Source of the DNA: an uncultured Elusimicrobiales bacterium
GTDB lineage: Bacteria > Elusimicrobiota > Elusimicrobia > Elusimicrobiales > Elusimicrobiaceae
Reading direction: 5' to 3'
Length of the DNA: 64,000 bases
Assembly: GCA_944327085.1 (NCBI GenBank)
Contig: CALVGG010000002.1
Coordinates: 62,001-126,000 of the forward strand
Positions 1 to 64,000 of the stretch are shown piece by piece. Position 1 is the first letter of the stretch; every line of letters starts with the position of its first letter. The notes beneath the pieces are model-generated. The model saw only the letters and a program-made list of their open reading frames with translations, was not told the origin of the DNA and made no database searches. A program made the position numbers and the translations under genes.

Positions 1-755
1 CGTTCGTTTTGCAGGGCGCTACGTAGGGCGGCGCTGTCCACCAGGGGGCCGCGGGCCGTGTTAATTAGTACAGCCGTGGGTTTCATAAAAGAAAGTTCTT
101 TTTCGCCAATCATATTCCGGGTGGCGGGGGTAAGCGGCACGTGCAGGGATACAATATCCGCCTCTTTTAATAACTGCTCAAGCGGCATATAACAAACCCC
201 CTGCCGGGCCAGCTCCGGGCGTTGGGTGCGGCTATAGGCAATTACCCGGCAGCCAAAAGCCGCCGCTAGGTGCGCCGTATGGCGGCCGATGGCCCCCGTA
301 CCCACCACGCCAAAGGTTTTGCCGTATAATTCCCGCCCCAATAGGCCGGTTTTGTCTTTCCCTGCCCGCAGGGCTTGGTTGGCGGCCGGAATATGGCGCA
401 GGACGGATAACGCCAAAGAAAGTGCCAGCTCGGCCGCCGCATGGGTGGAATAACCCGCCGCGTTGCACACGGCAATGTGGTGCTCTTTGGCGTAGGCCGT
501 ATCCACATGGTCCACCCCCGTAAAGGCTACGCTGATGAACTTTAAGCGCGGGCAGGCTTGCAGTACCTCTTTCCCCAAAGGCTGGTTGGCAATAATTAAT
601 ACGTCCGCCCCTTGGGCGCGGGAAATTTGTTCCTGCACCGTGTTGGCGCGGGTATCATAAAAAGTAATTTGGTGGCCGCGGGCGGTTAACGGCTGGGCCA
701 GGGTTTGCAATATATCGGCTTTAACGCCTAAAGGTTCCAATACAACAATATTCAT
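1..755 (-). CDS. D-2-hydroxyacid dehydrogenase, 3' part outside window
   Basis: The minus-strand reading frame opens at an ATG at 755 and stays open to the left edge, giving about 251 residues, so the C-terminus lies outside the window. The Rossmann signature GTGAIGRHTA is followed about 20 residues later by the usual start of the cofactor-binding strand (RVIAYSR), and NTARGPLVD carries the substrate-binding Arg of the family. These enzymes reduce 2-oxoacids to D-2-hydroxyacids with NAD(P)H in the cytoplasm. The substrate (pyruvate, glyoxylate, hydroxypyruvate or phosphoglycerate) cannot be assigned, because the His/Glu catalytic pair is missing. The start lies 5 nt after the stop of the upstream hydrolase gene, so the two are probably co-transcribed. 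Confidence 0.85.
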   Translation of the reverse strand, partial: MNIVVLEPLGVKADILQTLAQPLTARGHQITFYDTRANTVQEQISRAQGADVLIIANQPLGKEVLQACPRLKFISVAFTGVDHVDTAYAKEHHIAVCNAAGYSTHAAAELALSLALSVLRHIPAANQALRAGKDKTGLLGRELYGKTFGVVGTGAIGRHTAHLAAAFGCRVIAYSRTQRPELARQGVCYMPLEQLLKEADIVSLHVPLTPATRNMIGEKELSFMKPTAVLINTARGPLVDSAALRSALQNE

Positions 756-760
756 AAGTT

Positions 761-2080
761 CTATTTATAATACTTCTTTAATATTTTTTGAATGTTTTTT
801 TGATTGTTTTTAATGCGTATGGCGCTAAAAAATACCGTGCCGGATACATTGGGATATTTTTTAAGGGCTTGTAGTTGCTTATCCAACTCGTTCACATCCT
901 TCCATTCCGTGCCGTGTTTGTAAGCGGCAATGCCAATGTATAATTTTACGTTGGGGTTGCGTTTTACTTCCTGGCTCCACCATTTTAACAGGGTGCCGTA
1001 CGGCGCGGCGCGGTGGGCAAAGTGCCAATATAACTGGGGGACTATGTAATCTATCCAGCCTTGTTCAATCCACAGGCGGGAATCGGCATACAGTCCGTCA
1101 TCATAGGCGGAAAAAGCACGGGTGGGGGAGCCGGTGGGGTCTTTGCTTTGGTTGCGCCAAACGCCAAAGGGGCTGATGCCTATGGGCATTTCCGGCTTAA
1201 CGGCTTTGATGCTTTGGTGTAAATCCCGCACGAAGGCGTTTACGTTGGCGCGCCGCCAGTCCGCCAGGTTTTTGCCTTTGCCGTATTTTTTATATTGGGC
1301 GGCGTCCGGAAAAGGGACGTTTTTGCCTTTTTGTTTGACGGGGTAAGGGTAGAAGTAATCGTCTAAATGAATGCCGTCCAAATCATATTTTTCGGCCGCT
1401 TGGGTAATAACGGCTATAGCGTGTTTGCGCGCAGCGGGGATGGCGGGGTTATAGTATTTTTTGCCGCCGTAAGTAATAATCCAATCCGGGTGCTTTTTTG
1501 CGGGATGGGTGGCGGATAAGGCCGCTTTTGCATTGTTTTGCACGCGGAAAGGGTTAAACCACGCGTGAATGGCCAGCCCCCGTTTGTGGGCTTCTTTTAC
1601 CATAAAAGCCAAGGGGTCATACCCCGGGTTTTTGCCTTGTTTGCCGGTTAGGTAATAGCTCCAGGGTTCCAGGTTGGAGGGCCAAAATGTGTCCGCCGTG
1701 GGGCGCACCTGTACAATAACGGTATTAAAGTGTAATTTTTTTACCACGTCCAGCATATCGGTAAATTCCTGGCGTTGCTGTTGGGCGCTAAGGCCGGGTT
1801 TGGAGGGCCAGTCCGTATTTTCCACGCTGGCAATCCATATGCCGCGCATTTCTTTGGGAAGAGGCATGGCCTTGTAACGGGCTTCTTCTTCCTCTAAAAC
1901 TGAGGGCGTAAGCGCCGTTTGGTATCGGGAGGACTTCTTGTTAAGGGCCGGTTTTTCTTCCTGCGGCCGGGTGGCCGTTGTTTGTATTTGGTCTGTTAAC
2001 GGGGCGCTTTGGCGGGCAGAAGGCACCGCACAGGCGCAAAGTAAAGCACTGCATAAAAATAAATAGATATATTTTGACAT
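761..2080 (-). CDS. GHL10/YngK-type family lipoprotein hydrolase
   Basis: 439 residues. The N-terminus is a lipoprotein signal with Cys at residue 15 or 17 (LLCACAV). The body starts at about residue 58 with MRGIWIASVENTDWP and continues with NTVIVQVRPTAD, AIHAWFNPFRV and DGIHLDDYFYP, which match the (beta/alpha)8 glycosyl-hydrolase-like GHL10 (DUF187, YngK) family. Family members are presumed to cleave glycan or peptidoglycan-like chains outside the cytoplasm. It lies downstream of a GH3 hexosaminidase-like gene on the same strand, which fits joint cell-wall or glycan turnover. The gene has its own promoter, TGA plus TAAACT, ending 5 nt before the ATG and no ribosome binding site, so the message may be leaderless. 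Substrate unknown. Confidence 0.85.
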   Translation of the reverse strand: MSKYIYLFLCSALLCACAVPSARQSAPLTDQIQTTATRPQEEKPALNKKSSRYQTALTPSVLEEEEARYKAMPLPKEMRGIWIASVENTDWPSKPGLSAQQQRQEFTDMLDVVKKLHFNTVIVQVRPTADTFWPSNLEPWSYYLTGKQGKNPGYDPLAFMVKEAHKRGLAIHAWFNPFRVQNNAKAALSATHPAKKHPDWIITYGGKKYYNPAIPAARKHAIAVITQAAEKYDLDGIHLDDYFYPYPVKQKGKNVPFPDAAQYKKYGKGKNLADWRRANVNAFVRDLHQSIKAVKPEMPIGISPFGVWRNQSKDPTGSPTRAFSAYDDGLYADSRLWIEQGWIDYIVPQLYWHFAHRAAPYGTLLKWWSQEVKRNPNVKLYIGIAAYKHGTEWKDVNELDKQLQALKKYPNVSGTVFFSAIRIKNNQKNIQKILKKYYK

Positions 2081-2085
2081 ACTTT

Positions 2086-2094
2086 AGTTTATCA
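2086..2094 (-). promoter_or_regulatory. Extended -10 for the GHL10 gene, leaderless geometry
   Basis: On the minus strand TGA is followed by TAAACT, then 5 nt, then the ATG at 2080. A start site 6-7 nt after the -10 would fall on the initiation codon. No AGGAG-like site is present. Confidence 0.5.
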
Positions 2095-2115
2095 ATTTGC
2101 GGACATTCAAACAAA

Positions 2116-2136
2116 CGCCCCGCCGGGGGCGGGGCG
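2116..2136 (-). terminator. Terminator-like hairpin after the GH3 gene
   Basis: A 9-bp inverted repeat CGCCCCGCC / GGCGGGGCG with a 3-nt loop, followed on the minus strand by GTTTGTTTG. It lies between the GH3 stop and the separate promoter of the next gene. Confidence 0.6.
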
Positions 2137-2142
2137 CAAGCT

Positions 2143-3744
2143 TTATAAAACGCGCTTTAAATCGCCCTGCGGTTTTAAATTACCCAGCATTATTTCAGCC
2201 GCCGCCCGCAGAGACTGCGGCGTAGGGCCATATAAAGCCAGGGCGGTTTTTGCCTGCGGGTAAAATGCCAAATCATACGGGCTTAACAGAGAAATAAAAA
2301 TGGCGTTTGGGTACTTTTCCAGCAGGGTTTGCAGGAGTTTTTGTTGGGCCGGGTCCGGCTGGCCGTATTTTTGATAAGACCCCAAAACCAGTGTTTTGCT
2401 GTTTTTGGCACAGCGTTGGGCGGCCTTAAGGTCTTTTTTAGCAGGCGTTACCGGCAAATATACGCTGCGGGTTTCGTGCCCGGCCTGGCGGAAAGGCACT
2501 TTTAACGCAGCCAGCATGTGCTGCAGGCTGGGCTCCGTAAACAGTACAAAGCATACCGGGCCGGCAGGCAGGGGGGAGATGTGGCCTTTGGCTAAAGTAA
2601 CGCCGTGTTCGGCCGCGGCTTGTTCGGTCTGGTCAAAATCCAGGCGTTCTATTTTTACTTTTTTATCAAACAGGCCGGTTTTTTCTTTTAGCTCCAATAT
2701 GCGCCGGGCGCTTTGGCGCATGCGTTCGGCCGAAAGGGTTTTTCCGTATTGGCTTTTAACATATTTAATAACATCGTCCGGCAGGGTTTTGCCGATTAGT
2801 GCCATATCCGCCCCTGCGGCGTAGGCCTCGGCCGCAGCCTGGCCGATGCCGCCTTGGCGTTTGGCTCCTTCCATATCTAAACTGTCGGTAGCAATAACGC
2901 CTTTAAAACCCATTTTGTTTCTTAATAAATCCGTTAAAATTTTACGGGAGAAGGTGGCCGGGTGTTCTTTATCCAAGGCCGGGTAAATAACGTGGGAGGA
3001 CATAATGCCCCATACGCCGGCGTCTATGGCGGCTTGGAATGGGAGCAAATGTTGTTTTAAATCTTTTAGTGTTAAATCCATCACGGCGGAGGAAAGGTGG
3101 GTGTCGTCCTTCGTGTCTCCATGACCGGGGAAGTGCTTGGCAAAGGCTGCCACTTTATTTTTTTGCAACCCCTTTACGGCCTGGCGGGCCATTTTTTGCA
3201 CGTTTTTGGGGTGTGCCCCAAAAGAACGGGTGCCGATGACCGGGTTTTGCGGGTTTGTGTTTACGTCCAAATCCGGGCCAAAGTTAATTTGCCCGTCCAA
3301 AGAGCGTATTTCCTGCGCAGCGGCGGAAAAAGCGCGGCGGGTAATTTTTTTATTTTCAGCCGCACCCAATAACATATTGGAGGGCAAGCGTTTCATACCT
3401 AAAAACAAGGGGGAAACCACCCCGCCGGATTCATAATCAAACGCAATTAAAAGCGGTATTTTGTGGGGGGACTGTTTCTCCCAAAGGCGCAGGTCCTGTA
3501 TGGTTTTTACGGTCAGGGCGCGTTTTTGGGCGGGGGGCTGGGTGCCCTCTAAACCGCCTTTAATAAGTACGGTGCCGATGAGGCCTGCCTTAACGGCTTT
3601 TTCATAGCGGGCTTGGTCCCCCGCGTCTATACGTACGGTAAGGGTTTGGCCGATGATTTCTTCTTCGGAAAGGTTTTGTAAGGATACGGTGCCGGCACTG
3701 CACGTGCAGCTGATAAACAGTAATAGTAAAGTAAAAAATTTCAT
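2143..3744 (-). CDS. Secreted GH3 beta-N-acetylhexosaminidase-like enzyme
   Basis: 533 residues from the ATG at 3744, chosen because it begins a signal peptide (MKFFTLLLLFISC) and follows GGGAGC at a good distance; an upstream in-frame start would add a non-signal extension. The GH3 N-terminal barrel is clear: GPDLDVN, AFAKHFPGHGDTKDDTH with the NagZ-type KHFPGHG His/Asp loop, and GVIATDSLDMEGA carrying the nucleophile Asp. A C-terminal GH3-type alpha/beta domain follows (about residues 370-533), so the protein is larger than minimal NagZ. Such enzymes release N-acetylglucosamine from peptidoglycan fragments or other glycans. It is transcribed divergently from the Cys-rich surface protein through a shared palindromic promoter. 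Confidence 0.88.
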   Translation of the reverse strand: MKFFTLLLLFISCTCSAGTVSLQNLSEEEIIGQTLTVRIDAGDQARYEKAVKAGLIGTVLIKGGLEGTQPPAQKRALTVKTIQDLRLWEKQSPHKIPLLIAFDYESGGVVSPLFLGMKRLPSNMLLGAAENKKITRRAFSAAAQEIRSLDGQINFGPDLDVNTNPQNPVIGTRSFGAHPKNVQKMARQAVKGLQKNKVAAFAKHFPGHGDTKDDTHLSSAVMDLTLKDLKQHLLPFQAAIDAGVWGIMSSHVIYPALDKEHPATFSRKILTDLLRNKMGFKGVIATDSLDMEGAKRQGGIGQAAAEAYAAGADMALIGKTLPDDVIKYVKSQYGKTLSAERMRQSARRILELKEKTGLFDKKVKIERLDFDQTEQAAAEHGVTLAKGHISPLPAGPVCFVLFTEPSLQHMLAALKVPFRQAGHETRSVYLPVTPAKKDLKAAQRCAKNSKTLVLGSYQKYGQPDPAQQKLLQTLLEKYPNAIFISLLSPYDLAFYPQAKTALALYGPTPQSLRAAAEIMLGNLKPQGDLKRVL

Positions 3745-3775
3745 AAAGCTCCCGTGGTTTGATTGTCTAAACCTT

Positions 3776-3804
3776 ATTATGGAAAGTTTTATACGGGCCG
3801 TCAA
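3776..3804 (-). promoter_or_regulatory. Sigma70 promoter of the GH3 gene
   Basis: The minus strand has TTGACG (3804-3799), a 17-nt spacer and CATAAT (3781-3776). The -35 hexamer lies in the outer end of the left arm of the palindrome 3801-3837. The inferred leader is about 25 nt and contains the GGGAGC ribosome binding site. Confidence 0.65.
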
Positions 3805-3837
3805 GCCGCGGTTAAATGTTGTTTAACCGCGGCTTGA
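3801..3837. repeat. 16-bp perfect inverted repeat spanning both -35 elements
   Basis: TCAAGCCGCGGTTAAA (3801-3816) and its exact reverse complement (3822-3837) flank a 5-nt centre. The outer end of each arm forms the first bases of an outward-facing TTGAC hexamer, one for the minus-strand GH3 gene and one for the plus-strand Cys-rich gene. The symmetry suggests an operator for a dimeric regulator or a shared control element. It could also fold as an RNA hairpin followed by U residues, but no plus-strand gene lies upstream for it to terminate. Confidence 0.7.
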
Positions 3838-3861
3838 CTTGTTTTTTTTTTTTGATACAGT
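3834..3861 (+). promoter_or_regulatory. Promoter with 12-nt poly-T spacer before the Cys-rich gene
   Basis: TTGACT (3834-3839) and TACAGT (3856-3861) are separated by 16 nt, of which twelve consecutive positions (3842-3853) are T. A one-base expansion would give the optimal 17-nt spacing. A homopolymer in this position is the classic layout of a slipped-strand phase-variable promoter. Whether the tract varies is inferred, not seen. Confidence 0.5.
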
Positions 3862-3949
3862 GGGGATTAACGCACAGCCGTACCCCTATACAATGCTGGA
3901 ATTGTCCTGCAAAATAAAAGGGAATTTGGCGTGCTTAAGGGGCGTTAAA

Positions 3950-5545
3950 ATGAAAAAAATATTAACCAGTATGGCACTGATTTCGCTCTGCGGCGCAGCG
4001 CTGCAGGCGGATGAGTTAAAATTTGTGACAGTGTTGTCACAACCCATCGGCGCGTTTGCGCAGGTGGAATCGTTAAACGAGGAGCGTGCTTCAAAGACGC
4101 TTTTTGTTAACTTTTGTAACACTTCGGTAAACACCGGGGAGATCAATGCGCAGGGTATGGTAAAGATGAACGAGCTTCGTCTTACCGGGGATACTGCGCG
4201 TGCCGGCAGTGCTACTAATAAGATGAACTACCAGATAACGGACGCGAACGGCTTAGAGATAGGCGAAGGCGGCAGTTTATCCGGAGGTAAGTTGCTTGCG
4301 AATACGGCTAACCCGCAGGACATTACGGTAGCGGCTGGTACGAACATCAATGCATCCAGCACGTTTGTAGCGGCGGACATCCCGAGCATGACGATAGGCG
4401 GGAGCACACATATAGTGTATCCGGCCGAAAGCCTGACCAATGCGAATGTAGCTTGGGAAGCCACCACGGATGCGTACCGCTATAATTTTAAAGTAGATAA
4501 AGACAAAGGCGTTATTAAGGATGGTACGACGGAATACAAATCGTACCCGATACGTACGGATAAACGTGGCGGGGAATGCCGCTGTGGTAATTCCCGCAGT
4601 CCGTTTGGTTCCCGCCATTGCACGAATGAATGGAACACGCAGACCTGCTCTTCGCAGGAGACACCGTCTGCTCGGCGTGTGGGCACAATCTTTTGGCGCT
4701 TTAACTATGAAACTTGCCAATGGTACGAAGCGGACCCGAAAGGGTACGAGAGCACGAGCGATTGGTTGAATTGGAAGAAATGGGGGACGATCCCTTCTCA
4801 CCACAACTGCCAGTGCAAGGGTTATGATGGTGGCAGCTATAATGATAGTACTTCGAGCTCATTTGACCAGCAATACGGTAACCCGCGCTTTAAGAGTGGG
4901 GCCATTAATGGGAACATGGTGAATGAGAGCACTTCTACCCGCACGCGCTTGTGCCGTTATGACAAGATCCACGGGTATGGCGAGAAATATGACGGGACGA
5001 TAACCGGTACGTATAATTTTGCCAACTGTTCTTGGGATGAGACGACGGACTGCTATTGCAGCACGACGAGCCGCGGGAACTATGCTCCGAAGGTGCAAAG
5101 AAGCGGAACGAGCACCAAGACGCGGCAATGCTCTGCTGAGAACAGCAAATGGACGGGAACAATAACGGATACGTATAACCATAATGACTGCACCTGGAGC
5201 TATGGAGACACCAGCAGCTGTGAATGTGCGGGCCAGCCTTCTAGCTTAACGAGAACAGAAAGCTGCCCTGCGGGGTATACGGGCACGATATCTTACAAGT
5301 ATAATACGGACTTGGATGTATGTGCTTGGGAAGAAACATCCCGCAACTGTGAGGAAGTGGCTACCTATTCCTGGAAGCTAATTGAAAATCATTTGGCTGA
5401 GAATCAGGGTGCCGGGACTAAATGTCATTATTCTTGCGGCATAGAATGTAACGAAAGCAGAGTGGGACAAAAATGTGTTGGCAGTGACACTGAGGGTGCT
5501 GACCATAAGTGGTATTGCCCGGAATATGAATGTTCCAAAGATTGA
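3950..5545 (+). CDS. Secreted Cys-rich repeat protein, probable surface protein
   Basis: 531 residues from the ATG at 3950, which starts a clean signal peptide (MKKILTSMALISLCGAALQA). Residues about 20-190 are Cys-poor and Thr/Asn/Ala-rich. From about residue 205 there are roughly two dozen cysteines and four diverged repeats with the pattern G-T-I-x3-Y/F-x-Y/F-N-x(2-4)-C-x-W, each followed by Cys pairs (examples GTITGTYNFANCSW and GTITDTYNHNDCTW). I do not recognise the family; the layout suggests a disulfide-stabilised extracellular adhesin or pilus-associated protein. Codon use differs from the neighbours, with more AAG, ACG and GAG, which may indicate transfer or recent domain shuffling. 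The promoter spacer contains a poly-T tract. Confidence 0.75.
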   Translation: MKKILTSMALISLCGAALQADELKFVTVLSQPIGAFAQVESLNEERASKTLFVNFCNTSVNTGEINAQGMVKMNELRLTGDTARAGSATNKMNYQITDANGLEIGEGGSLSGGKLLANTANPQDITVAAGTNINASSTFVAADIPSMTIGGSTHIVYPAESLTNANVAWEATTDAYRYNFKVDKDKGVIKDGTTEYKSYPIRTDKRGGECRCGNSRSPFGSRHCTNEWNTQTCSSQETPSARRVGTIFWRFNYETCQWYEADPKGYESTSDWLNWKKWGTIPSHHNCQCKGYDGGSYNDSTSSSFDQQYGNPRFKSGAINGNMVNESTSTRTRLCRYDKIHGYGEKYDGTITGTYNFANCSWDETTDCYCSTTSRGNYAPKVQRSGTSTKTRQCSAENSKWTGTITDTYNHNDCTWSYGDTSSCECAGQPSSLTRTESCPAGYTGTISYKYNTDLDVCAWEETSRNCEEVATYSWKLIENHLAENQGAGTKCHYSCGIECNESRVGQKCVGSDTEGADHKWYCPEYECSKD

Positions 5546-5654
5546 AGAAATATTACCGGTTGGCATTCTAAATTATTTTAGAATCAGAAGAATTAAAAGT
5601 TGTTGATTTTACGTAGCTTTCGGTTTTTTCATGGCCGAGAGTTTACGCCCCAAG

Positions 5655-5692
5655 GGAACCCGCACCTGCACAGTGCGGGTTCCTCTTTATAT
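5655..5692 (+). terminator. Terminator after the Cys-rich gene
   Basis: 11-bp inverted repeat GGAACCCGCAC / GTGCGGGTTCC (5655-5665, 5673-5683) with a 7-nt loop, followed by TCTTTATATTT. Confidence 0.8.
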
Positions 5693-5698
5693 TTGCGC

Positions 5699-5726
5699 TT
5701 GACAAGCGGCCAAAAAAACGTAAACT
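5699..5726 (+). promoter_or_regulatory. Sigma70 promoter of the outer-membrane protein gene
   Basis: TTGACA (5699-5704), 16-nt spacer, TAAACT (5721-5726). The AAAGGAG ribosome binding site follows at 5732-5738. Confidence 0.65.
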
Positions 5727-5752
5727 TTAAACAAAGGAGCCTCTAAACCCTT

Positions 5753-6511
5753 ATGATTATGAAAAAAATTTTAACAGGTTTAGTTGTTTTGTTGGGGTTT
5801 TCCGCCCCGGCGCGGGCGCAATTGCAGGATACTTGGCATTTTGGGGTAAAGCCAACCGAAAACATAACCACTTTGGAAGTAAACCCCGCTTTAACGGTTA
5901 TTGATGACAAAGGAGGTGTTTCTTTAAATACGGTTACGTTAAAAACCTATCGGGTGATTAACAGTAACTTTAACTGGGGGGTGGAAGTGCCTCTGGCAAG
6001 GTTTGAAACGCCGGACAAATCGGTCAACGGGTTGGGCGATGTAAGTTTGTCCGCCACGGGGTTGTATCAGGCCAGTGATATGGTGGGCTTGGGGTTTAAA
6101 ATGGAAATGTTGGCCCCCACTGCCACAAAGGATGAACTTGGCACCGGCAAGCTGGTTATGAGCCCCACCGCATTTGCGGTTATCACTTTCCCCAGCCAGT
6201 TTTATATGCATTGGGAGTATAAACATTATTTTTCCGTCGCGGGGGACGGCTCCCGCCCGTATGTTAATTATGCCCGCCCGCGGCTGACGTTGGGGTATAC
6301 GTCGCCTTCGCAATGGTATGTTTTAACAAATTTGTATTATTATGTGGATTTTGCCAATCATATGCGTAACGAATTTGCCCCGGAATTGGAACTGGGCACC
6401 CTGGTAAATGAAGGCACCGCCTTTTACACGAACGTAAGCACCCATGCCGGCGGTAACTGGGACCAGAAAGACTGGGGCGTAAGCATCGGCTTTAAGCTGT
6501 TGTATCTCTAA
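5753..6511 (+). CDS. Outer-membrane beta-barrel protein
   Basis: 252 residues with a signal peptide ending ARAQ. An alternative in-frame ATG at 5759 would give a start nearer the usual MKKIL. The mature part is rich in alternating hydrophobic and aromatic residues in short strands (for example YVLTNLYYYVDF and FYMHWEYKHYF) and ends in an aromatic/hydrophobic strand (VSIGFKLLYL), as expected for an outer-membrane barrel with about 12 strands. It resembles the broad transporter-like outer-membrane families (MetA-pathway/phenol-degradation type), but no specific substrate can be assigned. It is monocistronic, with its own promoter and a downstream hairpin. Confidence 0.7.
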   Translation: MIMKKILTGLVVLLGFSAPARAQLQDTWHFGVKPTENITTLEVNPALTVIDDKGGVSLNTVTLKTYRVINSNFNWGVEVPLARFETPDKSVNGLGDVSLSATGLYQASDMVGLGFKMEMLAPTATKDELGTGKLVMSPTAFAVITFPSQFYMHWEYKHYFSVAGDGSRPYVNYARPRLTLGYTSPSQWYVLTNLYYYVDFANHMRNEFAPELELGTLVNEGTAFYTNVSTHAGGNWDQKDWGVSIGFKLLYL

Positions 6512-6563
6512 AGTTTCCGAAAGGGAAACAGGGGGAGGTACCCCATGGGAAAGTACCGTACGT

Positions 6564-6602
6564 AAGACGGGAAGCCGCCTTTTAGGCTCAGCTTCCCGTC
6601 TT
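6564..6602 (+). terminator. Hairpin after the outer-membrane protein gene
   Basis: 12-bp inverted repeat AAGACGGGAAGC / GCTTCCCGTCTT with a nested GCC-TTTTA-GGC stem. The T tract that follows is poor, so it may be a weak terminator or an mRNA-stabilising structure. Confidence 0.5.
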
Positions 6603-6645
6603 GCGCGTTTAATGGATTTGATAAAATATAATTAATTACTTTTGT

Positions 6646-6671
6646 CCCGGGCTTAGGGCCCGGGGTATTTT
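6646..6671 (+). terminator. Hairpin plus T-run just upstream of the lysO pair
   Basis: CCCGGGC / GCCCGGG (6646-6652, 6658-6664) is followed by TATTTTTT and then, 12 nt later, the ATG at 6683. A possible -10 (TATAAT, 6626-6631 region) lies upstream, so the hairpin may sit in the lysO leader and act as an attenuator rather than end the preceding gene. No lysine riboswitch core is visible. Confidence 0.45.
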
Positions 6672-6682
6672 TTGGATAAAAA

Positions 6683-6952
6683 ATGATTACATTGATTTCT
6701 GTTATGTTTTTAGGTATAGCCCTGGGCTATGCGTTAAGAAACAAACCCTGGACGCAAAAACTTCCGCATTTTATAACCGTGGTGATTTTTGCTTTGCTGT
6801 TTTTAATGGGGTTTAGCATTGGGGAAAATAAAGCCTTGCTTAAGGACGCGGCCTCTTTAGGGGGGCAGGCGTTTGTGGTGTCCATGGCGGGCACGCTGGG
6901 CAGTGTGCTGTGCGGATGGGGCCTTTGGCGCTGGTGGAGCCGCGAAAAATGA
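6683..6952 (+). CDS. lysO: LysO-type lysine exporter, N-terminal subunit
   Basis: 89 residues with three predicted membrane helices (residues about 1-15, 27-47 and 62-82). The segment LFLMGFSIGENKALL resembles the first half of the DUF340/LysO (YbjE) family, in which E. coli has one protein of about 300 residues. Here that protein is split: this frame ends in ATGA, whose ATG starts the second half. The pair is expected to export L-lysine or toxic analogues across the inner membrane. A frameshift in a once-single gene cannot be excluded, but the clean stop/start overlap argues for a functional two-gene arrangement. Confidence 0.7.
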   Translation: MITLISVMFLGIALGYALRNKPWTQKLPHFITVVIFALLFLMGFSIGENKALLKDAASLGGQAFVVSMAGTLGSVLCGWGLWRWWSREK

Positions 6953-7569
6953 AAAACGCTTTGCTGGTATTAGGTTGTTTTGCGGTGGGGATCTTGGCAG
7001 GAGTAGCGGCCGGGGGGGTGTTCCCCGCGTCTCAAGCGGCTTTATGGGTGTTGTATGCCTTAATGCTGCTGGTAGGCATGAGCCTGGGCAGTGACAGGCA
7101 GTTAAAGCAAATTTTGCGCTCTTTGCGCCCGTGGATGGTGTTATTGCCAGTAGGTACGGCGGTGGGCTCTTTATTGGGGGCCGTAGCGGCGGGGTTTTTA
7201 CTCAAACAATGGGGCTGGGCCGATTATTTGGCCGTAGGCAGCGGGTTTGGTTACTATTCGCTTTCTTCTATTTTAATTACTCAGCTAAAAGAGGCCTCTT
7301 TAGGCGCGGCCGCGGCGGCGCAGCTGGGCACGGTGGCTTTGCTTTCCAATATGATTCGGGAAATGTTCACCCTGCTTTTTACCCCGCTGTTGGTTAAATA
7401 TTTTGGGCGTTTGGCGCCTATTTGTGCCGGGGGGGTAACTTCTATGGATGCCACTTTGCCGGTGATTGCCAAATATTGCGGGAAAGACTTGGTGTTTTTG
7501 GCGGTTTTTCATGGGGTGGTGTTGGATATTTCGGTGCCGTTTTTTGTGTCTTTTTTCTGTTCGTTATAA
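6949..7569 (+). CDS. lysO: LysO-type lysine exporter, C-terminal subunit
   Basis: 206 residues from the ATG at 6949, which overlaps the stop of the N-terminal subunit by 4 nt (ATGA), a typical sign of translational coupling. About six membrane helices. Family features include YALMLLVGMSLGSD, GSGFGYYSLSSILITQL and GGVTSMDATLPVIAKYCG, which match the conserved C-terminal half of LysO/DUF340 proteins. Together with the 89-residue partner it accounts for the length of a normal LysO. A longer upstream in-frame start at 6910 is unlikely because it would place a polar extension before the first helix. Confidence 0.75.
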   Translation: MKNALLVLGCFAVGILAGVAAGGVFPASQAALWVLYALMLLVGMSLGSDRQLKQILRSLRPWMVLLPVGTAVGSLLGAVAAGFLLKQWGWADYLAVGSGFGYYSLSSILITQLKEASLGAAAAAQLGTVALLSNMIREMFTLLFTPLLVKYFGRLAPICAGGVTSMDATLPVIAKYCGKDLVFLAVFHGVVLDISVPFFVSFFCSL

Positions 7570-7632
7570 TATAGGCCCTAAAGGATGGGAAATATAGGTC
7601 TTTTGGCCCTGTTTTTAAGGCAGGGGAAAACC

Positions 7633-7638
7633 TATAAT
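7633..7638 (+). promoter_or_regulatory. -10 TATAAT, leaderless geometry (protease-like gene)
   Basis: TATAAT ends 6 nt before the ATG at 7645. No Shine-Dalgarno is present near that ATG. Confidence 0.45.
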
Positions 7639-7644
7639 AAAGTT

Positions 7645-8910
7645 ATGGTATTAGGGCTAAAAAATAAACAAATGTTTTTGGGCGTGCTGTTAGCCTCCTT
7701 ATTATTGGGCGGGCAGAGCCCGCTTTGGGCGCAGCGCGGCGGAATAAAAAAAATGTATAAACGGGCTGCGGGTGCAGCCGCACGTGTATATCCCGAAGAG
7801 AGCGCCAAAAAAGCCGCTAAATTAATGGGTGCGTCTTCGGTTAAGTTGCCGTCTTCTTTCCCGGTTAAAAAACAAACGGCTCCTTCCATAGAGCAATTGC
7901 GCCGCAATTTGGCCGAGCTGGAAAATTTACAAAAAAATTTATTGGAACAAAAACAGTTTTTAGAAGGCCAACAACTAACCCGCCTGGCCGTGTTTCAGGC
8001 CATTGCACAGGGTAAAGGCCCCGTAAATACCTATTCCGGCACGGTTTTTAAAACGGTTTACCGCGGGAAAGAAGAAGTTTTTGGGGTAATAGCCACACAT
8101 GCATTGGTAACCCAGCCCCATATGCCGGGTGTACTGGGCAAATCTTTCCGCGTGGCCGTGGTGCGTGACGGGCAAGTGCATGTTATCCCGGCACAGGTGG
8201 TGCTGGCCACCTCCCGCAAACTGTTGGATATTGCCTTGGTAAAATTCCGCCCGCAAGACGAAGCCCTTTTTACCCCTTTGCGTTTGGGCAATTTAAAAAA
8301 GACGGATAAAGAAGTGTATTCCCACGGGTTTGCCTGCGGCCTGCCGGCAACCCTTTCTTCCCGCGTAATAAAAGAAGTTTCCCCTTGGATGATAAAAACC
8401 TCCATGCCGCTGCCTAAGGAAGACCGCTCCGGCCTGTGCGGCAGCGCTGTTTTAAATGCCCGCCATGAATTGGTGGGTATCCATACAGGCAGTACGGCTA
8501 ATCAAAACCCGGCTTTGGATACCGGTTTTGCCGTTCCTTCCTCTTTTTTGCTTCGCCTGGTAAATGCCTATCATCATGACGGTAAAGCTTCTTTGCCCCT
8601 GGTGTTAAACGGCACGCGTGTGGCTAAACTGAATGTGGATGAGTTTGTTTCTGGCGTGCAATTATTAAACGGGCAGGGGCAGCCTTTGTGGCAAAAGCAA
8701 ATAAACGGCAAATTTTCTGCCCGCCAGGTTGAAAAACAATTAAAACAGTTCCCGCAGGTGCGTTTTATCCGCTTAGAGATTGGCAAAAATTGGTGGAAAT
8801 CCCCCGCGCTAAACCATACGGAAACGGCCGTGTTGGAAGAAAATCCTTTAACCAGAACGGTTGTTTTTGACTGGAAAAATAAAAAAATGCTGGACGGAAC
8901 CATCAATTAG
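7645..8910 (+). CDS. Secreted chymotrypsin-fold protein with Cys nucleophile, copy 1
   Basis: 421 residues from 7645; an ATG at 7672 would give a shorter signal peptide. The signal peptide ends PLWAQ. A basic segment and a short coiled coil (about residues 85-115) precede a trypsin-like domain. The presumed catalytic residues, by pattern, are His152 (IATHALV), Asp195 (LLDIALVKF) and Cys265 (SGLCGSAVLN). The last motif aligns with the V8-protease motif GNSGSPV but carries Cys where Ser is expected, as in viral 3C-like proteases (GxCG). ELVGIHTGS after it is the usual substrate-pocket strand. The role is unknown, probably periplasmic or surface proteolysis. A paralog follows 50 nt downstream. 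Confidence 0.75.
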   Translation: MVLGLKNKQMFLGVLLASLLLGGQSPLWAQRGGIKKMYKRAAGAAARVYPEESAKKAAKLMGASSVKLPSSFPVKKQTAPSIEQLRRNLAELENLQKNLLEQKQFLEGQQLTRLAVFQAIAQGKGPVNTYSGTVFKTVYRGKEEVFGVIATHALVTQPHMPGVLGKSFRVAVVRDGQVHVIPAQVVLATSRKLLDIALVKFRPQDEALFTPLRLGNLKKTDKEVYSHGFACGLPATLSSRVIKEVSPWMIKTSMPLPKEDRSGLCGSAVLNARHELVGIHTGSTANQNPALDTGFAVPSSFLLRLVNAYHHDGKASLPLVLNGTRVAKLNVDEFVSGVQLLNGQGQPLWQKQINGKFSARQVEKQLKQFPQVRFIRLEIGKNWWKSPALNHTETAVLEENPLTRTVVFDWKNKKMLDGTIN

Positions 8911-8960
8911 CCCTTGTTTTTTTTACAAAAAACCCATAGGCTATTAAGATAGGAGTTATT

Positions 8961-10199
8961 ATGCGTTATATTTCTTTGTGTGTGCTTGCTTTGTGTATGT
9001 GCTCTTACGGTGTTTGGGCTCAAGGTTCAGCCGCCGGGAAGAGTTTGGCCCGCCGGTTGTTGGACAATGCAAAAAACTCCTCTTATCAAAATGCGGCTAA
9101 ACGTTTTTTGGGTGCGGGACAGGGGGCTTCATCCCGGCCTGCTGTCGGAAAGCCCGCCAATAACGAAGATGCCGCCGCCGTGCGCCAATCCTTAGAGGCG
9201 CGCATTGCTTCTTTGCGTGAAAAAAACCAAAGTTTACAAGCTCAAATTAATGCTTTAAAACAATCCGGCCGGTTGGACGGGGCCACTTTCCGCGCGTCAG
9301 AAAAGGACGAGCCTTTTGCCAGCGTTTTTTCCGGCACGGTGTTTAAAACCAAATATCACGGAAAAGAGGAAATTTTTGGCGTGGTGGCGGCCCATACCAT
9401 TGCGCCGGATGTGGCGCACTCTTCCCAGGCTTTACATAAAAACTTTTTTGTAGTGATGCATATCAATGGGCAAAGGAAACGTTTCCCGGTGGAAATTGTG
9501 CAAATATCCGCCCCCAGTATGCTGGATATGGCGCTGGTAAAGTTCCGCCCGGAAGATGAAGCCTTTTTAACCCCTTTAACCGTGCAGCCCACGGTGCGCA
9601 AAGGGGAGCCGCTGTATTCCCATGGGTTTGCCTCGGGTGAGGAAATGGAAGTGCCGCGGCAGGTGCTGGAGGAGTCTTACTTATCTTTCCGCACCACCAT
9701 TCCCGTCCCGCGGGAAAAACGCCCCGGCTTTTGCGGAAGCCCCGTTTTAAATGCCCGCCATGAGCTGGTGGGAATTCATACCGGCAGCGTGTATGAAAAA
9801 GCAGGTGAAAGCTGTGATATAGGGTTTGCCATGTCTGCCAAGTTTTTGGACGTATTGGTAAAGGCCTATCATAATGACGGGCAGGCGTTGTTCCCGTTAG
9901 TGGTGGATGGACATGTGCTGGCAAATATGAATGTGGATGAGTATGTGTCTGTGGTTACGATTTATGATGACAATATGCGCCAGTTGTGGCAGCAGGGGTT
10001 TGATTATAAATTTTCGCAGTCTAAGGTAGAGCAGGCTATACGCAGCATACCGCAAGCACGTTATGTGCTTACCACCACCCGCCGGGCTTACTGGGAAGAG
10101 GACGGCAAAATATTGACGGAAAACCGTTCCCGTTCCGATAAAACCAAAAAACGCTATAAATATGATTTGTGGGAAAAACAAATCGTAAGCGTAAAGTAG
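8961..10199 (+). CDS. Secreted chymotrypsin-fold protein with Cys nucleophile, copy 2
   Basis: 412 residues, paralogous to the preceding gene over the full length. Signal peptide ending GVWAQ; Lys/Arg-rich segment; predicted coiled coil at about residues 73-97 (LEARIASLREKNQSLQAQI). The protease-like domain has His145 (VAAHTIA), Asp189 (MLDMALVKF) and Cys258 (PGFCGSPVLN). Cys again takes the Ser position, so the substitution is conserved between copies and is not a sporadic loss. The C-terminal about 110 residues (from LPLVVDG-like FPLVVDGHVLANMNVDEYVS) form an extra domain also seen in copy 1. A TAGGAG ribosome binding site precedes the ATG; the gene is probably co-transcribed with copy 1. 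Confidence 0.75.
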   Translation: MRYISLCVLALCMCSYGVWAQGSAAGKSLARRLLDNAKNSSYQNAAKRFLGAGQGASSRPAVGKPANNEDAAAVRQSLEARIASLREKNQSLQAQINALKQSGRLDGATFRASEKDEPFASVFSGTVFKTKYHGKEEIFGVVAAHTIAPDVAHSSQALHKNFFVVMHINGQRKRFPVEIVQISAPSMLDMALVKFRPEDEAFLTPLTVQPTVRKGEPLYSHGFASGEEMEVPRQVLEESYLSFRTTIPVPREKRPGFCGSPVLNARHELVGIHTGSVYEKAGESCDIGFAMSAKFLDVLVKAYHNDGQALFPLVVDGHVLANMNVDEYVSVVTIYDDNMRQLWQQGFDYKFSQSKVEQAIRSIPQARYVLTTTRRAYWEEDGKILTENRSRSDKTKKRYKYDLWEKQIVSVK

Positions 10200-10289
10200 C
10201 GGGCCTTTTGTGGGCGCAAAAGAATCGGGTTTGTTTAGCCGGTAAAAAATTGCGCCTGGCAAAAACAAGTGCACTATGTGGGGCGTCTT

Positions 10290-11117
10290 ATGAAAACTTC
10301 TTGTGCCAGGTTTACCCGTAAAGTTCTTTTATTGGCGGCTGTGTTGCTGTTTGGTGGGCTTTCTTGTTATGCGCAGAGCGCTTATCAGGTACTTAAAGCA
10401 GCCCGAACAGTAAAATATAAAATAGAGCCAGCCGGCGTTATTTCCCGCAATATTAAGGCGCCCATTACCTCGGCCCCGCTAGCCAAAAGAATCATCCAAG
10501 TTCACAATCCTGCCGCTCTTCGCGTATTTTCTGACTATCAAGTCATTCAAAACAAAAAGGATAAAATCTATCTGCCGCGTATTAACATCGTGGCGGAATA
10601 TCCAGTCCCTGTATTAAAAGATCCTTCCACGCTGTGGGGCAGTTACCGTTACTTACGGGTTTTAACATCTTTATATCGTGAAAATCCTTCCGCTATTGAC
10701 CCGGCTTACCAAGCCAAATGGAAACTGATTCATGATGTTACCTCTTACCGCGGGGTGCATCATATTGTTAACAAAACCACTTTAAAGCAAATCCATGAAA
10801 GAATGCGCAAAGAAGCGGTTGTAAATAATGAGACGTACGTGGTGCGTTTATCCCAAATGCAAAGTGATGCCCCGGGTTCTTTGCATCCTTTCCACGGTAA
10901 AGAAAAGTTTGGGTATATTTTCCACAATTCTCAGCGCCAGCTGGAACTGTACGAACAAGGCGGGGTAAAACTGATTTTGATGGATTATTTTAAATCCTTG
11001 CGCCAGCTGGCGAAAGACTACCCCGACCAAGCCCCCAAAATAAGCTTTCCGGTGGTTAAAAATACCTTTATGGAAGCCAAATTATGGTGTGAAACCTACG
11101 ATCTGCGTTGGGAATAA
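10290..11117 (+). CDS. Secreted protein of unknown function
   Basis: 275 residues from the ATG at 10290, chosen because it gives a Lys/Arg-containing n-region and a signal peptide ending CYAQ; an in-frame start 7 codons earlier is possible. After cleavage comes a basic Ala/Lys/Arg segment (YQVLKAARTVKYKI), the same design as the two upstream protease-like proteins. No catalytic motif is recognised in the remainder, which is predicted mostly helical with the charged C-terminus ETYDLRWE. It lies 90 nt downstream of the second protease-like gene in the same orientation and could be a substrate, inhibitor or partner of those proteins, but there is no direct evidence. Confidence 0.65.
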   Translation: MKTSCARFTRKVLLLAAVLLFGGLSCYAQSAYQVLKAARTVKYKIEPAGVISRNIKAPITSAPLAKRIIQVHNPAALRVFSDYQVIQNKKDKIYLPRINIVAEYPVPVLKDPSTLWGSYRYLRVLTSLYRENPSAIDPAYQAKWKLIHDVTSYRGVHHIVNKTTLKQIHERMRKEAVVNNETYVVRLSQMQSDAPGSLHPFHGKEKFGYIFHNSQRQLELYEQGGVKLILMDYFKSLRQLAKDYPDQAPKISFPVVKNTFMEAKLWCETYDLRWE

Positions 11118-11122
11118 AGCAT

Positions 11123-11187
11123 TAAGAAACATTTTGTGCGCCCGTGCCGGTAAAGGCCGGTGGCCCGCTTGCGCATAGATGTTCTTA
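11123..11187 (+). repeat. Long imperfect hairpin between the secreted-protein gene and rfbA
   Basis: The outer arms TAAGAAACAT and ATGTTCTTA, middle arms GTGCGC and GCGCAT and inner CCGG/CCGG arms nest into one stem of about 65 nt. There is no strong T-run. It may serve as a 3' end structure, a processing site or a small structured RNA. Confidence 0.45.
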
Positions 11188-11206
11188 CTTAATAATCTAA
11201 TTAAGC

Positions 11207-11212
11207 TATAAT
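11207..11212 (+). promoter_or_regulatory. -10 TATAAT of rfbA
   Basis: TATAAT lies 33 nt upstream of the ATG, leaving a leader of about 27 nt that contains the TAGGAG site at 11232-11237. No good -35 was found. Confidence 0.5.
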
Positions 11213-11245
11213 GTATACAATCCATTTTTAAATAGGAGTATATTG

Positions 11246-12112
11246 ATGAAAGGCATTATTTTAGCAGGCGGTGCGGGCACGCGGTTGTATCCGGCGTCTT
11301 TGCCTATTTCCAAAATTTTACTTCCCATTTACAATAAACCGATGATTTATTATCCGCTGTCTGTACTTATGATGGCGGGGATTAAAGATATTTTAATTAT
11401 TACAAACCCGGAAGATGACGCCAACTTCCAAAAACTGTTGGGGGACGGCAGCCAATGGGGCATGCATTTTAGTTATAAAATACAGCATGTAAAAAGAGGA
11501 ATAGCAGACGCGTTTTTATTGGGGGAAGAATTTATCGGGGCGGATACTTCTGCCTTAATTTTAGGGGATAATATTTTTTATGGAAGCGGCTTTGAGCATT
11601 TACTTAGAGATGCCTGCAGCCAGGTGGAAGGCGCCACCGTATTTGCCTATGAAACCAGTGAACCGGAACGCTTTGGCGTGGTGGAATTTAATGCCCAGGG
11701 GCAAGCGGTGTCTTTGGAAGAGAAACCGCAGCATCCCAAAAGTAATTTTGCGGTAACGGGTTTATATTTTTATGATAACCAAGTGGTAAAATATGCCAAA
11801 CAGTTAAAACCTTCCGCCCGGGGGGAGCTGGAAATTACCGATTTAAATAAACTCTACTTAGAAGATAAAAAACTGCATGTAGCGCGTTTGGAACGCGGCT
11901 TTGCCTGGTTGGATACGGGCACGCATGAAACGCTGCTGCAAGCGGCAGATTTTGTGCACAGTATGCAGCTAAATCAGGGAATAGAAATAGCCTGCCCGGA
12001 GGAAATAGCTTTGCAGCAGGGGTTTATTTCCAAACAGGATCTTCAAAAATATTTAGAAGATAAGCCAAAAAATTCTTATTATCAGTATGTTAGTTTGCTT
12101 CTAAATAAATAA
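11246..12112 (+). CDS. rfbA: Glucose-1-phosphate thymidylyltransferase
   Basis: 288 residues, the normal length for RfbA/RmlA. The enzyme makes dTDP-glucose from glucose 1-phosphate and dTTP, the first step toward dTDP-rhamnose and related sugars for surface polysaccharides. The N-terminal signature [14 protein letters not shown], the substrate loop [24 protein letters not shown], the EKP motif ([11 protein letters not shown]), VTGLYFYD and [14 protein letters not shown] are all present. The ATG at 11246 follows TAGGAG by 8 nt; the TTG just before it is not needed. No other rhamnose-pathway gene is in the window; the gene stands alone between its own promoter and terminator. Confidence 0.95.
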
Positions 12113-12161
12113 ACACGCAGTAGATACGGAAAGGGATATTTGCGGTCTACAAAAAATATTT

Positions 12162-12196
12162 CAAATGCGGGGACTTAATCCCCGCATTTGATTTTA
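12162..12196 (+). terminator. Terminator of rfbA
   Basis: 12-bp perfect inverted repeat CAAATGCGGGGA / TCCCCGCATTTG with a 5-nt loop, followed by ATTTTATT. Nothing further is recognised between here and the tRNA terminator at 12314. Confidence 0.8.
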
Positions 12197-12313
12197 TTAA
12201 AGTTTATTGTTTCACGTTTTAAAAGTCTGTATATATATGGGTTAGAGGCAGTAATCGGGATTTAGGCCCTGGAAACGAATGTAAACGGAGAGCCTGTTTT
12301 AAGCTTTTCAATA

Positions 12314-12339
12314 AAAAACCACGCTTTCGCGTGGTTTTT
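12314..12339 (-). terminator. Terminator of the tRNA-Arg gene
   Basis: AAAAACCACGC / GCGTGGTTTTT (11 bp, TTTC loop) directly after the tRNA 3' end on the minus strand. It is symmetric enough to work in both directions. Confidence 0.75.
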
Positions 12340-12342
12340 AAA

Positions 12343-12417
12343 TGGTGCGCCCAACAGGAATCGAACTTGTATCTTCAGCTCCGCAGGCTGACACTCTATC
12401 CATTGAGCTATGGGCGC
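12343..12417 (-). tRNA. tRNA-Arg, anticodon GCG
   Basis: The cloverleaf reads on the minus strand: acceptor GCGCCCA / TGGGCGC, D arm GCTC with an Arg-like GGATA loop (A20), anticodon stem TCAGC / GCTGA with loop CTGCGGA, T loop TTCGATT, and an encoded ACCA end. The anticodon is GCG, reading CGC and by wobble CGU. The T stem has one A-C mismatch. Most bacteria use ACG (inosine) for these codons, so GCG is unusual. Confidence 0.9.
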
Positions 12418-12555
12418 GGAAAACTATATCATTTCTTACTACTCAATTATTTTAACATTTTTACCAAAGGCTTTCAAGAAGCTTTTTAATGCCTTTTAAA
12501 TCCTTTGTATTACTATATTTATTATATCATTTCTGGCGGAAGCAAGCGGGGAAAC

Positions 12556-12564
12556 TGCTATAAT
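12556..12564 (+). promoter_or_regulatory. Extended -10 TGC-TATAAT, leaderless geometry
   Basis: TGC directly precedes TATAAT (12559-12564), which ends 6 nt before the ATG at 12571. No ribosome binding site. Confidence 0.55.
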
Positions 12565-12570
12565 AAAAAT

Positions 12571-12717
12571 ATGAAAGAAAATAATACCGGTACCTATGTG
12601 TACGATAAAAAACTGGGCAAAATGGTAAAAGTGTCTTCGTGTGTGCCGTCGGTTTCCAAACACGCAAACGGGCATGTTTGCCATGGCTGCTGCGGCCATT
12701 GCCATCATGAAGATTAA
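12571..12717 (+). CDS. His/Cys-rich mini-protein
   Basis: 48 residues. The N-terminal half is polar (MKENNTGTYVYDKKLGKMVK); the C-terminal half is dense in metal ligands (CVPSVSKHANGHVCHGCCGHCHHED: five Cys and five His). This composition suggests zinc, iron or copper binding, possibly as a metal chaperone or small zinc-ribbon regulator; no family is recognised. It has a strong extended -10 that places the transcript start on or next to its ATG. Its end overlaps the start of the membrane-protein gene by 11 nt in a different frame, so the two are probably translationally coupled. Confidence 0.6.
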   Translation: MKENNTGTYVYDKKLGKMVKVSSCVPSVSKHANGHVCHGCCGHCHHED

Positions 12718-13420
12718 TTTTTCCGGCTCGGCGGCTGTTGAGTCTTCACGGGAGGCGCTTCGCGCTTGCCTGCGTTTTTTGCTACAAACTGTAACTTGGG
12801 TATTTTTGCCGCATATGTTGCTGGGTGCCGTTGTGTTTATAATGGCAGGATATGTGGCTTACCGGGCCGGGCAGATGTGCCTGGGAAACATCCCCGTTCT
12901 ATTAGGAATATGGGCCGTATTGATCTTTTTAATTTACGGGATACTGGCTTTTTTATATGCGGTGGCAACATCCAGCCTGTTTGCCTTGCGCAGCGTGAGC
13001 GAGCGGGTGGAAGATTTATTATATAGTTTGTTTACTGCGGTAAAAGAGCGTATTTCCGCCAAAATAGACAATATGGAAGAGGGCCTGGCGAAAGACCAAG
13101 CCAAAATATTGCTTACCAGCAGCCTGACGGAAGTGCTGGCCGAGTTAAAAAAATCCCGTTTCCGCTCCGGCGCGGCTTTGGCGGCCAGTGTGTTTTTAGG
13201 GTTATTGGGATTTGCGGCCAAGTCCGTTTTAATCGGGCGGGTGATGGAGCTTTCCGGCAGTGTGGTAAGCATCAGTTCGGTTTTTGCCAGCCGGGCCACG
13301 TTGGTGGGGGCCATATTTTTAAATATGTCTCTTATTTGTACGGTGTTATTGTGGGTGTTGTATATAGCAGGTGCTATGATATTTGGGCTGAATATGTGGT
13401 TTATTTTTACAGGAGGATAA
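12707..13420 (+). CDS. Membrane protein of unknown function
   Basis: 237 residues from the ATG at 12707, which overlaps the end of the His/Cys-rich mini-protein; a longer frame to 12641 would lie wholly within that gene. Four predicted membrane helices occur in two pairs (about residues 22-52 and 65-90, then 163-185 and 200-235), separated by a charged, helical cytoplasmic or periplasmic segment (VSERVEDLLYSLFTAVKERI...). No conserved motif is recognised. The coupling to a metal-ligand-rich mini-protein is the best hint to function. The TPR gene follows 9 nt downstream. Confidence 0.65.
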   Translation: MKINFSGSAAVESSREALRACLRFLLQTVTWVFLPHMLLGAVVFIMAGYVAYRAGQMCLGNIPVLLGIWAVLIFLIYGILAFLYAVATSSLFALRSVSERVEDLLYSLFTAVKERISAKIDNMEEGLAKDQAKILLTSSLTEVLAELKKSRFRSGAALAASVFLGLLGFAAKSVLIGRVMELSGSVVSISSVFASRATLVGAIFLNMSLICTVLLWVLYIAGAMIFGLNMWFIFTGG

Positions 13421-13429
13421 TGGTTTAAT

Positions 13430-14596
13430 ATGAATATGCCTAAAATTCTTCTCTCTTTTGTTTGTCTTTTTTATGCGGCGTTTGCGTTTGGGGCAGTGCC
13501 GTCTTTATCTTCTGCCCAGGCGGAAAAAGACCCGGCAAAACAAATTAAAATGTTAAACGCCATTATTAAAAAATCTCCCAAATTGCGCAAGGCCTACCAC
13601 TTGCGGGCAGACGCTTACCGCGCCCAGGGCCGCTATAAACAAGCGATAGACGACTACACCAAAACCATCAAATTAAGCCCCAAACTTTCGTTTTCTTATT
13701 ATGCGCGTGCGCTGGCTTATATGGATATGAAGCGCTGGTCCTTGGCGGAGGATGATTTAAGCAAAGCCATTTCTTTAAACAAAAACTATCGGGATTTTTA
13801 TTTAAACCGCGCCAAAGTGGAAATGGAACTGGGTAAATATGAGGCGGCCATTGCGGACTATCAAAAATACTTAGGCCGCCGCCAACCCACGCCGCAAGTG
13901 GCACTGGAACTGGCGCAGGCGTACATCGGGGCTTATAAGTATGATAAGGCCCGCAAGGAGCTTTTAGCCCTGGCCAAACGCACGCCGGACAGCCCGGACA
14001 TGTTCTTTTGGCTGGGCCGTATAGAGCAGCTTTCCGGCCACCCGGACGAAGCCGTTTCCTATTACAGCAAAGCCGTCAACCGCGATGCCACCTACGCCCC
14101 TGCCTATTTGCGCCGGGCCGATACCTTTAAAGAAATGGGGGATTTGGAAGCCGCCCTGCAGGATTTTACCACCCTGCTTACGCTGGACGCCAAAGACGCC
14201 ACCTATTACAACCGCCGGGGGCTGGTGTATGAAGAAATGAAAGATTTTTCCAAAGCGGTGGAAGATTACAATAAAGCCATTGAATTAAACCCTAAATGGT
14301 CCATCCCGTTTAATAACCGCGGGTTTGCTTATATGAATTTAAAAAAATGGAAAGAAGCCAAAGAAGATTTGGAAACTTCCATTCGCCTGGAGCCTTCCGG
14401 CCCGACGGCTTATGTAAACCTGGCGGGCGTATATTGGCTGAGCGCCAAAGACAAAAAAAACACTTACCAAAATTTGGAAAAAGCCATTAAACACAACTTC
14501 CGCAATTTTGACTCTTTATATGACGAAGACCAAAAAGGCTGGATGTTTAAAGGAATAAACAAAACGGCCGAATTTCGCGCCATTATGTACCGCTAG
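13430..14596 (+). CDS. Periplasmic TPR-repeat protein
   Basis: 388 residues with a signal peptide (cleavage near AFGA, about residue 22). Residues 35-385 are built from about nine tetratricopeptide repeats; typical units are YHLRADAYRAQGRYKQAIDDY, YYNRRGLVYEEMKDFSKAVEDY and NNRGFAYMNLKKWKEAKEDL. TPR arrays form protein-binding superhelices, so this is likely a scaffold or assembly factor for an envelope complex; the partner is not evident. AGGAGG at 13411-13416 serves as ribosome binding site, with an in-frame ATG at 13436 as an alternative start. It probably belongs to the operon starting at 12571. Confidence 0.8.
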   Translation: MNMPKILLSFVCLFYAAFAFGAVPSLSSAQAEKDPAKQIKMLNAIIKKSPKLRKAYHLRADAYRAQGRYKQAIDDYTKTIKLSPKLSFSYYARALAYMDMKRWSLAEDDLSKAISLNKNYRDFYLNRAKVEMELGKYEAAIADYQKYLGRRQPTPQVALELAQAYIGAYKYDKARKELLALAKRTPDSPDMFFWLGRIEQLSGHPDEAVSYYSKAVNRDATYAPAYLRRADTFKEMGDLEAALQDFTTLLTLDAKDATYYNRRGLVYEEMKDFSKAVEDYNKAIELNPKWSIPFNNRGFAYMNLKKWKEAKEDLETSIRLEPSGPTAYVNLAGVYWLSAKDKKNTYQNLEKAIKHNFRNFDSLYDEDQKGWMFKGINKTAEFRAIMYR

Positions 14597-15019
14597 TTAG
14601 TTTTTCCAAGCGCAAAACAACCACCAAATTACCACATACCGTGCGCCTTTACCCAGGGTAACCAAGGGCAAAAACACGCGCAGCGGCACATTTAGTAAGC
14701 CGGCCGCGGCGGTTAGCGGGTCCCCAATCACAGGAACCCAGGCAAAAAGCAAAGTCCAGCGGCCGTAACGGTTAAAGCGCTGTTGGGCTTTTTCCAGCTG
14801 GGGTTTAGAAAACGGAAACCATTTTTTATCATACAGCTGCAAGGCCCATTTACCCAAAAACCAGTTTACCCAAGCCCCCAGTACATTGCCGCTTGTGGCG
14901 CAAAGCAGTAAGGCCCAGGGGGGAAAGTTCCCTTTATACAATTGCCACCACAGTATACTTTCGGACTGGGCGGGCAGTAAGGTGGCGGCTAAAAAAGAAG
15001 CAAAAAATAAAATCCACAT
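14597..15019 (-). CDS. YqaA family (VTT/DedA-like) membrane protein
   Basis: 140 residues with three to four membrane segments. ATSGNVLGAWVNWFLGKWA, RWTLLFAWVPVIGDPLTAAAGLL and the short length match the YqaA branch of the DedA/VTT (SNARE-associated) superfamily. Family members act in the inner membrane and the wider superfamily is implicated in lipid scrambling or flipping; the specific role of YqaA is unclear. The start lies 3 nt after the stop of the upstream DNA glycosylase gene, so the two form an operon. It is convergent with the TPR gene, their ends touching without overlap. Confidence 0.8.
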   Translation of the reverse strand: MWILFFASFLAATLLPAQSESILWWQLYKGNFPPWALLLCATSGNVLGAWVNWFLGKWALQLYDKKWFPFSKPQLEKAQQRFNRYGRWTLLFAWVPVIGDPLTAAAGLLNVPLRVFLPLVTLGKGARYVVIWWLFCAWKN

Positions 15020-15022
15020 AGT

Positions 15023-15514
15023 TTATTTACAGGCAGTTAATAGGGCCTCTTGCCAAATAGAAAGTTTATCCGCGTAAGATAAAGCGGCGTGCGCCGGGCT
15101 GGTGGACGGAAGCACCCGGCAGGTTTTGCCTTCCGGCTGGCCGAAATGTTTTTTAAATAGTTTATACGCCGTTTGCCCGTTAAAAAGCAATGTTTTTATA
15201 TTGGGATATTGCTTAAATAATAAGGAAAAATTATTTAGCTTGGCGTCTTTTATGGCGCTGTCTAAACTGCCTTGGCGGCGGCAGGCGGCCAGGGTGTCCC
15301 ACAGGGCGCCGCCGTGGGTAAGCAGGGTGTTTAGTTTGTCTGCATAGTCTTGCGGGGTGCGCCCCGGGGAAAAAACATCAAAAACAATAGGCCAAAACGC
15401 ATTGTGTTTATAGGCGTAATATTCCTGCGCTTTTAAAGAAGCTTCCCCCGGCATACTGCCAATCACCATAAATTTACTTTGGGCATTTATTACAGGCGCA
15501 AAACTTTTTAACAT
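15023..15514 (-). CDS. DNA-deoxyinosine glycosylase (UDG superfamily family 6)
   Basis: 163 residues, typical for this family. The N-terminal motif GSMPGEASLKAQEYYAYKHNAFWPI and the C-terminal LPSTSPAHAAL correspond to the two catalytic/DNA-contact motifs of hypoxanthine-DNA glycosylases in the uracil-DNA-glycosylase superfamily. It should remove hypoxanthine (deaminated adenine) and perhaps other deaminated bases, leaving an abasic site for base-excision repair. A -10 TATAAT ends 8 nt before the ATG and there is no ribosome binding site. It heads a two-gene operon with the YqaA-like gene. Confidence 0.85.
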   Translation of the reverse strand: MLKSFAPVINAQSKFMVIGSMPGEASLKAQEYYAYKHNAFWPIVFDVFSPGRTPQDYADKLNTLLTHGGALWDTLAACRRQGSLDSAIKDAKLNNFSLLFKQYPNIKTLLFNGQTAYKLFKKHFGQPEGKTCRVLPSTSPAHAALSYADKLSIWQEALLTACK

Positions 15515-15522
15515 ATGGTTAA

Positions 15523-15528
15523 ATTATA
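15523..15528 (-). promoter_or_regulatory. -10 TATAAT of the glycosylase gene, leaderless geometry
   Basis: TATAAT on the minus strand ends 8 nt before the ATG at 15514. No Shine-Dalgarno. Confidence 0.4.
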
Positions 15529-15544
15529 TGAAAGTTTTTAAAAT

Positions 15545-15553
15545 TGCTACAAT
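15545..15553 (+). promoter_or_regulatory. Extended -10 TGC-TACAAT of the DUF2207 gene
   Basis: TGC-TACAAT lies 30 nt upstream of the ATG at 15584. The leader contains AAGGGAAA, so this is a leadered transcript. Confidence 0.5.
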
Positions 15554-15583
15554 AAACCAAGTAGCTATATATAAGGGAAAAAA

Positions 15584-17362
15584 ATGAAAAAGACATGCTT
15601 ATTGCTTTTCTTGTTTTTCGTAAGCTGCGGTGTATGGGCGCAGGAGCGCATCACCCAGTTTATTTCCACCGCCAAGGTGGACAGCCAAGGCACCGCCCTG
15701 GTGCAGGAAGATATTTCCGTAGTGGCCGAGCACCAACATATCCGCCGCGGCATTTACCGGGATTTGCCCAATTCCGCCCAAGAGCCGGTGGAAATAATTT
15801 CTTTGGAAATGGACGGGCAACCTCATCCGTTTTTTATAGAGAAAGGCAAAGAGACTATCCGCGTGAATTTTGGGGGCAAGCATTTCATTCCCCGCGGGCC
15901 GCACACCTATCGTTTAACCTATAAAATAAAAAATGTGGTGCGGTTTTTCCCAAAGTATGATGAGTTTTATTGGAACGTAACGGGGAATAATTGGGAATTC
16001 CCCATAGAAAGTGCGGTTTTTGAGCTGGGCCTTCCGCAAGGGGCCGTGCCGCAGGAAGAGGCAATTTCTTCTTACATCGGCTATTACGGGCAGAAAGGCT
16101 ACCCCGCCGTGCGTGAGCAGCTGGTATTTTGGACGCCTTCCCCCTTGGCGCCCCGCCAGGGGCTTACGGTGGCCGTGCCGTGGCAAAAAGGCATCGTGCA
16201 TCCCCCGGTGTTAAGCTGGTGGCAGAAACATGCGGATAACGCCTTGCTGGCTTTTGTAATTGGGCTCGTGGCCTTGTTATGGGGTTTTTATTATATGGCT
16301 TGGCGCAAAGTGGGCAGAGACCCGCACGCGCGCGTAATACGCCGTTTTGACCCGCCGGAAGGTTTTTCCGCCGTGATGACGGGGTACGTATATCATGCGC
16401 AAATTGCGCAGTCTTCCTTAGCTGTTTGTTTAAGCAGCCTGGCCGTAAAGGGGGCTTTAGAAATAAAAGAGGAAACCTCTTTCCTTTCCGGCACCAAGTA
16501 TACGCTTAGCTTAAAAAACAAACAGGCGCCTATGTTATCCCCCGAAGAGAAAAAAGTGTTGAATGCTTTGTTTATCGGCTCCCGTACGGAAGTGGTAACG
16601 GGCATGGAGGCGCGCCCTATATTTAGAGCGGCGGACGCGGCTTTATCTTCCTTCATTTCTAAACAAGGGGGGAAAAAATACTTTGTGTTTAATGGCGTGT
16701 ATAACCTGCTTACCGTGGCCGCTTTGGCGCTGCTGGTGATAGCGGGCGGCATGCGGGAGCCTGCCATCTTTTCCGGTGTATTGGGAATGTTCATTGCCGT
16801 TATTACCTATCTTTGGTTTAATGCACGCAATAAAGGCATTTTAAAAACTGTGGGCATGCTGGCGGTACTTATTGTATTGAGCTTTTTCCAGTTTGCCATA
16901 TTGGGGGAAGTTGCTCATCCTTTCCCCATATGGTTAGGGATGACGTTGGTGGGTCTTTCCGGCGGGTTTTTTGCCTGGTGGATACAAAGCTATACCCCGC
17001 TGGGGCGCAGCGTGATGGACCAAATAGAAGGTTTTAAAGAATATTTGGAAATTGGTGAAGGGGGCCGGGTGGAAATGTCCAACCCGGCGCAGGCCGCGCA
17101 AATATTTTGCGATTACCTGCCCTATGCCTATGCCCTGGGCGTGCAAAGCAAATGGATAAAAGCGTTTAAACAAAAAGTGGACGACGCCACCCTTACCGGC
17201 AGTATGCACAACCGCGGGCTGATGATGACGAATGCCTCCTCCCTCACCCGTATGGTTTCCGGCTTTGGGGCAGCGGTGAGCCAGTCCGCCCGCGGCAGCG
17301 GTTCGGGCGGCGGCGGTTTTTCGGGCGGCGGTTCAGGCGGCGGCGGTGGCGGCGGGCGCTAA
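15584..17362 (+). CDS. DUF2207 family membrane protein
   Basis: 592 residues. Signal peptide ending GVWAQ, then the DUF2207 extracytoplasmic domain (about 25-200; ISVVAEHQHIRRGIYRDLP, FYWNVTGNNWEFPI). A membrane helix at about residues 218-240 is followed by a cytoplasmic region and two further helix pairs at about 365-440. It ends in a Gly/Ser-rich tail (SGGGGFSGGGSGGGGGGGR), which is characteristic of the family. The molecular function of DUF2207 proteins is unknown; they often occur near LemA proteins, and a LemA cluster is present at 37640-41527. Monocistronic. Confidence 0.85.
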   Translation: MKKTCLLLFLFFVSCGVWAQERITQFISTAKVDSQGTALVQEDISVVAEHQHIRRGIYRDLPNSAQEPVEIISLEMDGQPHPFFIEKGKETIRVNFGGKHFIPRGPHTYRLTYKIKNVVRFFPKYDEFYWNVTGNNWEFPIESAVFELGLPQGAVPQEEAISSYIGYYGQKGYPAVREQLVFWTPSPLAPRQGLTVAVPWQKGIVHPPVLSWWQKHADNALLAFVIGLVALLWGFYYMAWRKVGRDPHARVIRRFDPPEGFSAVMTGYVYHAQIAQSSLAVCLSSLAVKGALEIKEETSFLSGTKYTLSLKNKQAPMLSPEEKKVLNALFIGSRTEVVTGMEARPIFRAADAALSSFISKQGGKKYFVFNGVYNLLTVAALALLVIAGGMREPAIFSGVLGMFIAVITYLWFNARNKGILKTVGMLAVLIVLSFFQFAILGEVAHPFPIWLGMTLVGLSGGFFAWWIQSYTPLGRSVMDQIEGFKEYLEIGEGGRVEMSNPAQAAQIFCDYLPYAYALGVQSKWIKAFKQKVDDATLTGSMHNRGLMMTNASSLTRMVSGFGAAVSQSARGSGSGGGGFSGGGSGGGGGGGR

Positions 17363-17372
17363 ATTTAACCTT

Positions 17373-17403
17373 AAAAAACCCCGGTGTTTAGCCGGGGTTT
17401 TTT
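17373..17403. terminator. Bidirectional terminator between convergent genes
   Basis: AAAAAACCCCGG / CCGGGGTTTTTT (12 bp, 7-nt loop). It serves the DUF2207 gene (plus) and the C_GCAxxG_C_C gene (minus). Confidence 0.85.
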
Positions 17404-17422
17404 ATTGTATTGGGGATAAAAA

Positions 17423-17875
17423 TTATTTTTCCTGTTCTTTTATGTATTCTTCCAGCAGGCGTGCTGCGCAGCCCACTTTGTCCACACAGGGGCGCACTTT
17501 GTAATATTCTGGCGTGCGCGGGGCGGGAACGGGGGAACCTTCCGGCTTAACCAGGCCCAATAGTTCCCGGCAGATGATGGAGCCGTTTTCTTCTTTAAAC
17601 CGGCGCACCAATTCTTGCACGCGGGCATACATTTGGGCTTTGTGTTCAGGGGAGGCGTCCGCCTGGGCGTATTTTAAGCCCAGCGCCATTAACATACCGC
17701 TGACTGCCCCGCATGTTTCACGCAGGCGGCCTATGCCCCCGCCAAACGGGAGGGAAAGTTTAAGGGCGGTTTTTTCGTCCAATCCCAGTTCTTGGGCAAA
17801 CGCGCCCAATACCGCCTGGGAACAGGCGTGCCCTTTTAAAAAAAGTTGTTTGGCTTTGTCTTCATGTGTTGTCAT
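17423..17875 (-). CDS. C_GCAxxG_C_C family redox protein
   Basis: 150 residues. Conserved Cys occur in GHACSQAVLGAF, RETCGAVSGMLMALG, SIICRELLG and VRPCVDKVGCAARLLEEY, matching the C_GCAxxG_C_C family of small redox-type proteins often found with oxidoreductases in anaerobes. The cysteines probably hold a metal or Fe-S centre or form thiol relays; no enzyme activity is established. The -10 TATAAT ends 7 nt before the ATG and there is no ribosome binding site. It stands alone. Confidence 0.85.
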   Translation of the reverse strand: MTTHEDKAKQLFLKGHACSQAVLGAFAQELGLDEKTALKLSLPFGGGIGRLRETCGAVSGMLMALGLKYAQADASPEHKAQMYARVQELVRRFKEENGSIICRELLGLVKPEGSPVPAPRTPEYYKVRPCVDKVGCAARLLEEYIKEQEK

Positions 17876-17882
17876 TTCTTAA

Positions 17883-17888
17883 ATTATA
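17883..17888 (-). promoter_or_regulatory. -10 TATAAT, leaderless geometry (C_GCAxxG_C_C gene)
   Basis: TATAAT on the minus strand ends 7 nt before the ATG at 17875. Confidence 0.45.
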
Positions 17889-17919
17889 TAAATAAATACA
17901 CACACCCAGGCCGATAAAA

Positions 17920-17928
17920 TGATATGAT
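17920..17928 (+). promoter_or_regulatory. Extended -10 TGA-TATGAT of the Ala/Pro/Glu lipoprotein gene
   Basis: TGA-TATGAT, 46 nt upstream of the ATG at 17975. GAGGG in the leader is the likely ribosome binding site. Confidence 0.45.
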
Positions 17929-17974
17929 AAAAAAAACTAAAAAAATAACAAACTAAAAAAGAGGGTTATTTAAT

Positions 17975-18229
17975 ATGAAAAAACTGATGACGTTACTAGC
18001 TGTGTTAGCCAGCGCCGGTTTACTGGCTGCCTGCGGCAATGCCGCGCAGGAAGAAGCCGCCCCGGCGGATGAAGCTGTGGTGGTAGAAGAAGTGGAAGAA
18101 GTCCTTCCTGTAGAAGAAGCCGCCCCGGCCGAACAAGCCGCTGCTGCTGATGAAGCTGCCCCGGCCCCGGAAGCCGCCCCGGCCGAACAAGCTGCTCCCG
18201 CGGCGCAAGCTGCCCCTGTGCAACAATAA
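17975..18229 (+). CDS. Ala/Pro/Glu-rich lipoprotein
   Basis: 84 residues. The lipobox LLAAC places the lipidated Cys at residue 20. The mature protein is low-complexity: a VVVEEVEEVLPVEE acidic stretch followed by repeated EAAPAEQAA / EAAPAPEAAPAEQ units. It is anchored in the outer or inner membrane and probably extended and unstructured, perhaps a spacer or surface-coat lipoprotein of the Lpp or small-antigen type. No specific function can be assigned. Strong terminator follows. Confidence 0.75.
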   Translation: MKKLMTLLAVLASAGLLAACGNAAQEEAAPADEAVVVEEVEEVLPVEEAAPAEQAAAADEAAPAPEAAPAEQAAPAAQAAPVQQ

Positions 18230-18246
18230 AACAGGTTATTTTGGTC

Positions 18247-18270
18247 AAACGCCCCGTAAGGGGCGTTTTT
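18247..18270 (+). terminator. Terminator of the lipoprotein gene
   Basis: AAACGCCCC / GGGGCGTTT with a GTAA loop and a T5 run. Confidence 0.85.
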
Positions 18271-18285
18271 GTTTTAAAAGTATAT

Positions 18286-18741
18286 ATGCACGCTGTTTGT
18301 TATTTGCAAACGCCTTGCGGCTGCCTGGCGGTGGAGGATGACGGAAAGTATATTCTGTCCGTCCATTTCACTGCGCGGCCTGCTTGCGCGCCGCGGCCCA
18401 GCCCTTTGGGGCAGAAAGCCCTTTTGTTTTTGCAGGCTTATTTTGCCGGCAAGCGCCCGGTTTTTAATTTGCCGCTTGCTGGCCGGGGTACGGCCTTTCA
18501 GCAGGCGGTTTGGCATGCCTTGCAGGACATACCTTACGGGCAAACCCGCACTTATGGGCAGATTGCCGCGGCCGTTGGCCGTCCCAAAGCGGTGCGCGCC
18601 GTGGGGCAGGCTTGCCACGTAAACCCGTGGGCCGTTGTGGTGCCGTGCCACCGGGTGGTGGGGGCGAACGGAAAATTAACCGGTTATGCGGGTGGATTAA
18701 ACAAAAAAGCCTGGCTTTTAAATTGGGAAAATGCCCGCTAA
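18286..18741 (+). CDS. ogt: Methylated-DNA-protein-cysteine methyltransferase
   Basis: 151 residues from the ATG at 18286. The acceptor motif PCHRV places the reactive cysteine at residue 121, preceded by the DNA-binding helix region QTRTYGQIAAAVGRPKAVRAVGQA. The protein transfers methyl groups from O6-methylguanine to its own cysteine in a suicidal repair reaction. The terminator of the upstream lipoprotein gene ends only 15 nt before this start, so a promoter must overlap or read-through must occur; no ribosome binding site is seen. It is convergent with an AlkD-like gene, and the two stop codons share one hairpin. Confidence 0.9.
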   Translation: MHAVCYLQTPCGCLAVEDDGKYILSVHFTARPACAPRPSPLGQKALLFLQAYFAGKRPVFNLPLAGRGTAFQQAVWHALQDIPYGQTRTYGQIAAAVGRPKAVRAVGQACHVNPWAVVVPCHRVVGANGKLTGYAGGLNKKAWLLNWENAR

Positions 18742-18755
18742 TTAAGCGGGCGTTT
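18733..18755. terminator. Hairpin containing both stop codons of ogt and alkD-like
   Basis: GCCCGC (18733-18738) and GCGGGC (18746-18751) enclose TAATTAA, in which the ogt TAA and the convergent TAG overlap. GTTTT follows on the plus side; the minus side is weaker. Confidence 0.6.
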
Positions 18756-19430
18756 TAATGCCTTGGCGGCGGCTTTAATGTCTGCGGGTACGCGGAAAGA
18801 TTCCCCAATTTTTTGTATGGCTTTGTTGTGGGTAAAATCGTCCAGTTTGTCTTGCTTTAAAAAAGCTAGGGTTTGCTGCGGCTGGTGCACGCATAACACG
18901 CTTACGGCCCAGGCCACCGCCATTTTGGCGTAAAAACCTTTTGCGGGGCAATTGTTTAGCAAGGTAAACAATTCTTTGGCGTAAGGTTCTTTGGTAAAAT
19001 GTGCCAGCGCCGTTACGGCCGCAAAGCGGAAGTAATATTCCCGCGTGTCTTTAAAATAGGGCGCAAGCAGGGCCCACGTTTCCTGCGGGAAGCGCCGGGC
19101 TATTTTTAGGCTGGTGCAAAAGCTGTCGCACACGCTCCAGCAGTTTATTTTGGGTACAAACTGCTTAATGAGCGCAAAAACGCTTTCCGGCCCATCTTTT
19201 AGCTCTCCTATCACCATACCTTGCAGCATCAGTTCTTCCAGGGTGTCTTCCGTCAGTAACGCCAGCGCTTGCGCGCCGTGTTTGCGGGCCAGTTCTTTGG
19301 CTAAACTGCGCAGCGCCGGCAGGCGCACCCCTAATATGGGGGTGGAAATACCGGGCAGCAGTTTGGCGCTAAATTGTTGATACTGCGCATCAGCCAACGA
19401 GAGTAAACGTTTTTTGAAAGCTTGTTGCAT
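18738..19430 (-). CDS. AlkD-like DNA alkylation repair protein
   Basis: 230 residues from the ATG at 19430; longer frames overlap the divergent methyltransferase gene and lack family similarity. The protein is a solenoid of helical HEAT-like repeats, with the AlkD-type N-terminus (LLPGISTPILGVRLPALRSLAKEL) and central WSVCDSFCTSLK and YYFRFAAVTALAHF motifs. AlkD-type glycosylases excise bulky or positively charged alkylpurines such as 7-methylguanine and 3-methyladenine. The 3' end overlaps that of ogt by 4 nt in convergent orientation, pairing two alkylation-repair genes. The promoter has TGC-TATAAT 7 nt before the ATG. Confidence 0.85.
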   Translation of the reverse strand: MQQAFKKRLLSLADAQYQQFSAKLLPGISTPILGVRLPALRSLAKELARKHGAQALALLTEDTLEELMLQGMVIGELKDGPESVFALIKQFVPKINCWSVCDSFCTSLKIARRFPQETWALLAPYFKDTREYYFRFAAVTALAHFTKEPYAKELFTLLNNCPAKGFYAKMAVAWAVSVLCVHQPQQTLAFLKQDKLDDFTHNKAIQKIGESFRVPADIKAAAKALKRPLN

Positions 19431-19437
19431 ATTATAG

Positions 19438-19446
19438 ATTATAGCA
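19438..19446 (-). promoter_or_regulatory. Extended -10 TGC-TATAAT of the alkD-like gene, leaderless geometry
   Basis: On the minus strand TGC-TATAAT ends 7 nt before the ATG at 19430. No Shine-Dalgarno. Confidence 0.55.
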
Positions 19447-19509
19447 GAGGGGGCGCAGAAGGGTAAAATTGTATAATAAATTATTCTGTTTTTAGTGAGG
19501 TATTTATAT

Positions 19510-20169
19510 ATGAATGCTGGAACCACCACGGATTGGCGGGAAAAAGAATTAGCCCAATGGTATAACAAAAATATGCGCGGCAGTTTGGAAGGATACGCCG
19601 CATTGTTCGGTTTTGATAAAAATGACGACGTGCTGGACCTGGGCTGCGGGGACGGCACCCTACTGGCCATGGCCGCCAAAAAAGGCGCCCGCGTAACGGG
19701 GGTGGATATTTCCGACGCACAGCTGGATAATGCCCGCGCGGCTTTAAAAGGGGTAAAAAACGCGCGGTTTATCAAAAGCACTTTGCAGGAAATAAACTTT
19801 GCGGATAATTCTTTTACCAAAGTGTCTATCCGCAAGGCCATCCACCACTTAACCAATGACGAAAAAGGCCAGCTGATTGATAAAATACATCATTGGTTAA
19901 AACCCGGCGGCATTTTAATTATTGAAGATATGATTTTAACCTTCGCCCTGCACCGGCGGGATGAAAACCGCCCGTTGGTGGAGAAAGACGCCGCCGTTTA
20001 TTACGGGGCCAACTGGCCCGCATTTAGGGAGGCTTTTTATACCACCATGTATAAAGAACTGCCGTGTGATTTGGCACAGCTTACCCACCATCTGTTGTTT
20101 ACGGGGTTTCATATTGTGAAAATTGTCAGCCCGGCGTGTTTTATGTCCACCGTGATTGCGGAAAAATAA
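19510..20169 (+). CDS. SAM-dependent class I methyltransferase
   Basis: 219 residues from the ATG at 19510, preceded by GTGAGG. Motif I is VLDLGCGDGTLL (about residues 41-52), motif II VTGVDIS, and the post-motif region WLKPGGILIIEDM follows the UbiE/Coq5-like Methyltransf_11/25 fold. It methylates an unidentified small molecule or lipid. The stop codon directly abuts the ATG of an MFS transporter gene, so the two form an operon and may act together, for example in making and exporting a methylated metabolite; this last point is inference. Confidence 0.8.
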   Translation: MNAGTTTDWREKELAQWYNKNMRGSLEGYAALFGFDKNDDVLDLGCGDGTLLAMAAKKGARVTGVDISDAQLDNARAALKGVKNARFIKSTLQEINFADNSFTKVSIRKAIHHLTNDEKGQLIDKIHHWLKPGGILIIEDMILTFALHRRDENRPLVEKDAAVYYGANWPAFREAFYTTMYKELPCDLAQLTHHLLFTGFHIVKIVSPACFMSTVIAEK

Positions 20170-21369
20170 ATGAAAGATAAAGCTTTAATAAAGGGGTGGA
20201 CGTTAGTTGTCTCCTCGTTTGCAGTGGTGTTTGCGTTTAGCACGGTGGACCATGCCATATCCCCGCTTGTGGAGTGGCTGCAGGAGTTTTTTGGCGTAGC
20301 GGCTGTGAATATTTTGTGGCTCATCAGCTCCTGCACGGCCGGTATAGTGGTGGGCCTGTTTGTGGGGCCGCAGTTTATTAAAAGCGTGCGCATAAGCCGG
20401 GCGGTATGGCTTAGTTTGCTTATGATGGCGGGCGGCGTGTGGGCTTTTGTGGCTACGCCTTCGTTTGCCTTATCTTTGGCGGTACGGTTTGTGTTTGGGC
20501 TGGGGGCGGGGCTGTTTAGCACCGTGCTCTGGTGGCTTGCTTACGAAAGTATAGACCGCCGCTTTTATACCCCTATGATTACCGTGCTTACTGCCGCGCG
20601 CCCCATGGCGGTAGCGGCGGGGGTGCCGCTTGTGATGTATGGCGGGCAATACATTAGCTGGCGTTGGTCTTTTGCGGCGCTGGGGGTGATAACGGTGCTG
20701 TTTTGCCTGGCGTTTTTGTGGGCCTCGCCAACAGATAACGCGGTTAAACATCCTTTTACGCCTAAAGCTTTGTTGCAACGTTACCGGGCCGCGTGGAACA
20801 CCCCGCGTTTAAAAACTTTCTTTTCGGCCATGTTTATTAACCGTTTGTGTTATTTTGGGTTTTATTCTATGCTGGGGCTGTGGTTTATCGGCTATTATGA
20901 TTTAAAGACGGTGGAAATTGCCCGCCCGTTAATGGCCATTGGCATTTGTGAAACGCTGATTAATTTTGTGGTTCCTTTTCTGCTGAAAGTGGGGGCTAAA
21001 AAATTATTTTATGTATCTGTACTGGGCAATGCAGCGGCGTTTGCCGTGTTTGCGTGGGGGGTGCTGCCGCTGTGGTGGGCCATTGTGTTTATCGGCCTGT
21101 TTGCCATGACGGACCGCATTTACAATATGCTGCTGCTGTTGTTTATACCCAAAGTGTTTGATTCTTCCAAGGACCGCACCACCATTGGCAGTTTGGTAAC
21201 ATTGGTTTCTTGGGCGGCGTTAATGGCGGTTTCCTGGTTGGAAGGGGCCTTATTAAATGTGGTGGGGTTGAATGGAACGGCCGCGTTCCTGTTGGTGGCA
21301 CTGATAGCGGGCACTGCTTTATATATAAAAGTGCTTAAACGCACGGTGTTTGCCGGTGCTGCCGCATAA
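20170..21369 (+). CDS. MFS transporter
   Basis: 399 residues with 12 predicted membrane helices in two six-helix halves, a central polar loop at about 190-215 (ASPTDNAVKHPF) and a loop RFVFGLGAGLFSTVLWW in the first half. This fits the major facilitator superfamily, probably a drug, sugar or metabolite exporter of the inner membrane. The start immediately follows the methyltransferase stop with no intergenic gap, so the genes are co-translated. No residues that would define the substrate were recognised. Confidence 0.8.
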   Translation: MKDKALIKGWTLVVSSFAVVFAFSTVDHAISPLVEWLQEFFGVAAVNILWLISSCTAGIVVGLFVGPQFIKSVRISRAVWLSLLMMAGGVWAFVATPSFALSLAVRFVFGLGAGLFSTVLWWLAYESIDRRFYTPMITVLTAARPMAVAAGVPLVMYGGQYISWRWSFAALGVITVLFCLAFLWASPTDNAVKHPFTPKALLQRYRAAWNTPRLKTFFSAMFINRLCYFGFYSMLGLWFIGYYDLKTVEIARPLMAIGICETLINFVVPFLLKVGAKKLFYVSVLGNAAAFAVFAWGVLPLWWAIVFIGLFAMTDRIYNMLLLLFIPKVFDSSKDRTTIGSLVTLVSWAALMAVSWLEGALLNVVGLNGTAAFLLVALIAGTALYIKVLKRTVFAGAAA

Positions 21370-21374
21370 AACTT

Positions 21375-21383
21375 TGCTACAAT
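21375..21383 (+). promoter_or_regulatory. Extended -10 TGC-TACAAT of the NlpE-like gene
   Basis: TGC-TACAAT, 26 nt upstream of the ATG at 21410. The leader contains CAGGAGAGG as ribosome binding site. Confidence 0.5.
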
Positions 21384-21409
21384 AATAAAAACAACAGGAG
21401 AGGACCCCT

Positions 21410-21862
21410 ATGAAAAAATACGTATTAGTAGTGCTTGTAATCATTTTTGCTGCCGGACTGGTGTGGTTCGGTACTTTAGACCAGGAAGCGCAGGACGGAC
21501 TGCTGGAGCCTGAACAGCAAGTGCAAACCGAACAGACGCAAGCCCCGGCGGAAACTGCCGCCCCGCAGGTGCAAGGCGTTTATGAAGGCGTTTTGCCGGC
21601 GGCGGACTGCCCCGGCATTCAAACCACGCTTACTTTATACACAAACGGTACGTTTCAATTAAATGAAGTTTATTTGGAACGCGACACGGCTTTTACTCAA
21701 ACCGGCAGTTTTACCATGGCCGATACCCTGCTTACCCTTTTGCCGCAGGAAGATTCTCCGCGTTATTTGCGTTTGGGAGCCGGCACCGCCACTTTCTTAA
21801 ATGCGGACGGGCAACCCTACAGCGGGGAATTGGCCGACCATTATGTGCTGAAGCAAAAATAA
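21410..21862 (+). CDS. NlpE-like envelope protein
   Basis: 150 residues. A membrane anchor or signal (residues 4-20) and a Gln/Glu/Pro-rich linker (about 28-52) precede an NlpE N-terminal-like beta-barrel: GVYEGVLPAADCPGIQTTLTLYTNGTFQLNEVY. In E. coli NlpE, a lipoprotein sensor of envelope and copper stress, this stretch has a CxxC pair; here only the second Cys is kept (AADC). There is no lipobox, so it is anchored by an uncleaved helix or secreted. Likely periplasmic; function uncertain. Confidence 0.65.
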   Translation: MKKYVLVVLVIIFAAGLVWFGTLDQEAQDGLLEPEQQVQTEQTQAPAETAAPQVQGVYEGVLPAADCPGIQTTLTLYTNGTFQLNEVYLERDTAFTQTGSFTMADTLLTLLPQEDSPRYLRLGAGTATFLNADGQPYSGELADHYVLKQK

Positions 21863-21882
21863 TCCTGTTTACGTTTAAACCT

Positions 21883-21913
21883 AAAGCCGCCGCAAACTGT
21901 GGCGGCTTTTTGT
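21883..21913 (+). terminator. Terminator of the NlpE-like gene
   Basis: AAAGCCGCC / GGCGGCTTT, 9-nt loop, followed by TTTGTT. Confidence 0.8.
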
Positions 21914-22007
21914 TGCCCAAAATTTTTTGCCCGGTTTTTGATTGGCGCTATTTATCCGAAAGGCACCTGTTGATTAAGCTGGCGCCCGGAGAAAATAAAA
22001 TACTTAT

Positions 22008-23372
22008 TTAACGCAAAAACAGACGAAGCAGAAAATCCTTCCATTTGGTGTAAGGCTGGTAACGGGCGGGTAAGTCTATCCAGGTTTTTTTGTCTAATAT
22101 ACTTTTTTGGTGGGAAAAAGTATGAAAGCCAAATTCCCCGTGATAGTTGCCCATGCCGCTTTCTCCCACCCCGCCAAAAGGCAGATAAGGCGTGGCTAAA
22201 TGCAAAATTACATCGTTAGTACATCCACCGCCGTAGCGGCAAAATCGGGTAAGGTGTGTGATGTTTTGTTTATTGCGGGAAAATATGTACAGCGCCAGCG
22301 GGTGCGGGCGGGATTCAACCGCTTGAACTACTTCTTCTATATTGCGGTAAGTTAATATGGGCAATATGGGGCCGAAAATTTCTTCCTGCATGGCTTTGTC
22401 TTCCCAGGTGGCGGGGCTGAGCACGGTGGGTGCTATTTGCAGGGTTTTGGCGTTGCTTTGCCCGCCGATAACGGCTTTTTGTGCGTCCTGCAGGGCAAGC
22501 AGGCGGGTGAAGTGTTTTTCATTAATAATTTTGCCGTAGTGCGGGTTGGCAAGCGGGTCAGGGCCAAACTGGCGGGCAATTTCCTGGCGCAGGGCTGCTA
22601 TAAAAGGCTGCAAAATGCTTTCCTGGCACAGGATATAATCCGGCGCTACACAGGTTTGCCCGCAGTTTAAAAATTTGCCGAAAACAATGCGCCTGGCCGA
22701 TAGAGAAATGTTGGCGGTTTCGTCCACAATACAGGGGCTTTTGCCTCCCAATTCCAAAGAAACGGGGGTTAAATTTTCAGCCGCGCGGCGCAGCACCTCT
22801 TTGCCCACGGCGGCACTGCCTGTAAAAAAGATGTAATCAAATTTTTCAGACAGCAAATATTGGTTTTCTTTTCTTCCGCCGGTTACTACGGTTACGTATT
22901 GCGCCGGGAAAACCTCCTGCAATAGTTGGTGTATGCACCGGCTGGTGTGGGGGGAATAGGCACTGGGTTTTAACACCACGGTATTGCCGGCGGCAACGGC
23001 GTCTATCAAGGGTTCAATACTAAGCAGGAAAGGATAGTTCCACGGGCTGAGGATCAGCACATTGCCCCGCGGGACGGATTGGATAATGCTTTTGGCGTGG
23101 AAATTGGCCATAGGCGTGCGGACTTTTTTATCTTTAGCTAAAGCCGGCAGATGTTTTAAAAAATAGTCAATTTCACCCAGGCAAAGGCCAATCTCGCACA
23201 TATAAGATTCGGTGGCGCTTTTTCCCAAGTCTAAATACAATGCCTGGCAAATTGTTTGTTCTTTGGCGCGGATAAGCTGTTTTAATTTTTTTAAATATTG
23301 TAAACGGGTTTTTACGGGAAGCGTAGCCCCCGTTTTAAAAAAACGGCGTTGTTGTTGCAGTATTGTGTCCAT
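22008..23372 (-). CDS. Aldehyde dehydrogenase, class 3-like
   Basis: 454 residues. The general base is Glu207 (SLELGGKSP) and the nucleophile Cys241 (NCGQTC). LILSPWNYPFLLSIEPL, the NAD-binding FFTGSAAVGKEVL, EEIFGPILPILTY and LPFGGVGESGMGNYHG are the standard family blocks. The length and the short basic/hydrophobic C-terminus (WKDFLLRLFLR) fit the fatty-aldehyde/class 3 branch, which may associate with the membrane. It oxidises medium- or long-chain or aromatic aldehydes with NAD(P)+. Start supported by GGGGGGA 5 nt upstream. Confidence 0.9.
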   Translation of the reverse strand: MDTILQQQRRFFKTGATLPVKTRLQYLKKLKQLIRAKEQTICQALYLDLGKSATESYMCEIGLCLGEIDYFLKHLPALAKDKKVRTPMANFHAKSIIQSVPRGNVLILSPWNYPFLLSIEPLIDAVAAGNTVVLKPSAYSPHTSRCIHQLLQEVFPAQYVTVVTGGRKENQYLLSEKFDYIFFTGSAAVGKEVLRRAAENLTPVSLELGGKSPCIVDETANISLSARRIVFGKFLNCGQTCVAPDYILCQESILQPFIAALRQEIARQFGPDPLANPHYGKIINEKHFTRLLALQDAQKAVIGGQSNAKTLQIAPTVLSPATWEDKAMQEEIFGPILPILTYRNIEEVVQAVESRPHPLALYIFSRNKQNITHLTRFCRYGGGCTNDVILHLATPYLPFGGVGESGMGNYHGEFGFHTFSHQKSILDKKTWIDLPARYQPYTKWKDFLLRLFLR

Positions 23373-23481
23373 AATCCCCCCAATTAAACTGCTTTAAATA
23401 CATTATGGCATAAAATAACGGGTAAAGTACGTATTGAATATACTAAAAATCCGGCAAATGAAACAGGGTTTAAGCAAACAA

Positions 23482-23509
23482 AAAAGCCGCTTTTTATAAA
23501 GCGGCTTTT
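23482..23509 (-). terminator. Terminator of the tRNA-Val gene
   Basis: 12-bp inverted repeat AAAAGCCGCTTT / AAAGCGGCTTTT with a TTAT loop directly after the tRNA 3' end on the minus strand. Confidence 0.8.
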
Positions 23510-23513
23510 AAAA

Positions 23514-23589
23514 TGGTGGACCGGAAGGGACTCGAACCCCTGACCCCCTGCGTGTAAAGCAGGTGCTCTACCAGCTAAGCTACCGATCC
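23514..23589 (-). tRNA. tRNA-Val, anticodon UAC
   Basis: Acceptor GGATCGG / CCGGTCC, D arm with AGCTGGTAGAGC, anticodon stem CCTGC / GCAGG with loop TTTACAC (anticodon TAC), T arm GGGGTTCGAGTCCC, encoded ACCA. Reads GTA and other Val codons. Confidence 0.95.
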
Positions 23590-23664
23590 GAAAACAGTTG
23601 TTATAAGAACCTATATTTATTTTAGCATAAAAAAAGGTTCTTCTCAACTTATTTTCACGGGCGG

Positions 23665-24153
23665 TTATTTGTTTTCCACCTTGGGTGTGGTGCGGGCCCA
23701 TTCGTCGGCCTCGGAGCCCCATTTATCTTTTACGGCTTGGGGAATTTTAAATAAAATGCTGGTGCATTTGGCCGATATACTGCCGTCCGGCAGCAAAATG
23801 GCGCCTTCCACCTGTGCGCGCGATCCGCCGTCCTTCAGCACGCGGCCCACGGCTTTTAATTTGGTGTTGGTGGGAGTGTTTTGTTTGTATACCACTTCCA
23901 TCTTAAGCGTTACCATCAAACGGTTAAAATCGTTATTTAGCAAAATGGCGCGGCCGGAGGTTTCATCCAATATTGTGGCAATAATTCCGCCGTGCATGGT
24001 GCCGGGGTAAGAACAATATTTATCGTCCAGCATAAATTCGGCTTCCACCTGGTTTTCGTCATAATTGTTATACCATTCCAAATGCAGGCCGAAGGGATTG
24101 TTTTTCCCGCAGGCAAAACAACCTAAAGATGTGGGTTGGCGCAGTTTTTCCAT
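23665..24153 (-). CDS. Hotdog-fold thioesterase (PaaI-like)
   Basis: 162 residues. A small N-terminal Cys motif GCFACGKNNPFGL, with two Cys three residues apart, precedes the hotdog domain; the core helix YPGTMHGGIIATILDETSGRAIL contains the HGG motif and acidic residue typical of acyl-CoA thioesterases of the PaaI/4HBT type. It should hydrolyse an acyl-CoA or similar thioester in the cytoplasm; the substrate is unknown. AGGAGGAG precedes the ATG at a normal distance. It is divergent from the CYTH gene across 46 nt. Confidence 0.85.
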   Translation of the reverse strand: MEKLRQPTSLGCFACGKNNPFGLHLEWYNNYDENQVEAEFMLDDKYCSYPGTMHGGIIATILDETSGRAILLNNDFNRLMVTLKMEVVYKQNTPTNTKLKAVGRVLKDGGSRAQVEGAILLPDGSISAKCTSILFKIPQAVKDKWGSEADEWARTTPKVENK

Positions 24154-24184
24154 AACTCCTCCTGAAAACTATATTATACTTTTT

Positions 24185-24193
24185 TGCTAAACT
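24185..24193 (+). promoter_or_regulatory. Extended -10 TGC-TAAACT of the CYTH gene, leaderless geometry
   Basis: TGC-TAAACT ends 6 nt before the ATG at 24200. The divergent thioesterase promoter lies next to it (TATAAT on the minus strand near 24174-24179), with a normal leader. Confidence 0.5.
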
Positions 24194-24199
24194 TAAAAT

Positions 24200-24820
24200 A
24201 TGCCTATTGAGTGTGAATTTAAATGGAAAGCCCACAACACGGAAGATTTTTCCCGTATGTTGGGGGTGATTAAAAAATATTTTACGGGCCATATTACCGG
24301 CCCGGCGAATATACTAAATCAAGACGCATACCTGGACACCCCGCAACAACTTTGGAGTGCCCATAAAACCGCGTTGCGTATACGTTGTGCAAACGGACGT
24401 TTTGAAGCAACCGCCAAATCTCAAACCAAAATGATGAACGGCAAAGCCGTGCGGCAGGAGGAAACGCTTCCCTTGCACCAGGCGCATAACTTGCCGCAAG
24501 CCCTGGAATTATTAAAAACTAAAAGCACCTGGCTGGGGTTGCCTTTGGCCGGGGTGCAAATGATTTTTACTATTACCAACCACCGGCAAACCTATCAGCT
24601 GACGTCGGGAGCAGATGTGTATGAGTTGGCTTTGGACGATTGCCTGCTGGAAGTTGCAGGCCGGTGCAAAGAGTTAAAAGAAATTGAACTTGAATTAAAG
24701 AAAGGCAATGAAGAAGCGTTTTCTTTATTTGCCGGTATTTTGCAAAAAAATTGCGGGTTAAGCGTGCCGGAAAAATCCAAGGTGGAAAGCGCACGCGCGT
24801 TATTGGAGGAAAATAAATGA
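24200..24820 (+). CDS. CYTH-domain (triphosphate tunnel) protein
   Basis: 206 residues. The hallmark ExExK motif is at the N-terminus (PIECEFKWK: Glu4, Glu6, Lys8), followed by NQDAYLDTPQ, ALRIRC, the basic EATAKS and the acidic ELALDD and KEIELELKKG strands of the eight-stranded tunnel. CYTH proteins act on triphosphorylated substrates (inorganic triphosphate, thiamine triphosphate, ATP cyclisation); which applies here is unknown. The stop overlaps the ATG of the next gene by 4 nt. Confidence 0.85.
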   Translation: MPIECEFKWKAHNTEDFSRMLGVIKKYFTGHITGPANILNQDAYLDTPQQLWSAHKTALRIRCANGRFEATAKSQTKMMNGKAVRQEETLPLHQAHNLPQALELLKTKSTWLGLPLAGVQMIFTITNHRQTYQLTSGADVYELALDDCLLEVAGRCKELKEIELELKKGNEEAFSLFAGILQKNCGLSVPEKSKVESARALLEENK

Positions 24821-25254
24821 ACGGATTTTTGGCCTTGTTGCTTAGTATGATTGCACCGGGTTCCGGGCAGATTTTTAACGGAGATTATTGGCTTGGCGCC
24901 GCACTGGGTGTGATGTTTTCATTGGGTAAAACAGCCCTTTTGCCGTTAATGGTGCGCGCGTTTAAAGTAAGAAGCGAGGAAGGCATTTTAAAATTATTTT
25001 ATTGGTTTAACTGGCTGTATAGTTTGTGCGTATTGTTTGCCATTGTGCAGGCCACGGCGCGCGGTTTTAGTGTAAGTATAGTGCACCCGTGGACGGCTGT
25101 TTTGTGTGCGTTTATGATTGTAAGCGTGTATAGAAACACGCATAAAGAAATTTTATTTTCTGCTTTGTGCGGGCGCAGAGGGTTGTATCAAATATTGCTT
25201 CCGGTTAGAAAATCTCCGTCGGAAAGTCAAGCCTCAGACGGTAAAACAAAATAA
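24817..25254 (+). CDS. Small multi-pass membrane protein
   Basis: 145 residues. The start, APGSGQIFNGDYWLGAALG, resembles the TM2/DUF5683-type PGxGqfynG motif in which a Gly-rich turn leads into the next helix. Three to four membrane helices (residues about 3-15, 22-50, 62-83 and 92-108) are followed by a basic tail. It is coupled to the CYTH gene by an ATGA overlap. Function unknown. Confidence 0.65.
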   Translation: MNGFLALLLSMIAPGSGQIFNGDYWLGAALGVMFSLGKTALLPLMVRAFKVRSEEGILKLFYWFNWLYSLCVLFAIVQATARGFSVSIVHPWTAVLCAFMIVSVYRNTHKEILFSALCGRRGLYQILLPVRKSPSESQASDGKTK

Positions 25255-25303
25255 AAATAGCACTTGCTTTTTTGAAAAAAATTATTTTACGACGGGAAAT
25301 TTA

Positions 25304-25332
25304 TTGCAATTTAAAATAATTTGTGCTATTAT
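25304..25332 (+). promoter_or_regulatory. Strong promoter of the histone H1-like gene
   Basis: TTGCAA (25304-25309), 17-nt spacer ending in TGC, then TATTAT (25327-25332). TTAGGAG precedes the ATG. Confidence 0.65.
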
Positions 25333-25370
25333 TTTTATGAGGTTAAAACTAATTGTCTTAGGAGAATAAA

Positions 25371-25664
25371 ATGGCCGTTAAAAAAACCGTAAAAAAAGCC
25401 GCTGCTAAAAAACCGGCTAAAAAAGTAGCCGTAAAGAAAGCCGCCGTAAAAAAACCGTGCGCCAAAAAAGCGTGTGCCAAAAAGGCTTGCGCCAAAAAGA
25501 CTGCGGTAAAAGCCGCTGCCGTTAAAAAAACAGCTGCTAAAAAAGCCTGCGCCAAAAAGGGTTGTGCCAAAAAAGCCTGCGCTAAAAAAGTAACTGTAAA
25601 AAAAGCGGCAGTTAAAAAAGCTCCTGCTAAAAAAGTAGCTAAAAAAACTGCTAAAAAGAAATAA
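25371..25664 (+). CDS. Histone H1-like Lys/Ala-rich protein with repeated Cys
   Basis: 97 residues, almost entirely Lys, Ala, Val, Pro, Thr and Cys. The repeats [10 protein letters not shown] and [14 protein letters not shown] resemble eukaryotic H1 C-terminal tails and bacterial Hc1/AlgP-type DNA-binding proteins. Seven cysteines lie at regular 5-residue spacing in two clusters ([15 protein letters not shown] and [15 protein letters not shown]). DNA condensation through the Lys residues is the likely role; the cysteines could add redox-controlled cross-linking or metal binding, which is inference. Promoter, ribosome binding site and terminator are all intact, so the gene is real and probably well expressed. 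Confidence 0.8.
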
Positions 25665-25680
25665 TTTAAGTAACCAACAA

Positions 25681-25714
25681 AAAGCCGCCGGTCATTAGGC
25701 CGGCGGCTTTTTTA
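25681..25714 (+). terminator. Terminator of the H1-like gene
   Basis: AAAGCCGCCGG / CCGGCGGCTTT, 8-nt loop, T-run. Confidence 0.85.
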
Positions 25715-25723
25715 TTGTGTTCT

Positions 25724-25748
25724 AAAAAACCCCCGGCTGGGCCGGGGG
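25724..25748 (-). terminator. Terminator of the LOG/dxs/ispA operon
   Basis: CCCCCGGC / GCCGGGGG with a 3-nt loop; T6 on the minus strand. The same stem recurs at 33969. Confidence 0.8.
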
Positions 25749-25773
25749 ATATTTACTGTAGGTTAACCAGAAG

Positions 25774-26583
25774 TTATTTGATATCGTAAAACTTGGCGAT
25801 GATTTGCCAGGCTTCTTCGGGGGTGTCCACCACGTCGCAAGATTCGGCCTCCTCGGGAGAAATCACCCCGTAAGACGCCAGGCCCGGTATATTTACCACC
25901 GTGTTCCAAAATTCTTTGCCCACCAGCACGATCGGGATTTCCTGCTTTTTGCCGGTTTTTACCAAGGTGAGAATTTCAAACAATTCATCAAACGTGCCAA
26001 AACCGCCCGGGAAAACCACAAACGCTTTGGAACGCATAACCAAATGTAATTTACGTATGGCAAAGTAGTGAAACAAGAAGGCCAAATCTTTGGTGATGTA
26101 CGGGTTGGGTTTTTGCTCGTGCGGCAAGGTGATGTTAAAGCCGATGCTTTTGCCGTTTTTTTCATAAGCGCCGCGGTTGGCCGCTTCCATCAGCCCGGGG
26201 CCGCCGCCGGTTACCACGGCAAACCGGTCGCCCGCTTTTTCTATCACAATGTTTGCAAATTTGCGGGCGGCATCGTAATATTTGGAAAGGCGCAGCAGGC
26301 CTTTGGCTTCATACAGGCGGTTTTGCAGGTTTTTGTCTTGCGGGTTTTTATCCAGGGCTTCTTGTGCTGCTTCCACTTTGGCTTGGGCTTCTTTTTCTTC
26401 CCGCACGCGGGCGCTGCCAAAGCAAACGATGGTTTCCTCAATTTTATGATGCTGGAGATATAACTCCGGCTTCATTACTTCCAGCTCCATGCGCACGGGG
26501 CGCATGACGTCTTGTTTTAAAAGCTGAATGTCTTCATAGGCTTTAATATAAGAATGTTCGTGCTCTATATCTTTTTCGCTCAT
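25774..26583 (-). CDS. LOG family protein (long form)
   Basis: 269 residues. The Rossmann-type nucleotide-binding motifs GGGPGLMEAANRGAYE and PGGFGTFDELFEILTL (PGGxGTxxE) define the LOG/TIGR00730 family. Classical members hydrolyse cytokinin ribosyl monophosphates or other nucleoside 5'-monophosphates to free bases. This copy has an extra helical N-terminal about 80 residues (coiled-coil-like KVEAAQEALDKNPQDKNLQNRLYEAK), as in the long bacterial subgroup. It is the last gene of an ispA-dxs-LOG operon (13 nt after dxs). Confidence 0.88.
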   Translation of the reverse strand: MSEKDIEHEHSYIKAYEDIQLLKQDVMRPVRMELEVMKPELYLQHHKIEETIVCFGSARVREEKEAQAKVEAAQEALDKNPQDKNLQNRLYEAKGLLRLSKYYDAARKFANIVIEKAGDRFAVVTGGGPGLMEAANRGAYEKNGKSIGFNITLPHEQKPNPYITKDLAFLFHYFAIRKLHLVMRSKAFVVFPGGFGTFDELFEILTLVKTGKKQEIPIVLVGKEFWNTVVNIPGLASYGVISPEEAESCDVVDTPEEAWQIIAKFYDIK

Positions 26584-26596
26584 AATGAAACCTCGC

Positions 26597-28450
26597 TTAC
26601 TTCGTCCAATTTAAAATTTTTTCGGCTATTTGTTCGGCATTTAGGCCCAGCTGGTCATATAACTGGGAGGATTTGCCGTGTTCCACAAATGCGTCCGGTA
26701 TGCCCAGGCGCAGCAGGCGGCAGGGGGTTTGTTTGTCTGCCGTATATTCGGCCACCGCAGAGCCAAAACCGCCTATTAAGCTGTTGTCTTCCACCGTTAC
26801 CAGGCGGGGGGATGTTTTAAGTGCTTCGTCCAATATGGCCGTATCCAACGGTTTTACAAAGCGCATATTGATGACACCGCAGCGCAGGCCTTTTTCTTCC
26901 AGCAGTTGGGCGGCTTTTAATGCCGGGTGTACCCGGTTGCCAATGGCCGCGATGGTTAAATCCTTACCGTGTTTAAGCCACACGCCTTTGCCAATTTCCA
27001 GGCGTTTGGGTTTGGCTTCCATTTCCACGCCAAAGCCCGCCCCGCGCGGATAGCGCAACACAAAGGGGAGGTTCGCGTCCAGCCCGGTTTTAAGCAGGTG
27101 TTGCAATTCGTTCTCGTCCGCCGGGGCGGAAATAATTAAATCCGGCACGGTGCGCAGAAAGCTTAAGTCAAACACGCCGTGGTGGGTGGGGCCGTCTTCC
27201 CCCACGATGCCGGCGCGGTCCAGCGCGAAGACGACGGGCAGTTTTTGCAAGGCCACGTCGTGCAAAATTTGGTCATAGCAGCGCTGTGCAAAAGAAGAAT
27301 ACAGCGCATACACGGGCTTTAAGCCGCTGGCCGCCATACCGGCGGCAAAGGTAGCGGCGTGTTCTTCGGCAATGCCCACGTCAAAATAACGGGAAGGGAA
27401 TTTATCTCTAAACGCGTCCAGCCCCGTTCCTTCCGGCATGGCGGCGGTGATGGCGTTGATGCGTTCATCTTTCTCTGCCAGTTTAAGCAAGGCCGAGGAA
27501 AACGCCTGCGTAAACGTAATGCCGTTGGCCTTGCCGATGGGATCCCCCGTTTCCACGTCAAACAAGCCGACCCCGTGGAACTTAATGGGTTTAGCTTCCG
27601 CGGGTTTATAACCTTTGCCTTTTTTGGTAACGGCGTGCAAAATAACGGGGCCTTTTACGTCTTTTACGCTTTCCAGCACTTCTATCATTTCGTCTATATT
27701 ATTGCCGTTTACGGGGCCAAAATAACGCAGGCCCATTTCTTCAAAAATGGTGCCGGGGAATAAAATGGAACGGGCTTTTTTGGCCAGTTTGGCGGCGTTG
27801 TTGCCCAGCTCGTCAAAGCGTTTTAAAAATTTGGTGGCGCGTTCTTCTGCCAGCTGTACATATTGCTTGGTGAGCAGTTTGGTTAAAAACTTGCCCAAAG
27901 CCCCTACCCGCTGGGAGATGAACATTTGGTTATCGTTTAAAATAATCAGCATATCGCTGGCCAGCAGGCCGGCGTTTTGCAGGGCCTCATAAGCCATACC
28001 GCCCGTCAGGCAGCCGTCCCCCACTACGGCGATAACTTTGGATTTTTCTTTCTTTTGGTCCCGCGCGATGGCCATACCCAGCGCAGCCGAAAGCGCCGTG
28101 GACGCATGCCCCACGCCAAAAGTATCGTAAGGGCTTTCATAGCGTTTGGGAAAACCGCTGATGCCGCCTTTTTGGCGGATATGTTCAAATTCTTTTTGGC
28201 GGCCGGTTAGCAGTTTGTGTGCGTAGGCCTGGTGGCCGGTGTCAAAAACAATTTTGTCTTCAGGCGTGTTGAATACGTAATGCAGGGCGGTGATGATTTC
28301 CACCGCGCCCAAACTGGAACCCAAATGCCCGCCGTTTTTGCTTACGGTGGAGATAATGGTATCGCGCAGTTCCTGGCACAGGGTGGGCAGCAATTCTTTT
28401 TTTATTAAACGTAAATCTTTAGGGCTTTGAATGCTGGGAAGTACTTTCAT
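26597..28450 (-). CDS. dxs: 1-Deoxy-D-xylulose-5-phosphate synthase
   Basis: 617 residues from the ATG at 28450, preceded by GAGGAT. The N-terminal TPP domain has HLGSSLGAVEI and GDGCLTGGMAYEALQNAG; the transketolase-type middle domain has DVGIAEEHAATFAAGMA and DRAGIVGEDGPTHHG; the C-terminal domain ends DAFVEHGK. It condenses pyruvate with glyceraldehyde 3-phosphate, the committed step of the DXP isoprenoid pathway (and of thiamine and pyridoxal synthesis). It lies 14 nt downstream of ispA, linking precursor supply to prenyl chain elongation. Confidence 0.96.
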   Translation of the reverse strand: MKVLPSIQSPKDLRLIKKELLPTLCQELRDTIISTVSKNGGHLGSSLGAVEIITALHYVFNTPEDKIVFDTGHQAYAHKLLTGRQKEFEHIRQKGGISGFPKRYESPYDTFGVGHASTALSAALGMAIARDQKKEKSKVIAVVGDGCLTGGMAYEALQNAGLLASDMLIILNDNQMFISQRVGALGKFLTKLLTKQYVQLAEERATKFLKRFDELGNNAAKLAKKARSILFPGTIFEEMGLRYFGPVNGNNIDEMIEVLESVKDVKGPVILHAVTKKGKGYKPAEAKPIKFHGVGLFDVETGDPIGKANGITFTQAFSSALLKLAEKDERINAITAAMPEGTGLDAFRDKFPSRYFDVGIAEEHAATFAAGMAASGLKPVYALYSSFAQRCYDQILHDVALQKLPVVFALDRAGIVGEDGPTHHGVFDLSFLRTVPDLIISAPADENELQHLLKTGLDANLPFVLRYPRGAGFGVEMEAKPKRLEIGKGVWLKHGKDLTIAAIGNRVHPALKAAQLLEEKGLRCGVINMRFVKPLDTAILDEALKTSPRLVTVEDNSLIGGFGSAVAEYTADKQTPCRLLRLGIPDAFVEHGKSSQLYDQLGLNAEQIAEKILNWTK

Positions 28451-28464
28451 AACAATCCTCAAAA

Positions 28465-29475
28465 TTAATAAGTGCGGGTTTTGAAAAACTCGGCCATTTC
28501 ATACAAGGGCCACAGGTTTTTCTTTTTGGCGGTTTTTAAACCGTCCAATGCTTTTTGCGCGTTGGCAATTAACAGTTGGGCGTGTTTGCGGCTGCCTTCT
28601 ATGCCAAACAGGCTGACAAAGGTTAATTTGTTGTTTTCTTTGTCACTGTTGGATTTGCCCAATTGTTGGGCAGTGGCAGTGGCGTCAAGCATATCGTCCA
28701 CTATTTGGAACACCAGCCCAATGCAGTTGGCGTATTTTTTAATTAAAGTTAAATCTTTTCCTTTTACGCCGGCCAACAGGGCGCCGCTTTCCACACTGCC
28801 GCGGATTAAGGCACCGGTTTTATTGGCGTGAATGTATTTTAAAATGGTTTGGGGCGTGGTTTCTTTGATGTCGGCGGGGAGCATAAAATAGTGCAGGGTT
28901 TTGTCCGCCAGCGGTTTGGATATTTTTTTCAGTTTTTCGGCCCGGGTGCTGGAAGCGTCTTGCGCACCCATGCCTTCGGCGTAAACGTCAGCCGTTTGGC
29001 CGCCCACCATGCCGGAGGCTCCCGCGCAGTTGGCAAAATGCAAAAGGGCGTTTAAAGTATTTTCCGACCCGATGGATTTTACCTTCCCGTTTTGGGCAAA
29101 AACTTCAAATACGTAGGTGAGAAGCGCGTCCCCTGCTAAAAGGGCCAGGTCTTCCCCAAACACTTTGTGGTTGGTGGGTTTGCCGCGGCGAAGGGCGTCG
29201 TTATCCATGCAGGGTAAATCGTCGTGAATTAAAGAATAGGTATGCAGCATTTCCACCGCGCAGGCGGCGGGCATTACATCAGCCGCTTTTTTGCCAAAGG
29301 CTTCTGCCGTGGCCATAAGCAAAATGGGGCGCACACGTTTGCCGCCCGCTTGCAGAGAGTAGGCCATAGAGTCCGTTAAAATTTTGGGGGAGTTTTTAAT
29401 TTTCCCAACATATTTGGTTAAATTCTTTTCCACCAGTTTGGCACGTTCTTTTAGATAGGTGTTAAAATCGTTCAT
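28465..29475 (-). CDS. ispA: Farnesyl/geranylgeranyl diphosphate synthase
   Basis: 336 residues from the ATG at 29475 (AAGGAA upstream). The first Asp-rich motif is DDLPCMDNDALRRGKPT and the second DDMLDAT; GGKRVRPIL marks the substrate site. Typical IspA proteins have about 300 residues, so this one carries extra sequence around 155-200 and in the C-terminal third. It elongates dimethylallyl diphosphate with isopentenyl diphosphate for undecaprenyl, quinone or other prenyl products. First gene of the ispA-dxs-LOG operon; TATAAT lies upstream on the minus strand near 29515-29520. Confidence 0.93.
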   Translation of the reverse strand: MNDFNTYLKERAKLVEKNLTKYVGKIKNSPKILTDSMAYSLQAGGKRVRPILLMATAEAFGKKAADVMPAACAVEMLHTYSLIHDDLPCMDNDALRRGKPTNHKVFGEDLALLAGDALLTYVFEVFAQNGKVKSIGSENTLNALLHFANCAGASGMVGGQTADVYAEGMGAQDASSTRAEKLKKISKPLADKTLHYFMLPADIKETTPQTILKYIHANKTGALIRGSVESGALLAGVKGKDLTLIKKYANCIGLVFQIVDDMLDATATAQQLGKSNSDKENNKLTFVSLFGIEGSRKHAQLLIANAQKALDGLKTAKKKNLWPLYEMAEFFKTRTY

Positions 29476-29535
29476 AACAATTCCTTGTGTAATGGGAATA
29501 TACGTCTTACTTCTATTATACCTTATTGGGGTGCA

Positions 29536-29567
29536 TAAAAAAGGCCCCGCGCGGGTGGGCGCGGGGC
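29536..29567 (-). terminator. Terminator upstream of ispA
   Basis: GCCCCGCGC / GCGCGGGGC (9 bp, 6-nt loop) with T6 on the minus strand. It separates the secreted-protein gene at 29751 from the ispA promoter. Confidence 0.75.
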
Positions 29568-29750
29568 TGGAAATTAGGGTTTTCTTCCAATTTAGCATTG
29601 GGTATGCGGCCCAAAAACTATATTGCTTGAAAAGACCTTAAGTCCATAAACATTGTGTTGTTGATATAACCTTATCATTGTTAACCGGCTAAAAGCACTT
29701 GCTTAAGGAATAAAAAACTTCCTAGTGAAAGGGGCCTTTAAAATTAAAAA

Positions 29751-30944
29751 TTATTGTTTTTCAAATAATTTATGGATATTGTTAAGCTTTTCGCCGTATG
29801 TTTTGTAAACGGCTCGCATAGTTGTTCCCCAGTAGTATCTGTTCTGTTCTATTACGGACACAAAATCAGGGTATATAGTTCCGAGGGAGAAGAAAGGAAG
29901 GCCCAGTTCAGTGTAAGGTATTGCTAATTTAAGCACATCTTCCCATTTACTGTCTATCGATAAGATGGGGCCCTGGTAAAACATCTGTTTAAACTGTAAT
30001 GATTGTTTACAATCCAGGTTCTTGTACATGTATTCCATGTCTTTGGCTGATAGTTGAGAAAAGTCAAAGACTGCTGCTATGTCTTGCAGTAGCCGATGAT
30101 TATCTTGTTGATACAGATCAATGGCTTTGCGAATGTCAGCGTTTGTCCATCCCCACTCACGCAATATAGTACAGCCTGAAGAGTCAAGTGTTTGGTAAAG
30201 ATTTGCAATTTGCCTGCTTGTGCTTCCTTGTAATTCCAGCAAGAGAAATACTTTATTTAAAAGAAAAGGGTATGCTTGTCTTTCACCATGTGCCCAAGCT
30301 AGTATTTGTTTAGCCATATATTGAAAGGAATGGTTTTGGGGGAACGTAAAGTCTAGATGGTTAGCATTAGGGGTACTGCGAACAGAGTTTGAGAGTTGTT
30401 CCATAAAAAAAGCAGCACCCCTCAGGTCGGGTTCTTGTTGTAATTTGTGGTAAATGCTTTGTTCTTGAGTTTGTAGAGGTGGAAACTTTCTCCAGTTGTT
30501 GCTAGCACGAATAAAAGATTGTTCTGCTTCTAACAAACGTTTGCGCAGCTCTGCGGGTGTTGTGTGGGGCAAACGGCTATGGTTTGTAACGCTGAAGTAT
30601 AAAGCATCTAACAATTCGTTATGCAGAGCAGCCATAGTGCCTAGCAGTCCTTGTTCTTTGTCAAACATTTTAAAAAAGAGGTAATCCTCTTGCGCGGTTT
30701 TTGTTTTTAGCGATAAGACTTTTATTAGCAAAGGATCAACTGTAATTTGTTTGCTTTCTTTTGAAGGACGCCACGACGGTTTTTTGACCGCTGGTTTGAG
30801 GGCTCTTGTTTTCTTTTCATGCTTCGAGGCCTGTTTTGAGCAGATTTTCCCTATTTTTTTTACTATATTTTTTTGGGCAAAAGCCGAAGGGGTTAACAAA
30901 CACCCAATAAGTAAGGGAACGGCAATAAAACGCATATTGTTCAT
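29751..30944 (-). CDS. Secreted helical protein, AT-rich paralog
   Basis: 397 residues with a signal peptide ending AFAQ and a Lys-rich mature N-terminus. I do not recognise the family. It shares with the next minus-strand gene the motif CxILRxWGWxNxDIRKxIxLYxxxN (here about residues 255-280) and an EQGLLGTMAALHNELLDALYF block matching EDHGLLAGITNLWSALL, so the two are diverged paralogs. The base composition is clearly more AT-rich and less codon-biased than its neighbours, which suggests later acquisition or relaxed selection. AGGAG precedes the start. Own promoter; terminator at 29536. Confidence 0.7.
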   Translation of the reverse strand: MNNMRFIAVPLLIGCLLTPSAFAQKNIVKKIGKICSKQASKHEKKTRALKPAVKKPSWRPSKESKQITVDPLLIKVLSLKTKTAQEDYLFFKMFDKEQGLLGTMAALHNELLDALYFSVTNHSRLPHTTPAELRKRLLEAEQSFIRASNNWRKFPPLQTQEQSIYHKLQQEPDLRGAAFFMEQLSNSVRSTPNANHLDFTFPQNHSFQYMAKQILAWAHGERQAYPFLLNKVFLLLELQGSTSRQIANLYQTLDSSGCTILREWGWTNADIRKAIDLYQQDNHRLLQDIAAVFDFSQLSAKDMEYMYKNLDCKQSLQFKQMFYQGPILSIDSKWEDVLKLAIPYTELGLPFFSLGTIYPDFVSVIEQNRYYWGTTMRAVYKTYGEKLNNIHKLFEKQ

Positions 30945-31077
30945 TTTTAACTCCTGAATTTATTTGTTATATATGAAATAAAATCTCTAACAAAACCTGA
31001 CTAAATACACAAATTACTATATATGCTGGGCCAAATTTAACAGCATAAACCTTTCCACCGTGTGGGAGGGGGGAAAA

Positions 31078-32076
31078 TTAACGGGCAGAGCGGAGCTCCT
31101 GCATTAATTGTTGGGTGGCGGCTAAATCTTTGGGGCGGAGGTTATCCCAATACTTGCGCCAGCTGGAAATGAGGTCATGCTGTAAAGTTAAAATGGGCAC
31201 AATGTCGTCCTGTTCATACGGGGCGGCCCAATTGGCGGAACGGTAAAGGGCAATTACGCGGCGGATGTCTTTATTCTGCCAGCCCCAGCCGCGCAGGATG
31301 TCGCACTCAAGCGAATTAAGATTCTTTTGCAAGAGGGCTAAATCCTCGGCGGGGTATTCGTGCAATTGTAAAATTTGGTATACCTCGGTGGTGCGGAACG
31401 GGAAGGCGCCTTTCCCGTGGGCAAAGGCCAGCATTTGGCGGTAAGTATGTTCTATATCCGGCTGCCCGGCGGCCATAATGTGCAGCACGTCTTTTTTGCC
31501 GGCAGTGTAGAGGGCCACTTCTTTGGCCAGGATGTCTAAATCGTCGGAATATTCAAACAGAAAGCGGGTGGCAGTATTGGGCATGGAAAGGAGCGGATAA
31601 TCTTTGATGGTGGCTGTTCTTAAAATAACGGGCTTTAGCTGGTTCCATTGCTGAACCGCATATTTCAGGCGGGCTTCGCTTTGCAATAATTGTTTGCGCA
31701 CCTCCAGCGGGGACACGGGGTTGACGGTGCGCGGTCCGAAGTACGCTATGTGCAGATTGGAAAGCAGAGCGGACCATAAATTGGTGATACCGGCCAGCAG
31801 GCCGTGGTCTTCATTATACATACGAAAGGAGGCCACATCCACCAACTGGGTTAACTGGGCTTGATTATTTTTTACGATTACCGCATTAAGCAGGCGGTTT
31901 GTTTGTTTGGCTTCTGCCAAAGCGGCGGCTTTCCAGGCTTTTGTTACGGTATTGGCGGAAGATTTTCTCACCACGTTTCGGGCGGCTTTTTCCAGGGCGG
32001 CTTTTTGGGCGGCGGCCGGCACGGCGATACATAAACAAAGCGCAAGGGCAACCACAGGTAAACGGTTGTGTTGCAT
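31078..32076 (-). CDS. Secreted helical protein, paralog of the 29751 gene
   Basis: 332 residues from the ATG at 32076 (GAGAGG upstream), with a signal peptide ending AAAQ and a basic Ala-rich segment (KAALEKAARNVVRKS). Unknown family; largely helical. Conserved with its neighbour: DILRGWGWQNKDIRRVIALYRSAN (motif described there) and FAHGKGAFPFRTTEVYQIL versus WAHGERQAYPFLLNKVFLLL. Its composition matches the rest of the window, unlike its paralog. The pair probably arose by duplication, one copy now diverging. Confidence 0.7.
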   Translation of the reverse strand: MQHNRLPVVALALCLCIAVPAAAQKAALEKAARNVVRKSSANTVTKAWKAAALAEAKQTNRLLNAVIVKNNQAQLTQLVDVASFRMYNEDHGLLAGITNLWSALLSNLHIAYFGPRTVNPVSPLEVRKQLLQSEARLKYAVQQWNQLKPVILRTATIKDYPLLSMPNTATRFLFEYSDDLDILAKEVALYTAGKKDVLHIMAAGQPDIEHTYRQMLAFAHGKGAFPFRTTEVYQILQLHEYPAEDLALLQKNLNSLECDILRGWGWQNKDIRRVIALYRSANWAAPYEQDDIVPILTLQHDLISSWRKYWDNLRPKDLAATQQLMQELRSAR

Positions 32077-32211
32077 GGGAACCTCTCTTAAATAAATATA
32101 TATTTGTTTATTATATTTTATTTTAGAATACCTCATATATAAATAAAAAGGGTCAAAAGGCCTATATGAGGCTGAAAAAAAGACCTAAAATTATTTGTAA
32201 AACATTTTTTA

Positions 32212-32217
32212 TATAAT
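32212..32217 (+). promoter_or_regulatory. -10 TATAAT of hydF, leaderless geometry
   Basis: TATAAT ends 7 nt before the ATG at 32225; there is no Shine-Dalgarno. The in-frame ATG at 32216 overlaps the hexamer and would be upstream of the predicted transcript start, which favours 32225. Confidence 0.5.
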
Positions 32218-32224
32218 GCTTATT

Positions 32225-33403
32225 ATGGTGAAAGTAAACAGACCGCATATCGGTATTTTTGGAAAAATGAATGTGGGCAAAAGCTCACTGATTAACGCTT
32301 TGACGGGGCAGCAGGTTTCCGTGGTGGCCCAACACCCCGGAACCACTACCGACCCTGTCAAAAAGATTATTGAAATCTTAGGAGTGGGGCCCGTAACCAT
32401 TGTGGATACGGCCGGGCTGGACGATAAATCCGCCCTGGGGGCTCAGCGCGTGCAGCGCACCAACGAGGCTTTATCTCAGGTGGATTTGGCTATTTTGGTT
32501 TTTGCCGAAACGTTTGACACCTATGACCAAAACCTGATGGAAACCTGCATGGCGCAAAAAATTCCGTTCTTCTTTGTACATAATAAAAGTGATTTGCAGC
32601 CGCTTAATGTGGAAATAAAAGGGGCCGATATTGTAGATTTTTCCTGCAAGGAGCCCAACCTGCCCCGCCTGCTGGACGCCATAAAAACCCACTTGCCCAA
32701 AAGTTCTTATTCGTCCGATGTGCTTTTGGACGATATTGTTGCTCCCGGCCAACAGGTGGTGCTGGTGATACCGATAGACGCTTCCGCCCCGGAGGGGCGC
32801 ATTATTTTGCCCCAGGTGCAAACCATACGCAATTTGCTGGATATAGGCGCCGTGGCCGTTTGCTTAAAAGACAGCGAACTGCGCCCCTGGCTGCAAAACC
32901 ATAAGCCGGATTTGGTGGTTACGGATTCCCAGGCGTTTGCTTATGTAAGCTCCGTGGTGCCCAAAGATGTCCCGCTAACCAGCTTTAGCATTTTGTTTTC
33001 CCGCATGAAGGGGGATTTTGAAGCCTTTTTAAAGGGTACGCGTACCATTGACAATTTAAAAGACGGCGATAAAATATTAATTATGGAGTCCTGCTCCCAC
33101 AGCGTAAATAAGTGCGACGATATCGGCCGCACCAAAATCCCCGCGTTAATGCGCAAATATACGGGCAAACAGCTGGATTTTGACGTGCTGCCTAATTTGG
33201 ACCCTATCCCCCAGGACGCCGCCAAATACAAACTGGCCGTACAATGCGGGGGGTGTATGGTAACGCGCAACCAAATTTTGCGCCGGCTGGATGTATTGCA
33301 AAAAGCCGGGGTAGCCGTAACCAATTACGGTATGACGCTGGCTTATTGCAACGGCATATTTGAACGGGTAACGGCGGTATTTCGCACCCGTAAACCGTTT
33401 TAA
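32225..33403 (+). CDS. hydF: [FeFe]-hydrogenase maturation GTPase HydF
   Basis: 392 residues. The P-loop GKMNVGKS (residues 13-20), the G2/G3 region HPGTTTDPVKK and DTAGLDD, and NKSD form the GTPase domain. The C-terminal cluster-binding domain carries ESCSHSVNKCDDIGRTKIP and CGGCMVTRNQI, the conserved H-x-C and CxxC ligands. HydF is the scaffold on which the 2Fe subcluster of the H-cluster is assembled before transfer to the hydrogenase. HydG is encoded 0.7 kb away on the other strand; HydE and the hydrogenase are not in the window. Confidence 0.95.
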   Translation: MVKVNRPHIGIFGKMNVGKSSLINALTGQQVSVVAQHPGTTTDPVKKIIEILGVGPVTIVDTAGLDDKSALGAQRVQRTNEALSQVDLAILVFAETFDTYDQNLMETCMAQKIPFFFVHNKSDLQPLNVEIKGADIVDFSCKEPNLPRLLDAIKTHLPKSSYSSDVLLDDIVAPGQQVVLVIPIDASAPEGRIILPQVQTIRNLLDIGAVAVCLKDSELRPWLQNHKPDLVVTDSQAFAYVSSVVPKDVPLTSFSILFSRMKGDFEAFLKGTRTIDNLKDGDKILIMESCSHSVNKCDDIGRTKIPALMRKYTGKQLDFDVLPNLDPIPQDAAKYKLAVQCGGCMVTRNQILRRLDVLQKAGVAVTNYGMTLAYCNGIFERVTAVFRTRKPF

Positions 33404-33413
33404 ACGGTATTTT

Positions 33414-33422
33414 TGATATACT
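33414..33422 (+). promoter_or_regulatory. Extended -10 TGA-TATACT of the first pilin gene
   Basis: TGA-TATACT, with a leader of about 35 nt containing AAGGAGAG. The second pilin gene (58659) has the same hexamer TATACT after TGG. Confidence 0.5.
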
Positions 33423-33463
33423 GTAAACAGCAAAAGGGCTTGCCCTGTATGTAAGGAGAGATT

Positions 33464-33907
33464 ATGAAAAAAGGTTTTACGTTGATAGAATTGATGGTAG
33501 TGGTGCTGATTATCGGCATTTTGGCTGCGGTGGCTTTGCCGCAGTATGAGCGCTCGGTAAAAAAATCCCGCACGGCGGAAGTGATGATGTTGCTTAAATC
33601 TATTTCCGATTCCCAACAGCTTTATTTAACCACATTTAAAAAATGTGCGGATAATATGGATAAGCTGGATATCCGTATCCCGGAGGAAAACCTGGCTGCT
33701 GATAACGGGGACGGGCGCTGGCACTACTCTTTGCCTACGCAAGACGGTAAGAATTGCTCGGCCTCGGCTACCAACTCTAAATTTTTCCCCGGCCTCACGG
33801 TAACCATTAAGGCCAATTATGACCCGTACAAAGTGTGCTGGAACTGCACCGGCACGGAATGTACGGATTTCTTGGTAATGACGGGTTTGCAAGACAAAGC
33901 CTGCTAA
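33464..33907 (+). CDS. Type IV pilin-like protein
   Basis: 147 residues. The very short leader MKKG is followed by FTLIELMVVVLIIGILAAVALPQY, the class III/type IVa pilin methylation site and N-terminal helix with Glu5. The globular part (residues 30-147) holds six or seven cysteines, including a C-terminal pair (VCWNCTGTEC ... KAC) that probably closes a D-loop. It is processed by a prepilin peptidase and assembled into a pilus or pseudopilus for adhesion, twitching or DNA uptake. No other pilus assembly gene is in the window; it stands alone between hydF and hydG. Confidence 0.9.
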   Translation: MKKGFTLIELMVVVLIIGILAAVALPQYERSVKKSRTAEVMMLLKSISDSQQLYLTTFKKCADNMDKLDIRIPEENLAADNGDGRWHYSLPTQDGKNCSASATNSKFFPGLTVTIKANYDPYKVCWNCTGTECTDFLVMTGLQDKAC

Positions 33908-33925
33908 CTGCCTTCATTATTTTAC

Positions 33926-33956
33926 CGGCCCCGCTTTTTTGGCGGGGCCGTTTTTT
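33926..33956 (+). terminator. Terminator of the first pilin gene
   Basis: CGGCCCCGC / GCGGGGCCG (9 bp) followed by T6. Confidence 0.85.
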
Positions 33957-33968
33957 GTATGATAAAAA

Positions 33969-33987
33969 CCCCCGGCTATGCCGGGGG
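33969..33987 (-). terminator. Second minus-strand hairpin downstream of hydG
   Basis: CCCCCGGC / GCCGGGGG with a TAT loop. The stem and the flanking ATATTTA are the same as in the terminator at 25724-25748. Confidence 0.65.
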
Positions 33988-34036
33988 ATATTTATTTATG
34001 GGTTTTGTTTGGGGTATATGGGCAGTATTGGGATAA

Positions 34037-34067
34037 TAAAAAAACACCCCGCGTGTTGGGCGGGGTG
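34037..34067 (-). terminator. Terminator of hydG
   Basis: CACCCCGC / GCGGGGTG (8 bp, 7-nt loop) with T8 on the minus strand, 13 nt after the hydG stop. Confidence 0.8.
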
Positions 34068-34079
34068 ATTTTTGGCGGG

Positions 34080-35462
34080 TTAAAAGTACAAATCCCGTTT
34101 GCCTTCTTTTATTTTTTGCAGGTTTTCGTCTATCATTTTGCGTATGGGTGTGCCCTGCGGGAAGTTCTCTTCCGTTGTGCTTTTAATAAGGGCCAGGCCT
34201 TTTTGTTTTAGGCGTTCGGGGGCAAAGTCATACAAATACTCCGCAAACGTAAACATGGCGTTGGGCAGGCAGTGGGTTTTGATAAGACCCGGTTTGGCCA
34301 TGTCCATAAAATCCTTGCCTACGCGGCCCAGGCGGTAACACCCGGTGCAGAAAGAAGGCATGTGTTTTGCGTCCACAATGGCTTCTATTACTTGGTCGGT
34401 AGTGCGGCCGTCGGTAAGGGTAAACTGGCTGCCGTTTTGTTTATCGTAAGAATAACCGCCCGGGTTCACGCGGGACGCGGCCGATATTTGCGATACGCCC
34501 AACTCCAAACATTCGTTGCGGGTTTGGGGGGATTCGCGCGTGCTTAAAATAATGCCCGTGTACGGCACGGCCAGGCGCAGCACCGCCACGCATTTTTTAA
34601 ATTCTTCATCGGTCATTTGGTCGTTGGGGTGTTGGCTAAAGTCTGACCCTTCCGCCGGTTCAATGCGCGGGATGGAAATGGTGTGCGGGCCCACGCCGTA
34701 GGTTTTGTCCAGATAATTGGCGTGTTCCAGCGTGGCCAGGATTTCGTACTTATGGTCATAAAGGCCTAAAAGCGGGCCGATGCCCACATCGTTAATGCCG
34801 GCCTGCAGGGCGCGGTCCATCGCGTCCAGGCGGAACTGATAGTCCTTCTTGGCGCCGGCCAGGTGCAGCTTTTGATAGGTTTCTTTATGATAGGTTTCCT
34901 GAAAGAGCTGATAGGTGCCGATGTGGCATTTTTTAAGTTCTTCAAATTCAGGTTCCGTAAGCGGGGCAATGTTTACGTTTACGCGGCGGATGTTTTGGCC
35001 GTTCCAGCGGGTATCGTAAATGGCTTTAATGCTGTCATAAACATATTGCAGGCCGCCGCCGGGGTAGGCTTCGCCCGCCACCATTAAAATGCGTTTGTGG
35101 CCTTGCTGCAAAAGGGCGGTAACTTCTTGTTTAATTTCATCCATGGTGCTGGCGTGGCGTTTAAGCGCCGTGTTGGAGCGGCGAAACGCGCAGTAAACGC
35201 ATTCATTGGTGCAGATGTTGGATATATATAAAGGGGCAAACAGTACAATGCGGTTGCCGTAAATGGCTTCTTTTACGTATTTGGCCGCATCAAATATTTT
35301 GTTAAGCAGGGCCTTGTCCGTTACGTTTAGCAAAACGGCGGCCTCTTCCAAAGAAATGCCTTTTAATTCTTTGGCTTTGTTTAAAATTCCCGTCACCTCG
35401 GCGTCCGTATGTGATTTGGCGCGTTCCAAGGTTCGTTGCAGTTTTTCGTCATCAATAATCAT
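34080..35462 (-). CDS. hydG: [FeFe]-hydrogenase maturase HydG (radical SAM tyrosine lyase)
   Basis: 460 residues. The radical-SAM cluster motif is Cys84-x3-Cys88-x2-Cys91 (CTNECVYC). A C-terminal CTGC followed 22 residues later by Cys (HCLPNAM) binds the second, dangler-iron cluster. HydG cleaves tyrosine to p-cresol, CO and cyanide and delivers an Fe(CO)2CN unit for the H-cluster. Its presence with hydF shows that the organism makes or consumes H2 by an [FeFe]-hydrogenase. The promoter has TGG-TATCAT ending 7 nt before the ATG; no ribosome binding site. Confidence 0.97.
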   Translation of the reverse strand: MIIDDEKLQRTLERAKSHTDAEVTGILNKAKELKGISLEEAAVLLNVTDKALLNKIFDAAKYVKEAIYGNRIVLFAPLYISNICTNECVYCAFRRSNTALKRHASTMDEIKQEVTALLQQGHKRILMVAGEAYPGGGLQYVYDSIKAIYDTRWNGQNIRRVNVNIAPLTEPEFEELKKCHIGTYQLFQETYHKETYQKLHLAGAKKDYQFRLDAMDRALQAGINDVGIGPLLGLYDHKYEILATLEHANYLDKTYGVGPHTISIPRIEPAEGSDFSQHPNDQMTDEEFKKCVAVLRLAVPYTGIILSTRESPQTRNECLELGVSQISAASRVNPGGYSYDKQNGSQFTLTDGRTTDQVIEAIVDAKHMPSFCTGCYRLGRVGKDFMDMAKPGLIKTHCLPNAMFTFAEYLYDFAPERLKQKGLALIKSTTEENFPQGTPIRKMIDENLQKIKEGKRDLYF

Positions 35463-35469
35463 ATTATTT

Positions 35470-35478
35470 ATGATACCA
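35470..35478 (-). promoter_or_regulatory. Extended -10 TGG-TATCAT of hydG, leaderless geometry
   Basis: On the minus strand TGG-TATCAT ends 7 nt before the ATG at 35462. No Shine-Dalgarno. Confidence 0.5.
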
Positions 35479-35608
35479 CTTTTACGGGGGCCCGGGCACG
35501 CTTTGCGTCCGTTATACGCCTAAATACAGTGCGCAAAAACCGTTTTTTGCGGGTGCGGCAAACGGTTGATTTTGGTATCATATAGGTAATATATTTTTTG
35601 GAGGAGTC

Positions 35609-37630
35609 ATGAAAAAACTGGCCGTACCGCGCTGGATAAAGGCTTATGCTTCATTTATTCTGGCCAATTGGTTGTTATTTACCGTTTTCCGCGGGATTTT
35701 TTTATTTGTGTTCCGCGCCGCTTTAGTGCCTGAGGCCTACCACGAACTTTGGAAAACCTTCTATTTGGGGGCCAAGTTTGATGCCCGTTTTGCCTGTGCG
35801 CTGGCCATTCCGCTGGGGCTATATTTAACCGTTTGCGCGTTTTGGAAAGGTGCCCGCTGGATTCAAAAAGGAGTGGGCGTTTTTTATGGCCTGGTGGAAG
35901 GCGCTGTTTTATTGGTGTACTTTGCCGATTTTGGCCACTACGCCTATATTGCCATGCGCATTAATTACTCCATTTTAAAATATGCCGAAAACCCGCTTAT
36001 TTCCCTGCAAATGGCGTGGGAAACTTACCCCGTGGTTTGGGGCGTTTTAGGGGTGCTGGTTTGGGCGGCATTGGCTTATTGGTTTGTGGTAAAGCTGTGC
36101 CGGTATGCGTTTTCTCAGGAAGATAAATACCGCTGGAAGGGCAAGCTGGGCTGGTTTTTTGCCGGTTTGCTGGTTACGGGTGCTTTGATGTTTGGGCAGA
36201 TTAGCCAGTACCCGCTGCGCTGGAGCAATGCCTACCACTCTACCAACAACTTTATTTGCAACTTAACGCTTAACCCGGGGCTTAACCTGTTTGATACCGC
36301 GCGTTTTGCCAAAAATGTATCCTTTAACCGGGAAAAAACGGCCGAATATTATGACACGGTTTCCCGCTTTTTGGGCGTGCAGCACCCGGATAAAGAAACC
36401 CTAAACTTTACCCGCGTGTTTGAGGGCAAACCCCAGGCCGAGCAGAAAGACTATAACGTGGTGGTTATTTTTATGGAATCCTTGGCGTGGAATAAAACTT
36501 CCATGACCAACCCCGATATTGACCCCACCCCCTTTGTAAAAGAACTGGCCGATAAAGGCATACTGTTTAATCATTTCTTTACGCCCACCTCGGCCACGGC
36601 GCGCGCCGTATTTGCCACCGTAACCGGGATACCGGACGTAACTTCTTACAAAACCAGTTCCCGCAATCCGCTTATTGTGGACCAGCATGTGGTGATTAAC
36701 GCCTTGAAAGATTATGAAAAGTATTACTTTATAGGCGGCAGCTCCAGCTGGGGGAATATACGCGGTATTTTGGAGCACAATATCACCAATGTGCATATGT
36801 ACGAAGAAGGAAAATTTGAAAATGAACACCGCAACGACGTGTGGGGTATTTCCGACCTGGACCTCTTCCGCGAAGCAAACCGCATTTTGGAACAGGACCA
36901 AAAAGAAACCAAAAAACCCTTCTTTGCCATTATTCAAACGGCCGGCTATCACCGCCCGTATACCATACCGGATGACAACGCCGGTTTTGTATCCAAAGAC
37001 ATTGGTGCCGATAAAGCCCATAAACGCAGTTTTGTAAGTGTGGAGGAGTATAACTCCCTGCGGTTTTCGGACCATGCTTTAAAAGAATTTTTTAAACTGG
37101 CCGAAAAGTCGGACTATTGGGATAACACGCTGTTTGTTATCTTTGGCGATCACGGCCTCTCGGCCCCCCAGTCCGAAAATATGCCCCGCGGGTATGTGGA
37201 CCATAACTTAATCAATCACCAGGTGCCGCTTATATTGGCGGGACCGGTGGTAAAAGAGCCCCGTGTAATTAACCGCACGGCCAGCCAGGTGGATATTTTC
37301 CCCATTGTAATGGGTATGTTGGGCCGCCCGTATTTTACGCGCGCCATCGGCCGCGATGTGCTGGGCAACCCCAACCTGGAAGAAGGTGCCTTGATTTACG
37401 GCTGGGCTAATGACCCGCACCCCATTGGCGTTGTGCAGGGGGAATACTTCTACAATAACAGAGGCGGTATGGAAGGCCTTTACAAGTACGGGGCAGATAA
37501 TTATAATGAAGATATTTCTAAACAGGAACCGGAACGTTTTGAGCATATGAAAAAGCTGGCGCTGGGGTTGTATGAAACGTCCCAATATTTAGAATATAAT
37601 AATAAAAAGAACGACGAAAAAGATAACTAG
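35609..37630 (+). CDS. LtaS/OpgB-like sulfatase-fold phosphoglycerol transferase
   Basis: 673 residues. Five N-terminal membrane helices (within residues 10-200) precede an extracytoplasmic alkaline-phosphatase/sulfatase domain. VVVIFMESLAWNKTSM supplies the first metal ligand Glu, TPTSATARAVFATVTG the nucleophile Thr loop, and VIFGDHGLS the D-H metal ligands. Such enzymes transfer phosphoglycerol or phosphoethanolamine from lipids to glycans outside the inner membrane. In a Gram-negative, modification of periplasmic glucans, lipid A or capsule is more likely than teichoic acid synthesis. GGAGGAG precedes the ATG. LemA follows 9 nt downstream. Confidence 0.85.
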   Translation: MKKLAVPRWIKAYASFILANWLLFTVFRGIFLFVFRAALVPEAYHELWKTFYLGAKFDARFACALAIPLGLYLTVCAFWKGARWIQKGVGVFYGLVEGAVLLVYFADFGHYAYIAMRINYSILKYAENPLISLQMAWETYPVVWGVLGVLVWAALAYWFVVKLCRYAFSQEDKYRWKGKLGWFFAGLLVTGALMFGQISQYPLRWSNAYHSTNNFICNLTLNPGLNLFDTARFAKNVSFNREKTAEYYDTVSRFLGVQHPDKETLNFTRVFEGKPQAEQKDYNVVVIFMESLAWNKTSMTNPDIDPTPFVKELADKGILFNHFFTPTSATARAVFATVTGIPDVTSYKTSSRNPLIVDQHVVINALKDYEKYYFIGGSSSWGNIRGILEHNITNVHMYEEGKFENEHRNDVWGISDLDLFREANRILEQDQKETKKPFFAIIQTAGYHRPYTIPDDNAGFVSKDIGADKAHKRSFVSVEEYNSLRFSDHALKEFFKLAEKSDYWDNTLFVIFGDHGLSAPQSENMPRGYVDHNLINHQVPLILAGPVVKEPRVINRTASQVDIFPIVMGMLGRPYFTRAIGRDVLGNPNLEEGALIYGWANDPHPIGVVQGEYFYNNRGGMEGLYKYGADNYNEDISKQEPERFEHMKKLALGLYETSQYLEYNNKKNDEKDN

Positions 37631-37639
37631 GAGGGGAAA

Positions 37640-38194
37640 ATGCTGGTTTTGATAGTAATCATAGCTGTTTTGGTGGTTTATATTGGTATTACTTATAACG
37701 GGTTTGTACGCTTGAAAAACCGCGTAAAAGAAGCCTGGAGCGATATTGAAGTGCAAATGAAACGCCGTTATGATTTAATCCCCAATTTGGTGGAAACGGT
37801 AAAAGGCTACGCCGCGCATGAAAGCGGCACGCTGGAAAAAGTAATCCAGGCGCGCAATATGGCCATGGCCCCGCATGCGGATATGAAAGAAACCGCCCAG
37901 AGCGAAAATATGCTTACCGGGGCGCTTAAATCCATTTTTGCTTTGTCCGAAAATTACCCGGATTTAAAAGCCAACCAAAACTTTATGGAACTGCAGCGCG
38001 AACTGCGCGACACGGAAGACAAAATCCAGGCCGCCCGCCGCTTTTACAACGCCAATGTATTGGCTTTAAACACCAAGGCGGAAATGTTCCCCAGCAATAT
38101 TATTGCCAATATGTTTAGCTTCCAGAAGGCTGAATTCTTTGAACTGGCGGAAGATGAACAGGCGGCAAAACAGGCTGTAAAAGTACAGTTCTAA
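37640..38194 (+). CDS. lemA: LemA family protein
   Basis: 184 residues, the standard length. N-terminal membrane helix (residues 1-20), then the LemA domain: VKEAWSDIEVQMKRRYDLIPNLVETVKGYAAHE and the C-terminal ARRFYNANVLALNTKAEMFPSNIIANMF. LemA proteins are membrane-anchored helical proteins of unknown biochemical role, commonly encoded next to M48 metalloproteases, as here. Probably co-transcribed with the upstream sulfatase-fold gene and the M48 gene 8 nt downstream. Confidence 0.93.
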   Translation: MLVLIVIIAVLVVYIGITYNGFVRLKNRVKEAWSDIEVQMKRRYDLIPNLVETVKGYAAHESGTLEKVIQARNMAMAPHADMKETAQSENMLTGALKSIFALSENYPDLKANQNFMELQRELRDTEDKIQAARRFYNANVLALNTKAEMFPSNIIANMFSFQKAEFFELAEDEQAAKQAVKVQF

Positions 38195-38202
38195 CTTTTA
38201 TA

Positions 38203-39210
38203 ATGACTGTTTACGACCATATAACACAAAACAAGCGGCGCAGTTGGCTGCTTGTTTTGTTGTTTCCGCTCACAATTATTATGTGGCTTTATGCCGGTGT
38301 GTGGGCATATTACGGCGTGTTTTTGGGGTCTTACAGATATGACGCGCAAGGCAATTTTGTATTGGTAAAATCCGGCGCGCTTTCCGTGTGGGAGCTGACC
38401 AATCAAACGCTCATAGGTCTGCTGCCTTGGGTGGCGGGTGCGGTGCTGGTGTGGCTGGCGGTGTCTTATTATTACGGCAGCCGGATGCTGTTGTATTTTT
38501 CCGCCGCCTGCCCCATCACCCGTGAAGAAGAGCCGGAAGTATACCGTTTAACGGAAAATTTATGCATTTCACAAGGTATGCCCATGCCGTACCTGTGCGT
38601 GATTAATGACCATTCTTTAAATTCTTTTGTTGTTGGAACCCGGCCGCAAGACACCTGTGTTGTGTTAACAACCGGGCTGATTGCCCGGTTGGAGCGCAGC
38701 GAGCTGGAAGGCGTAATTGCGCATGAACTGGCGCATATTCAAAATAAAGACACGCATTTAATGATGTTGGCCGTGGCGTATATTGCTTGTTTTACGTTTT
38801 TGTCTGAGGTGTTCTTCCGTGCGGCAATCCGTTCTGCCAGCCGCTTAAAAGGCAGCAAAAAACCAACGGGCTGGCTGCTGGGTGCGGCGGGGGGATTTAT
38901 ATTGGGTATGTTTTTTGCTGTGTATGGGTTTATGGTGGCACCTTTGGTGCGGCTGGCTTTGTCCCGCACACGGGAATACTTGGCAGACGCGTCTGCCGCG
39001 TTGATGACGCGCCACCCCCTGGCCCTGGCCAGTGCGCTGGGCAAAATAAGCAAAGATTCCCGCGTGGAAGTATTAGAAGCACATGCCAGTATGTCTATGC
39101 TGTGTATTGCCGACCCTTTGCCGTCAAACGGCGTGTTTGGCTTTTTGGCGGGGGTGGGCTCCTCTCACCCGCCTATGGCAGACCGGATTTGGCGCTTGCG
39201 GCAGATGTAA
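38203..39210 (+). CDS. M48 (HtpX-like) membrane metalloprotease, copy 1
   Basis: 335 residues. Two N-terminal helices (about 15-45 and 65-90) precede the zinc site HELAH (His174 to His178, within GVIAHELAHIQNKD); two more helices follow at about 188-215 and 228-255, then the Glu ligand region TREYLADASAALMTRHP. This is the HtpX layout, an inner-membrane protease for damaged membrane proteins. It begins YDHITQNKRRSWLLVLLFP, nearly the same as copy 2 (YEHITQNRWRSILLVILFP). Confidence 0.9.
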   Translation: MTVYDHITQNKRRSWLLVLLFPLTIIMWLYAGVWAYYGVFLGSYRYDAQGNFVLVKSGALSVWELTNQTLIGLLPWVAGAVLVWLAVSYYYGSRMLLYFSAACPITREEEPEVYRLTENLCISQGMPMPYLCVINDHSLNSFVVGTRPQDTCVVLTTGLIARLERSELEGVIAHELAHIQNKDTHLMMLAVAYIACFTFLSEVFFRAAIRSASRLKGSKKPTGWLLGAAGGFILGMFFAVYGFMVAPLVRLALSRTREYLADASAALMTRHPLALASALGKISKDSRVEVLEAHASMSMLCIADPLPSNGVFGFLAGVGSSHPPMADRIWRLRQM

Positions 39211-39366
39211 GTTTTTAGCCGCTTTATGTGTTGTATACACGGGCGGCAAGCCCAAATACATGGGCCATAAGCGTATTTTAAAAGAAAACAAACCCGCCAA
39301 TTTTATATGGAAGTTTTAATAAAATACAAGTAAAATAATTATAACTTTATTTATCAGAGGACATTT

Positions 39367-40368
39367 ATGAATACATACGAACATATTACACAAAACAGAT
39401 GGCGCTCCATTCTGTTGGTAATATTGTTTCCGGTAACATTTGCCATAACTGCCGGGTTAATCATGTGGCTGAGTGCAGACCTATGGGCACCGCAAAAAGA
39501 AGCCTATACTTTAGTGTGCGATTTGTATGGAAACCAGTGTGATTATCTGTCCCGCGGGCAGATGATTGGCGTCATGGTATTGCGCTGGGTGCCCGTGCTG
39601 TGGTTGGTTGCCATGGGGTGGATTTTTATATCGTACTTTGTGGGGGATTCGTTAATTTTATCTTCTACCAAAGCGGTTAAAGTTACCCGGGATAACCAGC
39701 CGGAACTTTACCGCCTGGTGGAAAACCTGGCCATCACCCGCGGCCTGCCCACGCCCACTATTTATGTTATAGATGACGATACTTTAAATGCTTTTGCCAC
39801 GGGGAGGGACCCGCAGCATGCTTCCATTGCGTTTACGCGCGGCATTTTGCAGCGTTTGGAACGCGTGGAACTGGAAGGCGTTGCCGCACATGAGCTGGCG
39901 CATATAGAAAACCGGGACATCCGCCTGATGCTGCTTACGGTGGCGGGGATATCCTTTTTTACGCTGATTGGAGAGGTTTGCCTGCGCATCGGCCTGTTTT
40001 CCAGAAGTTCCAACGGGAAAAACGACGGCGCTGTACGCCTGCTGTTTTTGCTGGCCGGCTTTGGGTTTTTAGTGTACGGGTATGTAATTGCGCCGTTGAT
40101 CCGTTTGGCCGTTTCCCGCCAGAGGGAATACCAGGCCGACGCTACCGCCGCTTTAACCACCCGCAACCCCTTGGGGTTGGCCAATGCTTTGCGTAAAATT
40201 TCCGGGCATTGCCAAACAAAATCTTTGCAAGAAATGCACAGTGTGGCGGCTATGTGTATTGCCAACCCGGTGCCTAAGTCTAATTTATTTGATTCTTTGG
40301 CCGGCTTATTTGCTACCCACCCGCCTATTGAGGAACGCATCCGCCGCCTGGAAGAAATGAATGGATAA
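39367..40368 (+). CDS. M48 (HtpX-like) membrane metalloprotease, copy 2
   Basis: 333 residues, colinear with copy 1. Zinc site HELAH (His175 to His179, GVAAHELAHIENRD) and the third-ligand region RQREYQADATAALTTRNP are intact, so both copies should be active. Differences lie mainly in the periplasmic loop at about 35-60 (WAPQKEAYTLVCDLYGNQCDYLSRG). It has its own upstream gap of 156 nt and an AGAGGA ribosome binding site. It is followed 24 nt later by a LemA-like gene, repeating the LemA-M48 pairing. Confidence 0.9.
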   Translation: MNTYEHITQNRWRSILLVILFPVTFAITAGLIMWLSADLWAPQKEAYTLVCDLYGNQCDYLSRGQMIGVMVLRWVPVLWLVAMGWIFISYFVGDSLILSSTKAVKVTRDNQPELYRLVENLAITRGLPTPTIYVIDDDTLNAFATGRDPQHASIAFTRGILQRLERVELEGVAAHELAHIENRDIRLMLLTVAGISFFTLIGEVCLRIGLFSRSSNGKNDGAVRLLFLLAGFGFLVYGYVIAPLIRLAVSRQREYQADATAALTTRNPLGLANALRKISGHCQTKSLQEMHSVAAMCIANPVPKSNLFDSLAGLFATHPPIEERIRRLEEMNG

Positions 40369-40392
40369 TCATCCCAAAAGTAAGGAGATAAA

Positions 40393-40944
40393 ATGATACT
40401 TGATTTAATTATTTTAGGTGTAGCCGGTTACTTTTTTTATACCAAATTATGGAACCCCGTCCACAGTAAAATTACCGGGTTTCGGGCGGAAATAAGCGCC
40501 TCTTGGAGCGGCATTTGCAACCAAATACGCATTCGCCAGGCCGCCGGGGCGCGCATATTGGATTTGGCAAAAGCCGTTGCCCCGCAAGACCCGTTTGTGC
40601 AGGATTTTGCCCAGCCGCTGGCCGAACAAACCCTGAATTTGGATGACGTGCAGCTTACCGCTTCGCGCGAAGAGCCTTTTATGAAACTGCTGAAGAGTTC
40701 TTTATTGTTGCAGGAGGCTTTCCCGGTATTGGCGACGGACGCACGCTGGACGGCCGCCCAACAGGCGGTAAGCCAGGCCAATGAACGTTTGGATTTACTG
40801 CGCAACCAGTATAACGGCGCCGTGGCGGCTTATAATAAACTGTTTGAAACCTTCCCGGCTAATGTAATTTGTTCCGCCTGCCGGGTACAGCCGGCCCCGC
40901 TGTTTGAGGCGCTGCCCGCTATTACCAAAGAAGACGTAGCCTGA
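40393..40944 (+). CDS. LemA-like protein, diverged
   Basis: 183 residues. N-terminal membrane helix (1-18) and a LemA-type C-terminal helix region LDLLRNQYNGAVAAYNKLFETFPANVI, which matches the conserved LemA consensus around YN...FP.N. The central part has lost the LemA NLV/VKGYAAHE motif and reads NQIRIRQAAGARILDLAKAVAP. It follows the second M48 gene and probably pairs with it. AAGGAG precedes the start. Confidence 0.75.
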   Translation: MILDLIILGVAGYFFYTKLWNPVHSKITGFRAEISASWSGICNQIRIRQAAGARILDLAKAVAPQDPFVQDFAQPLAEQTLNLDDVQLTASREEPFMKLLKSSLLLQEAFPVLATDARWTAAQQAVSQANERLDLLRNQYNGAVAAYNKLFETFPANVICSACRVQPAPLFEALPAITKEDVA

Positions 40945-40963
40945 TAAGGCATGTATTTGTTAA

Positions 40964-40994
40964 AAACCCCGCATATGCGTTGTATGCGGGGTTT
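40964..40994. terminator. Bidirectional terminator between convergent LemA-like genes
   Basis: 12-bp AAACCCCGCATA / TATGCGGGGTTT with a 7-nt loop. Confidence 0.8.
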
Positions 40995-41008
40995 GTTGTT
41001 TAGCAGTA

Positions 41009-41527
41009 TTATTTGGAAACGGAAAAATATTCGTGCTTGGGAAATTCCAGCGCCTGGGCCAGCAGATTAAGCGGAATGGTGTTGGTAAGGGTGTTGTAAT
41101 CCTGCACAGCGTTGTTATAGCGTGTTTGGGCACGTTTGAGGCGCACTTGGGCGCGGCTTACGGCGGTTTGCAGTTTAATAAAATTAATGTCCTGCTGGAT
41201 GTGGGGGTATTGGCGCGCGGTAGAAAAAACGGTTTTTAATTTTTGGGTTACTTCCGTCTCACACAAGGCGCGGCGGGGAATGGCGGTGGTGTGGAGGCAT
41301 TCGTCTTTTAAAGCTTGCAGATGGTAAACAAAAGGGCGTTCTATATTGGGCATACTGGCGGCGTGCAGGGCAACGGGGGAAATAAATTCCGCCCGGTCTT
41401 TCAGGCGCCCGTCCAAGCGTAGCCAGGCGGTTTTTACGGCTTTATCCAAGGATTTAAATTTAAAATAGGCCAAAGCAAATAAGCCCAGTATTGCCAGCAT
41501 GATGCCCATTAAACAGCCGCTAATCAT
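41009..41527 (-). CDS. LemA-like protein on the opposite strand
   Basis: 172 residues from the ATG at 41527 (GGGAGC upstream); the longer frame adds a non-helical extension. Membrane helix at residues 4-24, then a LemA-like core with KTAWLRLDGRLKDRAEFISPVALHA and the C-terminal RYNNAVQDYNTLTNTIPLNLLAQALEF. It is diverged from canonical LemA but keeps the terminal helix signature. It converges on the other LemA-like gene, sharing the terminator. This is the third LemA-type gene within 4 kb. Confidence 0.7.
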   Translation of the reverse strand: MISGCLMGIMLAILGLFALAYFKFKSLDKAVKTAWLRLDGRLKDRAEFISPVALHAASMPNIERPFVYHLQALKDECLHTTAIPRRALCETEVTQKLKTVFSTARQYPHIQQDINFIKLQTAVSRAQVRLKRAQTRYNNAVQDYNTLTNTIPLNLLAQALEFPKHEYFSVSK

Positions 41528-41637
41528 AAATGCTCCCGTGGAATGTAGTTGACGAATTTTACTTTTATATTTACAATATTTTTTAGACACACCGATATAA
41601 AAAGAGTATAGCCGTTAGAAAGCAATTTATCAAGAGG

Positions 41638-41690
41638 TTTTAACGCCGGCCCACGGTAAATTGCGCAGCAAAAGCAGTTAGGCGTTAAAA
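41638..41690. repeat. Inverted repeat upstream of the symporter gene
   Basis: TTTTAACGCC (41638-41647) and the matching GGCGTTAAAA (41681-41690) are separated by 33 nt and lie just upstream of the likely -10 region of the symporter gene. Could be an operator pair. Confidence 0.4.
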
Positions 41691-41733
41691 ATCACAGTAT
41701 TATTAAATTCTTGTTATGTAAGCGGAGGAATAC

Positions 41734-43374
41734 ATGTTGTTGACCGTCTCTTCTTTCGTAGGGTTTACCGCGTTGGTGCTAGGCCTGTCTTACTACCTGA
41801 CGCGCAAGAACGACACCTCCTCTTCCGAAGGCTACTTTTTGGCCGGAAGAGGCTTAACCGGATGGGTTATTGCGGCTTCACTGCTATTAACTAACCTGTC
41901 TACCGAACAAATGGTGGGGTTGAACGGCCAGGGGTATATGTTCAACATTTCCGGTATCGGGTATGAGTTGGGGGCCTCGCTGGCGCTGATTATTGTGGCC
42001 TTCTTTTTTCTGCCCAGATATCTTAAAAAAGGGTATGCCACCATACCGGATTTCATCGGTGAACGTTACGACGAAGTAACCAAACAGTTTGTAAACTTCC
42101 TGTTCCTGGCCGGTTATGTGCTTATCTTGCTGCCTACGGTGTTGTATTCCGGCGCCATTGGTTTGGGCGGCATTTTTAATATTATGGATACCTTCCATAT
42201 TTCGGCCATGCAGGCAATTATTGTGGTAGTGGTAGCCATTGGCGTGTTGGGTTGTTTATACACGGTGTTTGGCGGCCTGCGCATTATGGCTATTGCCGAT
42301 ACCTTAAACGGCGTGGGGTTAATTTTCGGCGGGTTAATGGTGCCGATTTTTGCCCTTATGTACGTGGGGGATGGAAATATGCTTACCGGGCTGACCACGG
42401 TGGTGCAGGCTCACCCCGAGAAATTTAACGCCATCGGCGGTCCGAACGATCCGGTTCCCTTTGCCACCATGTTTACCGGTATGTTATTGGTAAACCTGTT
42501 TTATTGGGGCTGCAACCAAACCATTATTCAGCGTGCGCTGGCGGCCAAAAACTTAAAAGAAGGGCAAAAAGGCTTGCTGTTGGCGGCCGTGTTTAAGTTA
42601 ATCGGGCCGGCTTATTTGATTTTGCCGGGCGTAATTGCCTTCCATATTTTTATGGATAAACCGCTGGCCGTGGGGGATATGGCTTACCCCATGCTGGTAA
42701 ATACCGTGCTGCCTACGTATTTAATCGGTTTCTTTGCGGCGGTGCTGTTTGGGGCTATTTTAAGCTCCTTCAACGCGGGGCTGAACTCTACTTCTACCCT
42801 GTTTATGTTAAACATATACAAACCGTTTCACCCCAAAGCAACCGATGAAGAATTGGTTAAAAAAGGCAAATGGGTAGGTATTGGGCTGGCGGTGTTTTCC
42901 ATGTGTGTGGCCCCGCTGATTGCCAAGGCCCCCAGCGGTTTGTTTAACTATTTGCAAATGGTGAACGGGTTCTATAACGTGCCTATTTTTACGCTGATGA
43001 TTTTTGGTATGTTAAACAAACGGGCCCCCGCCTGGGCGGCTAAAATAACGCTGATATTCTTTATTATCGCGTACGGTATTACGCAGTTGCCGTCCACCAT
43101 CAGCTTTATGGCGTGGAAGGAACACATTTCCTGGTTGGCGGCTTTCTCTAATATACACTTCCTGCACATAATGGCTATTTTGTTTGTTATTAGCATTGTG
43201 TTTATGTATATTACGGGCATTTTCTGGCCTGCTGCCAATAAGTATGACGACAACAAAGACTTGCAAGTGGTGGACACCACCCCGTGGAAATATGGCGTAG
43301 TGATGAGCGTGGGCATTGTGGTGAGCGTGTTCCTGCTGTATGTGTTGTTTTCCTCTTTGGGGATTGCCGCATAA
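41734..43374 (+). CDS. Sodium:solute symporter (SSS/SLC5 family)
   Basis: 546 residues, about 14 membrane helices. SSEGYFLAGRGLTGWVIAASLLLTNLSTEQMVGLNGQGY contains the unwound first core helix and the Na2-site Ser/Thr typical of sugar-type SSS carriers; GAILSSFNAGLNSTSTLF is the conserved helix 8 region. The sequence is closest in style to the vSGLT-like sugar symporters, so Na+-driven uptake of a hexose or related solute is likely. GGAGGAA precedes the ATG. Monocistronic. Confidence 0.88.
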   Translation: MLLTVSSFVGFTALVLGLSYYLTRKNDTSSSEGYFLAGRGLTGWVIAASLLLTNLSTEQMVGLNGQGYMFNISGIGYELGASLALIIVAFFFLPRYLKKGYATIPDFIGERYDEVTKQFVNFLFLAGYVLILLPTVLYSGAIGLGGIFNIMDTFHISAMQAIIVVVVAIGVLGCLYTVFGGLRIMAIADTLNGVGLIFGGLMVPIFALMYVGDGNMLTGLTTVVQAHPEKFNAIGGPNDPVPFATMFTGMLLVNLFYWGCNQTIIQRALAAKNLKEGQKGLLLAAVFKLIGPAYLILPGVIAFHIFMDKPLAVGDMAYPMLVNTVLPTYLIGFFAAVLFGAILSSFNAGLNSTSTLFMLNIYKPFHPKATDEELVKKGKWVGIGLAVFSMCVAPLIAKAPSGLFNYLQMVNGFYNVPIFTLMIFGMLNKRAPAWAAKITLIFFIIAYGITQLPSTISFMAWKEHISWLAAFSNIHFLHIMAILFVISIVFMYITGIFWPAANKYDDNKDLQVVDTTPWKYGVVMSVGIVVSVFLLYVLFSSLGIAA

Positions 43375-43395
43375 CAGCCGCTTGTTTACAGTTTA

Positions 43396-43425
43396 AAAAG
43401 GCGCCGGAAACGGCGCCTTTTTTAT
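43396..43425 (+). terminator. Terminator of the symporter gene
   Basis: AAAAGGCGCCG / CGGCGCCTTTT with a short loop and T6. Confidence 0.85.
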
Positions 43426-43446
43426 GTGTGCACGGTGGCAAAAACT

Positions 43447-43455
43447 TGTTATAAT
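43447..43455 (+). promoter_or_regulatory. Extended -10 TGT-TATAAT of the RDD gene
   Basis: TGT-TATAAT ends 23 nt before the ATG at 43479. AAAGGGG is the ribosome binding site. Confidence 0.55.
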
Positions 43456-43478
43456 AAATAAAAAACAAAGGGGTTTTT

Positions 43479-44360
43479 ATGCCTGATAATATGCCAGAAA
43501 CCAGAATTAATATTTTTGCGCAGGACGCAGCCCCCACGGCGGCGGTTCCGGCCGCGCAGGAGGCCAAAAACGGGGTGGAGTATGCGTCTTTTTCGGAAAG
43601 GCTGATTGCTTTGCTGGTGGATGTTTCCATTATCACCATTCCGGGGCAGTTTATTTTATTAAATACCCTGGGGCGAAATATTACGGAAATTTCCCAGCTG
43701 CTTTTTATTGAAGGCCTGTTGTTGGCCATATTTGTATTGTACGAGGCGGTGTTTTCCTGCGGGGGGCGGGTTACGCTGGGCAAAAAACTGATGGGGATTG
43801 CCGTTGCCTCGGCCGATGACCCGCAAGCACCTATCGGGTTTTTTAGGGCTTTGCTGCGCGCCATAGGTTATTTTATTAGTGCGGCTATTTTGTTTTGCGG
43901 TTTCTTTATGGCGTTTTTTGAAGAAAGAAAACGCGCCTTGCATGATTTTATGGGCCACAGCGTGGTGGTGCGCCTGCGCACCAAAACCATTGCGGAAACG
44001 GTTATAACCGCCGTGGTGGGGTTTTTTCTTATGGCAGGGTTTTGCTGGGGCGTATACAGCCAGTTTTTTGCCAAAGGGTCTTTGGTGCAGCGGGCGTATG
44101 TGGCCCGTGCGGAGAAAACGCTGGAGGATTTGTCTTTCCTGCAGGAAATTCACCGCGGTAAATACGGCTATTTTACCAATGATTTGCAACGTTTGGTTTT
44201 ATTGTCCGGAGACCCGGTTCAATTTCAGCGTGATATCCAATCTACGTTAGACCGGCGCGGTTTTCGTATAGGGGTGTCTGACACCAGTTATAAAATAGTG
44301 GCCCACGCCAGAGACGTGCACCGCACCCAGTTGGTGTTTATTCCCTACCGGGACAGATAA
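43479..44360 (+). CDS. RDD-domain membrane protein fused to a pilin-like C-terminal domain
   Basis: 293 residues. An RDD domain (about residues 28-160) shows FSERLIALLVDVSIITIPGQF, GGRVTLGKKLMGIAV and KRALHDFMGHSVVVR. A further membrane helix (about 170-190, TVITAVVGFFLMAGFCWGVY) leads into a soluble region VARAEKTLEDLSFLQEIHRGKYGYFTNDLQRL, which looks like the helix-plus-beta start of a pseudopilin head. RDD proteins are membrane proteins of unsettled function, some acting as Na+/H+ exchangers. The second part may be a pilin-derived sensor or assembly domain; this is inference from pattern only. Confidence 0.75.
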   Translation: MPDNMPETRINIFAQDAAPTAAVPAAQEAKNGVEYASFSERLIALLVDVSIITIPGQFILLNTLGRNITEISQLLFIEGLLLAIFVLYEAVFSCGGRVTLGKKLMGIAVASADDPQAPIGFFRALLRAIGYFISAAILFCGFFMAFFEERKRALHDFMGHSVVVRLRTKTIAETVITAVVGFFLMAGFCWGVYSQFFAKGSLVQRAYVARAEKTLEDLSFLQEIHRGKYGYFTNDLQRLVLLSGDPVQFQRDIQSTLDRRGFRIGVSDTSYKIVAHARDVHRTQLVFIPYRDR

Positions 44361-44384
44361 TGCGTTTTTAACTGTGATGTTTTG

Positions 44385-44417
44385 CCTTCGGCCCTAACCG
44401 GGCCGAAGGTTTTTTTA
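44385..44417 (+). terminator. Terminator of the RDD gene
   Basis: CCTTCGGCCC / GGGCCGAAGG (10 bp, TAACC loop) and T8. Confidence 0.88.
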
Positions 44418-44422
44418 TCGGC

Positions 44423-44451
44423 AAAAAACCGCCCGGCGTTTTGCGGGCGGT
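44423..44451 (-). terminator. Terminator of the dksA-like gene
   Basis: ACCGCCCG / CGGGCGGT (8 bp, 8-nt loop) with T6 on the minus strand. Confidence 0.8.
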
Positions 44452-44477
44452 ATACAGGCGGCAAATCTTACCGGATA

Positions 44478-44858
44478 TTAGTGCTGGTGGGAAGATTCCG
44501 TGCTGTGCTGGCAATTAATGCAATAGCGTGCAAACGGCAAAGCCTTAATGCGTTTTTTGGGTATAGGCTGGCGGCAATATTCACACACGCCGTAAATGCC
44601 TTTGTCAATTTTGCGCAGGGCGGCTTCTATCTGGTCCAGCGTTTTATGGGCATTGCCGGATAATTCAAATAAAATTTCTTTATCTAAACTTTTGGAAGCA
44701 TCGTCAATGGGGTCTCCCACTTCATTATCGGGCATATCCAGCCGTTTTTTATCTTTTAAGCGGGCCATAGCGTCTTCCCTCAGCTCCAGTAAATGTGCTT
44801 TGATGGCTTTAATTTCGGCTGCGGTTAAGGCCTCTTTATTTGCTTTTTTGATAACCAT
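44478..44858 (-). CDS. TraR/DksA family zinc-finger transcription factor
   Basis: 126 residues from the ATG at 44858 (AAAGGGGA upstream). The N-terminal coiled coil (about 15-75, LKAHLLELREDAMARLKDKK) is followed by the four-Cys zinc finger CEYCRQPIP ... YCINCQ. Such proteins insert into the RNA polymerase secondary channel and tune initiation, often together with ppGpp. The acidic tip motif DxxDA of DksA appears as PIDDASKSLDKEI. An AGGG-type site and own promoter suggest separate control. Shorter than E. coli DksA (151), as in many phyla. Confidence 0.88.
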   Translation of the reverse strand: MVIKKANKEALTAAEIKAIKAHLLELREDAMARLKDKKRLDMPDNEVGDPIDDASKSLDKEILFELSGNAHKTLDQIEAALRKIDKGIYGVCEYCRQPIPKKRIKALPFARYCINCQHSTESSHQH

Positions 44859-44995
44859 AGTATCCCCTTTGCTGTGTAAATTGTTTAGCTGTTTTGCCGT
44901 CTGCAAACAACCCGGCATTTTTACAGCTGTTTGATTAGTTTAGCAAAGTGCGGTGTTTTTTTCAACCCCCGCCGGGGACAAAACAGAACGGGAAT

Positions 44996-45004
44996 TGTTA
45001 TAAT
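44996..45004 (+). promoter_or_regulatory. Extended -10 TGT-TATAAT of the MsbA-like gene
   Basis: TGT-TATAAT, 34 nt upstream of the ATG at 45039. TTGGAG is in the leader. Confidence 0.55.
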
Positions 45005-45038
45005 CTAAAATAAACGCCAAGATTGGAGATTTTATTTA

Positions 45039-46829
45039 ATGACACAAAATATTTTTACCCGCCCGCTGGGGGAAATTATCCGCCAGCAGCCGTTAGTAGC
45101 CAATTATAAAAAGATGTGGCCTTTTGTTAAGCCTTATTGGTTCCGGGCGTCATTGGGGTTGGTGCTGGCGCTGCCGGTGGGCGCGCTGGACGCCACGGTG
45201 GCACTGTTTTTAAAATACTATACCGATGACGTATTGGTAAAAAAAGACGCCTTTTTTGCTGCCTGGATACCGGTGCTTATTATTGCCTTTGTGCTGGTGC
45301 AAAGCATTCTTACCTATGTGGTTAAATATTTAAATACCTGGGTGGGGAACAAAATAACTTTGGGCGTGCGTAAAAAATTGTTTGCCAAGCTGCTTTCCAT
45401 GCATCCCGGATATTTTGATAATGTGGATTCCGGCTTTGTGATGATGCGCTTTAACGGTGACGCAGACACCGCCTGTAACGGCCTGATTAATAACCTGCGT
45501 ATGATTGTTACGCGGGTGTTTTCTTCCGTTACGCTGGTGGGGGTATTGTTGTATAACTCCTGGCAGCTTACGTTAATTGCACTGGTGGCATTTGGCGTAG
45601 CGGGGGGGCTTATTTTTATTGTGCGGCGCAAGCTGGAGGAATTGGTGCGCGATACGGTGGTGGTCAGCTCCATCGCCATGCGCGCTTATAACGAAACATT
45701 CAGCGGAAACCGCACCATTGCCGCCTATAACTTGCAGGACGATCAAGAGCGCCGTTTCAACCATTTGATGGAAACCGCCTTCAACCTGAATATGGGTATG
45801 ATTAAACATACGGGTTGGCTTTCCCCGGTTATGCATTTTATTGTGTCTTTGGGGCTGGCGCTGGTGTTTTGGCAGAGCAGTTCTATGATTGTACAGGGTA
45901 CCATTACCAGCGGTAATTTTACGTCTTTCGTAGCGGCGCTTTTAATGCTGTATACCCCGGTAAAAACCATGGGGGATAATTATGTGGAAATCAAAAAGGC
46001 CTTCCTGGCGATAGACCGTATTTTTGAAATATTCTCTTTAAAGAGCAATATTACCGATAAACCCTCCGCCGTGTCTTTAACCGGTATTCATAAAGAAATT
46101 TGCTTTGATAAGCTTTCTTTTGCCTATAAGCCGGGCGTTTGGGTATTAAAAGACATTAACTTAACCGTGCCTGTGGGGCATACGGTGGCGTTTGTGGGCA
46201 ATTCCGGCGGCGGTAAATCCACCATTGTCAGCCTGCTGCCCCGGTTTTATGACCCGCAAAAAGGCCGGGTTACCATAGACGGTAAAGACATACGGGATTT
46301 TACCCTTTCTTCCCTGCGGGATCAATTTGCCGTGGTGTTTCAGGATAATTTCCTCTTTTCCGGCACCATACGCGATAATATTTTAATCGGCCGGCCGGAC
46401 GCTACGGAAGCCGACTTAAAAGAAGCGGTAAAAAATGCCCACTTGGACAGCTTCCTTGCCACGTTAAAAGACGGGCTGGACACAGTGCTGGGAGAGCGCG
46501 GCATTACGCTTTCCGGCGGGCAGCGCCAGCGGGTGGCCATTGCGCGCGCATTTATTAAAAATGCGCCTGTGATTGTGCTGGACGAAGCCACCAGCGCTTT
46601 GGATAATAAGTCTGAAGCGATTGTGCAAAAAGCGCTGGATAATTTAACCAAAAATAAAACGGTGTTTGTGATTGCGCACCGCCTGTCCACGGTGGAAAAC
46701 GCCGATATGATTGTGGTTCTTAACCAAGGGGAAATTGTGGAAAAGGGCACCCACGAGGAATTGTTTAAAATCCCCAACGGGGCTTATGCTTCTTTATATA
46801 ATGCCCAATTTAAGCATAAGCACGCATAA
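45039..46829 (+). CDS. ABC exporter, MsbA-like (fused TMD-NBD)
   Basis: 596 residues. Six-helix transmembrane domain (about residues 30-330), then an ATPase domain with Walker A GNSGGGKST, Q-loop VVFQDNFLFSG, signature LSGGQRQRVAIARA, Walker B VIVLDEATSALD and the H-loop IAHRLST. The length and half-transporter architecture fit MsbA-type flippases or multidrug/lipid exporters that work as homodimers. Lipid A core or another glycolipid is the likely cargo in a Gram-negative, but a drug exporter is possible. Monocistronic. Confidence 0.88.
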   Translation: MTQNIFTRPLGEIIRQQPLVANYKKMWPFVKPYWFRASLGLVLALPVGALDATVALFLKYYTDDVLVKKDAFFAAWIPVLIIAFVLVQSILTYVVKYLNTWVGNKITLGVRKKLFAKLLSMHPGYFDNVDSGFVMMRFNGDADTACNGLINNLRMIVTRVFSSVTLVGVLLYNSWQLTLIALVAFGVAGGLIFIVRRKLEELVRDTVVVSSIAMRAYNETFSGNRTIAAYNLQDDQERRFNHLMETAFNLNMGMIKHTGWLSPVMHFIVSLGLALVFWQSSSMIVQGTITSGNFTSFVAALLMLYTPVKTMGDNYVEIKKAFLAIDRIFEIFSLKSNITDKPSAVSLTGIHKEICFDKLSFAYKPGVWVLKDINLTVPVGHTVAFVGNSGGGKSTIVSLLPRFYDPQKGRVTIDGKDIRDFTLSSLRDQFAVVFQDNFLFSGTIRDNILIGRPDATEADLKEAVKNAHLDSFLATLKDGLDTVLGERGITLSGGQRQRVAIARAFIKNAPVIVLDEATSALDNKSEAIVQKALDNLTKNKTVFVIAHRLSTVENADMIVVLNQGEIVEKGTHEELFKIPNGAYASLYNAQFKHKHA

Positions 46830-46843
46830 AGCGTTTTTGCTGG

Positions 46844-46875
46844 CCCGCCCCGCCTTTTGGCAGGGCGGGTTTTTT
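46844..46875 (+). terminator. Terminator of the ABC exporter gene
   Basis: CCCGCCC / GGGCGGG with a nested GCC-TTTT-GGC stem and T6. Confidence 0.85.
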
Positions 46876-46897
46876 GATTTTAAAGCCATAGCTAATT

Positions 46898-46906
46898 TGT
46901 TATAAT
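46898..46906 (+). promoter_or_regulatory. Extended -10 TGT-TATAAT of the SpoIID-like gene, leaderless geometry
   Basis: TGT-TATAAT ends 6 nt before the ATG at 46913. No ribosome binding site. Confidence 0.6.
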
Positions 46907-46912
46907 TTGTAT

Positions 46913-49138
46913 ATGAGAAAACACGCGTTTTTTACCCTTTGCTTATTGTTGCTGGGCAGCGGGGCGGCAGCCTCCTCCATTTTTGACGGGGTTCCCCCGG
47001 TGGGGGCGGCCCAACAGCCGGCTTTGCCGGTGCAGGTTTCCGCGCGCCAGGCGCAGCCGCAGGAGCAAGCGCCTGCCCAACAGCCTGCCCGCATTACCAC
47101 CACCACTTCTTTAACTACGGTAAAAATGCGCTCCCGCTTTAGTGACCCGGCTTTGTTTAAAAGCGTGCTTTCTTATAAACTGCCGGCCGAGCTGGAAAGC
47201 GCCGTGGATAAATGCCGCCAGGGGCTGACGGATGAATGCTTCTTTTCCCTAAAAGGTTTTGAGGCGGACGCCAACCCGGCTGTGGCCGCCGCGGCCAATA
47301 TGGAGCTGGCTGTTCTTTCCATGCAGCGCGGTATGCCCAAAGAATCTTTAAAATATACGCAAACCGCCATTAAGCTGCTGCCGGATGACCCTTACCCCGT
47401 GTTATACAGTGGGTGGGTTTATTTGTCTTTAGGCAAATATAAAAAAGCCCGCAAAGGCTTTGCTGACTTGATGTACCTGACGGCTGATTTTGAATATGTA
47501 TCCTCCGCCAAATTAGGCACGGCGTTAACCTGGTATTTTGACGGGGACGAAAAACAGGCCGCGCAGGATTTGCAATATTTATACACGGCGGACCCGTACA
47601 CCATTTCTTTAACGGCGTACTTGCTGGGGGCCGTTTCTTCCCATATGAAAGGCTCCAAACAGTTTGCTCCCATTTTTTTGCAGCAGGCGCTGGAGCATGA
47701 CCAAAACAATTACGCCGCCGTGAAACTGCTGGCCAAACTGGCCGAAAAAGAAAAAAACAAATTGCACGCCTGGCAGTATTATGCCACGCTGTACGCGCTG
47801 GACCCGCAAAATGAAGCCGTTGCCAAAAAAATGGCTAAGTATGAAAAAGCAATCGGCTCCCGGGCAGAGAATTTTTTGTATTATTTGCGGCTGGAAAACC
47901 CCATCGCGGCGCGGGTGGAATCGGTCCCTTCACCCGAAGTGCGTATGGCACTATATGCCACGCGGGAGGGCAAGCCGGCGGTGTTACAGTCTCTTAAATT
48001 TATCCCGTCCGGCACGGCCCGCATAACGGACGAAAAACTGGGCGAGGTAAAAACTTTGGCTTCTTATCAGGAGCGTCGCCTGGAGTACAACCCCCAAACG
48101 GCGTCGGTGGATTTGCTGGACGCAAAAGGCCAGGTGGAATTTTCCGCCAAGCGCCCGTTTACCGTGTCTCTGGAGCAGGAAGACCGCACCCTTTTATTGC
48201 GTGACGCCGTAACCCCCAATTTGTTCGCGGCGGATTTGAGCGATAAAGAATTAAAAGGCACTCTAACCGTTATCCCGCAGGAAGGCGGAATGACGTTTAT
48301 TAACACGGTGCGGGCGGAAGATTTAATCCCCGCATTGTTGGCCGCGCGCACGCAGGAAATCCGCCAGGAAGAAGCTCTTCGCGCTTTGGCGGTGGTGTTT
48401 CGTTCCGCCCTGTTTGACACGGTGGAGAAAAACCCGGATGCCCCCTACCATATTACCGATAATGACCCGTTTTTTAAATTTAGAGGCATAAACATGGTGT
48501 TCCCCAATTTGCTGGAGGCGGCCCGTGTTTCTGTGGGCGTGCGTTTGCAAAACACCCGGCCGGGTTTGTATGAAGACTGCGGCCCGCTGGGCGCGGATAC
48601 CTGTACCAATACCCTGCATAAGCCGGATTATCAGTTCTCCGTGGTGAATGTGGGGAAGTATATGCTTTCCAACCCGCCGGAGGATTTGGTTTCTAAACCG
48701 CAGGATTCCACGCATTGGTCCGACGTGAAATGGGTGTATCTGTTTGACGGGGCCGACGTGGAAGACCGCCTCAACCGTCAAATGAAGTTTGGCCGTCTGC
48801 GCGCGCTGGAACCTTTAAAAAGAACCCAAAACGGGCGTATTTTATCCATGCGCTTTACGGGCAGCAAGGGCGTTTATGAAGCCCAAACCCCGCAGGAAAT
48901 TTCTTTCTTGCTGGGGGCCGGGTCTTTACGGTCCAATTTCTTTGACATCATCCCTTTTTATAAGGGTAAAAATATACGTTCTTTTATGGTGCGCGGGTAC
49001 GACAGCGGCCTGGGCGTGGGCCTGTGCCTGCAAGGGGCCGAAGGCCTGGCCAAAGAAGGGCTGGATTATATGGGAATTATTAAATATTATTTCCCCGAGG
49101 CGCGCCTGCTGGACACTAAAACAGGAAAAATAAAATAG
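46913..49138 (+). CDS. SpoIID/LytB-domain protein with TPR region
   Basis: 741 residues from the ATG at 46913. Signal peptide (residues 1-19), a Gln/Pro/Ala linker (about 30-60), then TPR-like helices (about 90-320, VLYSGWVYLSLGKYKKARKGF). The C-terminal half shows a SpoIID/LytB pattern: DLIPALLAARTQEIRQEEALRALAVVFRSAL matches the VPxEMPxxWxxEALKAQAVAARTYA core, and GYDSGLGVGLCLQGAEGLAKEGLDYMGIIKYYFP matches GxGHGVGMSQxGAxxMAxxGxxYxxIL. SpoIID-type proteins are lytic transglycosylases on denuded peptidoglycan. Several consensus positions, including the His of GHG, are changed, so activity is uncertain. Confidence 0.7.
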   Translation: MRKHAFFTLCLLLLGSGAAASSIFDGVPPVGAAQQPALPVQVSARQAQPQEQAPAQQPARITTTTSLTTVKMRSRFSDPALFKSVLSYKLPAELESAVDKCRQGLTDECFFSLKGFEADANPAVAAAANMELAVLSMQRGMPKESLKYTQTAIKLLPDDPYPVLYSGWVYLSLGKYKKARKGFADLMYLTADFEYVSSAKLGTALTWYFDGDEKQAAQDLQYLYTADPYTISLTAYLLGAVSSHMKGSKQFAPIFLQQALEHDQNNYAAVKLLAKLAEKEKNKLHAWQYYATLYALDPQNEAVAKKMAKYEKAIGSRAENFLYYLRLENPIAARVESVPSPEVRMALYATREGKPAVLQSLKFIPSGTARITDEKLGEVKTLASYQERRLEYNPQTASVDLLDAKGQVEFSAKRPFTVSLEQEDRTLLLRDAVTPNLFAADLSDKELKGTLTVIPQEGGMTFINTVRAEDLIPALLAARTQEIRQEEALRALAVVFRSALFDTVEKNPDAPYHITDNDPFFKFRGINMVFPNLLEAARVSVGVRLQNTRPGLYEDCGPLGADTCTNTLHKPDYQFSVVNVGKYMLSNPPEDLVSKPQDSTHWSDVKWVYLFDGADVEDRLNRQMKFGRLRALEPLKRTQNGRILSMRFTGSKGVYEAQTPQEISFLLGAGSLRSNFFDIIPFYKGKNIRSFMVRGYDSGLGVGLCLQGAEGLAKEGLDYMGIIKYYFPEARLLDTKTGKIK

Positions 49139-49139
49139 T

Positions 49140-50387
49140 ATGCAAAAAACAAAAATACTGTATTTTATTACACGGCTGGACCAGGGCGGTGCCCAGGCCA
49201 GCGTGTTAACCACCATTAAAAATTTAAATAAGCAACAATTTGAAACTTACCTGGCCGCCGGCCGCGGCGGGCGCCTAGACGGGAAAATAAAAAACGAATT
49301 TAAAAATTTATTTTTTATTTCCGCCCTTCGCCACGATGTGCATCCCAAGTGGTTCTTTCACGATATAGCAGCCATTGTGCAAATGGGCTTTTTAATGCGG
49401 CGCATCCGGCCCGATATTGTGCACACCAACGCCCCCAAAGCAGGCATACTGGGCCGTGTGGCGGCGCGCGTTTTTTGGCGCCGGGCCAAAGTGGTGCACA
49501 CTTTCCACGGGCTGGGCTTTGCCAAAGAACAGGGCGAAAAACGCTTTAAAACCTTTGTATGGGTGGAAAAATTTTGCGCCAAATTAACCGATGTGCTGGT
49601 TTTTGTGTCCCGCCGCAACGCGGCAGAAGCCAAAAAACTGGGCATTGGCAAAGGCGTGCGGACGGAGTTAATCCGCGCGGGGGTAAACTTCCGCCCGGTG
49701 CTTCCCATTCATTTTGACCCTGCCGCCAAACGCGCTTCTTTGCATATACCGCAAAAAGCCAAGGTGGTACTGGCCATTGCCAATTTTAAACCGTTAAAAA
49801 ACCCCTTGCATTTTGTGTTGGCCGCCCATAAGGTGCTGATGCAAATGAAGAACGTGTATTTCATTTTTACCGGGGACGGGGAACTGAAAGAAGCTACCGA
49901 AAAACTCATCCACAGCCTGGGTATTGAAAAGCAGGTTATTTTGCCCGGCTGGCGCAGCGATATTTTGGAACTGTTGGCCATTAGTGATGTGTATGTAAGC
50001 GTTTCGTTGCGGGAAGGGTTGCCCATGTCGTTGTTGGAGGCAATGTCCATGCGGGTGCCGGTAGTTTGCTATGACGTGGACGGCATTGGCGAAGTGGTAA
50101 CCAATAACAAAACAGGCTTTTTGGTGCGCCCCAGCGATATCAGCACCCTGGCCGAAAAAATAAAAGTGCTTTTGCGCCACACGGCCTTGCGGGAACGTTT
50201 TGAAGTCGCTATAGACAGGCGTGATTTTTCCGAATTTGCCATTCCTGCCATGATTAAAAAGCAGGAGCATTTATACCGCAGTTTAGTTCCGCCTACCAAA
50301 AAAATGTTTGGGCGGCGGCGTTTTTTCAGACACAGAAAACATTTTAAACATTCCAAACCGGGAGACAACCATGGATTACGCAATTAA
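49140..50387 (+). CDS. Glycosyltransferase family 4
   Basis: 415 residues. GT-B fold: N-terminal domain opening ILYFITRLDQGGAQASVLTTIKNL with IVHTNAPKAGILGRVAAR, and C-terminal nucleotide-sugar site REGLPMSLLEAMSMRVPVVCYDVDGIGEVV carrying the E-x7-E motif. It adds a sugar, probably from a UDP or GDP donor, to a polysaccharide or lipid carrier. The start follows the SpoIID-like stop by one base; its tail is basic (MFGRRRFFRHRKHFKH) and may bind the membrane. It overlaps the acyl-CoA dehydrogenase start by 17 nt. Confidence 0.88.
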   Translation: MQKTKILYFITRLDQGGAQASVLTTIKNLNKQQFETYLAAGRGGRLDGKIKNEFKNLFFISALRHDVHPKWFFHDIAAIVQMGFLMRRIRPDIVHTNAPKAGILGRVAARVFWRRAKVVHTFHGLGFAKEQGEKRFKTFVWVEKFCAKLTDVLVFVSRRNAAEAKKLGIGKGVRTELIRAGVNFRPVLPIHFDPAAKRASLHIPQKAKVVLAIANFKPLKNPLHFVLAAHKVLMQMKNVYFIFTGDGELKEATEKLIHSLGIEKQVILPGWRSDILELLAISDVYVSVSLREGLPMSLLEAMSMRVPVVCYDVDGIGEVVTNNKTGFLVRPSDISTLAEKIKVLLRHTALRERFEVAIDRRDFSEFAIPAMIKKQEHLYRSLVPPTKKMFGRRRFFRHRKHFKHSKPGDNHGLRN

Positions 50388-51600
50388 CGAGCTGGAACAA
50401 GAGGTGTTAAACGCCACCCGTGAACTGGCCCAGAAAAAATTAAAACCTTTACGCGCGGAAATGGACGCGAAGGAAGAATTTTCTCACGAAATGTTGGAGG
50501 AGTACCGCAAGTCCGGCATGTTTGGCTTGTGGCTGCCGGAAGAATACGGCGGTTTAGGCGGGGGGATTACCTGCCTGGCCATGGCGTTTGAGGAACTTTC
50601 CCGCGTGTGCGCCGGCTTGGCGCTTACGCCGGGCACCACGGCTTTGGGGGCTATCCCCATGTATTTGGCCGCCACCAAAGAACAGCGTGAACGCTGGTGC
50701 TATGACTTGGCCAGCGGCAAAAAACTGTGGGCTTTTGCTTTGACGGAGCCGGAAGCCGGGTCCGACGCGACGGCCTTAAAAACCACCGCCATTAAAGACG
50801 GCGATTATTATGTGGTAAATGGCACCAAACATTTCATTTCCACCGGCAAAGAGGCCGATTTTTATACCGTAGCCGTAAACACCAACCCCTCCCGCGGGGC
50901 GCGCGGTATTTCGTTACTGGTTATAGAAAAGGGCACCCCGGGTTTTACCTTCGGTAAAAAAGAGCAAAAAATGGGTATCCGCACCAACCCCACCTATGAA
51001 CTGATTTTTGAAAATGTGCGCGTGCCGAAAGAAAACCTGCTGGGAAGCGAAGGCCGCGGCCTTTTGTACTTGCAGGAAACGCTGGACTATTCCCGCCCGG
51101 GCGTGGCCGCCCAGGCCGTGGGTATTGCCCAAGGTGCGTTGGATGAAACTATTCCGTACCTGCGCACCCGCAAGCAGTTCGGCCAGCCGATTATCACCTT
51201 CCAGGCGCTCGCCCACAAAGTGGCCGAGCTGGCCGCCAAGACGGAAGCCGGCCGCGCACTGGTGTATACCATTACCCATAAAATGGACCAGGAATTTTTG
51301 CCTGCGGTAAAAGAAGCTTTAAAAAACGGTACTTCCGTGCATGATGAGCTAAAGAAAATTAAAGGCGGCCGCTGGACTAAATACAGCGCAGAGGCCAAGC
51401 TTTTCTGCTCCAACACCGCTATGGAAGTGGCCGACGAATGCGTTACCCTTTGCGGCGGGATTGCCTATACGCGCGAGTTCCCGCTGGAAAAATTTATGCG
51501 TGACGCAAAAATTACCCAAATTTACGAAGGGACGGTGCATATCCAAAAGAACGAGATTGCCACCGCCTTGATTAAGGAATACGCCTCTCAGGGCGAATAA
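50371..51600 (+). CDS. Acyl-CoA dehydrogenase
   Basis: 409 residues from the ATG at 50371, with GGGAGA upstream; it overlaps the GT4 gene by 17 nt. FALTEPEAGSDATALKTTA is the FAD/substrate signature, and ITQIYEGTVHIQKNEIA carries the catalytic Glu of the short/medium-chain branch. A 25-30-residue insertion (about 305-335, EALKNGTSVHDELKKIKGGRW) makes it longer than the usual 380. With etfB and etfA directly downstream it should act as a butyryl-CoA-type or aryl-acrylyl-CoA-type dehydrogenase/reductase in anaerobic fermentation, possibly in an electron-bifurcating complex. Confidence 0.93.
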   Translation: MDYAINELEQEVLNATRELAQKKLKPLRAEMDAKEEFSHEMLEEYRKSGMFGLWLPEEYGGLGGGITCLAMAFEELSRVCAGLALTPGTTALGAIPMYLAATKEQRERWCYDLASGKKLWAFALTEPEAGSDATALKTTAIKDGDYYVVNGTKHFISTGKEADFYTVAVNTNPSRGARGISLLVIEKGTPGFTFGKKEQKMGIRTNPTYELIFENVRVPKENLLGSEGRGLLYLQETLDYSRPGVAAQAVGIAQGALDETIPYLRTRKQFGQPIITFQALAHKVAELAAKTEAGRALVYTITHKMDQEFLPAVKEALKNGTSVHDELKKIKGGRWTKYSAEAKLFCSNTAMEVADECVTLCGGIAYTREFPLEKFMRDAKITQIYEGTVHIQKNEIATALIKEYASQGE

Positions 51601-51611
51601 GGAGAATTTAC

Positions 51612-52409
51612 ATGCATATTGTTGCTTGCGTAAAACAGACGCCTAAGTCTGACAACGTAAAAATAGACCCGCAAACCGGTTGTTTAATCCGCTCCGGCGC
51701 CGCCAGCGATATCAACCCGTTTGACGAATACGCCTTGGAAGAGGCCGTAACCTTAAAAGAACAGCTGGGCGGAACGGTATCCGTCATCACCATGGGGCCG
51801 CCCCAGGCTGAGGCGGTGCTTAAAGACAGCATTGCCCGCGGAGCCGATAAGGCTTACCAGCTGGGGGATATGGCGTTTGCCGGGTCGGACACGTGGTCTA
51901 CCAGCTATGCGCTTTCCAAAGGAATTGAAAAAATTGCCGCCCAACAGCCGGTGGATTTGGTGATCTGCGGTAAACAAACCAACGACAGCGATACCGGCCA
52001 CATCGGCCCGCAAATTTCCGCCTGGTTGGGGTGGCCCAATGCCGCATTTGTAAAAAGAGTGGTAAAAGCGGGGGAAAAATCCGTTATAGTGGAACGGCTG
52101 ACTGAGGACGGAACGGACGTGCTGGAATTGCCGTATCCGTGTGTCTTGTCCGTGGTGAAGGAGATTAATAAACCCCGCGTAAAAAGCCCCAAAGGCCGCA
52201 TTTTGGCCAAACGCGCGCAGGTTACCAAGTGGACGGCGGACGACGTGTCCGCGGATAAAACCAAATTGGGCATTAAAAACTGCCCCACCAATGTGGTTAA
52301 GTCCTTCGTTCCCAAGCGGGAAGTATGCGCCGTAACGGTAGAAGGCGCCAACGGAAAAGAAAAAGCCGCCAAATTGGTGGAACTGTTAAAAGAAAACAAA
52401 TATATTTAA
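51612..52409 (+). CDS. etfB: Electron transfer flavoprotein, beta subunit
   Basis: 265 residues. Opens HIVACVKQTPKSDNVKIDPQTGCLIR and INPFDEYALEEAVTLKEQLGGTVSVITMGPPQAEAVLKD; DLVICGKQTNDSDTGHIGPQISAWLGWP is the AMP/FAD-binding region. The ligand for the second, NADH-oxidising FAD of bifurcating ETFs lies in this subunit, but I cannot confirm bifurcation by eye. GGAG precedes the start, 12 nt after the dehydrogenase stop. Confidence 0.95.
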   Translation: MHIVACVKQTPKSDNVKIDPQTGCLIRSGAASDINPFDEYALEEAVTLKEQLGGTVSVITMGPPQAEAVLKDSIARGADKAYQLGDMAFAGSDTWSTSYALSKGIEKIAAQQPVDLVICGKQTNDSDTGHIGPQISAWLGWPNAAFVKRVVKAGEKSVIVERLTEDGTDVLELPYPCVLSVVKEINKPRVKSPKGRILAKRAQVTKWTADDVSADKTKLGIKNCPTNVVKSFVPKREVCAVTVEGANGKEKAAKLVELLKENKYI

Positions 52410-52418
52410 GGAATTTTT

Positions 52419-53405
52419 ATGAAAGATTGGAAAAATGTTTGGATTTTTGCCGAAGTAAACCACGGTAAATTAAGCCCCACCGCTTATGAACTGTTAAACG
52501 CGGGGCGCAAACTGGCCGACGATTTGGGCGAAAAACTCTGCGCCGTATTATTGGGCAGCGGGGTGGAAAAATTTGCCGAGCAATTGTTTGAGTACGGTGC
52601 CGATGTGGTGTATGTGTGCGACGATGCCCACCTGGAAAATTATGTAGATGACGTTTACGCCAAAACCTTGGCCGCTATGATTGCCCAATACAAGCCCAAC
52701 AAGTTTTTGCTTCCGGCCACCAATATGGGGCGTTCTTTATCGGCCAAAACGGCTGTTTTTGCGGGCACCGGTTTAACGGCCGACGCAACCGAAGTGTTAA
52801 TTAATAAAGAAGACGGCCAATTGCACGCCACCCGTCCCACGTTTGGCGGCAATTTAATGGCCACCATCACCTGCAAAAGAACCCGCCCGGAAATGTGCTC
52901 CCTGCGGCCGATGTCTTACGAAAAGGCCCAGCGTCAAGCGGGGCGCAAAGGGGAATTAATCAAGTTCCCTTTTGACGCGCAGAAATACACTTCTTTGGCT
53001 AAGTTTGTTGAATTTATTAAGAACGAAGGGGAAGGCTTGGACTTGTCCGAAGCGGAAATTATTGTGGCCGGCGGCCGCGGTTTGGGCAAGGCGGAAGGTT
53101 TTGCTTTGCTTAAAAAACTGGCGGACCGTTTGGGCGGCGCCGTGGCGGCTTCCCGCGCACCGGTGGATAACGGCTGGATTGACTACCGCTACCAAATTGG
53201 CCTGACGGGCCGCACGGTAAAACCCAAGGTGTATATTGCGTGCGGTATTTCCGGCCAGATACAGCATATGGCGGGTATGAGCGGGGCCGACGTGATTGTG
53301 GCCATTAATAAAGACCCGCAGGCCCCCATTATGAAAATGGCCAACTACGCCGTGGAAGGGGACTTGTACGACGTAATACCGGCTATGCTGGAAGCCTTGC
53401 ATTAA
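52419..53405 (+). CDS. etfA: Electron transfer flavoprotein, alpha subunit
   Basis: 328 residues. GRGLGKAEGFALLKKLADRLGGAVAASRAPVDNGWI and QIGLTGRTVKPKVYIACGISGQIQHMAGM...IVAINKDPQAPIMKMANYAVEGDLYDVIP are the conserved FAD-binding motifs of the C-terminal domain. It forms the heterodimer with EtfB that carries electrons to or from the acyl-CoA dehydrogenase encoded upstream. It starts 9 nt after etfB; the operon ends at a strong terminator. Confidence 0.95.
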   Translation: MKDWKNVWIFAEVNHGKLSPTAYELLNAGRKLADDLGEKLCAVLLGSGVEKFAEQLFEYGADVVYVCDDAHLENYVDDVYAKTLAAMIAQYKPNKFLLPATNMGRSLSAKTAVFAGTGLTADATEVLINKEDGQLHATRPTFGGNLMATITCKRTRPEMCSLRPMSYEKAQRQAGRKGELIKFPFDAQKYTSLAKFVEFIKNEGEGLDLSEAEIIVAGGRGLGKAEGFALLKKLADRLGGAVAASRAPVDNGWIDYRYQIGLTGRTVKPKVYIACGISGQIQHMAGMSGADVIVAINKDPQAPIMKMANYAVEGDLYDVIPAMLEALH

Positions 53406-53425
53406 TTGGTTTTAGGGCTATTTTT

Positions 53426-53458
53426 AAACAGGCAGCTTTACGGCTGCCTGTTTTTGTT
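53426..53458 (+). terminator. Terminator of the acyl-CoA dehydrogenase/ETF operon
   Basis: AAACAGGCAGC / GCTGCCTGTTT, 6-nt loop, then TT. Confidence 0.88.
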
Positions 53459-53537
53459 TGTTAAAAATATTCTCTGTCTGTATCGTTCGGCGGGCAGGGC
53501 AGTATTTACGGCTGCTAAAAACATCTGTTTGCCCGCA

Positions 53538-53566
53538 AAAAACCCCGGCGTTTAACCGGGGTTTTT
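53538..53566 (-). terminator. Terminator of the 53583 secreted-protein gene
   Basis: AAAAACCCCGG / CCGGGGTTTTT (11 bp, 7-nt loop), working on the minus strand and symmetric. Confidence 0.85.
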
Positions 53567-53582
53567 AAGTATAACGGGGGAT

Positions 53583-55169
53583 TTAACGCATTAAGTCTTG
53601 CAAATCTCCGTACGCTTCTTTAAATTCTATGCGCAGCTTTTTAATTAAATCTTTTAGCTGGGTTACGCGCAAGTCCGCCTTGGCGCGTTCGGAGCGGAAA
53701 TAGACCAGCTGCATTTGGGTATTGCTGGGGTCCAGCTCAGCACCGAAAGTAGCTTTTGTGCTTTCAATGTGGGCGTTTAAATTGTTTACGCGTTCCGTAA
53801 GGCGGGTAATTTCCGCGCCGGTGGTTTCTATGCGCTGGCCTAAAATTTCCAGGCGTGCTTCCAATGCGTTTTGATAGGCGGATTTGTCGTACATGGGCAC
53901 ATTGGGGTTGGGCACGGTTTGCGGTTTTTTGATATTGGAAAACAATACATTATATTCTTTAGGCGGGTATTGCAGGTACAAATAATGCATAATTTTTTGG
54001 CTGATTACATTGCTGGGCGCGTGGCGCAAAAGCCACAGGGCGGCATTGCGTTCGCCGTGTGCAACCGCCAGCATGGCGGCACGGGAGGACGGATAATCTA
54101 TAAATGAGGCCAAAGTGGTAAACGCTTGGGCGTGCTCCTGGCTCATGGCGGATTGAGATGTCCATTGTTCTTCCAATAAATTGGCCTGGGTGTTGCGGGC
54201 ATATTTATTTAAAAGGCGGTAATCGGTATATTCGGCCGCGCGGATATTTTTGGCATTGGGCAGCTGTTTAAATGTTTGTAAATAGGTGCTTACAAAGTTG
54301 TATCCCAGCAGTTCGCTCATACCGGCAATATGCTGCATCAGTTCCGCTTTTTGCTTTTGGGTTAAAGGGGCGTATAACACAATATCCAACATAGACCCTA
54401 AAGAAGCGGGTTTTTGCTGTTTTATTTGTTTAAGTACAGCTTGTGCATGTGCCGTTTTCAGGGGGGCAATTTCAATTAAGTCTAATCCCGGGGTGCCCCA
54501 GCTGATGACCGGGTTGTTTTTATTGGCGGCATCTTTTAATGAGGCCCATTTTTGCTCGTGGCGGCCGCGGGCCAGTAATAAATCTTTGCGGTTGTGTTCT
54601 ATTACTTGGTGCAGGTTAAAAGTTTTGGCGGCGGGGTAGCCCAATTGGGCCGATAAATCCGCCTGGGCTTTGTTGAGGGCGGTTTCAATCTTATTTTGTA
54701 AATCCGCCACAAAATTTTGCTTTGCCTTATCCGTTGCGTTGGCAGGAAGGGCGGTTATTTGCGGCATTTGAATGCCCAGTTTGTTGAGGGTTTCCATTTG
54801 CTTGGCAAATTTGGGTTTAACAATGATGGCCGGGTCTTTCTGCAAAGCGCGGCGCAGGCTTTCCACCAGTTCCAGGCGGTTGGTTAATTCGGCCCGTTCC
54901 AATACGGTTAAGCGGGCGGCGTTTTGCGGCCGTTCCCATTGGCGGACGGGTAAAATCAGTTCGGAAGAGGTGTTTGGGTCTTGCACCGCCCGCTCCCATT
55001 GGCGGACAGGCAAAATAACTTCTTTGGCTTGTTTGGCTTTGCGGCTTTCTTGTTTAAGTAATTTCTGTAAAGCTTTGCCGGCTTGTTTGGGGTTTTTTTG
55101 CGCCAACAGGGTTTGCGGTAATAATAGAAGGGCGCTCATCAATAATGCGGCCAGGGGTGCGTGTTGCAT
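53583..55169 (-). CDS. Secreted coiled-coil protein with a tandem peptide repeat
   Basis: 528 residues. Signal peptide ending LLAQ, then a Lys-rich segment. Residues about 50-82 contain a direct repeat: VILPVRQWER and LILPVRQWER, 26 residues apart, echoed by near-identical DNA. The rest is helical, ending in a long coiled coil (about 445-525, ARLEILGQRIETTGAEITRL and AKADLRVTQLKDLIKKL). No enzymatic motif. It may be a structural or protein-binding envelope protein. AAAGGAGA lies upstream with a rather long spacer. Confidence 0.7.
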   Translation of the reverse strand: MQHAPLAALLMSALLLLPQTLLAQKNPKQAGKALQKLLKQESRKAKQAKEVILPVRQWERAVQDPNTSSELILPVRQWERPQNAARLTVLERAELTNRLELVESLRRALQKDPAIIVKPKFAKQMETLNKLGIQMPQITALPANATDKAKQNFVADLQNKIETALNKAQADLSAQLGYPAAKTFNLHQVIEHNRKDLLLARGRHEQKWASLKDAANKNNPVISWGTPGLDLIEIAPLKTAHAQAVLKQIKQQKPASLGSMLDIVLYAPLTQKQKAELMQHIAGMSELLGYNFVSTYLQTFKQLPNAKNIRAAEYTDYRLLNKYARNTQANLLEEQWTSQSAMSQEHAQAFTTLASFIDYPSSRAAMLAVAHGERNAALWLLRHAPSNVISQKIMHYLYLQYPPKEYNVLFSNIKKPQTVPNPNVPMYDKSAYQNALEARLEILGQRIETTGAEITRLTERVNNLNAHIESTKATFGAELDPSNTQMQLVYFRSERAKADLRVTQLKDLIKKLRIEFKEAYGDLQDLMR

Positions 55170-55261
55170 GGTTTTTATTTCTCCTTTAATGTATTAATTA
55201 TAAGATAGCAATAAAAACCAAGTGAAAACAGGGCCTTTGGACCTACAATCTTTTTAGGCCT

Positions 55262-55297
55262 AAAAAGAACCCCCGCGTTTACTCAACGCGAGGGTTC
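55262..55297 (-). terminator. Minus-strand terminator of the noncoding region
   Basis: 13-position stem GAACCCCCGCGTT / AACGCGAGGGTTC with one mismatch and a TACTC loop, followed by T5 on the minus strand. Confidence 0.8.
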
Positions 55298-55316
55298 AGT
55301 TAGTCGACTGTTCCAT
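55296..55316 (-). other. Six-codon reading frame before the terminator
   Basis: ATG to TGA encoding MEQSTN, preceded on the minus strand by GAGAG and by a -10-like TATACT, ending at the first base pairs of the terminator stem. It looks like a leader-peptide or terminal mini-ORF and may be fortuitous. Confidence 0.25.
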
Positions 55317-55718
55317 TTTTTCTCTCTTTCCCAAGTATATAAAGATTTGGTCAGGTTTGCCAGTTAAGAGGTTTTAAGCGGACGGACCATAACCCCCTGC
55401 CCGATGCCCCGTCCCATATCCTTGGGGAACCCCCGCCTTCCTCAGAAGGCAGGCCCAAAGCTTGTGCCACGGATACCGGCACCTGGGGCAAGACCGCCAT
55501 GCCGCCACTTTCTTAAAAGAACTCTTCTTTTCTATTTTGAAGTCCCGCCGCGCCCGGATTGCTCTTCACAAAACCGCTGCGGGCAGAATTACAAATAGTT
55601 ACACGTATCCCGCCATACATCATACGGCACAGCTGGGTTTACGTGCGTTTTTCTGTCAAATACCTGTCCCCCGTACATCCTTGGGATTACTGATATTATA
55701 ATGGAATTACGGCTAAAA

Positions 55719-56357
55719 TCAATAGTTAATTGCCGCGTGTTGCGTTAGCACAAATATGGCCGTGCCAATTATTTTATTTTCTTTATTTTGGGCCGTACCG
55801 GGCATTTCTTTTAATGAATAACTGCCGTTGGGGTGTTGTACCAGGCAAAGAGCCGTTTGCGGCGTTATGCCTGGTTTTACGGCTACAATAGGGCCGTTGC
55901 CGGGTAATTGAAACAAAAACTTAGCCCCTTGAACCCGCTGGCGCGGCAGCGTCCACCATTCTATTACGTCACTGTCTTCATAGGGGGCGTTATCGGGCGT
56001 TACAGCGGTTAGTAGCGGCAGGGCCACACTGTTGCTTTGCGCCGGCAGGGCCGGGCGCGTGGCATAGTGGCCGTTTAAAGCGTTTTCCCGCAAAGTATGG
56101 GCAGCAGAAACGGCAGGGCTTTCCGGATAGGCAATAGGGGGTAATACGGTATTACCCAGCATTTGGCGCACAGCCTGTGCAGATATGCCAAAAAGGGCCG
56201 CCATTTGCTCTATATATCCTTTAGAGGGGTTTCTTTTGCCGGTTGTCCACAAAGCAACGGTGGCGGAGGAAACCTTTAAAATACGGGCCAATTTGGCTTG
56301 GGCGCCGCGCAGCACGCCGTTGTTCCATTTTTCTAATTGTTTTTCAAATTGGTTCAT
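55719..56357 (-). CDS. XRE-type regulator with S24/LexA-like C-terminal region (phage repressor-like)
   Basis: 212 residues from the ATG at 56357 (AAGGAGG upstream). Residues 15-60 form a helix-turn-helix (GAQAKLARILKVSSATVALWTTGKRNPSKGYIEQMAALFG). The C-terminal part (about 115-205) resembles a CI/LexA-type S24 dimerisation domain: DVIEWWTLPRQRVQGAKFLFQLPGNGPIVAVKPG. The Ser-Lys catalytic dyad is not clear, so it may not self-cleave. Repeats in the upstream region (TACTAACAAAA and a TAACAATTGTTA palindrome) are likely operators for it. A single phage-type repressor outside a full prophage. Confidence 0.75.
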   Translation of the reverse strand: MNQFEKQLEKWNNGVLRGAQAKLARILKVSSATVALWTTGKRNPSKGYIEQMAALFGISAQAVRQMLGNTVLPPIAYPESPAVSAAHTLRENALNGHYATRPALPAQSNSVALPLLTAVTPDNAPYEDSDVIEWWTLPRQRVQGAKFLFQLPGNGPIVAVKPGITPQTALCLVQHPNGSYSLKEMPGTAQNKENKIIGTAIFVLTQHAAINY

Positions 56358-56404
56358 GGGCCCCTCCTTGTTAAAATGCATTTTTATTTGCACATAAAAA
56401 ACGC

Positions 56405-56434
56405 TTGACAAATACTAACAAAATTTACTACACT
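56405..56434 (+). promoter_or_regulatory. Promoter of a short transcript, flanked by operator repeats
   Basis: TTGACA (56405-56410), 18-nt spacer, TACACT (56429-56434). The spacer contains TACTAACAAAA. Confidence 0.6.
56413..56423. repeat. Operator-like repeat, left copy
   Basis: TACTAACAAAA; an exact reverse-complement copy (TTTTGTTAGTA) is at 56627-56637. It lies inside the promoter spacer. Confidence 0.5.
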
Positions 56435-56445
56435 AACAATTGTTA
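56434..56445. repeat. Perfect 12-bp palindrome at the transcript start
   Basis: TAACAATTGTTA is a perfect palindrome overlapping the end of the -10 and the predicted start site, which is a normal place for a repressor operator. It contains a TAACAA half-site like the 11-bp repeat. Confidence 0.55.
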
Positions 56446-56489
56446 AGAGAGCAACTTCTTAACCGGCGGGGAGCCTCCCCCGCTTTTTT
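56441..56489 (+). ncRNA. Short RNA of about 50 nt with two hairpins
   Basis: Predicted from the promoter at 56405 and the terminator GCGGGG / CCCCGC plus T6 (56466-56489). The 5' half forms GTTAAGA / TCTTAAC (56442-56448, 56457-56463). There is no reading frame. It would be controlled by the divergent repressor. Confidence 0.45.
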
Positions 56490-56618
56490 CACTCATTTAC
56501 TTACCTGGTCATTAGCGGCCCCTCTGCCGGGCCTGCGCCGCGGCCTGGTGGCGTGACGGCTAACGGACTGAGTAAATACGCATTCGCCCGAATGGTACTT
56601 ACTATATTGTAGCAAAAA

Positions 56619-56813
56619 ATGAGTGATTTTGTTAGTAAAGTTATATTAGTTTGTAAAGACGGACCCACCTTATACGGGCAAACCGGGCTGTTCGGCTGGT
56701 ATAACTTTACTGCATTTTTAAGGTATTTTATGTGTTGGTTCTCTAAAATAACCTGTATTTTATTGTTGATAATCTGCGGGTGGGGGATATGGCGCGAGCT
56801 GAAAAAATGGTAA
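56619..56813 (+). CDS. Possible small membrane protein
   Basis: 64 residues. The C-terminal half is one strong membrane helix (about residues 34-56, YFMCWFSKITCILLLIICGWGIW) followed by RELKKW; the N-terminal half is polar. A -10-like TATATT lies 10 nt upstream. No ribosome binding site and no family. The right-hand operator-like repeat lies inside the frame. It may be a small regulatory membrane protein controlled by the neighbouring repressor, or a chance frame. Confidence 0.3.
   Translation: MSDFVSKVILVCKDGPTLYGQTGLFGWYNFTAFLRYFMCWFSKITCILLLIICGWGIWRELKKW
56627..56637. repeat. Operator-like repeat, right copy
   Basis: TTTTGTTAGTA, the exact reverse complement of 56413-56423, 203 nt away. 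Confidence 0.45.
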
Positions 56814-56854
56814 CAACCGGTGCTTTTGTATAGAGGAATGGACGGTAAATAATC

Positions 56855-56860
56855 TATAAT
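56855..56860 (+). promoter_or_regulatory. -10 TATAAT of the YfcC-like carrier gene, leaderless geometry
   Basis: TATAAT ends 6 nt before the ATG at 56867. No Shine-Dalgarno. Confidence 0.5.
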
Positions 56861-56866
56861 ATATAA

Positions 56867-58258
56867 ATGCAAAAAGGTTTTTCCATTAATATTTACGGCC
56901 TGATTTTCTCCATTATGCTGGTAGTGGCCGCTTTAACGTATATCCTGCCCGCCGGGCAGTATAACACGGTGCAAAAAGACGGACGCACCTATACGGTAGC
57001 CGGCTCTTACCACCGGGTGGACCCGGCCCCCCAAGGCATTGGCGCCGTGCTGACGGCCCCTGCCAAAGCGTTTGGGGATTGTTCCGATATTATCATCTTT
57101 ATTTTTATTACCGGGGCTATTTTTACCATTATTGAGCGCACCGGCACGGTAAACGCCGTTATTTTGGGAACCAGCTACTTGTTTTCTAAAAAAGAGCGTT
57201 TAAAAAAATTCTTTATTCCGGCCAGCATGTTGCTTTTCTCTTTGGGAGGGGCGGTGTTTGGTATGGAAGAGGAAACCCTAATCTTTATCCCGCTGTTTAT
57301 TCCGCTGGCTTTGTCTTTGGGGTATGATACGGCGGTGGGGGTAAGCATTCCGTTCTTAGGGGCGTGGGTGGGGTTTGGCTCTGCTTTTATGAACCCGTTT
57401 ACGGTGGGTATTTCCCAGGGGATTGCGCAGCTTCCGCTCTATTCCGGTATGGGGTACCGTTTGCTGGTGTGGGGAATCTGCACGGCCGTAGTAATTGGTT
57501 TTGTTACCTGGTATGGGGAGCGCGTGCGCAAAAACCCTAAAAAAAGTATTACGTATGAAATGGACCGGGAAAAACGCAAAACCCTGCATTTAAACGTGCT
57601 GGAAAAACCGAAGTTTACCTGGCGCCATTTGCTGATTATGATTATTTTTGCCATCGGCATGATGTGGCTGGTGGCCGGGGTGGCGCTGTACCACTGGTAT
57701 ATTATAGAAATATCCGGCCTGTTTTTAGGCGTGGGGCTGGTGTGCGCGGTGGTGGGTAAATTAAGCCTGAACCAAACGACGGACGCTATTATAGACGGCG
57801 CGCGCAGCATGGTGAGTGTTTCCATTATGCTTGCGTTGGCGCGGGCCATTGTGGTAATAGCGGCGGACGGACGCATTTTGGATACCGTCCTGTATGGCAT
57901 TGCCCAATGTATTGGGCATATGAACCCGCTGATGGCGGCGGAGGGGATGTTTGTGGCGCACTCGTTTATCAACTTTTTTGTGGCGTCCGGCTCCGGCCAG
58001 GCGGTTTTAACCATGCCGGTGATGATTCCGCTGGCTGATATTATTGGCGTAAACCCCCAAATTGCCATTTTGGCTTATCAATTTGGCGAGGGGTGGACCA
58101 ATGCCATTATCCCCACCGCACCGGTTACAATGGCCGCCATTGGTATGGCAGGCATACCGTGGCTGAAATGGGCCAAATGGAACGTGCCTTTGCAAATTGT
58201 TTTGGCGGTGCTTTCTATGTTGTTGTTAATTCCACCGTTTTTATTTGGCTGGCATTAA
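56867..58258 (+). CDS. YfcC family anaerobic carrier
   Basis: 463 residues, about 12 membrane helices. LTYILPAGQYNTVQKDGRTYTVAGSYH near the start and the two re-entrant-like loops (GGAVFGMEEETLIFIPLFIPLAL and FINFFVASGSGQAVLTMPVMIPLAD) are characteristic of the YfcC/DcuC-like (C4-dicarboxylate or basic amino acid) carrier family. The substrate is probably an amino acid or carboxylate exchanged during fermentation; arginine/ornithine exchange is a common annotation but unproven. Own promoter and terminator. Confidence 0.85.
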   Translation: MQKGFSINIYGLIFSIMLVVAALTYILPAGQYNTVQKDGRTYTVAGSYHRVDPAPQGIGAVLTAPAKAFGDCSDIIIFIFITGAIFTIIERTGTVNAVILGTSYLFSKKERLKKFFIPASMLLFSLGGAVFGMEEETLIFIPLFIPLALSLGYDTAVGVSIPFLGAWVGFGSAFMNPFTVGISQGIAQLPLYSGMGYRLLVWGICTAVVIGFVTWYGERVRKNPKKSITYEMDREKRKTLHLNVLEKPKFTWRHLLIMIIFAIGMMWLVAGVALYHWYIIEISGLFLGVGLVCAVVGKLSLNQTTDAIIDGARSMVSVSIMLALARAIVVIAADGRILDTVLYGIAQCIGHMNPLMAAEGMFVAHSFINFFVASGSGQAVLTMPVMIPLADIIGVNPQIAILAYQFGEGWTNAIIPTAPVTMAAIGMAGIPWLKWAKWNVPLQIVLAVLSMLLLIPPFLFGWH

Positions 58259-58271
58259 GTTTGCTTTTCTT

Positions 58272-58297
58272 AAAAGGGCCCGGCCGGGCCCTTTTTT
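58272..58297 (+). terminator. Terminator of the carrier gene
   Basis: Nearly perfect palindrome AAAAGGGCCCGG / CCGGGCCCTTTT followed by TT. Confidence 0.85.
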
Positions 58298-58331
58298 ATT
58301 CTCTATAAACCCACTTATAACAGGCGGCACG

Positions 58332-58622
58332 ATGGACAAGACCGACTTGGAAACCCTTTTATATGCCCGCGCCGCGTGCGCCGGGGCGGAAGTGCACGCC
58401 CAAAACGGGCGGCTTTGCTGTGGCGCGCCCGATGAAATATTGCAAAGCCTGCTAAACGTGTATAACCGTTTTTTTGCAGGGGAAAACCGTAGGTTTTTGA
58501 AACAGAACATAAGAATTAATCAATGTGTTCAAGAGGAATTTTTTTCTGTTTTTGATAAAGAAGCCCGGCGCTTGGGGCCTTGTGCACGCCCACAGGCGGT
58601 GTGTATCCCCTTAATAAACTAA
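58332..58622 (+). CDS. Small Cys-containing protein of unknown function
   Basis: 96 residues from the ATG at 58332; the longer frame runs through the upstream terminator. Six cysteines (ACAGAEVHAQNGRLCCGAP, NQCVQEEFF, GPCARPQAVC). The spacing is irregular and no zinc finger is evident. N-terminal ETLLYARAACAGAE and a central helix SLLNVYNRFFAGENRRFLKQ. No signal peptide and a weak ribosome binding site. It precedes the pilin gene by 36 nt but that gene has its own promoter. Confidence 0.5.
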   Translation: MDKTDLETLLYARAACAGAEVHAQNGRLCCGAPDEILQSLLNVYNRFFAGENRRFLKQNIRINQCVQEEFFSVFDKEARRLGPCARPQAVCIPLIN

Positions 58623-58632
58623 AGGCTAAGTG

Positions 58633-58641
58633 TGGTATACT
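58633..58641 (+). promoter_or_regulatory. Extended -10 TGG-TATACT of the second pilin gene
   Basis: TGG-TATACT (TATACT at 58636-58641), 17 nt before the ATG at 58659, with AAAAGGGGG between. Same hexamer as the first pilin gene. Confidence 0.5.
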
Positions 58642-58658
58642 ATAAAAAAGGGGGCGTT

Positions 58659-59135
58659 ATGAAAAACAAACAGGGTTTTACTTTAATTGAATTGTTAGTA
58701 GTGGTGTTAATTATTGGCATATTGGCGGGTGTAGCCTTGCCCCAGTATACCAAGGCGGTGGAAAAAAGCCGCGTAGGAGCCGCGTTGTCTTTTGGCCGGG
58801 CTGTAATGACGGCGGAAAATGCTTATTATATGGCCAATGGTGCGTATACTACGGATATAGACGCGCTGGATTTAGATTTTAAAACCTGCCCGAAAGATTT
58901 TACTTGTGATTACTCCCGTGTGGTAATAGACCAAAAATTTACCTTGTCTCGCAAAAATGGTCCTTTTGCGTATCTGGTTATTTTTAGTATGGATCATCGC
59001 ACCTATTCCGATTCTGCCGGCAAAATTTATTGTGCGGCTTTGCGCTCTAACCCGAAGGGTGTGGCTTTTTGCAAAGGGTTTGGAAATACAGAAATTACCG
59101 CAAATGACGAGTACGTCCGCTATATTATTCAATAA
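58659..59135 (+). CDS. Type IV pilin-like protein, second copy
   Basis: 158 residues. Prepilin leader MKNKQG followed by FTLIELLVVVLIIGILAGVALPQYTKAVEKSR. The globular head contains four cysteines (FKTCPKDFTCDYS and IYCAALRSNPKGVAFCKGF) expected to form two disulfides. The first helix is almost the same as in the pilin at 33464, but the heads are unrelated, as expected for an expanded pilin set with variable heads. Processed by a prepilin peptidase, anchored in the inner membrane, and assembled. Own promoter and terminator. Confidence 0.92.
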   Translation: MKNKQGFTLIELLVVVLIIGILAGVALPQYTKAVEKSRVGAALSFGRAVMTAENAYYMANGAYTTDIDALDLDFKTCPKDFTCDYSRVVIDQKFTLSRKNGPFAYLVIFSMDHRTYSDSAGKIYCAALRSNPKGVAFCKGFGNTEITANDEYVRYIIQ

Positions 59136-59158
59136 AACCTGCCGGATGATTGCTTTTC

Positions 59159-59188
59159 ACGCTGCGTATTCCTGCGCAGCGTTTTTAT
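59159..59188 (+). terminator. Terminator of the second pilin gene
   Basis: ACGCTGCG / CGCAGCGT with an 8-nt loop and TTTTATTT. Confidence 0.82.
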
Positions 59189-59225
59189 TTGTGCCTAAAA
59201 CGATACTTTACACATTGTTGCAGCG

Positions 59226-59273
59226 GTGGGCGTTTAGCTTTTGTTAAAGTAAAGGCTAAAGGCGTTTGCCCAC
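59226..59273. repeat. Nested inverted repeat in the gap before the terminase genes
   Basis: GTGGGC (59226-59231) pairs with GCCCAC (59268-59273), and TTTAGC (59233-59238) pairs with GCTAAA (59255-59260). The gap 59136-59478 holds this structure, the pilin terminator and the terminase promoter/hairpin; otherwise nothing is recognised. Confidence 0.45.
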
Positions 59274-59348
59274 GCGCAGAGACAGCCTTTTTTCGGAAAT
59301 TCTTAGCCAAGTAAGTTTATTTATTCTATAGTGCTTTTTTATAAAAAT

Positions 59349-59377
59349 TTGACAAATACAATATTTTTTGATATAAT
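59349..59377 (+). promoter_or_regulatory. Perfect consensus sigma70 promoter before terS
   Basis: TTGACA (59349-59354), 17-nt spacer, TATAAT (59372-59377): both hexamers and the spacing match the consensus exactly, the only such case in the window. Confidence 0.75.
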
Positions 59378-59385
59378 TAATTTAT

Positions 59386-59419
59386 AACTTACAAATGCAA
59401 AAGCGTTTGTAAGTTTTTT
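59386..59419 (+). terminator. Attenuator-like hairpin 10 nt after the consensus promoter
   Basis: AACTTACAAA / TTTGTAAGTT (10 bp, extended by GC/GC around an AAAA loop) followed by TTTT, beginning within a few bases of the predicted transcript start. It would give a mini-RNA of about 35-40 nt unless read through into terS. Confidence 0.6.
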
Positions 59420-59478
59420 CTTTTCTTTTTTGGAAATTCCGCCATCGGCTCACTTTATATTTTTATTCGGGGTTTCCT

Positions 59479-59910
59479 ATGTCTTCTGCAAAAACTGTAC
59501 AAAAACGCAAAAAATCGTTGTCTTCTGTCCCTTATAACGAGGAGTATCCCTCCCGCCTGCTGGCTTTTTTTGATATTGCCCCTTTTAAAATAACCGAGGT
59601 GCAAAAAAAAGACGGCACCGTTTCCCTCTTGGAAACCGCCTGCGAGCTGCCCACCTTTGAAGCCTTTGCCAAAACTTTGGGCACCACCCGCCAAATGCTA
59701 AAAAAGTGGGAGGAAAAACACCCAGCCTTTGCCCAGGCGGCCGCCAAAGCGCGCGACTTGCAAAGCGATATCCTTATCCAAAACAGCCTGCGGGGCAATT
59801 ATTCTTCTTCTTTTGCGGTATTTACGGCTAAAAACTTGCTGGGGTGGAAGGACGGCAAAGAAGACGCCGCCCAGCCGCCCAAAGCCTTGGTGGTACGGTG
59901 GGAAAAATAA
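59479..59910 (+). CDS. Phage terminase small subunit-like protein
   Basis: 143 residues. Basic N-terminus (KTVQKRKKSL); a helix-turn-helix region (about 60-90, ETACELPTFEAFAKTLGTTRQMLKKWEEKHPAF) is typical of TerS DNA-recognition domains, and SDILIQNSLRGNYSSSFAVFTAKNLLGWKDGKE is the conserved C-terminal part of this family. TerS binds packaging sites on phage DNA and recruits TerL. Its stop overlaps the terL start by one base. No phage capsid, portal or tail gene follows. Confidence 0.8.
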   Translation: MSSAKTVQKRKKSLSSVPYNEEYPSRLLAFFDIAPFKITEVQKKDGTVSLLETACELPTFEAFAKTLGTTRQMLKKWEEKHPAFAQAAAKARDLQSDILIQNSLRGNYSSSFAVFTAKNLLGWKDGKEDAAQPPKALVVRWEK

Positions 59911-61238
59911 TGCCGCACAAAAATATTTTAAACGGTTGTTTGCAGGCGGTGATACCGTACACCCCGCGCTATCCGCAAACGGAAATACACCCCCGGCTGG
60001 AAAGCCACCGCTTTTGCGTATTGGTTACCCACCGCCAAATGGGCAAAACGGTGTGTGCGGTAAACCATATGTTAAAAAGCGCCTTGGTGAATTCCTTACC
60101 CAATGCCCGTTATTTTTATGTGGCGCCTTTTTTAAAACAGGCCAAAATGATTGCCTGGGATTATTTTAAACGCTACACGGCCGTATTGCCGGGGGTAAAA
60201 TGGAACGAAGCCGAACTATGCCTTACCCTGCCGACGGGCGCCAAAATATGGGTGGCCGGGGCCGATAACCCGGATGCCCTGCGCGGCACTTATGCCGACG
60301 GGGTCTGCCTGGACGAATACGCCCAAATAAAGCCCGGTTTGTTTGAAGAAATCATCCACCCCATGTTGCTTTCCCGCATGGGGTGGGCGGTGTTTACGGG
60401 TACGCCCAAAGGGCAAAACGCGTTTTATGATTTATTCTTGTTTGCGCAAAAACAAACTTTGCGGGCGCCGCAAACCTGGTGGTGCGGCGTGTACCGGGCG
60501 GACGAAACGGGCGTAATATCCCCCGCGGAACTGGAAACCATCCGCCAAAGTACGCCCGTTAATATTTTTAGGCAGGAATATTTGTGCGATTTTGCGGCTT
60601 CGGCTGATAATGTATTAATCCCGATAGATGAGGTTTTGCAGGCGCAAACCCGCAGCTACGGCCCCACCCAACTGGCGGGCGCCCCGCGCATAGTGGGGGT
60701 GGACCCGGCCCGCTTTGGGGACGACCGCAGCGTGATTTTTTGCCGCCAGGGCCTGCAGGCTTTTGCCCCGCAGGTGTTTACCCATATGGACAATATGGCC
60801 CTTTCCGCCCGTGTGGCACAAACCATACAGTCCTTCCGCCCGGACGCGGTGTTTATAGACGCCGGCTGCGGCAGCGGCGTAATAGACCGCCTGCGCCAGC
60901 TGGGCTTTACGGTAACCGAGGTGCCCTTTGGCTCCGCCCCGCTTAAAGCGGGCCGCTATGCCAACAAACGGGCGGAAATTTGGGGGGAAATGGCCCAGTG
61001 GATTAAAGCCGGCGGGGCGCTTCCCCAAGAACCTGCTTTAAAGGCGGATTTATGCGCGCCTATGTATGATTTTGACGCCTCGGGCAAAATGCGTTTGGAA
61101 AGCAAAGAAAAAATAAAAGAGCGGTGCGGCCGCTCGCCAGATTTGGGGGACGCGCTGGCCCTTACGTTTGCTTTCCCCGTTCGGGCAAGAAATGCTTTCT
61201 CGGCGGAGTTTGCCCGCAGTGAATACAGCGTTTTATAG
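59910..61238 (+). CDS. Phage terminase large subunit-like protein
   Basis: 442 residues from the ATG at 59910. The ATPase has the Walker A-like VTHRQMGKT (about 39-47) and a Walker B GVCLDEYAQI, with TGTPKGQNAFYDLF as the coupling motif. The nuclease domain keeps its acidic residues: GVDPARFGDDRSVI, VFIDAGCGSGVIDRL and DLGDALALTFAFP. All motifs for DNA translocation and cleavage are intact. Start chosen by the TAATG overlap with terS. It stands without other phage genes, so it may be a prophage remnant, part of a distributed gene transfer agent, or a satellite. Confidence 0.88.
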   Translation: MPHKNILNGCLQAVIPYTPRYPQTEIHPRLESHRFCVLVTHRQMGKTVCAVNHMLKSALVNSLPNARYFYVAPFLKQAKMIAWDYFKRYTAVLPGVKWNEAELCLTLPTGAKIWVAGADNPDALRGTYADGVCLDEYAQIKPGLFEEIIHPMLLSRMGWAVFTGTPKGQNAFYDLFLFAQKQTLRAPQTWWCGVYRADETGVISPAELETIRQSTPVNIFRQEYLCDFAASADNVLIPIDEVLQAQTRSYGPTQLAGAPRIVGVDPARFGDDRSVIFCRQGLQAFAPQVFTHMDNMALSARVAQTIQSFRPDAVFIDAGCGSGVIDRLRQLGFTVTEVPFGSAPLKAGRYANKRAEIWGEMAQWIKAGGALPQEPALKADLCAPMYDFDASGKMRLESKEKIKERCGRSPDLGDALALTFAFPVRARNAFSAEFARSEYSVL

Positions 61239-61316
61239 CGATATAGGCCTTATTGCCCCCGGTGCTAGGCCTTTTGGCCCTTGTGAGGCCCGTCTAAAAA
61301 GGATAAATTATATACT

Positions 61317-62399
61317 ATGAAAAGTTTTATTGTGTGTATATTGGCGCTGTTGTGTGGGGCGGGCGTGTATGCCCAGCCCTTTAAACCGGCGCCTTCTAAA
61401 ATGGCCAAAGGGTGGATATACAAACGTTCCGCCGTTGAGGAAAAAAAGCGGATGCTGCAAATGGTAAAAAAAGTATCCGCTTTGCAGCATAAAACTTTTC
61501 GCTCGCCGGAAGAATTAAGCCGTACGTTGGATAAATCTCTGGCGGGTTTTAAATTGCCTTTGTTTGGCTTTGCCACTTTGCTGCAAGCCAATGAGGTGCG
61601 GATACAAGCCTCCAAAAAATTATTTAAAGAACGCCTTGCCTGGTACCGCCGGGAACGTCCTCAGGTGCTGGCCAGTTTAAACCGTTTGCCGGCGGCCCGC
61701 AAAGTAAATTATGCGCCGCTGATAGACCCGCAAGCCCAAATTATTTTTTTGGGGGAACGCCATAACGTGGGTAATATCCGCCGGCAGATTGCGCATACCG
61801 TATTGCAGTACCGCAAGGCAAACCCACACAAAAAAGTATATTTATTAACCGAATTTTTGGAAATGAATTACCCCTCAGAGGCGCAACATCATCTATACCG
61901 CAGTGTATTAGTGGAGGGCAAAAAAATTTACTGGCCTTATGCCGGCCTGCTGGTGCGCCTGCAGCAAAGCGGGGTGAAAGTATTTGGGTTGGAACCCCTG
62001 CAGGGCTTGCGGGAAGTGGCCCGTGCCATGAACTTGCCGGACCCTGACTTTGCACGCGGGTCTTTGTCTTTAATCGGCCAGTCCATACGCAATAAATCCT
62101 GGGCAAATACCATCCGCCGTTTTGCCCTTCAAGACCCGGACGCCGTGATTTTTGTATATACGGGGTTTGGCCATTCGGCCTATAAATATTTGGAAAATTT
62201 GCCTTTTATGCTGCGGGATTTTAAATCCCAGGTGTTTTTGTTTGATATTGTGGGGGACGATACCCTAAACCCCGCCTTTGGGGATTTATTTACCGAAGAT
62301 TTCCTTGCGGACCGCCGTTGCGTATCCGTAACCGTATTAAAAGACGTTAAATACCGCCGCCTGTTGGGGGCCGATGTGTTGGTGTATGTGCACAAATAG
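61317..62399 (+). CDS. Secreted ChaN/TraB-superfamily-like protein, copy 1
   Basis: 360 residues. Signal peptide ending VYAQ and a basic segment. From about residue 138, AQIIFLGERHNVGNIRRQI contains the G-E-x-H motif, KKVYLLTEFLEMN the second conserved Glu, and VIFVYTGFGHSAYKYLENLP the C-terminal G-x-G-H strand. This layout is that of the ChaN (haem-binding) / TraB-Tiki superfamily, whose known members bind haem or act as metalloproteases. Which activity applies is open. It shares this plan with the next gene. Confidence 0.7.
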   Translation: MKSFIVCILALLCGAGVYAQPFKPAPSKMAKGWIYKRSAVEEKKRMLQMVKKVSALQHKTFRSPEELSRTLDKSLAGFKLPLFGFATLLQANEVRIQASKKLFKERLAWYRRERPQVLASLNRLPAARKVNYAPLIDPQAQIIFLGERHNVGNIRRQIAHTVLQYRKANPHKKVYLLTEFLEMNYPSEAQHHLYRSVLVEGKKIYWPYAGLLVRLQQSGVKVFGLEPLQGLREVARAMNLPDPDFARGSLSLIGQSIRNKSWANTIRRFALQDPDAVIFVYTGFGHSAYKYLENLPFMLRDFKSQVFLFDIVGDDTLNPAFGDLFTEDFLADRRCVSVTVLKDVKYRRLLGADVLVYVHK

Positions 62400-62409
62400 A
62401 GGTGCTTCT

Positions 62410-63630
62410 ATGCGTAAAATTTTTGCTTGCTTAGTGACGGTAACGTGTTTGTTTACTGCGGTCTTTGCCCAGGGCGCTTTGCAAAGGGCCGCGCGTGGCG
62501 CGGCACGCAAAGTGCAGCCCAAAACGCATACATTAAAAGATTTACGCGCGCAAAAAGCCCGGCAGATGTTGCGCACCCGCCAGGCCCGCAAATGGAAAGC
62601 GCTTACCGGCCGCCCCTTTGTGGTAGACCCGGCCGTTCCCCCGGTGTTTTCCAATCGTCCTTCGTATGCGTTAAATATAGAAAACTTGTTTAGCGAAAAA
62701 GACCTGGCAGTGATTGACAATAATGATTATTTTGACGCGGTTTCCCTTCCGCTTGATGCAAAACCTACGGCCTTGGAGCGCTATTTTATTGCCCGCAATA
62801 ACCGGGTGAATACATTGGAAAAATTGGTGTGGCGCAGCCGGTTGGATTATTTTAAAAAGCATAGCTGGCAAATAACGCAAAATTTGGATGTGTCCCTCTC
62901 GTACGGGGTGATTAATTACCTGGATTATATACCCAAAGACGTAAAAGTTTTGTATTTGGGGGAAGTCCATTATTCTTCCAAAATTCAAAAAGAAGTGATA
63001 AACGTGTTAGAACAGCTCCGGGCTTCCCGCCCGCATCAACCCATCTTTTTATTGACGGAATTCTTGCCGGATACATATTATTTACTGGCGGATATGCGCA
63101 TGCCAAAATGCTTACGCAAGGTGTACGCTGCAGCGGTGTGGAAGCGCGCCAATGAGTTGGGCATTCACGTGGTGGGGGTGGAGAACCGACAGCTGTTGAA
63201 CAGATTGGAACGCAAAGATTTTTATAAATATTACTCTGCCCGTATGGACGGCGCCGCCCGGCGTAATGCGTCGTGGAACCATCATGTGCGGGAACTGCAA
63301 AAAAATGTGCCAGAGGCATTGATTGTAGTGTATGCGGGCGGGGCGCATGTGGATGCATCCTATTACCGCAACTTGCCTGAACTGCTGGGGGAGAAAAAAT
63401 CTTTTATTATAGATTTTGATTTGCCGGATATGAAGCCTGCCGTTAAACCTATTTTTAATTATATGAAGCTTCCCGAAAAGATGGTGGCGGATTTTGGCAA
63501 AGATAAACACGCCAAAATGCTTACGTATCTGTTGGATGAGTCTTATAAAAAATTGATTGGGTTTGATTTATCCGTCACCGTACACAGGGTGCCGGGGGAA
63601 ATGCCCAAAGGATTAAACAGTGAAAAATAA
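62410..63630 (+). CDS. Secreted ChaN/TraB-superfamily-like protein, copy 2
   Basis: 406 residues from the ATG at 62410 (GAGGTG upstream). Signal peptide ending VFAQ, then GALQRAARGAARKV. The core repeats the scheme of copy 1: VKVLYLGEVHYSSKIQKEVINVLEQL, PIFLLTEFLPD, LGIHVVGVENRQLL, and ALIVVYAGGAHVDASYYRNLP. Overall identity looks low, but motif order and spacing are the same, so they are diverged paralogs. It begins 10 nt after copy 1, and its last 11 nt overlap the GTG start of the third gene. Confidence 0.7.
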   Translation: MRKIFACLVTVTCLFTAVFAQGALQRAARGAARKVQPKTHTLKDLRAQKARQMLRTRQARKWKALTGRPFVVDPAVPPVFSNRPSYALNIENLFSEKDLAVIDNNDYFDAVSLPLDAKPTALERYFIARNNRVNTLEKLVWRSRLDYFKKHSWQITQNLDVSLSYGVINYLDYIPKDVKVLYLGEVHYSSKIQKEVINVLEQLRASRPHQPIFLLTEFLPDTYYLLADMRMPKCLRKVYAAAVWKRANELGIHVVGVENRQLLNRLERKDFYKYYSARMDGAARRNASWNHHVRELQKNVPEALIVVYAGGAHVDASYYRNLPELLGEKKSFIIDFDLPDMKPAVKPIFNYMKLPEKMVADFGKDKHAKMLTYLLDESYKKLIGFDLSVTVHRVPGEMPKGLNSEK

Positions 63631-64000
63631 GTTAATTTCTCTTGTGGCCTGTATGTTGGCGTGCAGCCCGTTATATGCGCAAAAAAATATCATTCAACCC
63701 GTAAAAAAGGCGCTCATGGGCCCGGTGCGGGCGGAGTTCACCCGTGTGCCGGGAAAGGTGCACCAGGTAAATTATTTTGAAGAGTTGCTCGGGCATGAAT
63801 TGGAACCGGTGGGCCGCTCCGTACTGGGTAAAAATTTACAAGCCAGCCGTATAGAAAGCGAATTTTACGGCATAGCCCGTGCCGCGCGGGATAATTATAT
63901 TCACAACCATTTGCGCACCCGTTGGGTAAACCAATGGAAACGCTTTACCCAAAACCGTGAGCAGGTGCAAAAGGCTGTTAAAAGCCGCCTGTTTGGGCAT
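63620..64000 (+). CDS. Secreted protein, 3' part outside window
   Basis: 127 residues to the right edge, frame open. The start is a GTG at 63620, preceded at 7 nt by AAAGGA, overlapping the preceding gene by 11 nt; the next in-frame ATG is inside the signal peptide. Signal peptide MKNKLISLVACMLACSPLYAQ, then KNIIQPVKKALMGPVRAEF. The N-terminal part continues helical and basic (TRWVNQWKRFTQNREQVQKAVKSRL). By position, it may be a third member of the ChaN-like group; its diagnostic motifs would be beyond the window. Confidence 0.7.
   Translation, partial: MKNKLISLVACMLACSPLYAQKNIIQPVKKALMGPVRAEFTRVPGKVHQVNYFEELLGHELEPVGRSVLGKNLQASRIESEFYGIARAARDNYIHNHLRTRWVNQWKRFTQNREQVQKAVKSRLFGH

Follow-up and report, generated by a model that had tools for sequence, protein, structure and literature searches.

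Cysteine peptidases of clan PA have been described from positive-strand RNA viruses (PMC6524800). The viral 3C and 3C-like enzymes (C3, C4, C30, C37, and others) combine the chymotrypsin fold with a Cys-His-Asp/Glu catalytic site and a His in the S1 pocket. In TEV protease, exchange of the Cys for Ser causes an about 10^4-fold loss of activity (PMC4576821). A survey of prokaryotic serine proteases, published in 2008, makes no mention of cysteine (PMC2605481), and no bacterial clan PA cysteine protease was found in the literature we searched, which left out most subscription journals. Two groups of cellular serine proteases are relevant here. The HtrA/Deg proteases (DegP, Deg8, AlgW, HtrA1; MEROPS S1C) are exported, contain the motif GNSGGP, and consist of an N-terminal segment, a protease domain, and a C-terminal accessory domain. 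V8 and the Spl proteases of Staphylococcus (S1B) require a free mature N-terminus, and the spl operon is a tandem set of exported paralogs. Moreover, HtrA-fold proteins can be repurposed, as is known for MamO (PMC4794232).

The window, that is, the whole analyzed stretch of 64,000 nucleotides from an uncultured Elusimicrobiales bacterium, contains two uninterrupted, adjoining open reading frames (7585/7645..8910 and 8961..10199, both on the forward strand; Table 1), the first of which has an alternative start at ATG 7585. Because only 50 bases separate them and AGGAG lies just 5' of the ATG of protein 2, we infer that both are probably co-transcribed. By eye, each protein starts with a typical Sec signal peptide whose hydrophobic stretch ends in ...VWA-QG (protein 1) or ...LWA-QR (protein 2). 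Both match Trypsin_2 (PF13365; 1.3e-7 and 32.9 bits for protein 1, 1e-8 and 36.5 bits for protein 2, cut-off 27.6 bits), show the order and spacing of His, Asp, and nucleophile typical of clan PA and Trypsin_2, and have a C-terminal domain of approximately 105 amino acids in common. An earlier note, made from sequence alone, had described the pair as trypsin-pattern proteins with a Cys nucleophile, a coiled-coil N-terminal region, and a shared C-terminal domain. Its triads (H152/D195/C265 counted from ATG 7645, H145/D189/C258 from ATG 8961) and nucleophile motifs (GLCGSAV and GFCGSPV) held exactly, the Pfam scores bear out the trypsin pattern, the N-terminal region has a helical segment with heptad-like hydrophobic spacing, and the shared domain is real.

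Table 1. Features of the protease gene pair and the following gene (window positions).
Feature	Position	Strand	Remarks
Protein 1, 421 aa	7645..8910	+	Signal peptide, helical N-terminal region, chymotrypsin-fold domain with Cys nucleophile, C-terminal domain
His152 codon, protein 1	8098..8100	+	Putative general base
Asp195 codon, protein 1	8227..8229	+	
Cys265 codon TGC, protein 1	8437..8439	+	Predicted nucleophile
His280 codon, protein 1	8482..8484	+	Predicted S1 residue (GIHTGS)
C-terminal domain, protein 1	8569..8907	+	
Protein 2, 412 aa	8961..10199	+	Architecture of protein 1 repeated
Long N-terminal helix, protein 2	9162..9266	+	Predicted; residues 68-102, heptad-like
Chymotrypsin-fold protease domain, protein 2	9279..9866	+	About residues 107-302
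His145 codon, protein 2	9393..9395	+	
Asp189 codon, protein 2	9525..9527	+	
Cys258 codon TGC, protein 2	9732..9734	+	Predicted nucleophile, 85/85 in family alignment
His273 codon, protein 2	9777..9779	+	Predicted S1 specificity residue
C-terminal domain, protein 2	9867..10196	+	Residues 303-412, confident fold without PDB match
Neighboring secreted protein	10290..11117	+	Conserved HHIVNK and LHPFHG motifs; possibly on the same transcript as the proteases

An AlphaFold2 model of protein 2, based on an 85-sequence alignment, is confident (pLDDT 90.1, pTM 0.79). A helix (residues 68-102) precedes a protease domain with a double barrel, which is followed by a C-terminal domain built of strands and one helix. 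His145 occupies a short turn that follows a barrel strand, Asp189 directly precedes strand 191-195, and Cys258 sits in the loop ahead of strand 261-263. Judged by secondary structure, as atomic distances are not part of the result, the model places all three residues in canonical chymotrypsin loops, with Cys258 in the nucleophile loop. The nearest solved folds in a Foldseek search of the PDB are HtrA/Deg proteases (E down to 2.5e-10), and in profile comparisons Deg8 scores best (1.5e-8), along with V8 (1.9e-7). Like HtrA/Deg, the proteins carry a signal peptide, an N-terminal segment, and a C-terminal domain behind the protease core; however, they have Cys instead of the Ser nucleophile, GIHxGS replaces the GINT segment of HtrA, and their genes form tandem arrays. 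With V8/Spl they share the alignable segment GxxGSPVxNExxExxGIHxG, in which C258 falls on the catalytic Ser of V8 and H273 on the His of its GIHWGG motif, and thereby also the S1 His (GIHxG) of Glu-specific V8-like endopeptidases. They differ from V8/Spl in the nucleophile, in the additional C-terminal domain, and in the 80-110 residues ahead of the protease domain.

The C-terminal domain also gives a confident model on its own (pLDDT 87, pTM 0.80), which has no match in the PDB (best E 0.6) apart from weak similarities to FAM3B/POMGnT1 with E above 1. Neither a Pfam family nor a PDZ domain was detected in it by the Pfam search. An assignment as PDZ was rejected, as full-length HtrA matches span this domain only at an rmsd near 10 Å and the domain alone matches nothing. 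The family thus differs from HtrA/Deg in this part as well. The protein encoded directly downstream of the pair gave neither a Pfam match above cut-off nor one in NCBIfam. It occurs in 26 of 66 genomes of the genus, directly after a protease gene in four species and elsewhere in most others, and was rejected as an obligate partner since it is unlinked in most genomes. Its two conserved motifs might form an HNH-like metal site, which is no more than a guess.

Across 85 diverse family members five alignment columns are invariant, namely H145, G256, C258, G259, and G275, and D189 is retained in 78; conservation of the Cys in all 85 is beyond chance. Within the genus, 197 of the 201 copies covering the nucleophile position have Cys (175 TGC and 22 TGT codons), and His is present in each of the 196 Cys copies that cover its position. 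The four remaining copies have Ala, Trp, Trp (these two being orthologs), and His, none of them Ser, and three of the four also lack the catalytic His (Fisher p 3e-6, with the copies not being independent). More diverged members from further genomes again contain Cys (GYCG, GMCG, GQCG). The profiles used in the search derive from Cys members and are biased accordingly; nevertheless, they still recovered Ser trypsins and HtrA with weak scores, and Ser members of the family would therefore have shown up. The genes are under strong purifying selection (dN/dS about 0.12-0.17), with values of 0.17 and 0.12 for the protein 2 ortholog pairs G000-G005 and G000-G062, respectively.

Alternatively, the proteins might be pseudoproteases that retained the fold for binding, in a chaperone-like or regulatory role comparable to MamO, with the Cys being a frozen relic or a ligand-binding residue. 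For this speaks that the MamO structure is among the fold matches (5hma, TM 0.73 by target) and that a few members lack the Cys and/or the His. However, conservation is highest at His, Asp, Cys, and the GxCG loop in a family whose members mostly share only 20-40% identity with protein 2, His and Cys were lost together, and relics would not be expected to retain the triad over about 200 copies. MamO differs in its described repurposing for metal binding; the present family retains the triad, with Cys as nucleophile residue. We consider the pseudoprotease scenario unlikely. The earlier claim that the proteins are active and not relics is supported by the co-conservation of the triad, the usually joint loss of Cys and His, purifying selection, the alignment with the V8 Ser, and the model, with catalysis itself remaining an inference. 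Individual members might nonetheless be inactive or altered, as is possible for the copies without nucleophile and for an orthologous subfamily (loci include L014 5911-7059, L100 3461-4681, and L102 3420-4691) in which a change of the triad Asp to Asn is coupled with a change of the S1 His to Glu at position 273; 11 copies of this subfamily keep the Cys and one has Ala.

A structural or disulfide-bonded role of the Cys is conceivable in an exported protein, but can be all but excluded. The mature protein has no conserved cysteine besides Cys258, and beyond residue 30 this is the only Cys in 33 of the 85 members; a disulfide was therefore rejected on the distribution of cysteines. DsbA was not detected in the window genome either, by a search that was positive in 10 of 14 control genomes. 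This is compatible with a thiol that stays free outside the cytoplasm, which is plausible for an anaerobic gut bacterium.

V8, Spl, arterivirus nsp4, and 3C proteases recognize Glu or Gln at P1 through a His in the S1 site. The corresponding residue in the 197 Cys copies is mostly His (145), followed by Phe (16), Glu (11), Tyr (8), Val (6), Ile (5), and a few others. From His273/280 a specificity for Glu or Gln can be inferred for most copies, but this inference rests on a single aligned position without cleavage data. Evidence against it is that V8 and 3C carry a Thr five residues before the nucleophile, which is absent at that place in the window proteins. A four-gene array has the S1 residues H-F-E-H in four genomes (G012, G021, G035, G081), and arrays of the same type in G007 and G067 end with L or Y; most array positions therefore keep their own residue across species. 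We infer that arrays with differing S1 residues represent specialized specificities.

The pair is part of a larger family. The search for paralogs revealed 11 more copies in the 1.67-Mb window genome, and the 13 members form four tandem clusters with two (C2, in the window), three (C11), four (C4), and four (C1) genes. All 13 have the Cys and the His, and 12 the Asp, which is replaced by Asn in the other one. Matches were obtained in 45 of the 66 genomes of the genus, with at most 13 per genome and about 250 in total, a summed figure in which a few matches are fragments or the Ser relative. In a scan of public genomes the named matching contigs belonged to Elusimicrobia or to MAGs, several of which were obtained from gut samples of animals (rumen, yak rectum, horse faeces). 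A strong Trypsin_2 protein is also present in 65 of the 66 genus genomes and reads SSSGSP, with Ser, in those inspected. One further Trypsin_2 paralog (L235, G000:C2:360883-361272) has the nucleophile loop HIGGPL and is apparently inactive; similar proteins occur in related genomes.

In a tree of 67 protease domains all 49 Cys domains form one clade (bootstrap 100, SH-aLRT 98) with a single Ser/Cys change, and this clade persists when the motif is masked (98). The SSSGSP proteins fall outside. The clade includes domains that a sister genus carries within large open reading frames (1,077-5,734 aa), the largest of which hold several each, as well as one domain from a distant family within Elusimicrobiota. 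A bacterial origin by one Ser-to-Cys switch is likely, with the limitation that Ser relatives were sampled from Elusimicrobiota only, and so is the spread of the family within the genus by tandem duplication. Giant open reading frames of 3,000-5,700 aa with Cys-type trypsin domains, found in the sister genus and the distant family (L183 490-17691, reverse strand; L184 1-9660 and L189 3-10355, forward strand), have a layout resembling a polyprotein: L183 and L184 contain several such domains in one chain, L184 hydrophobic segments too, and L189 a low-molecular-weight phosphatase domain. A 1,371-aa protein (L130 1663-5775, forward strand) has a C-terminal Cys-type protease domain, and the region preceding it appears kinase-like by eye (GVVHGDTQYNLP...LYDLEP).

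The domain could also have been taken from an RNA-virus 3C-type protease, since the nucleophile is identical and the GxCG...GxHxG segment is alike; like such enzymes, the proteins combine a Cys at the nucleophile position of a GxCG loop with the catalytic His. However, bacterial and organellar HtrA/Deg, V8, and Spl proteases lead the fold and profile rankings, and the best hits of a Foldseek search against viral models are trypsin-like and serine proteases, all ahead of 3C. The family is also bacterial, with signal peptides and stand-alone genes in tandem arrays. No relative was found in IMG/VR or phage records, and a viral origin was rejected on this basis and on the fold and profile searches, leaving it all but excluded. 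The comparison with viral 3C proteases made in the earlier note therefore held for the chemistry but not for the ancestry, the nearest relatives being bacterial HtrA/Deg and V8-like serine proteases.

Most likely, the family consists of active, exported thiol endopeptidases with an HtrA/V8 fold, a Cys-His-Asp triad, and diversified specificity. The analysis shows sequence, conservation, a confident predicted fold, and phylogeny; catalysis, specificity, oligomerization, location, and substrates are inferred. Both proteins would be exported via their signal peptides to the periplasm or the exterior, where His145/152 would activate the thiol of Cys258/265 for attack on the peptide bond, with the GxCG loop forming the oxyanion hole. 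The S1 His of most copies would favor Glu or Gln before the cut, and paralogs with Phe, Tyr, Glu, or aliphatic residues would cut elsewhere, so that the members of an array would differ in specificity. The N-terminal helix probably would serve assembly, and the C-terminal domain, in place of the PDZ of HtrA, would probably bind a substrate or partner. The lineage would descend from a bacterial serine protease in which Ser was exchanged once for Cys, and would then have spread by tandem duplication in the genus. A thiol nucleophile yields a thioester, which is easily aminolysed, and active Cys enzymes might therefore use the acyl-enzyme mainly for transfer instead of hydrolysis, for instance as a transpeptidase or ligase, or in the crosslinking of surface proteins. 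The export of the proteins would fit such a role, but no acceptor or sorting motif was identified and the nearest fold relatives are hydrolases, which renders it very unlikely.

As the searched literature describes clan PA cysteine proteases only for positive-strand RNA viruses, the proteins, taken as endopeptidases by inference, look like a new cellular variant of the chymotrypsin fold with Cys, judged from Elusimicrobiota alone. A bolder reading, towards which we lean with reserve, makes them the first cellular lineage among the clan PA cysteine peptidases. On this reading, Ser was exchanged for Cys a single time in Elusimicrobiota, in convergence with viral 3C, and the lineage radiated into arrays with different S1 residues and, in the sister genus, into several copies per giant protein. 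Exchange of Cys and Ser can cost much activity; this clade switched once, and Ser relatives exist in the same genomes. With it one can ask what changes in the second shell render the exchange workable, whether an anaerobic lifestyle favors the exchange, and whether chemistry of the 3C type had more than one origin. The arrays would provide a natural set of inferred thiol proteases with varied S1 pockets.
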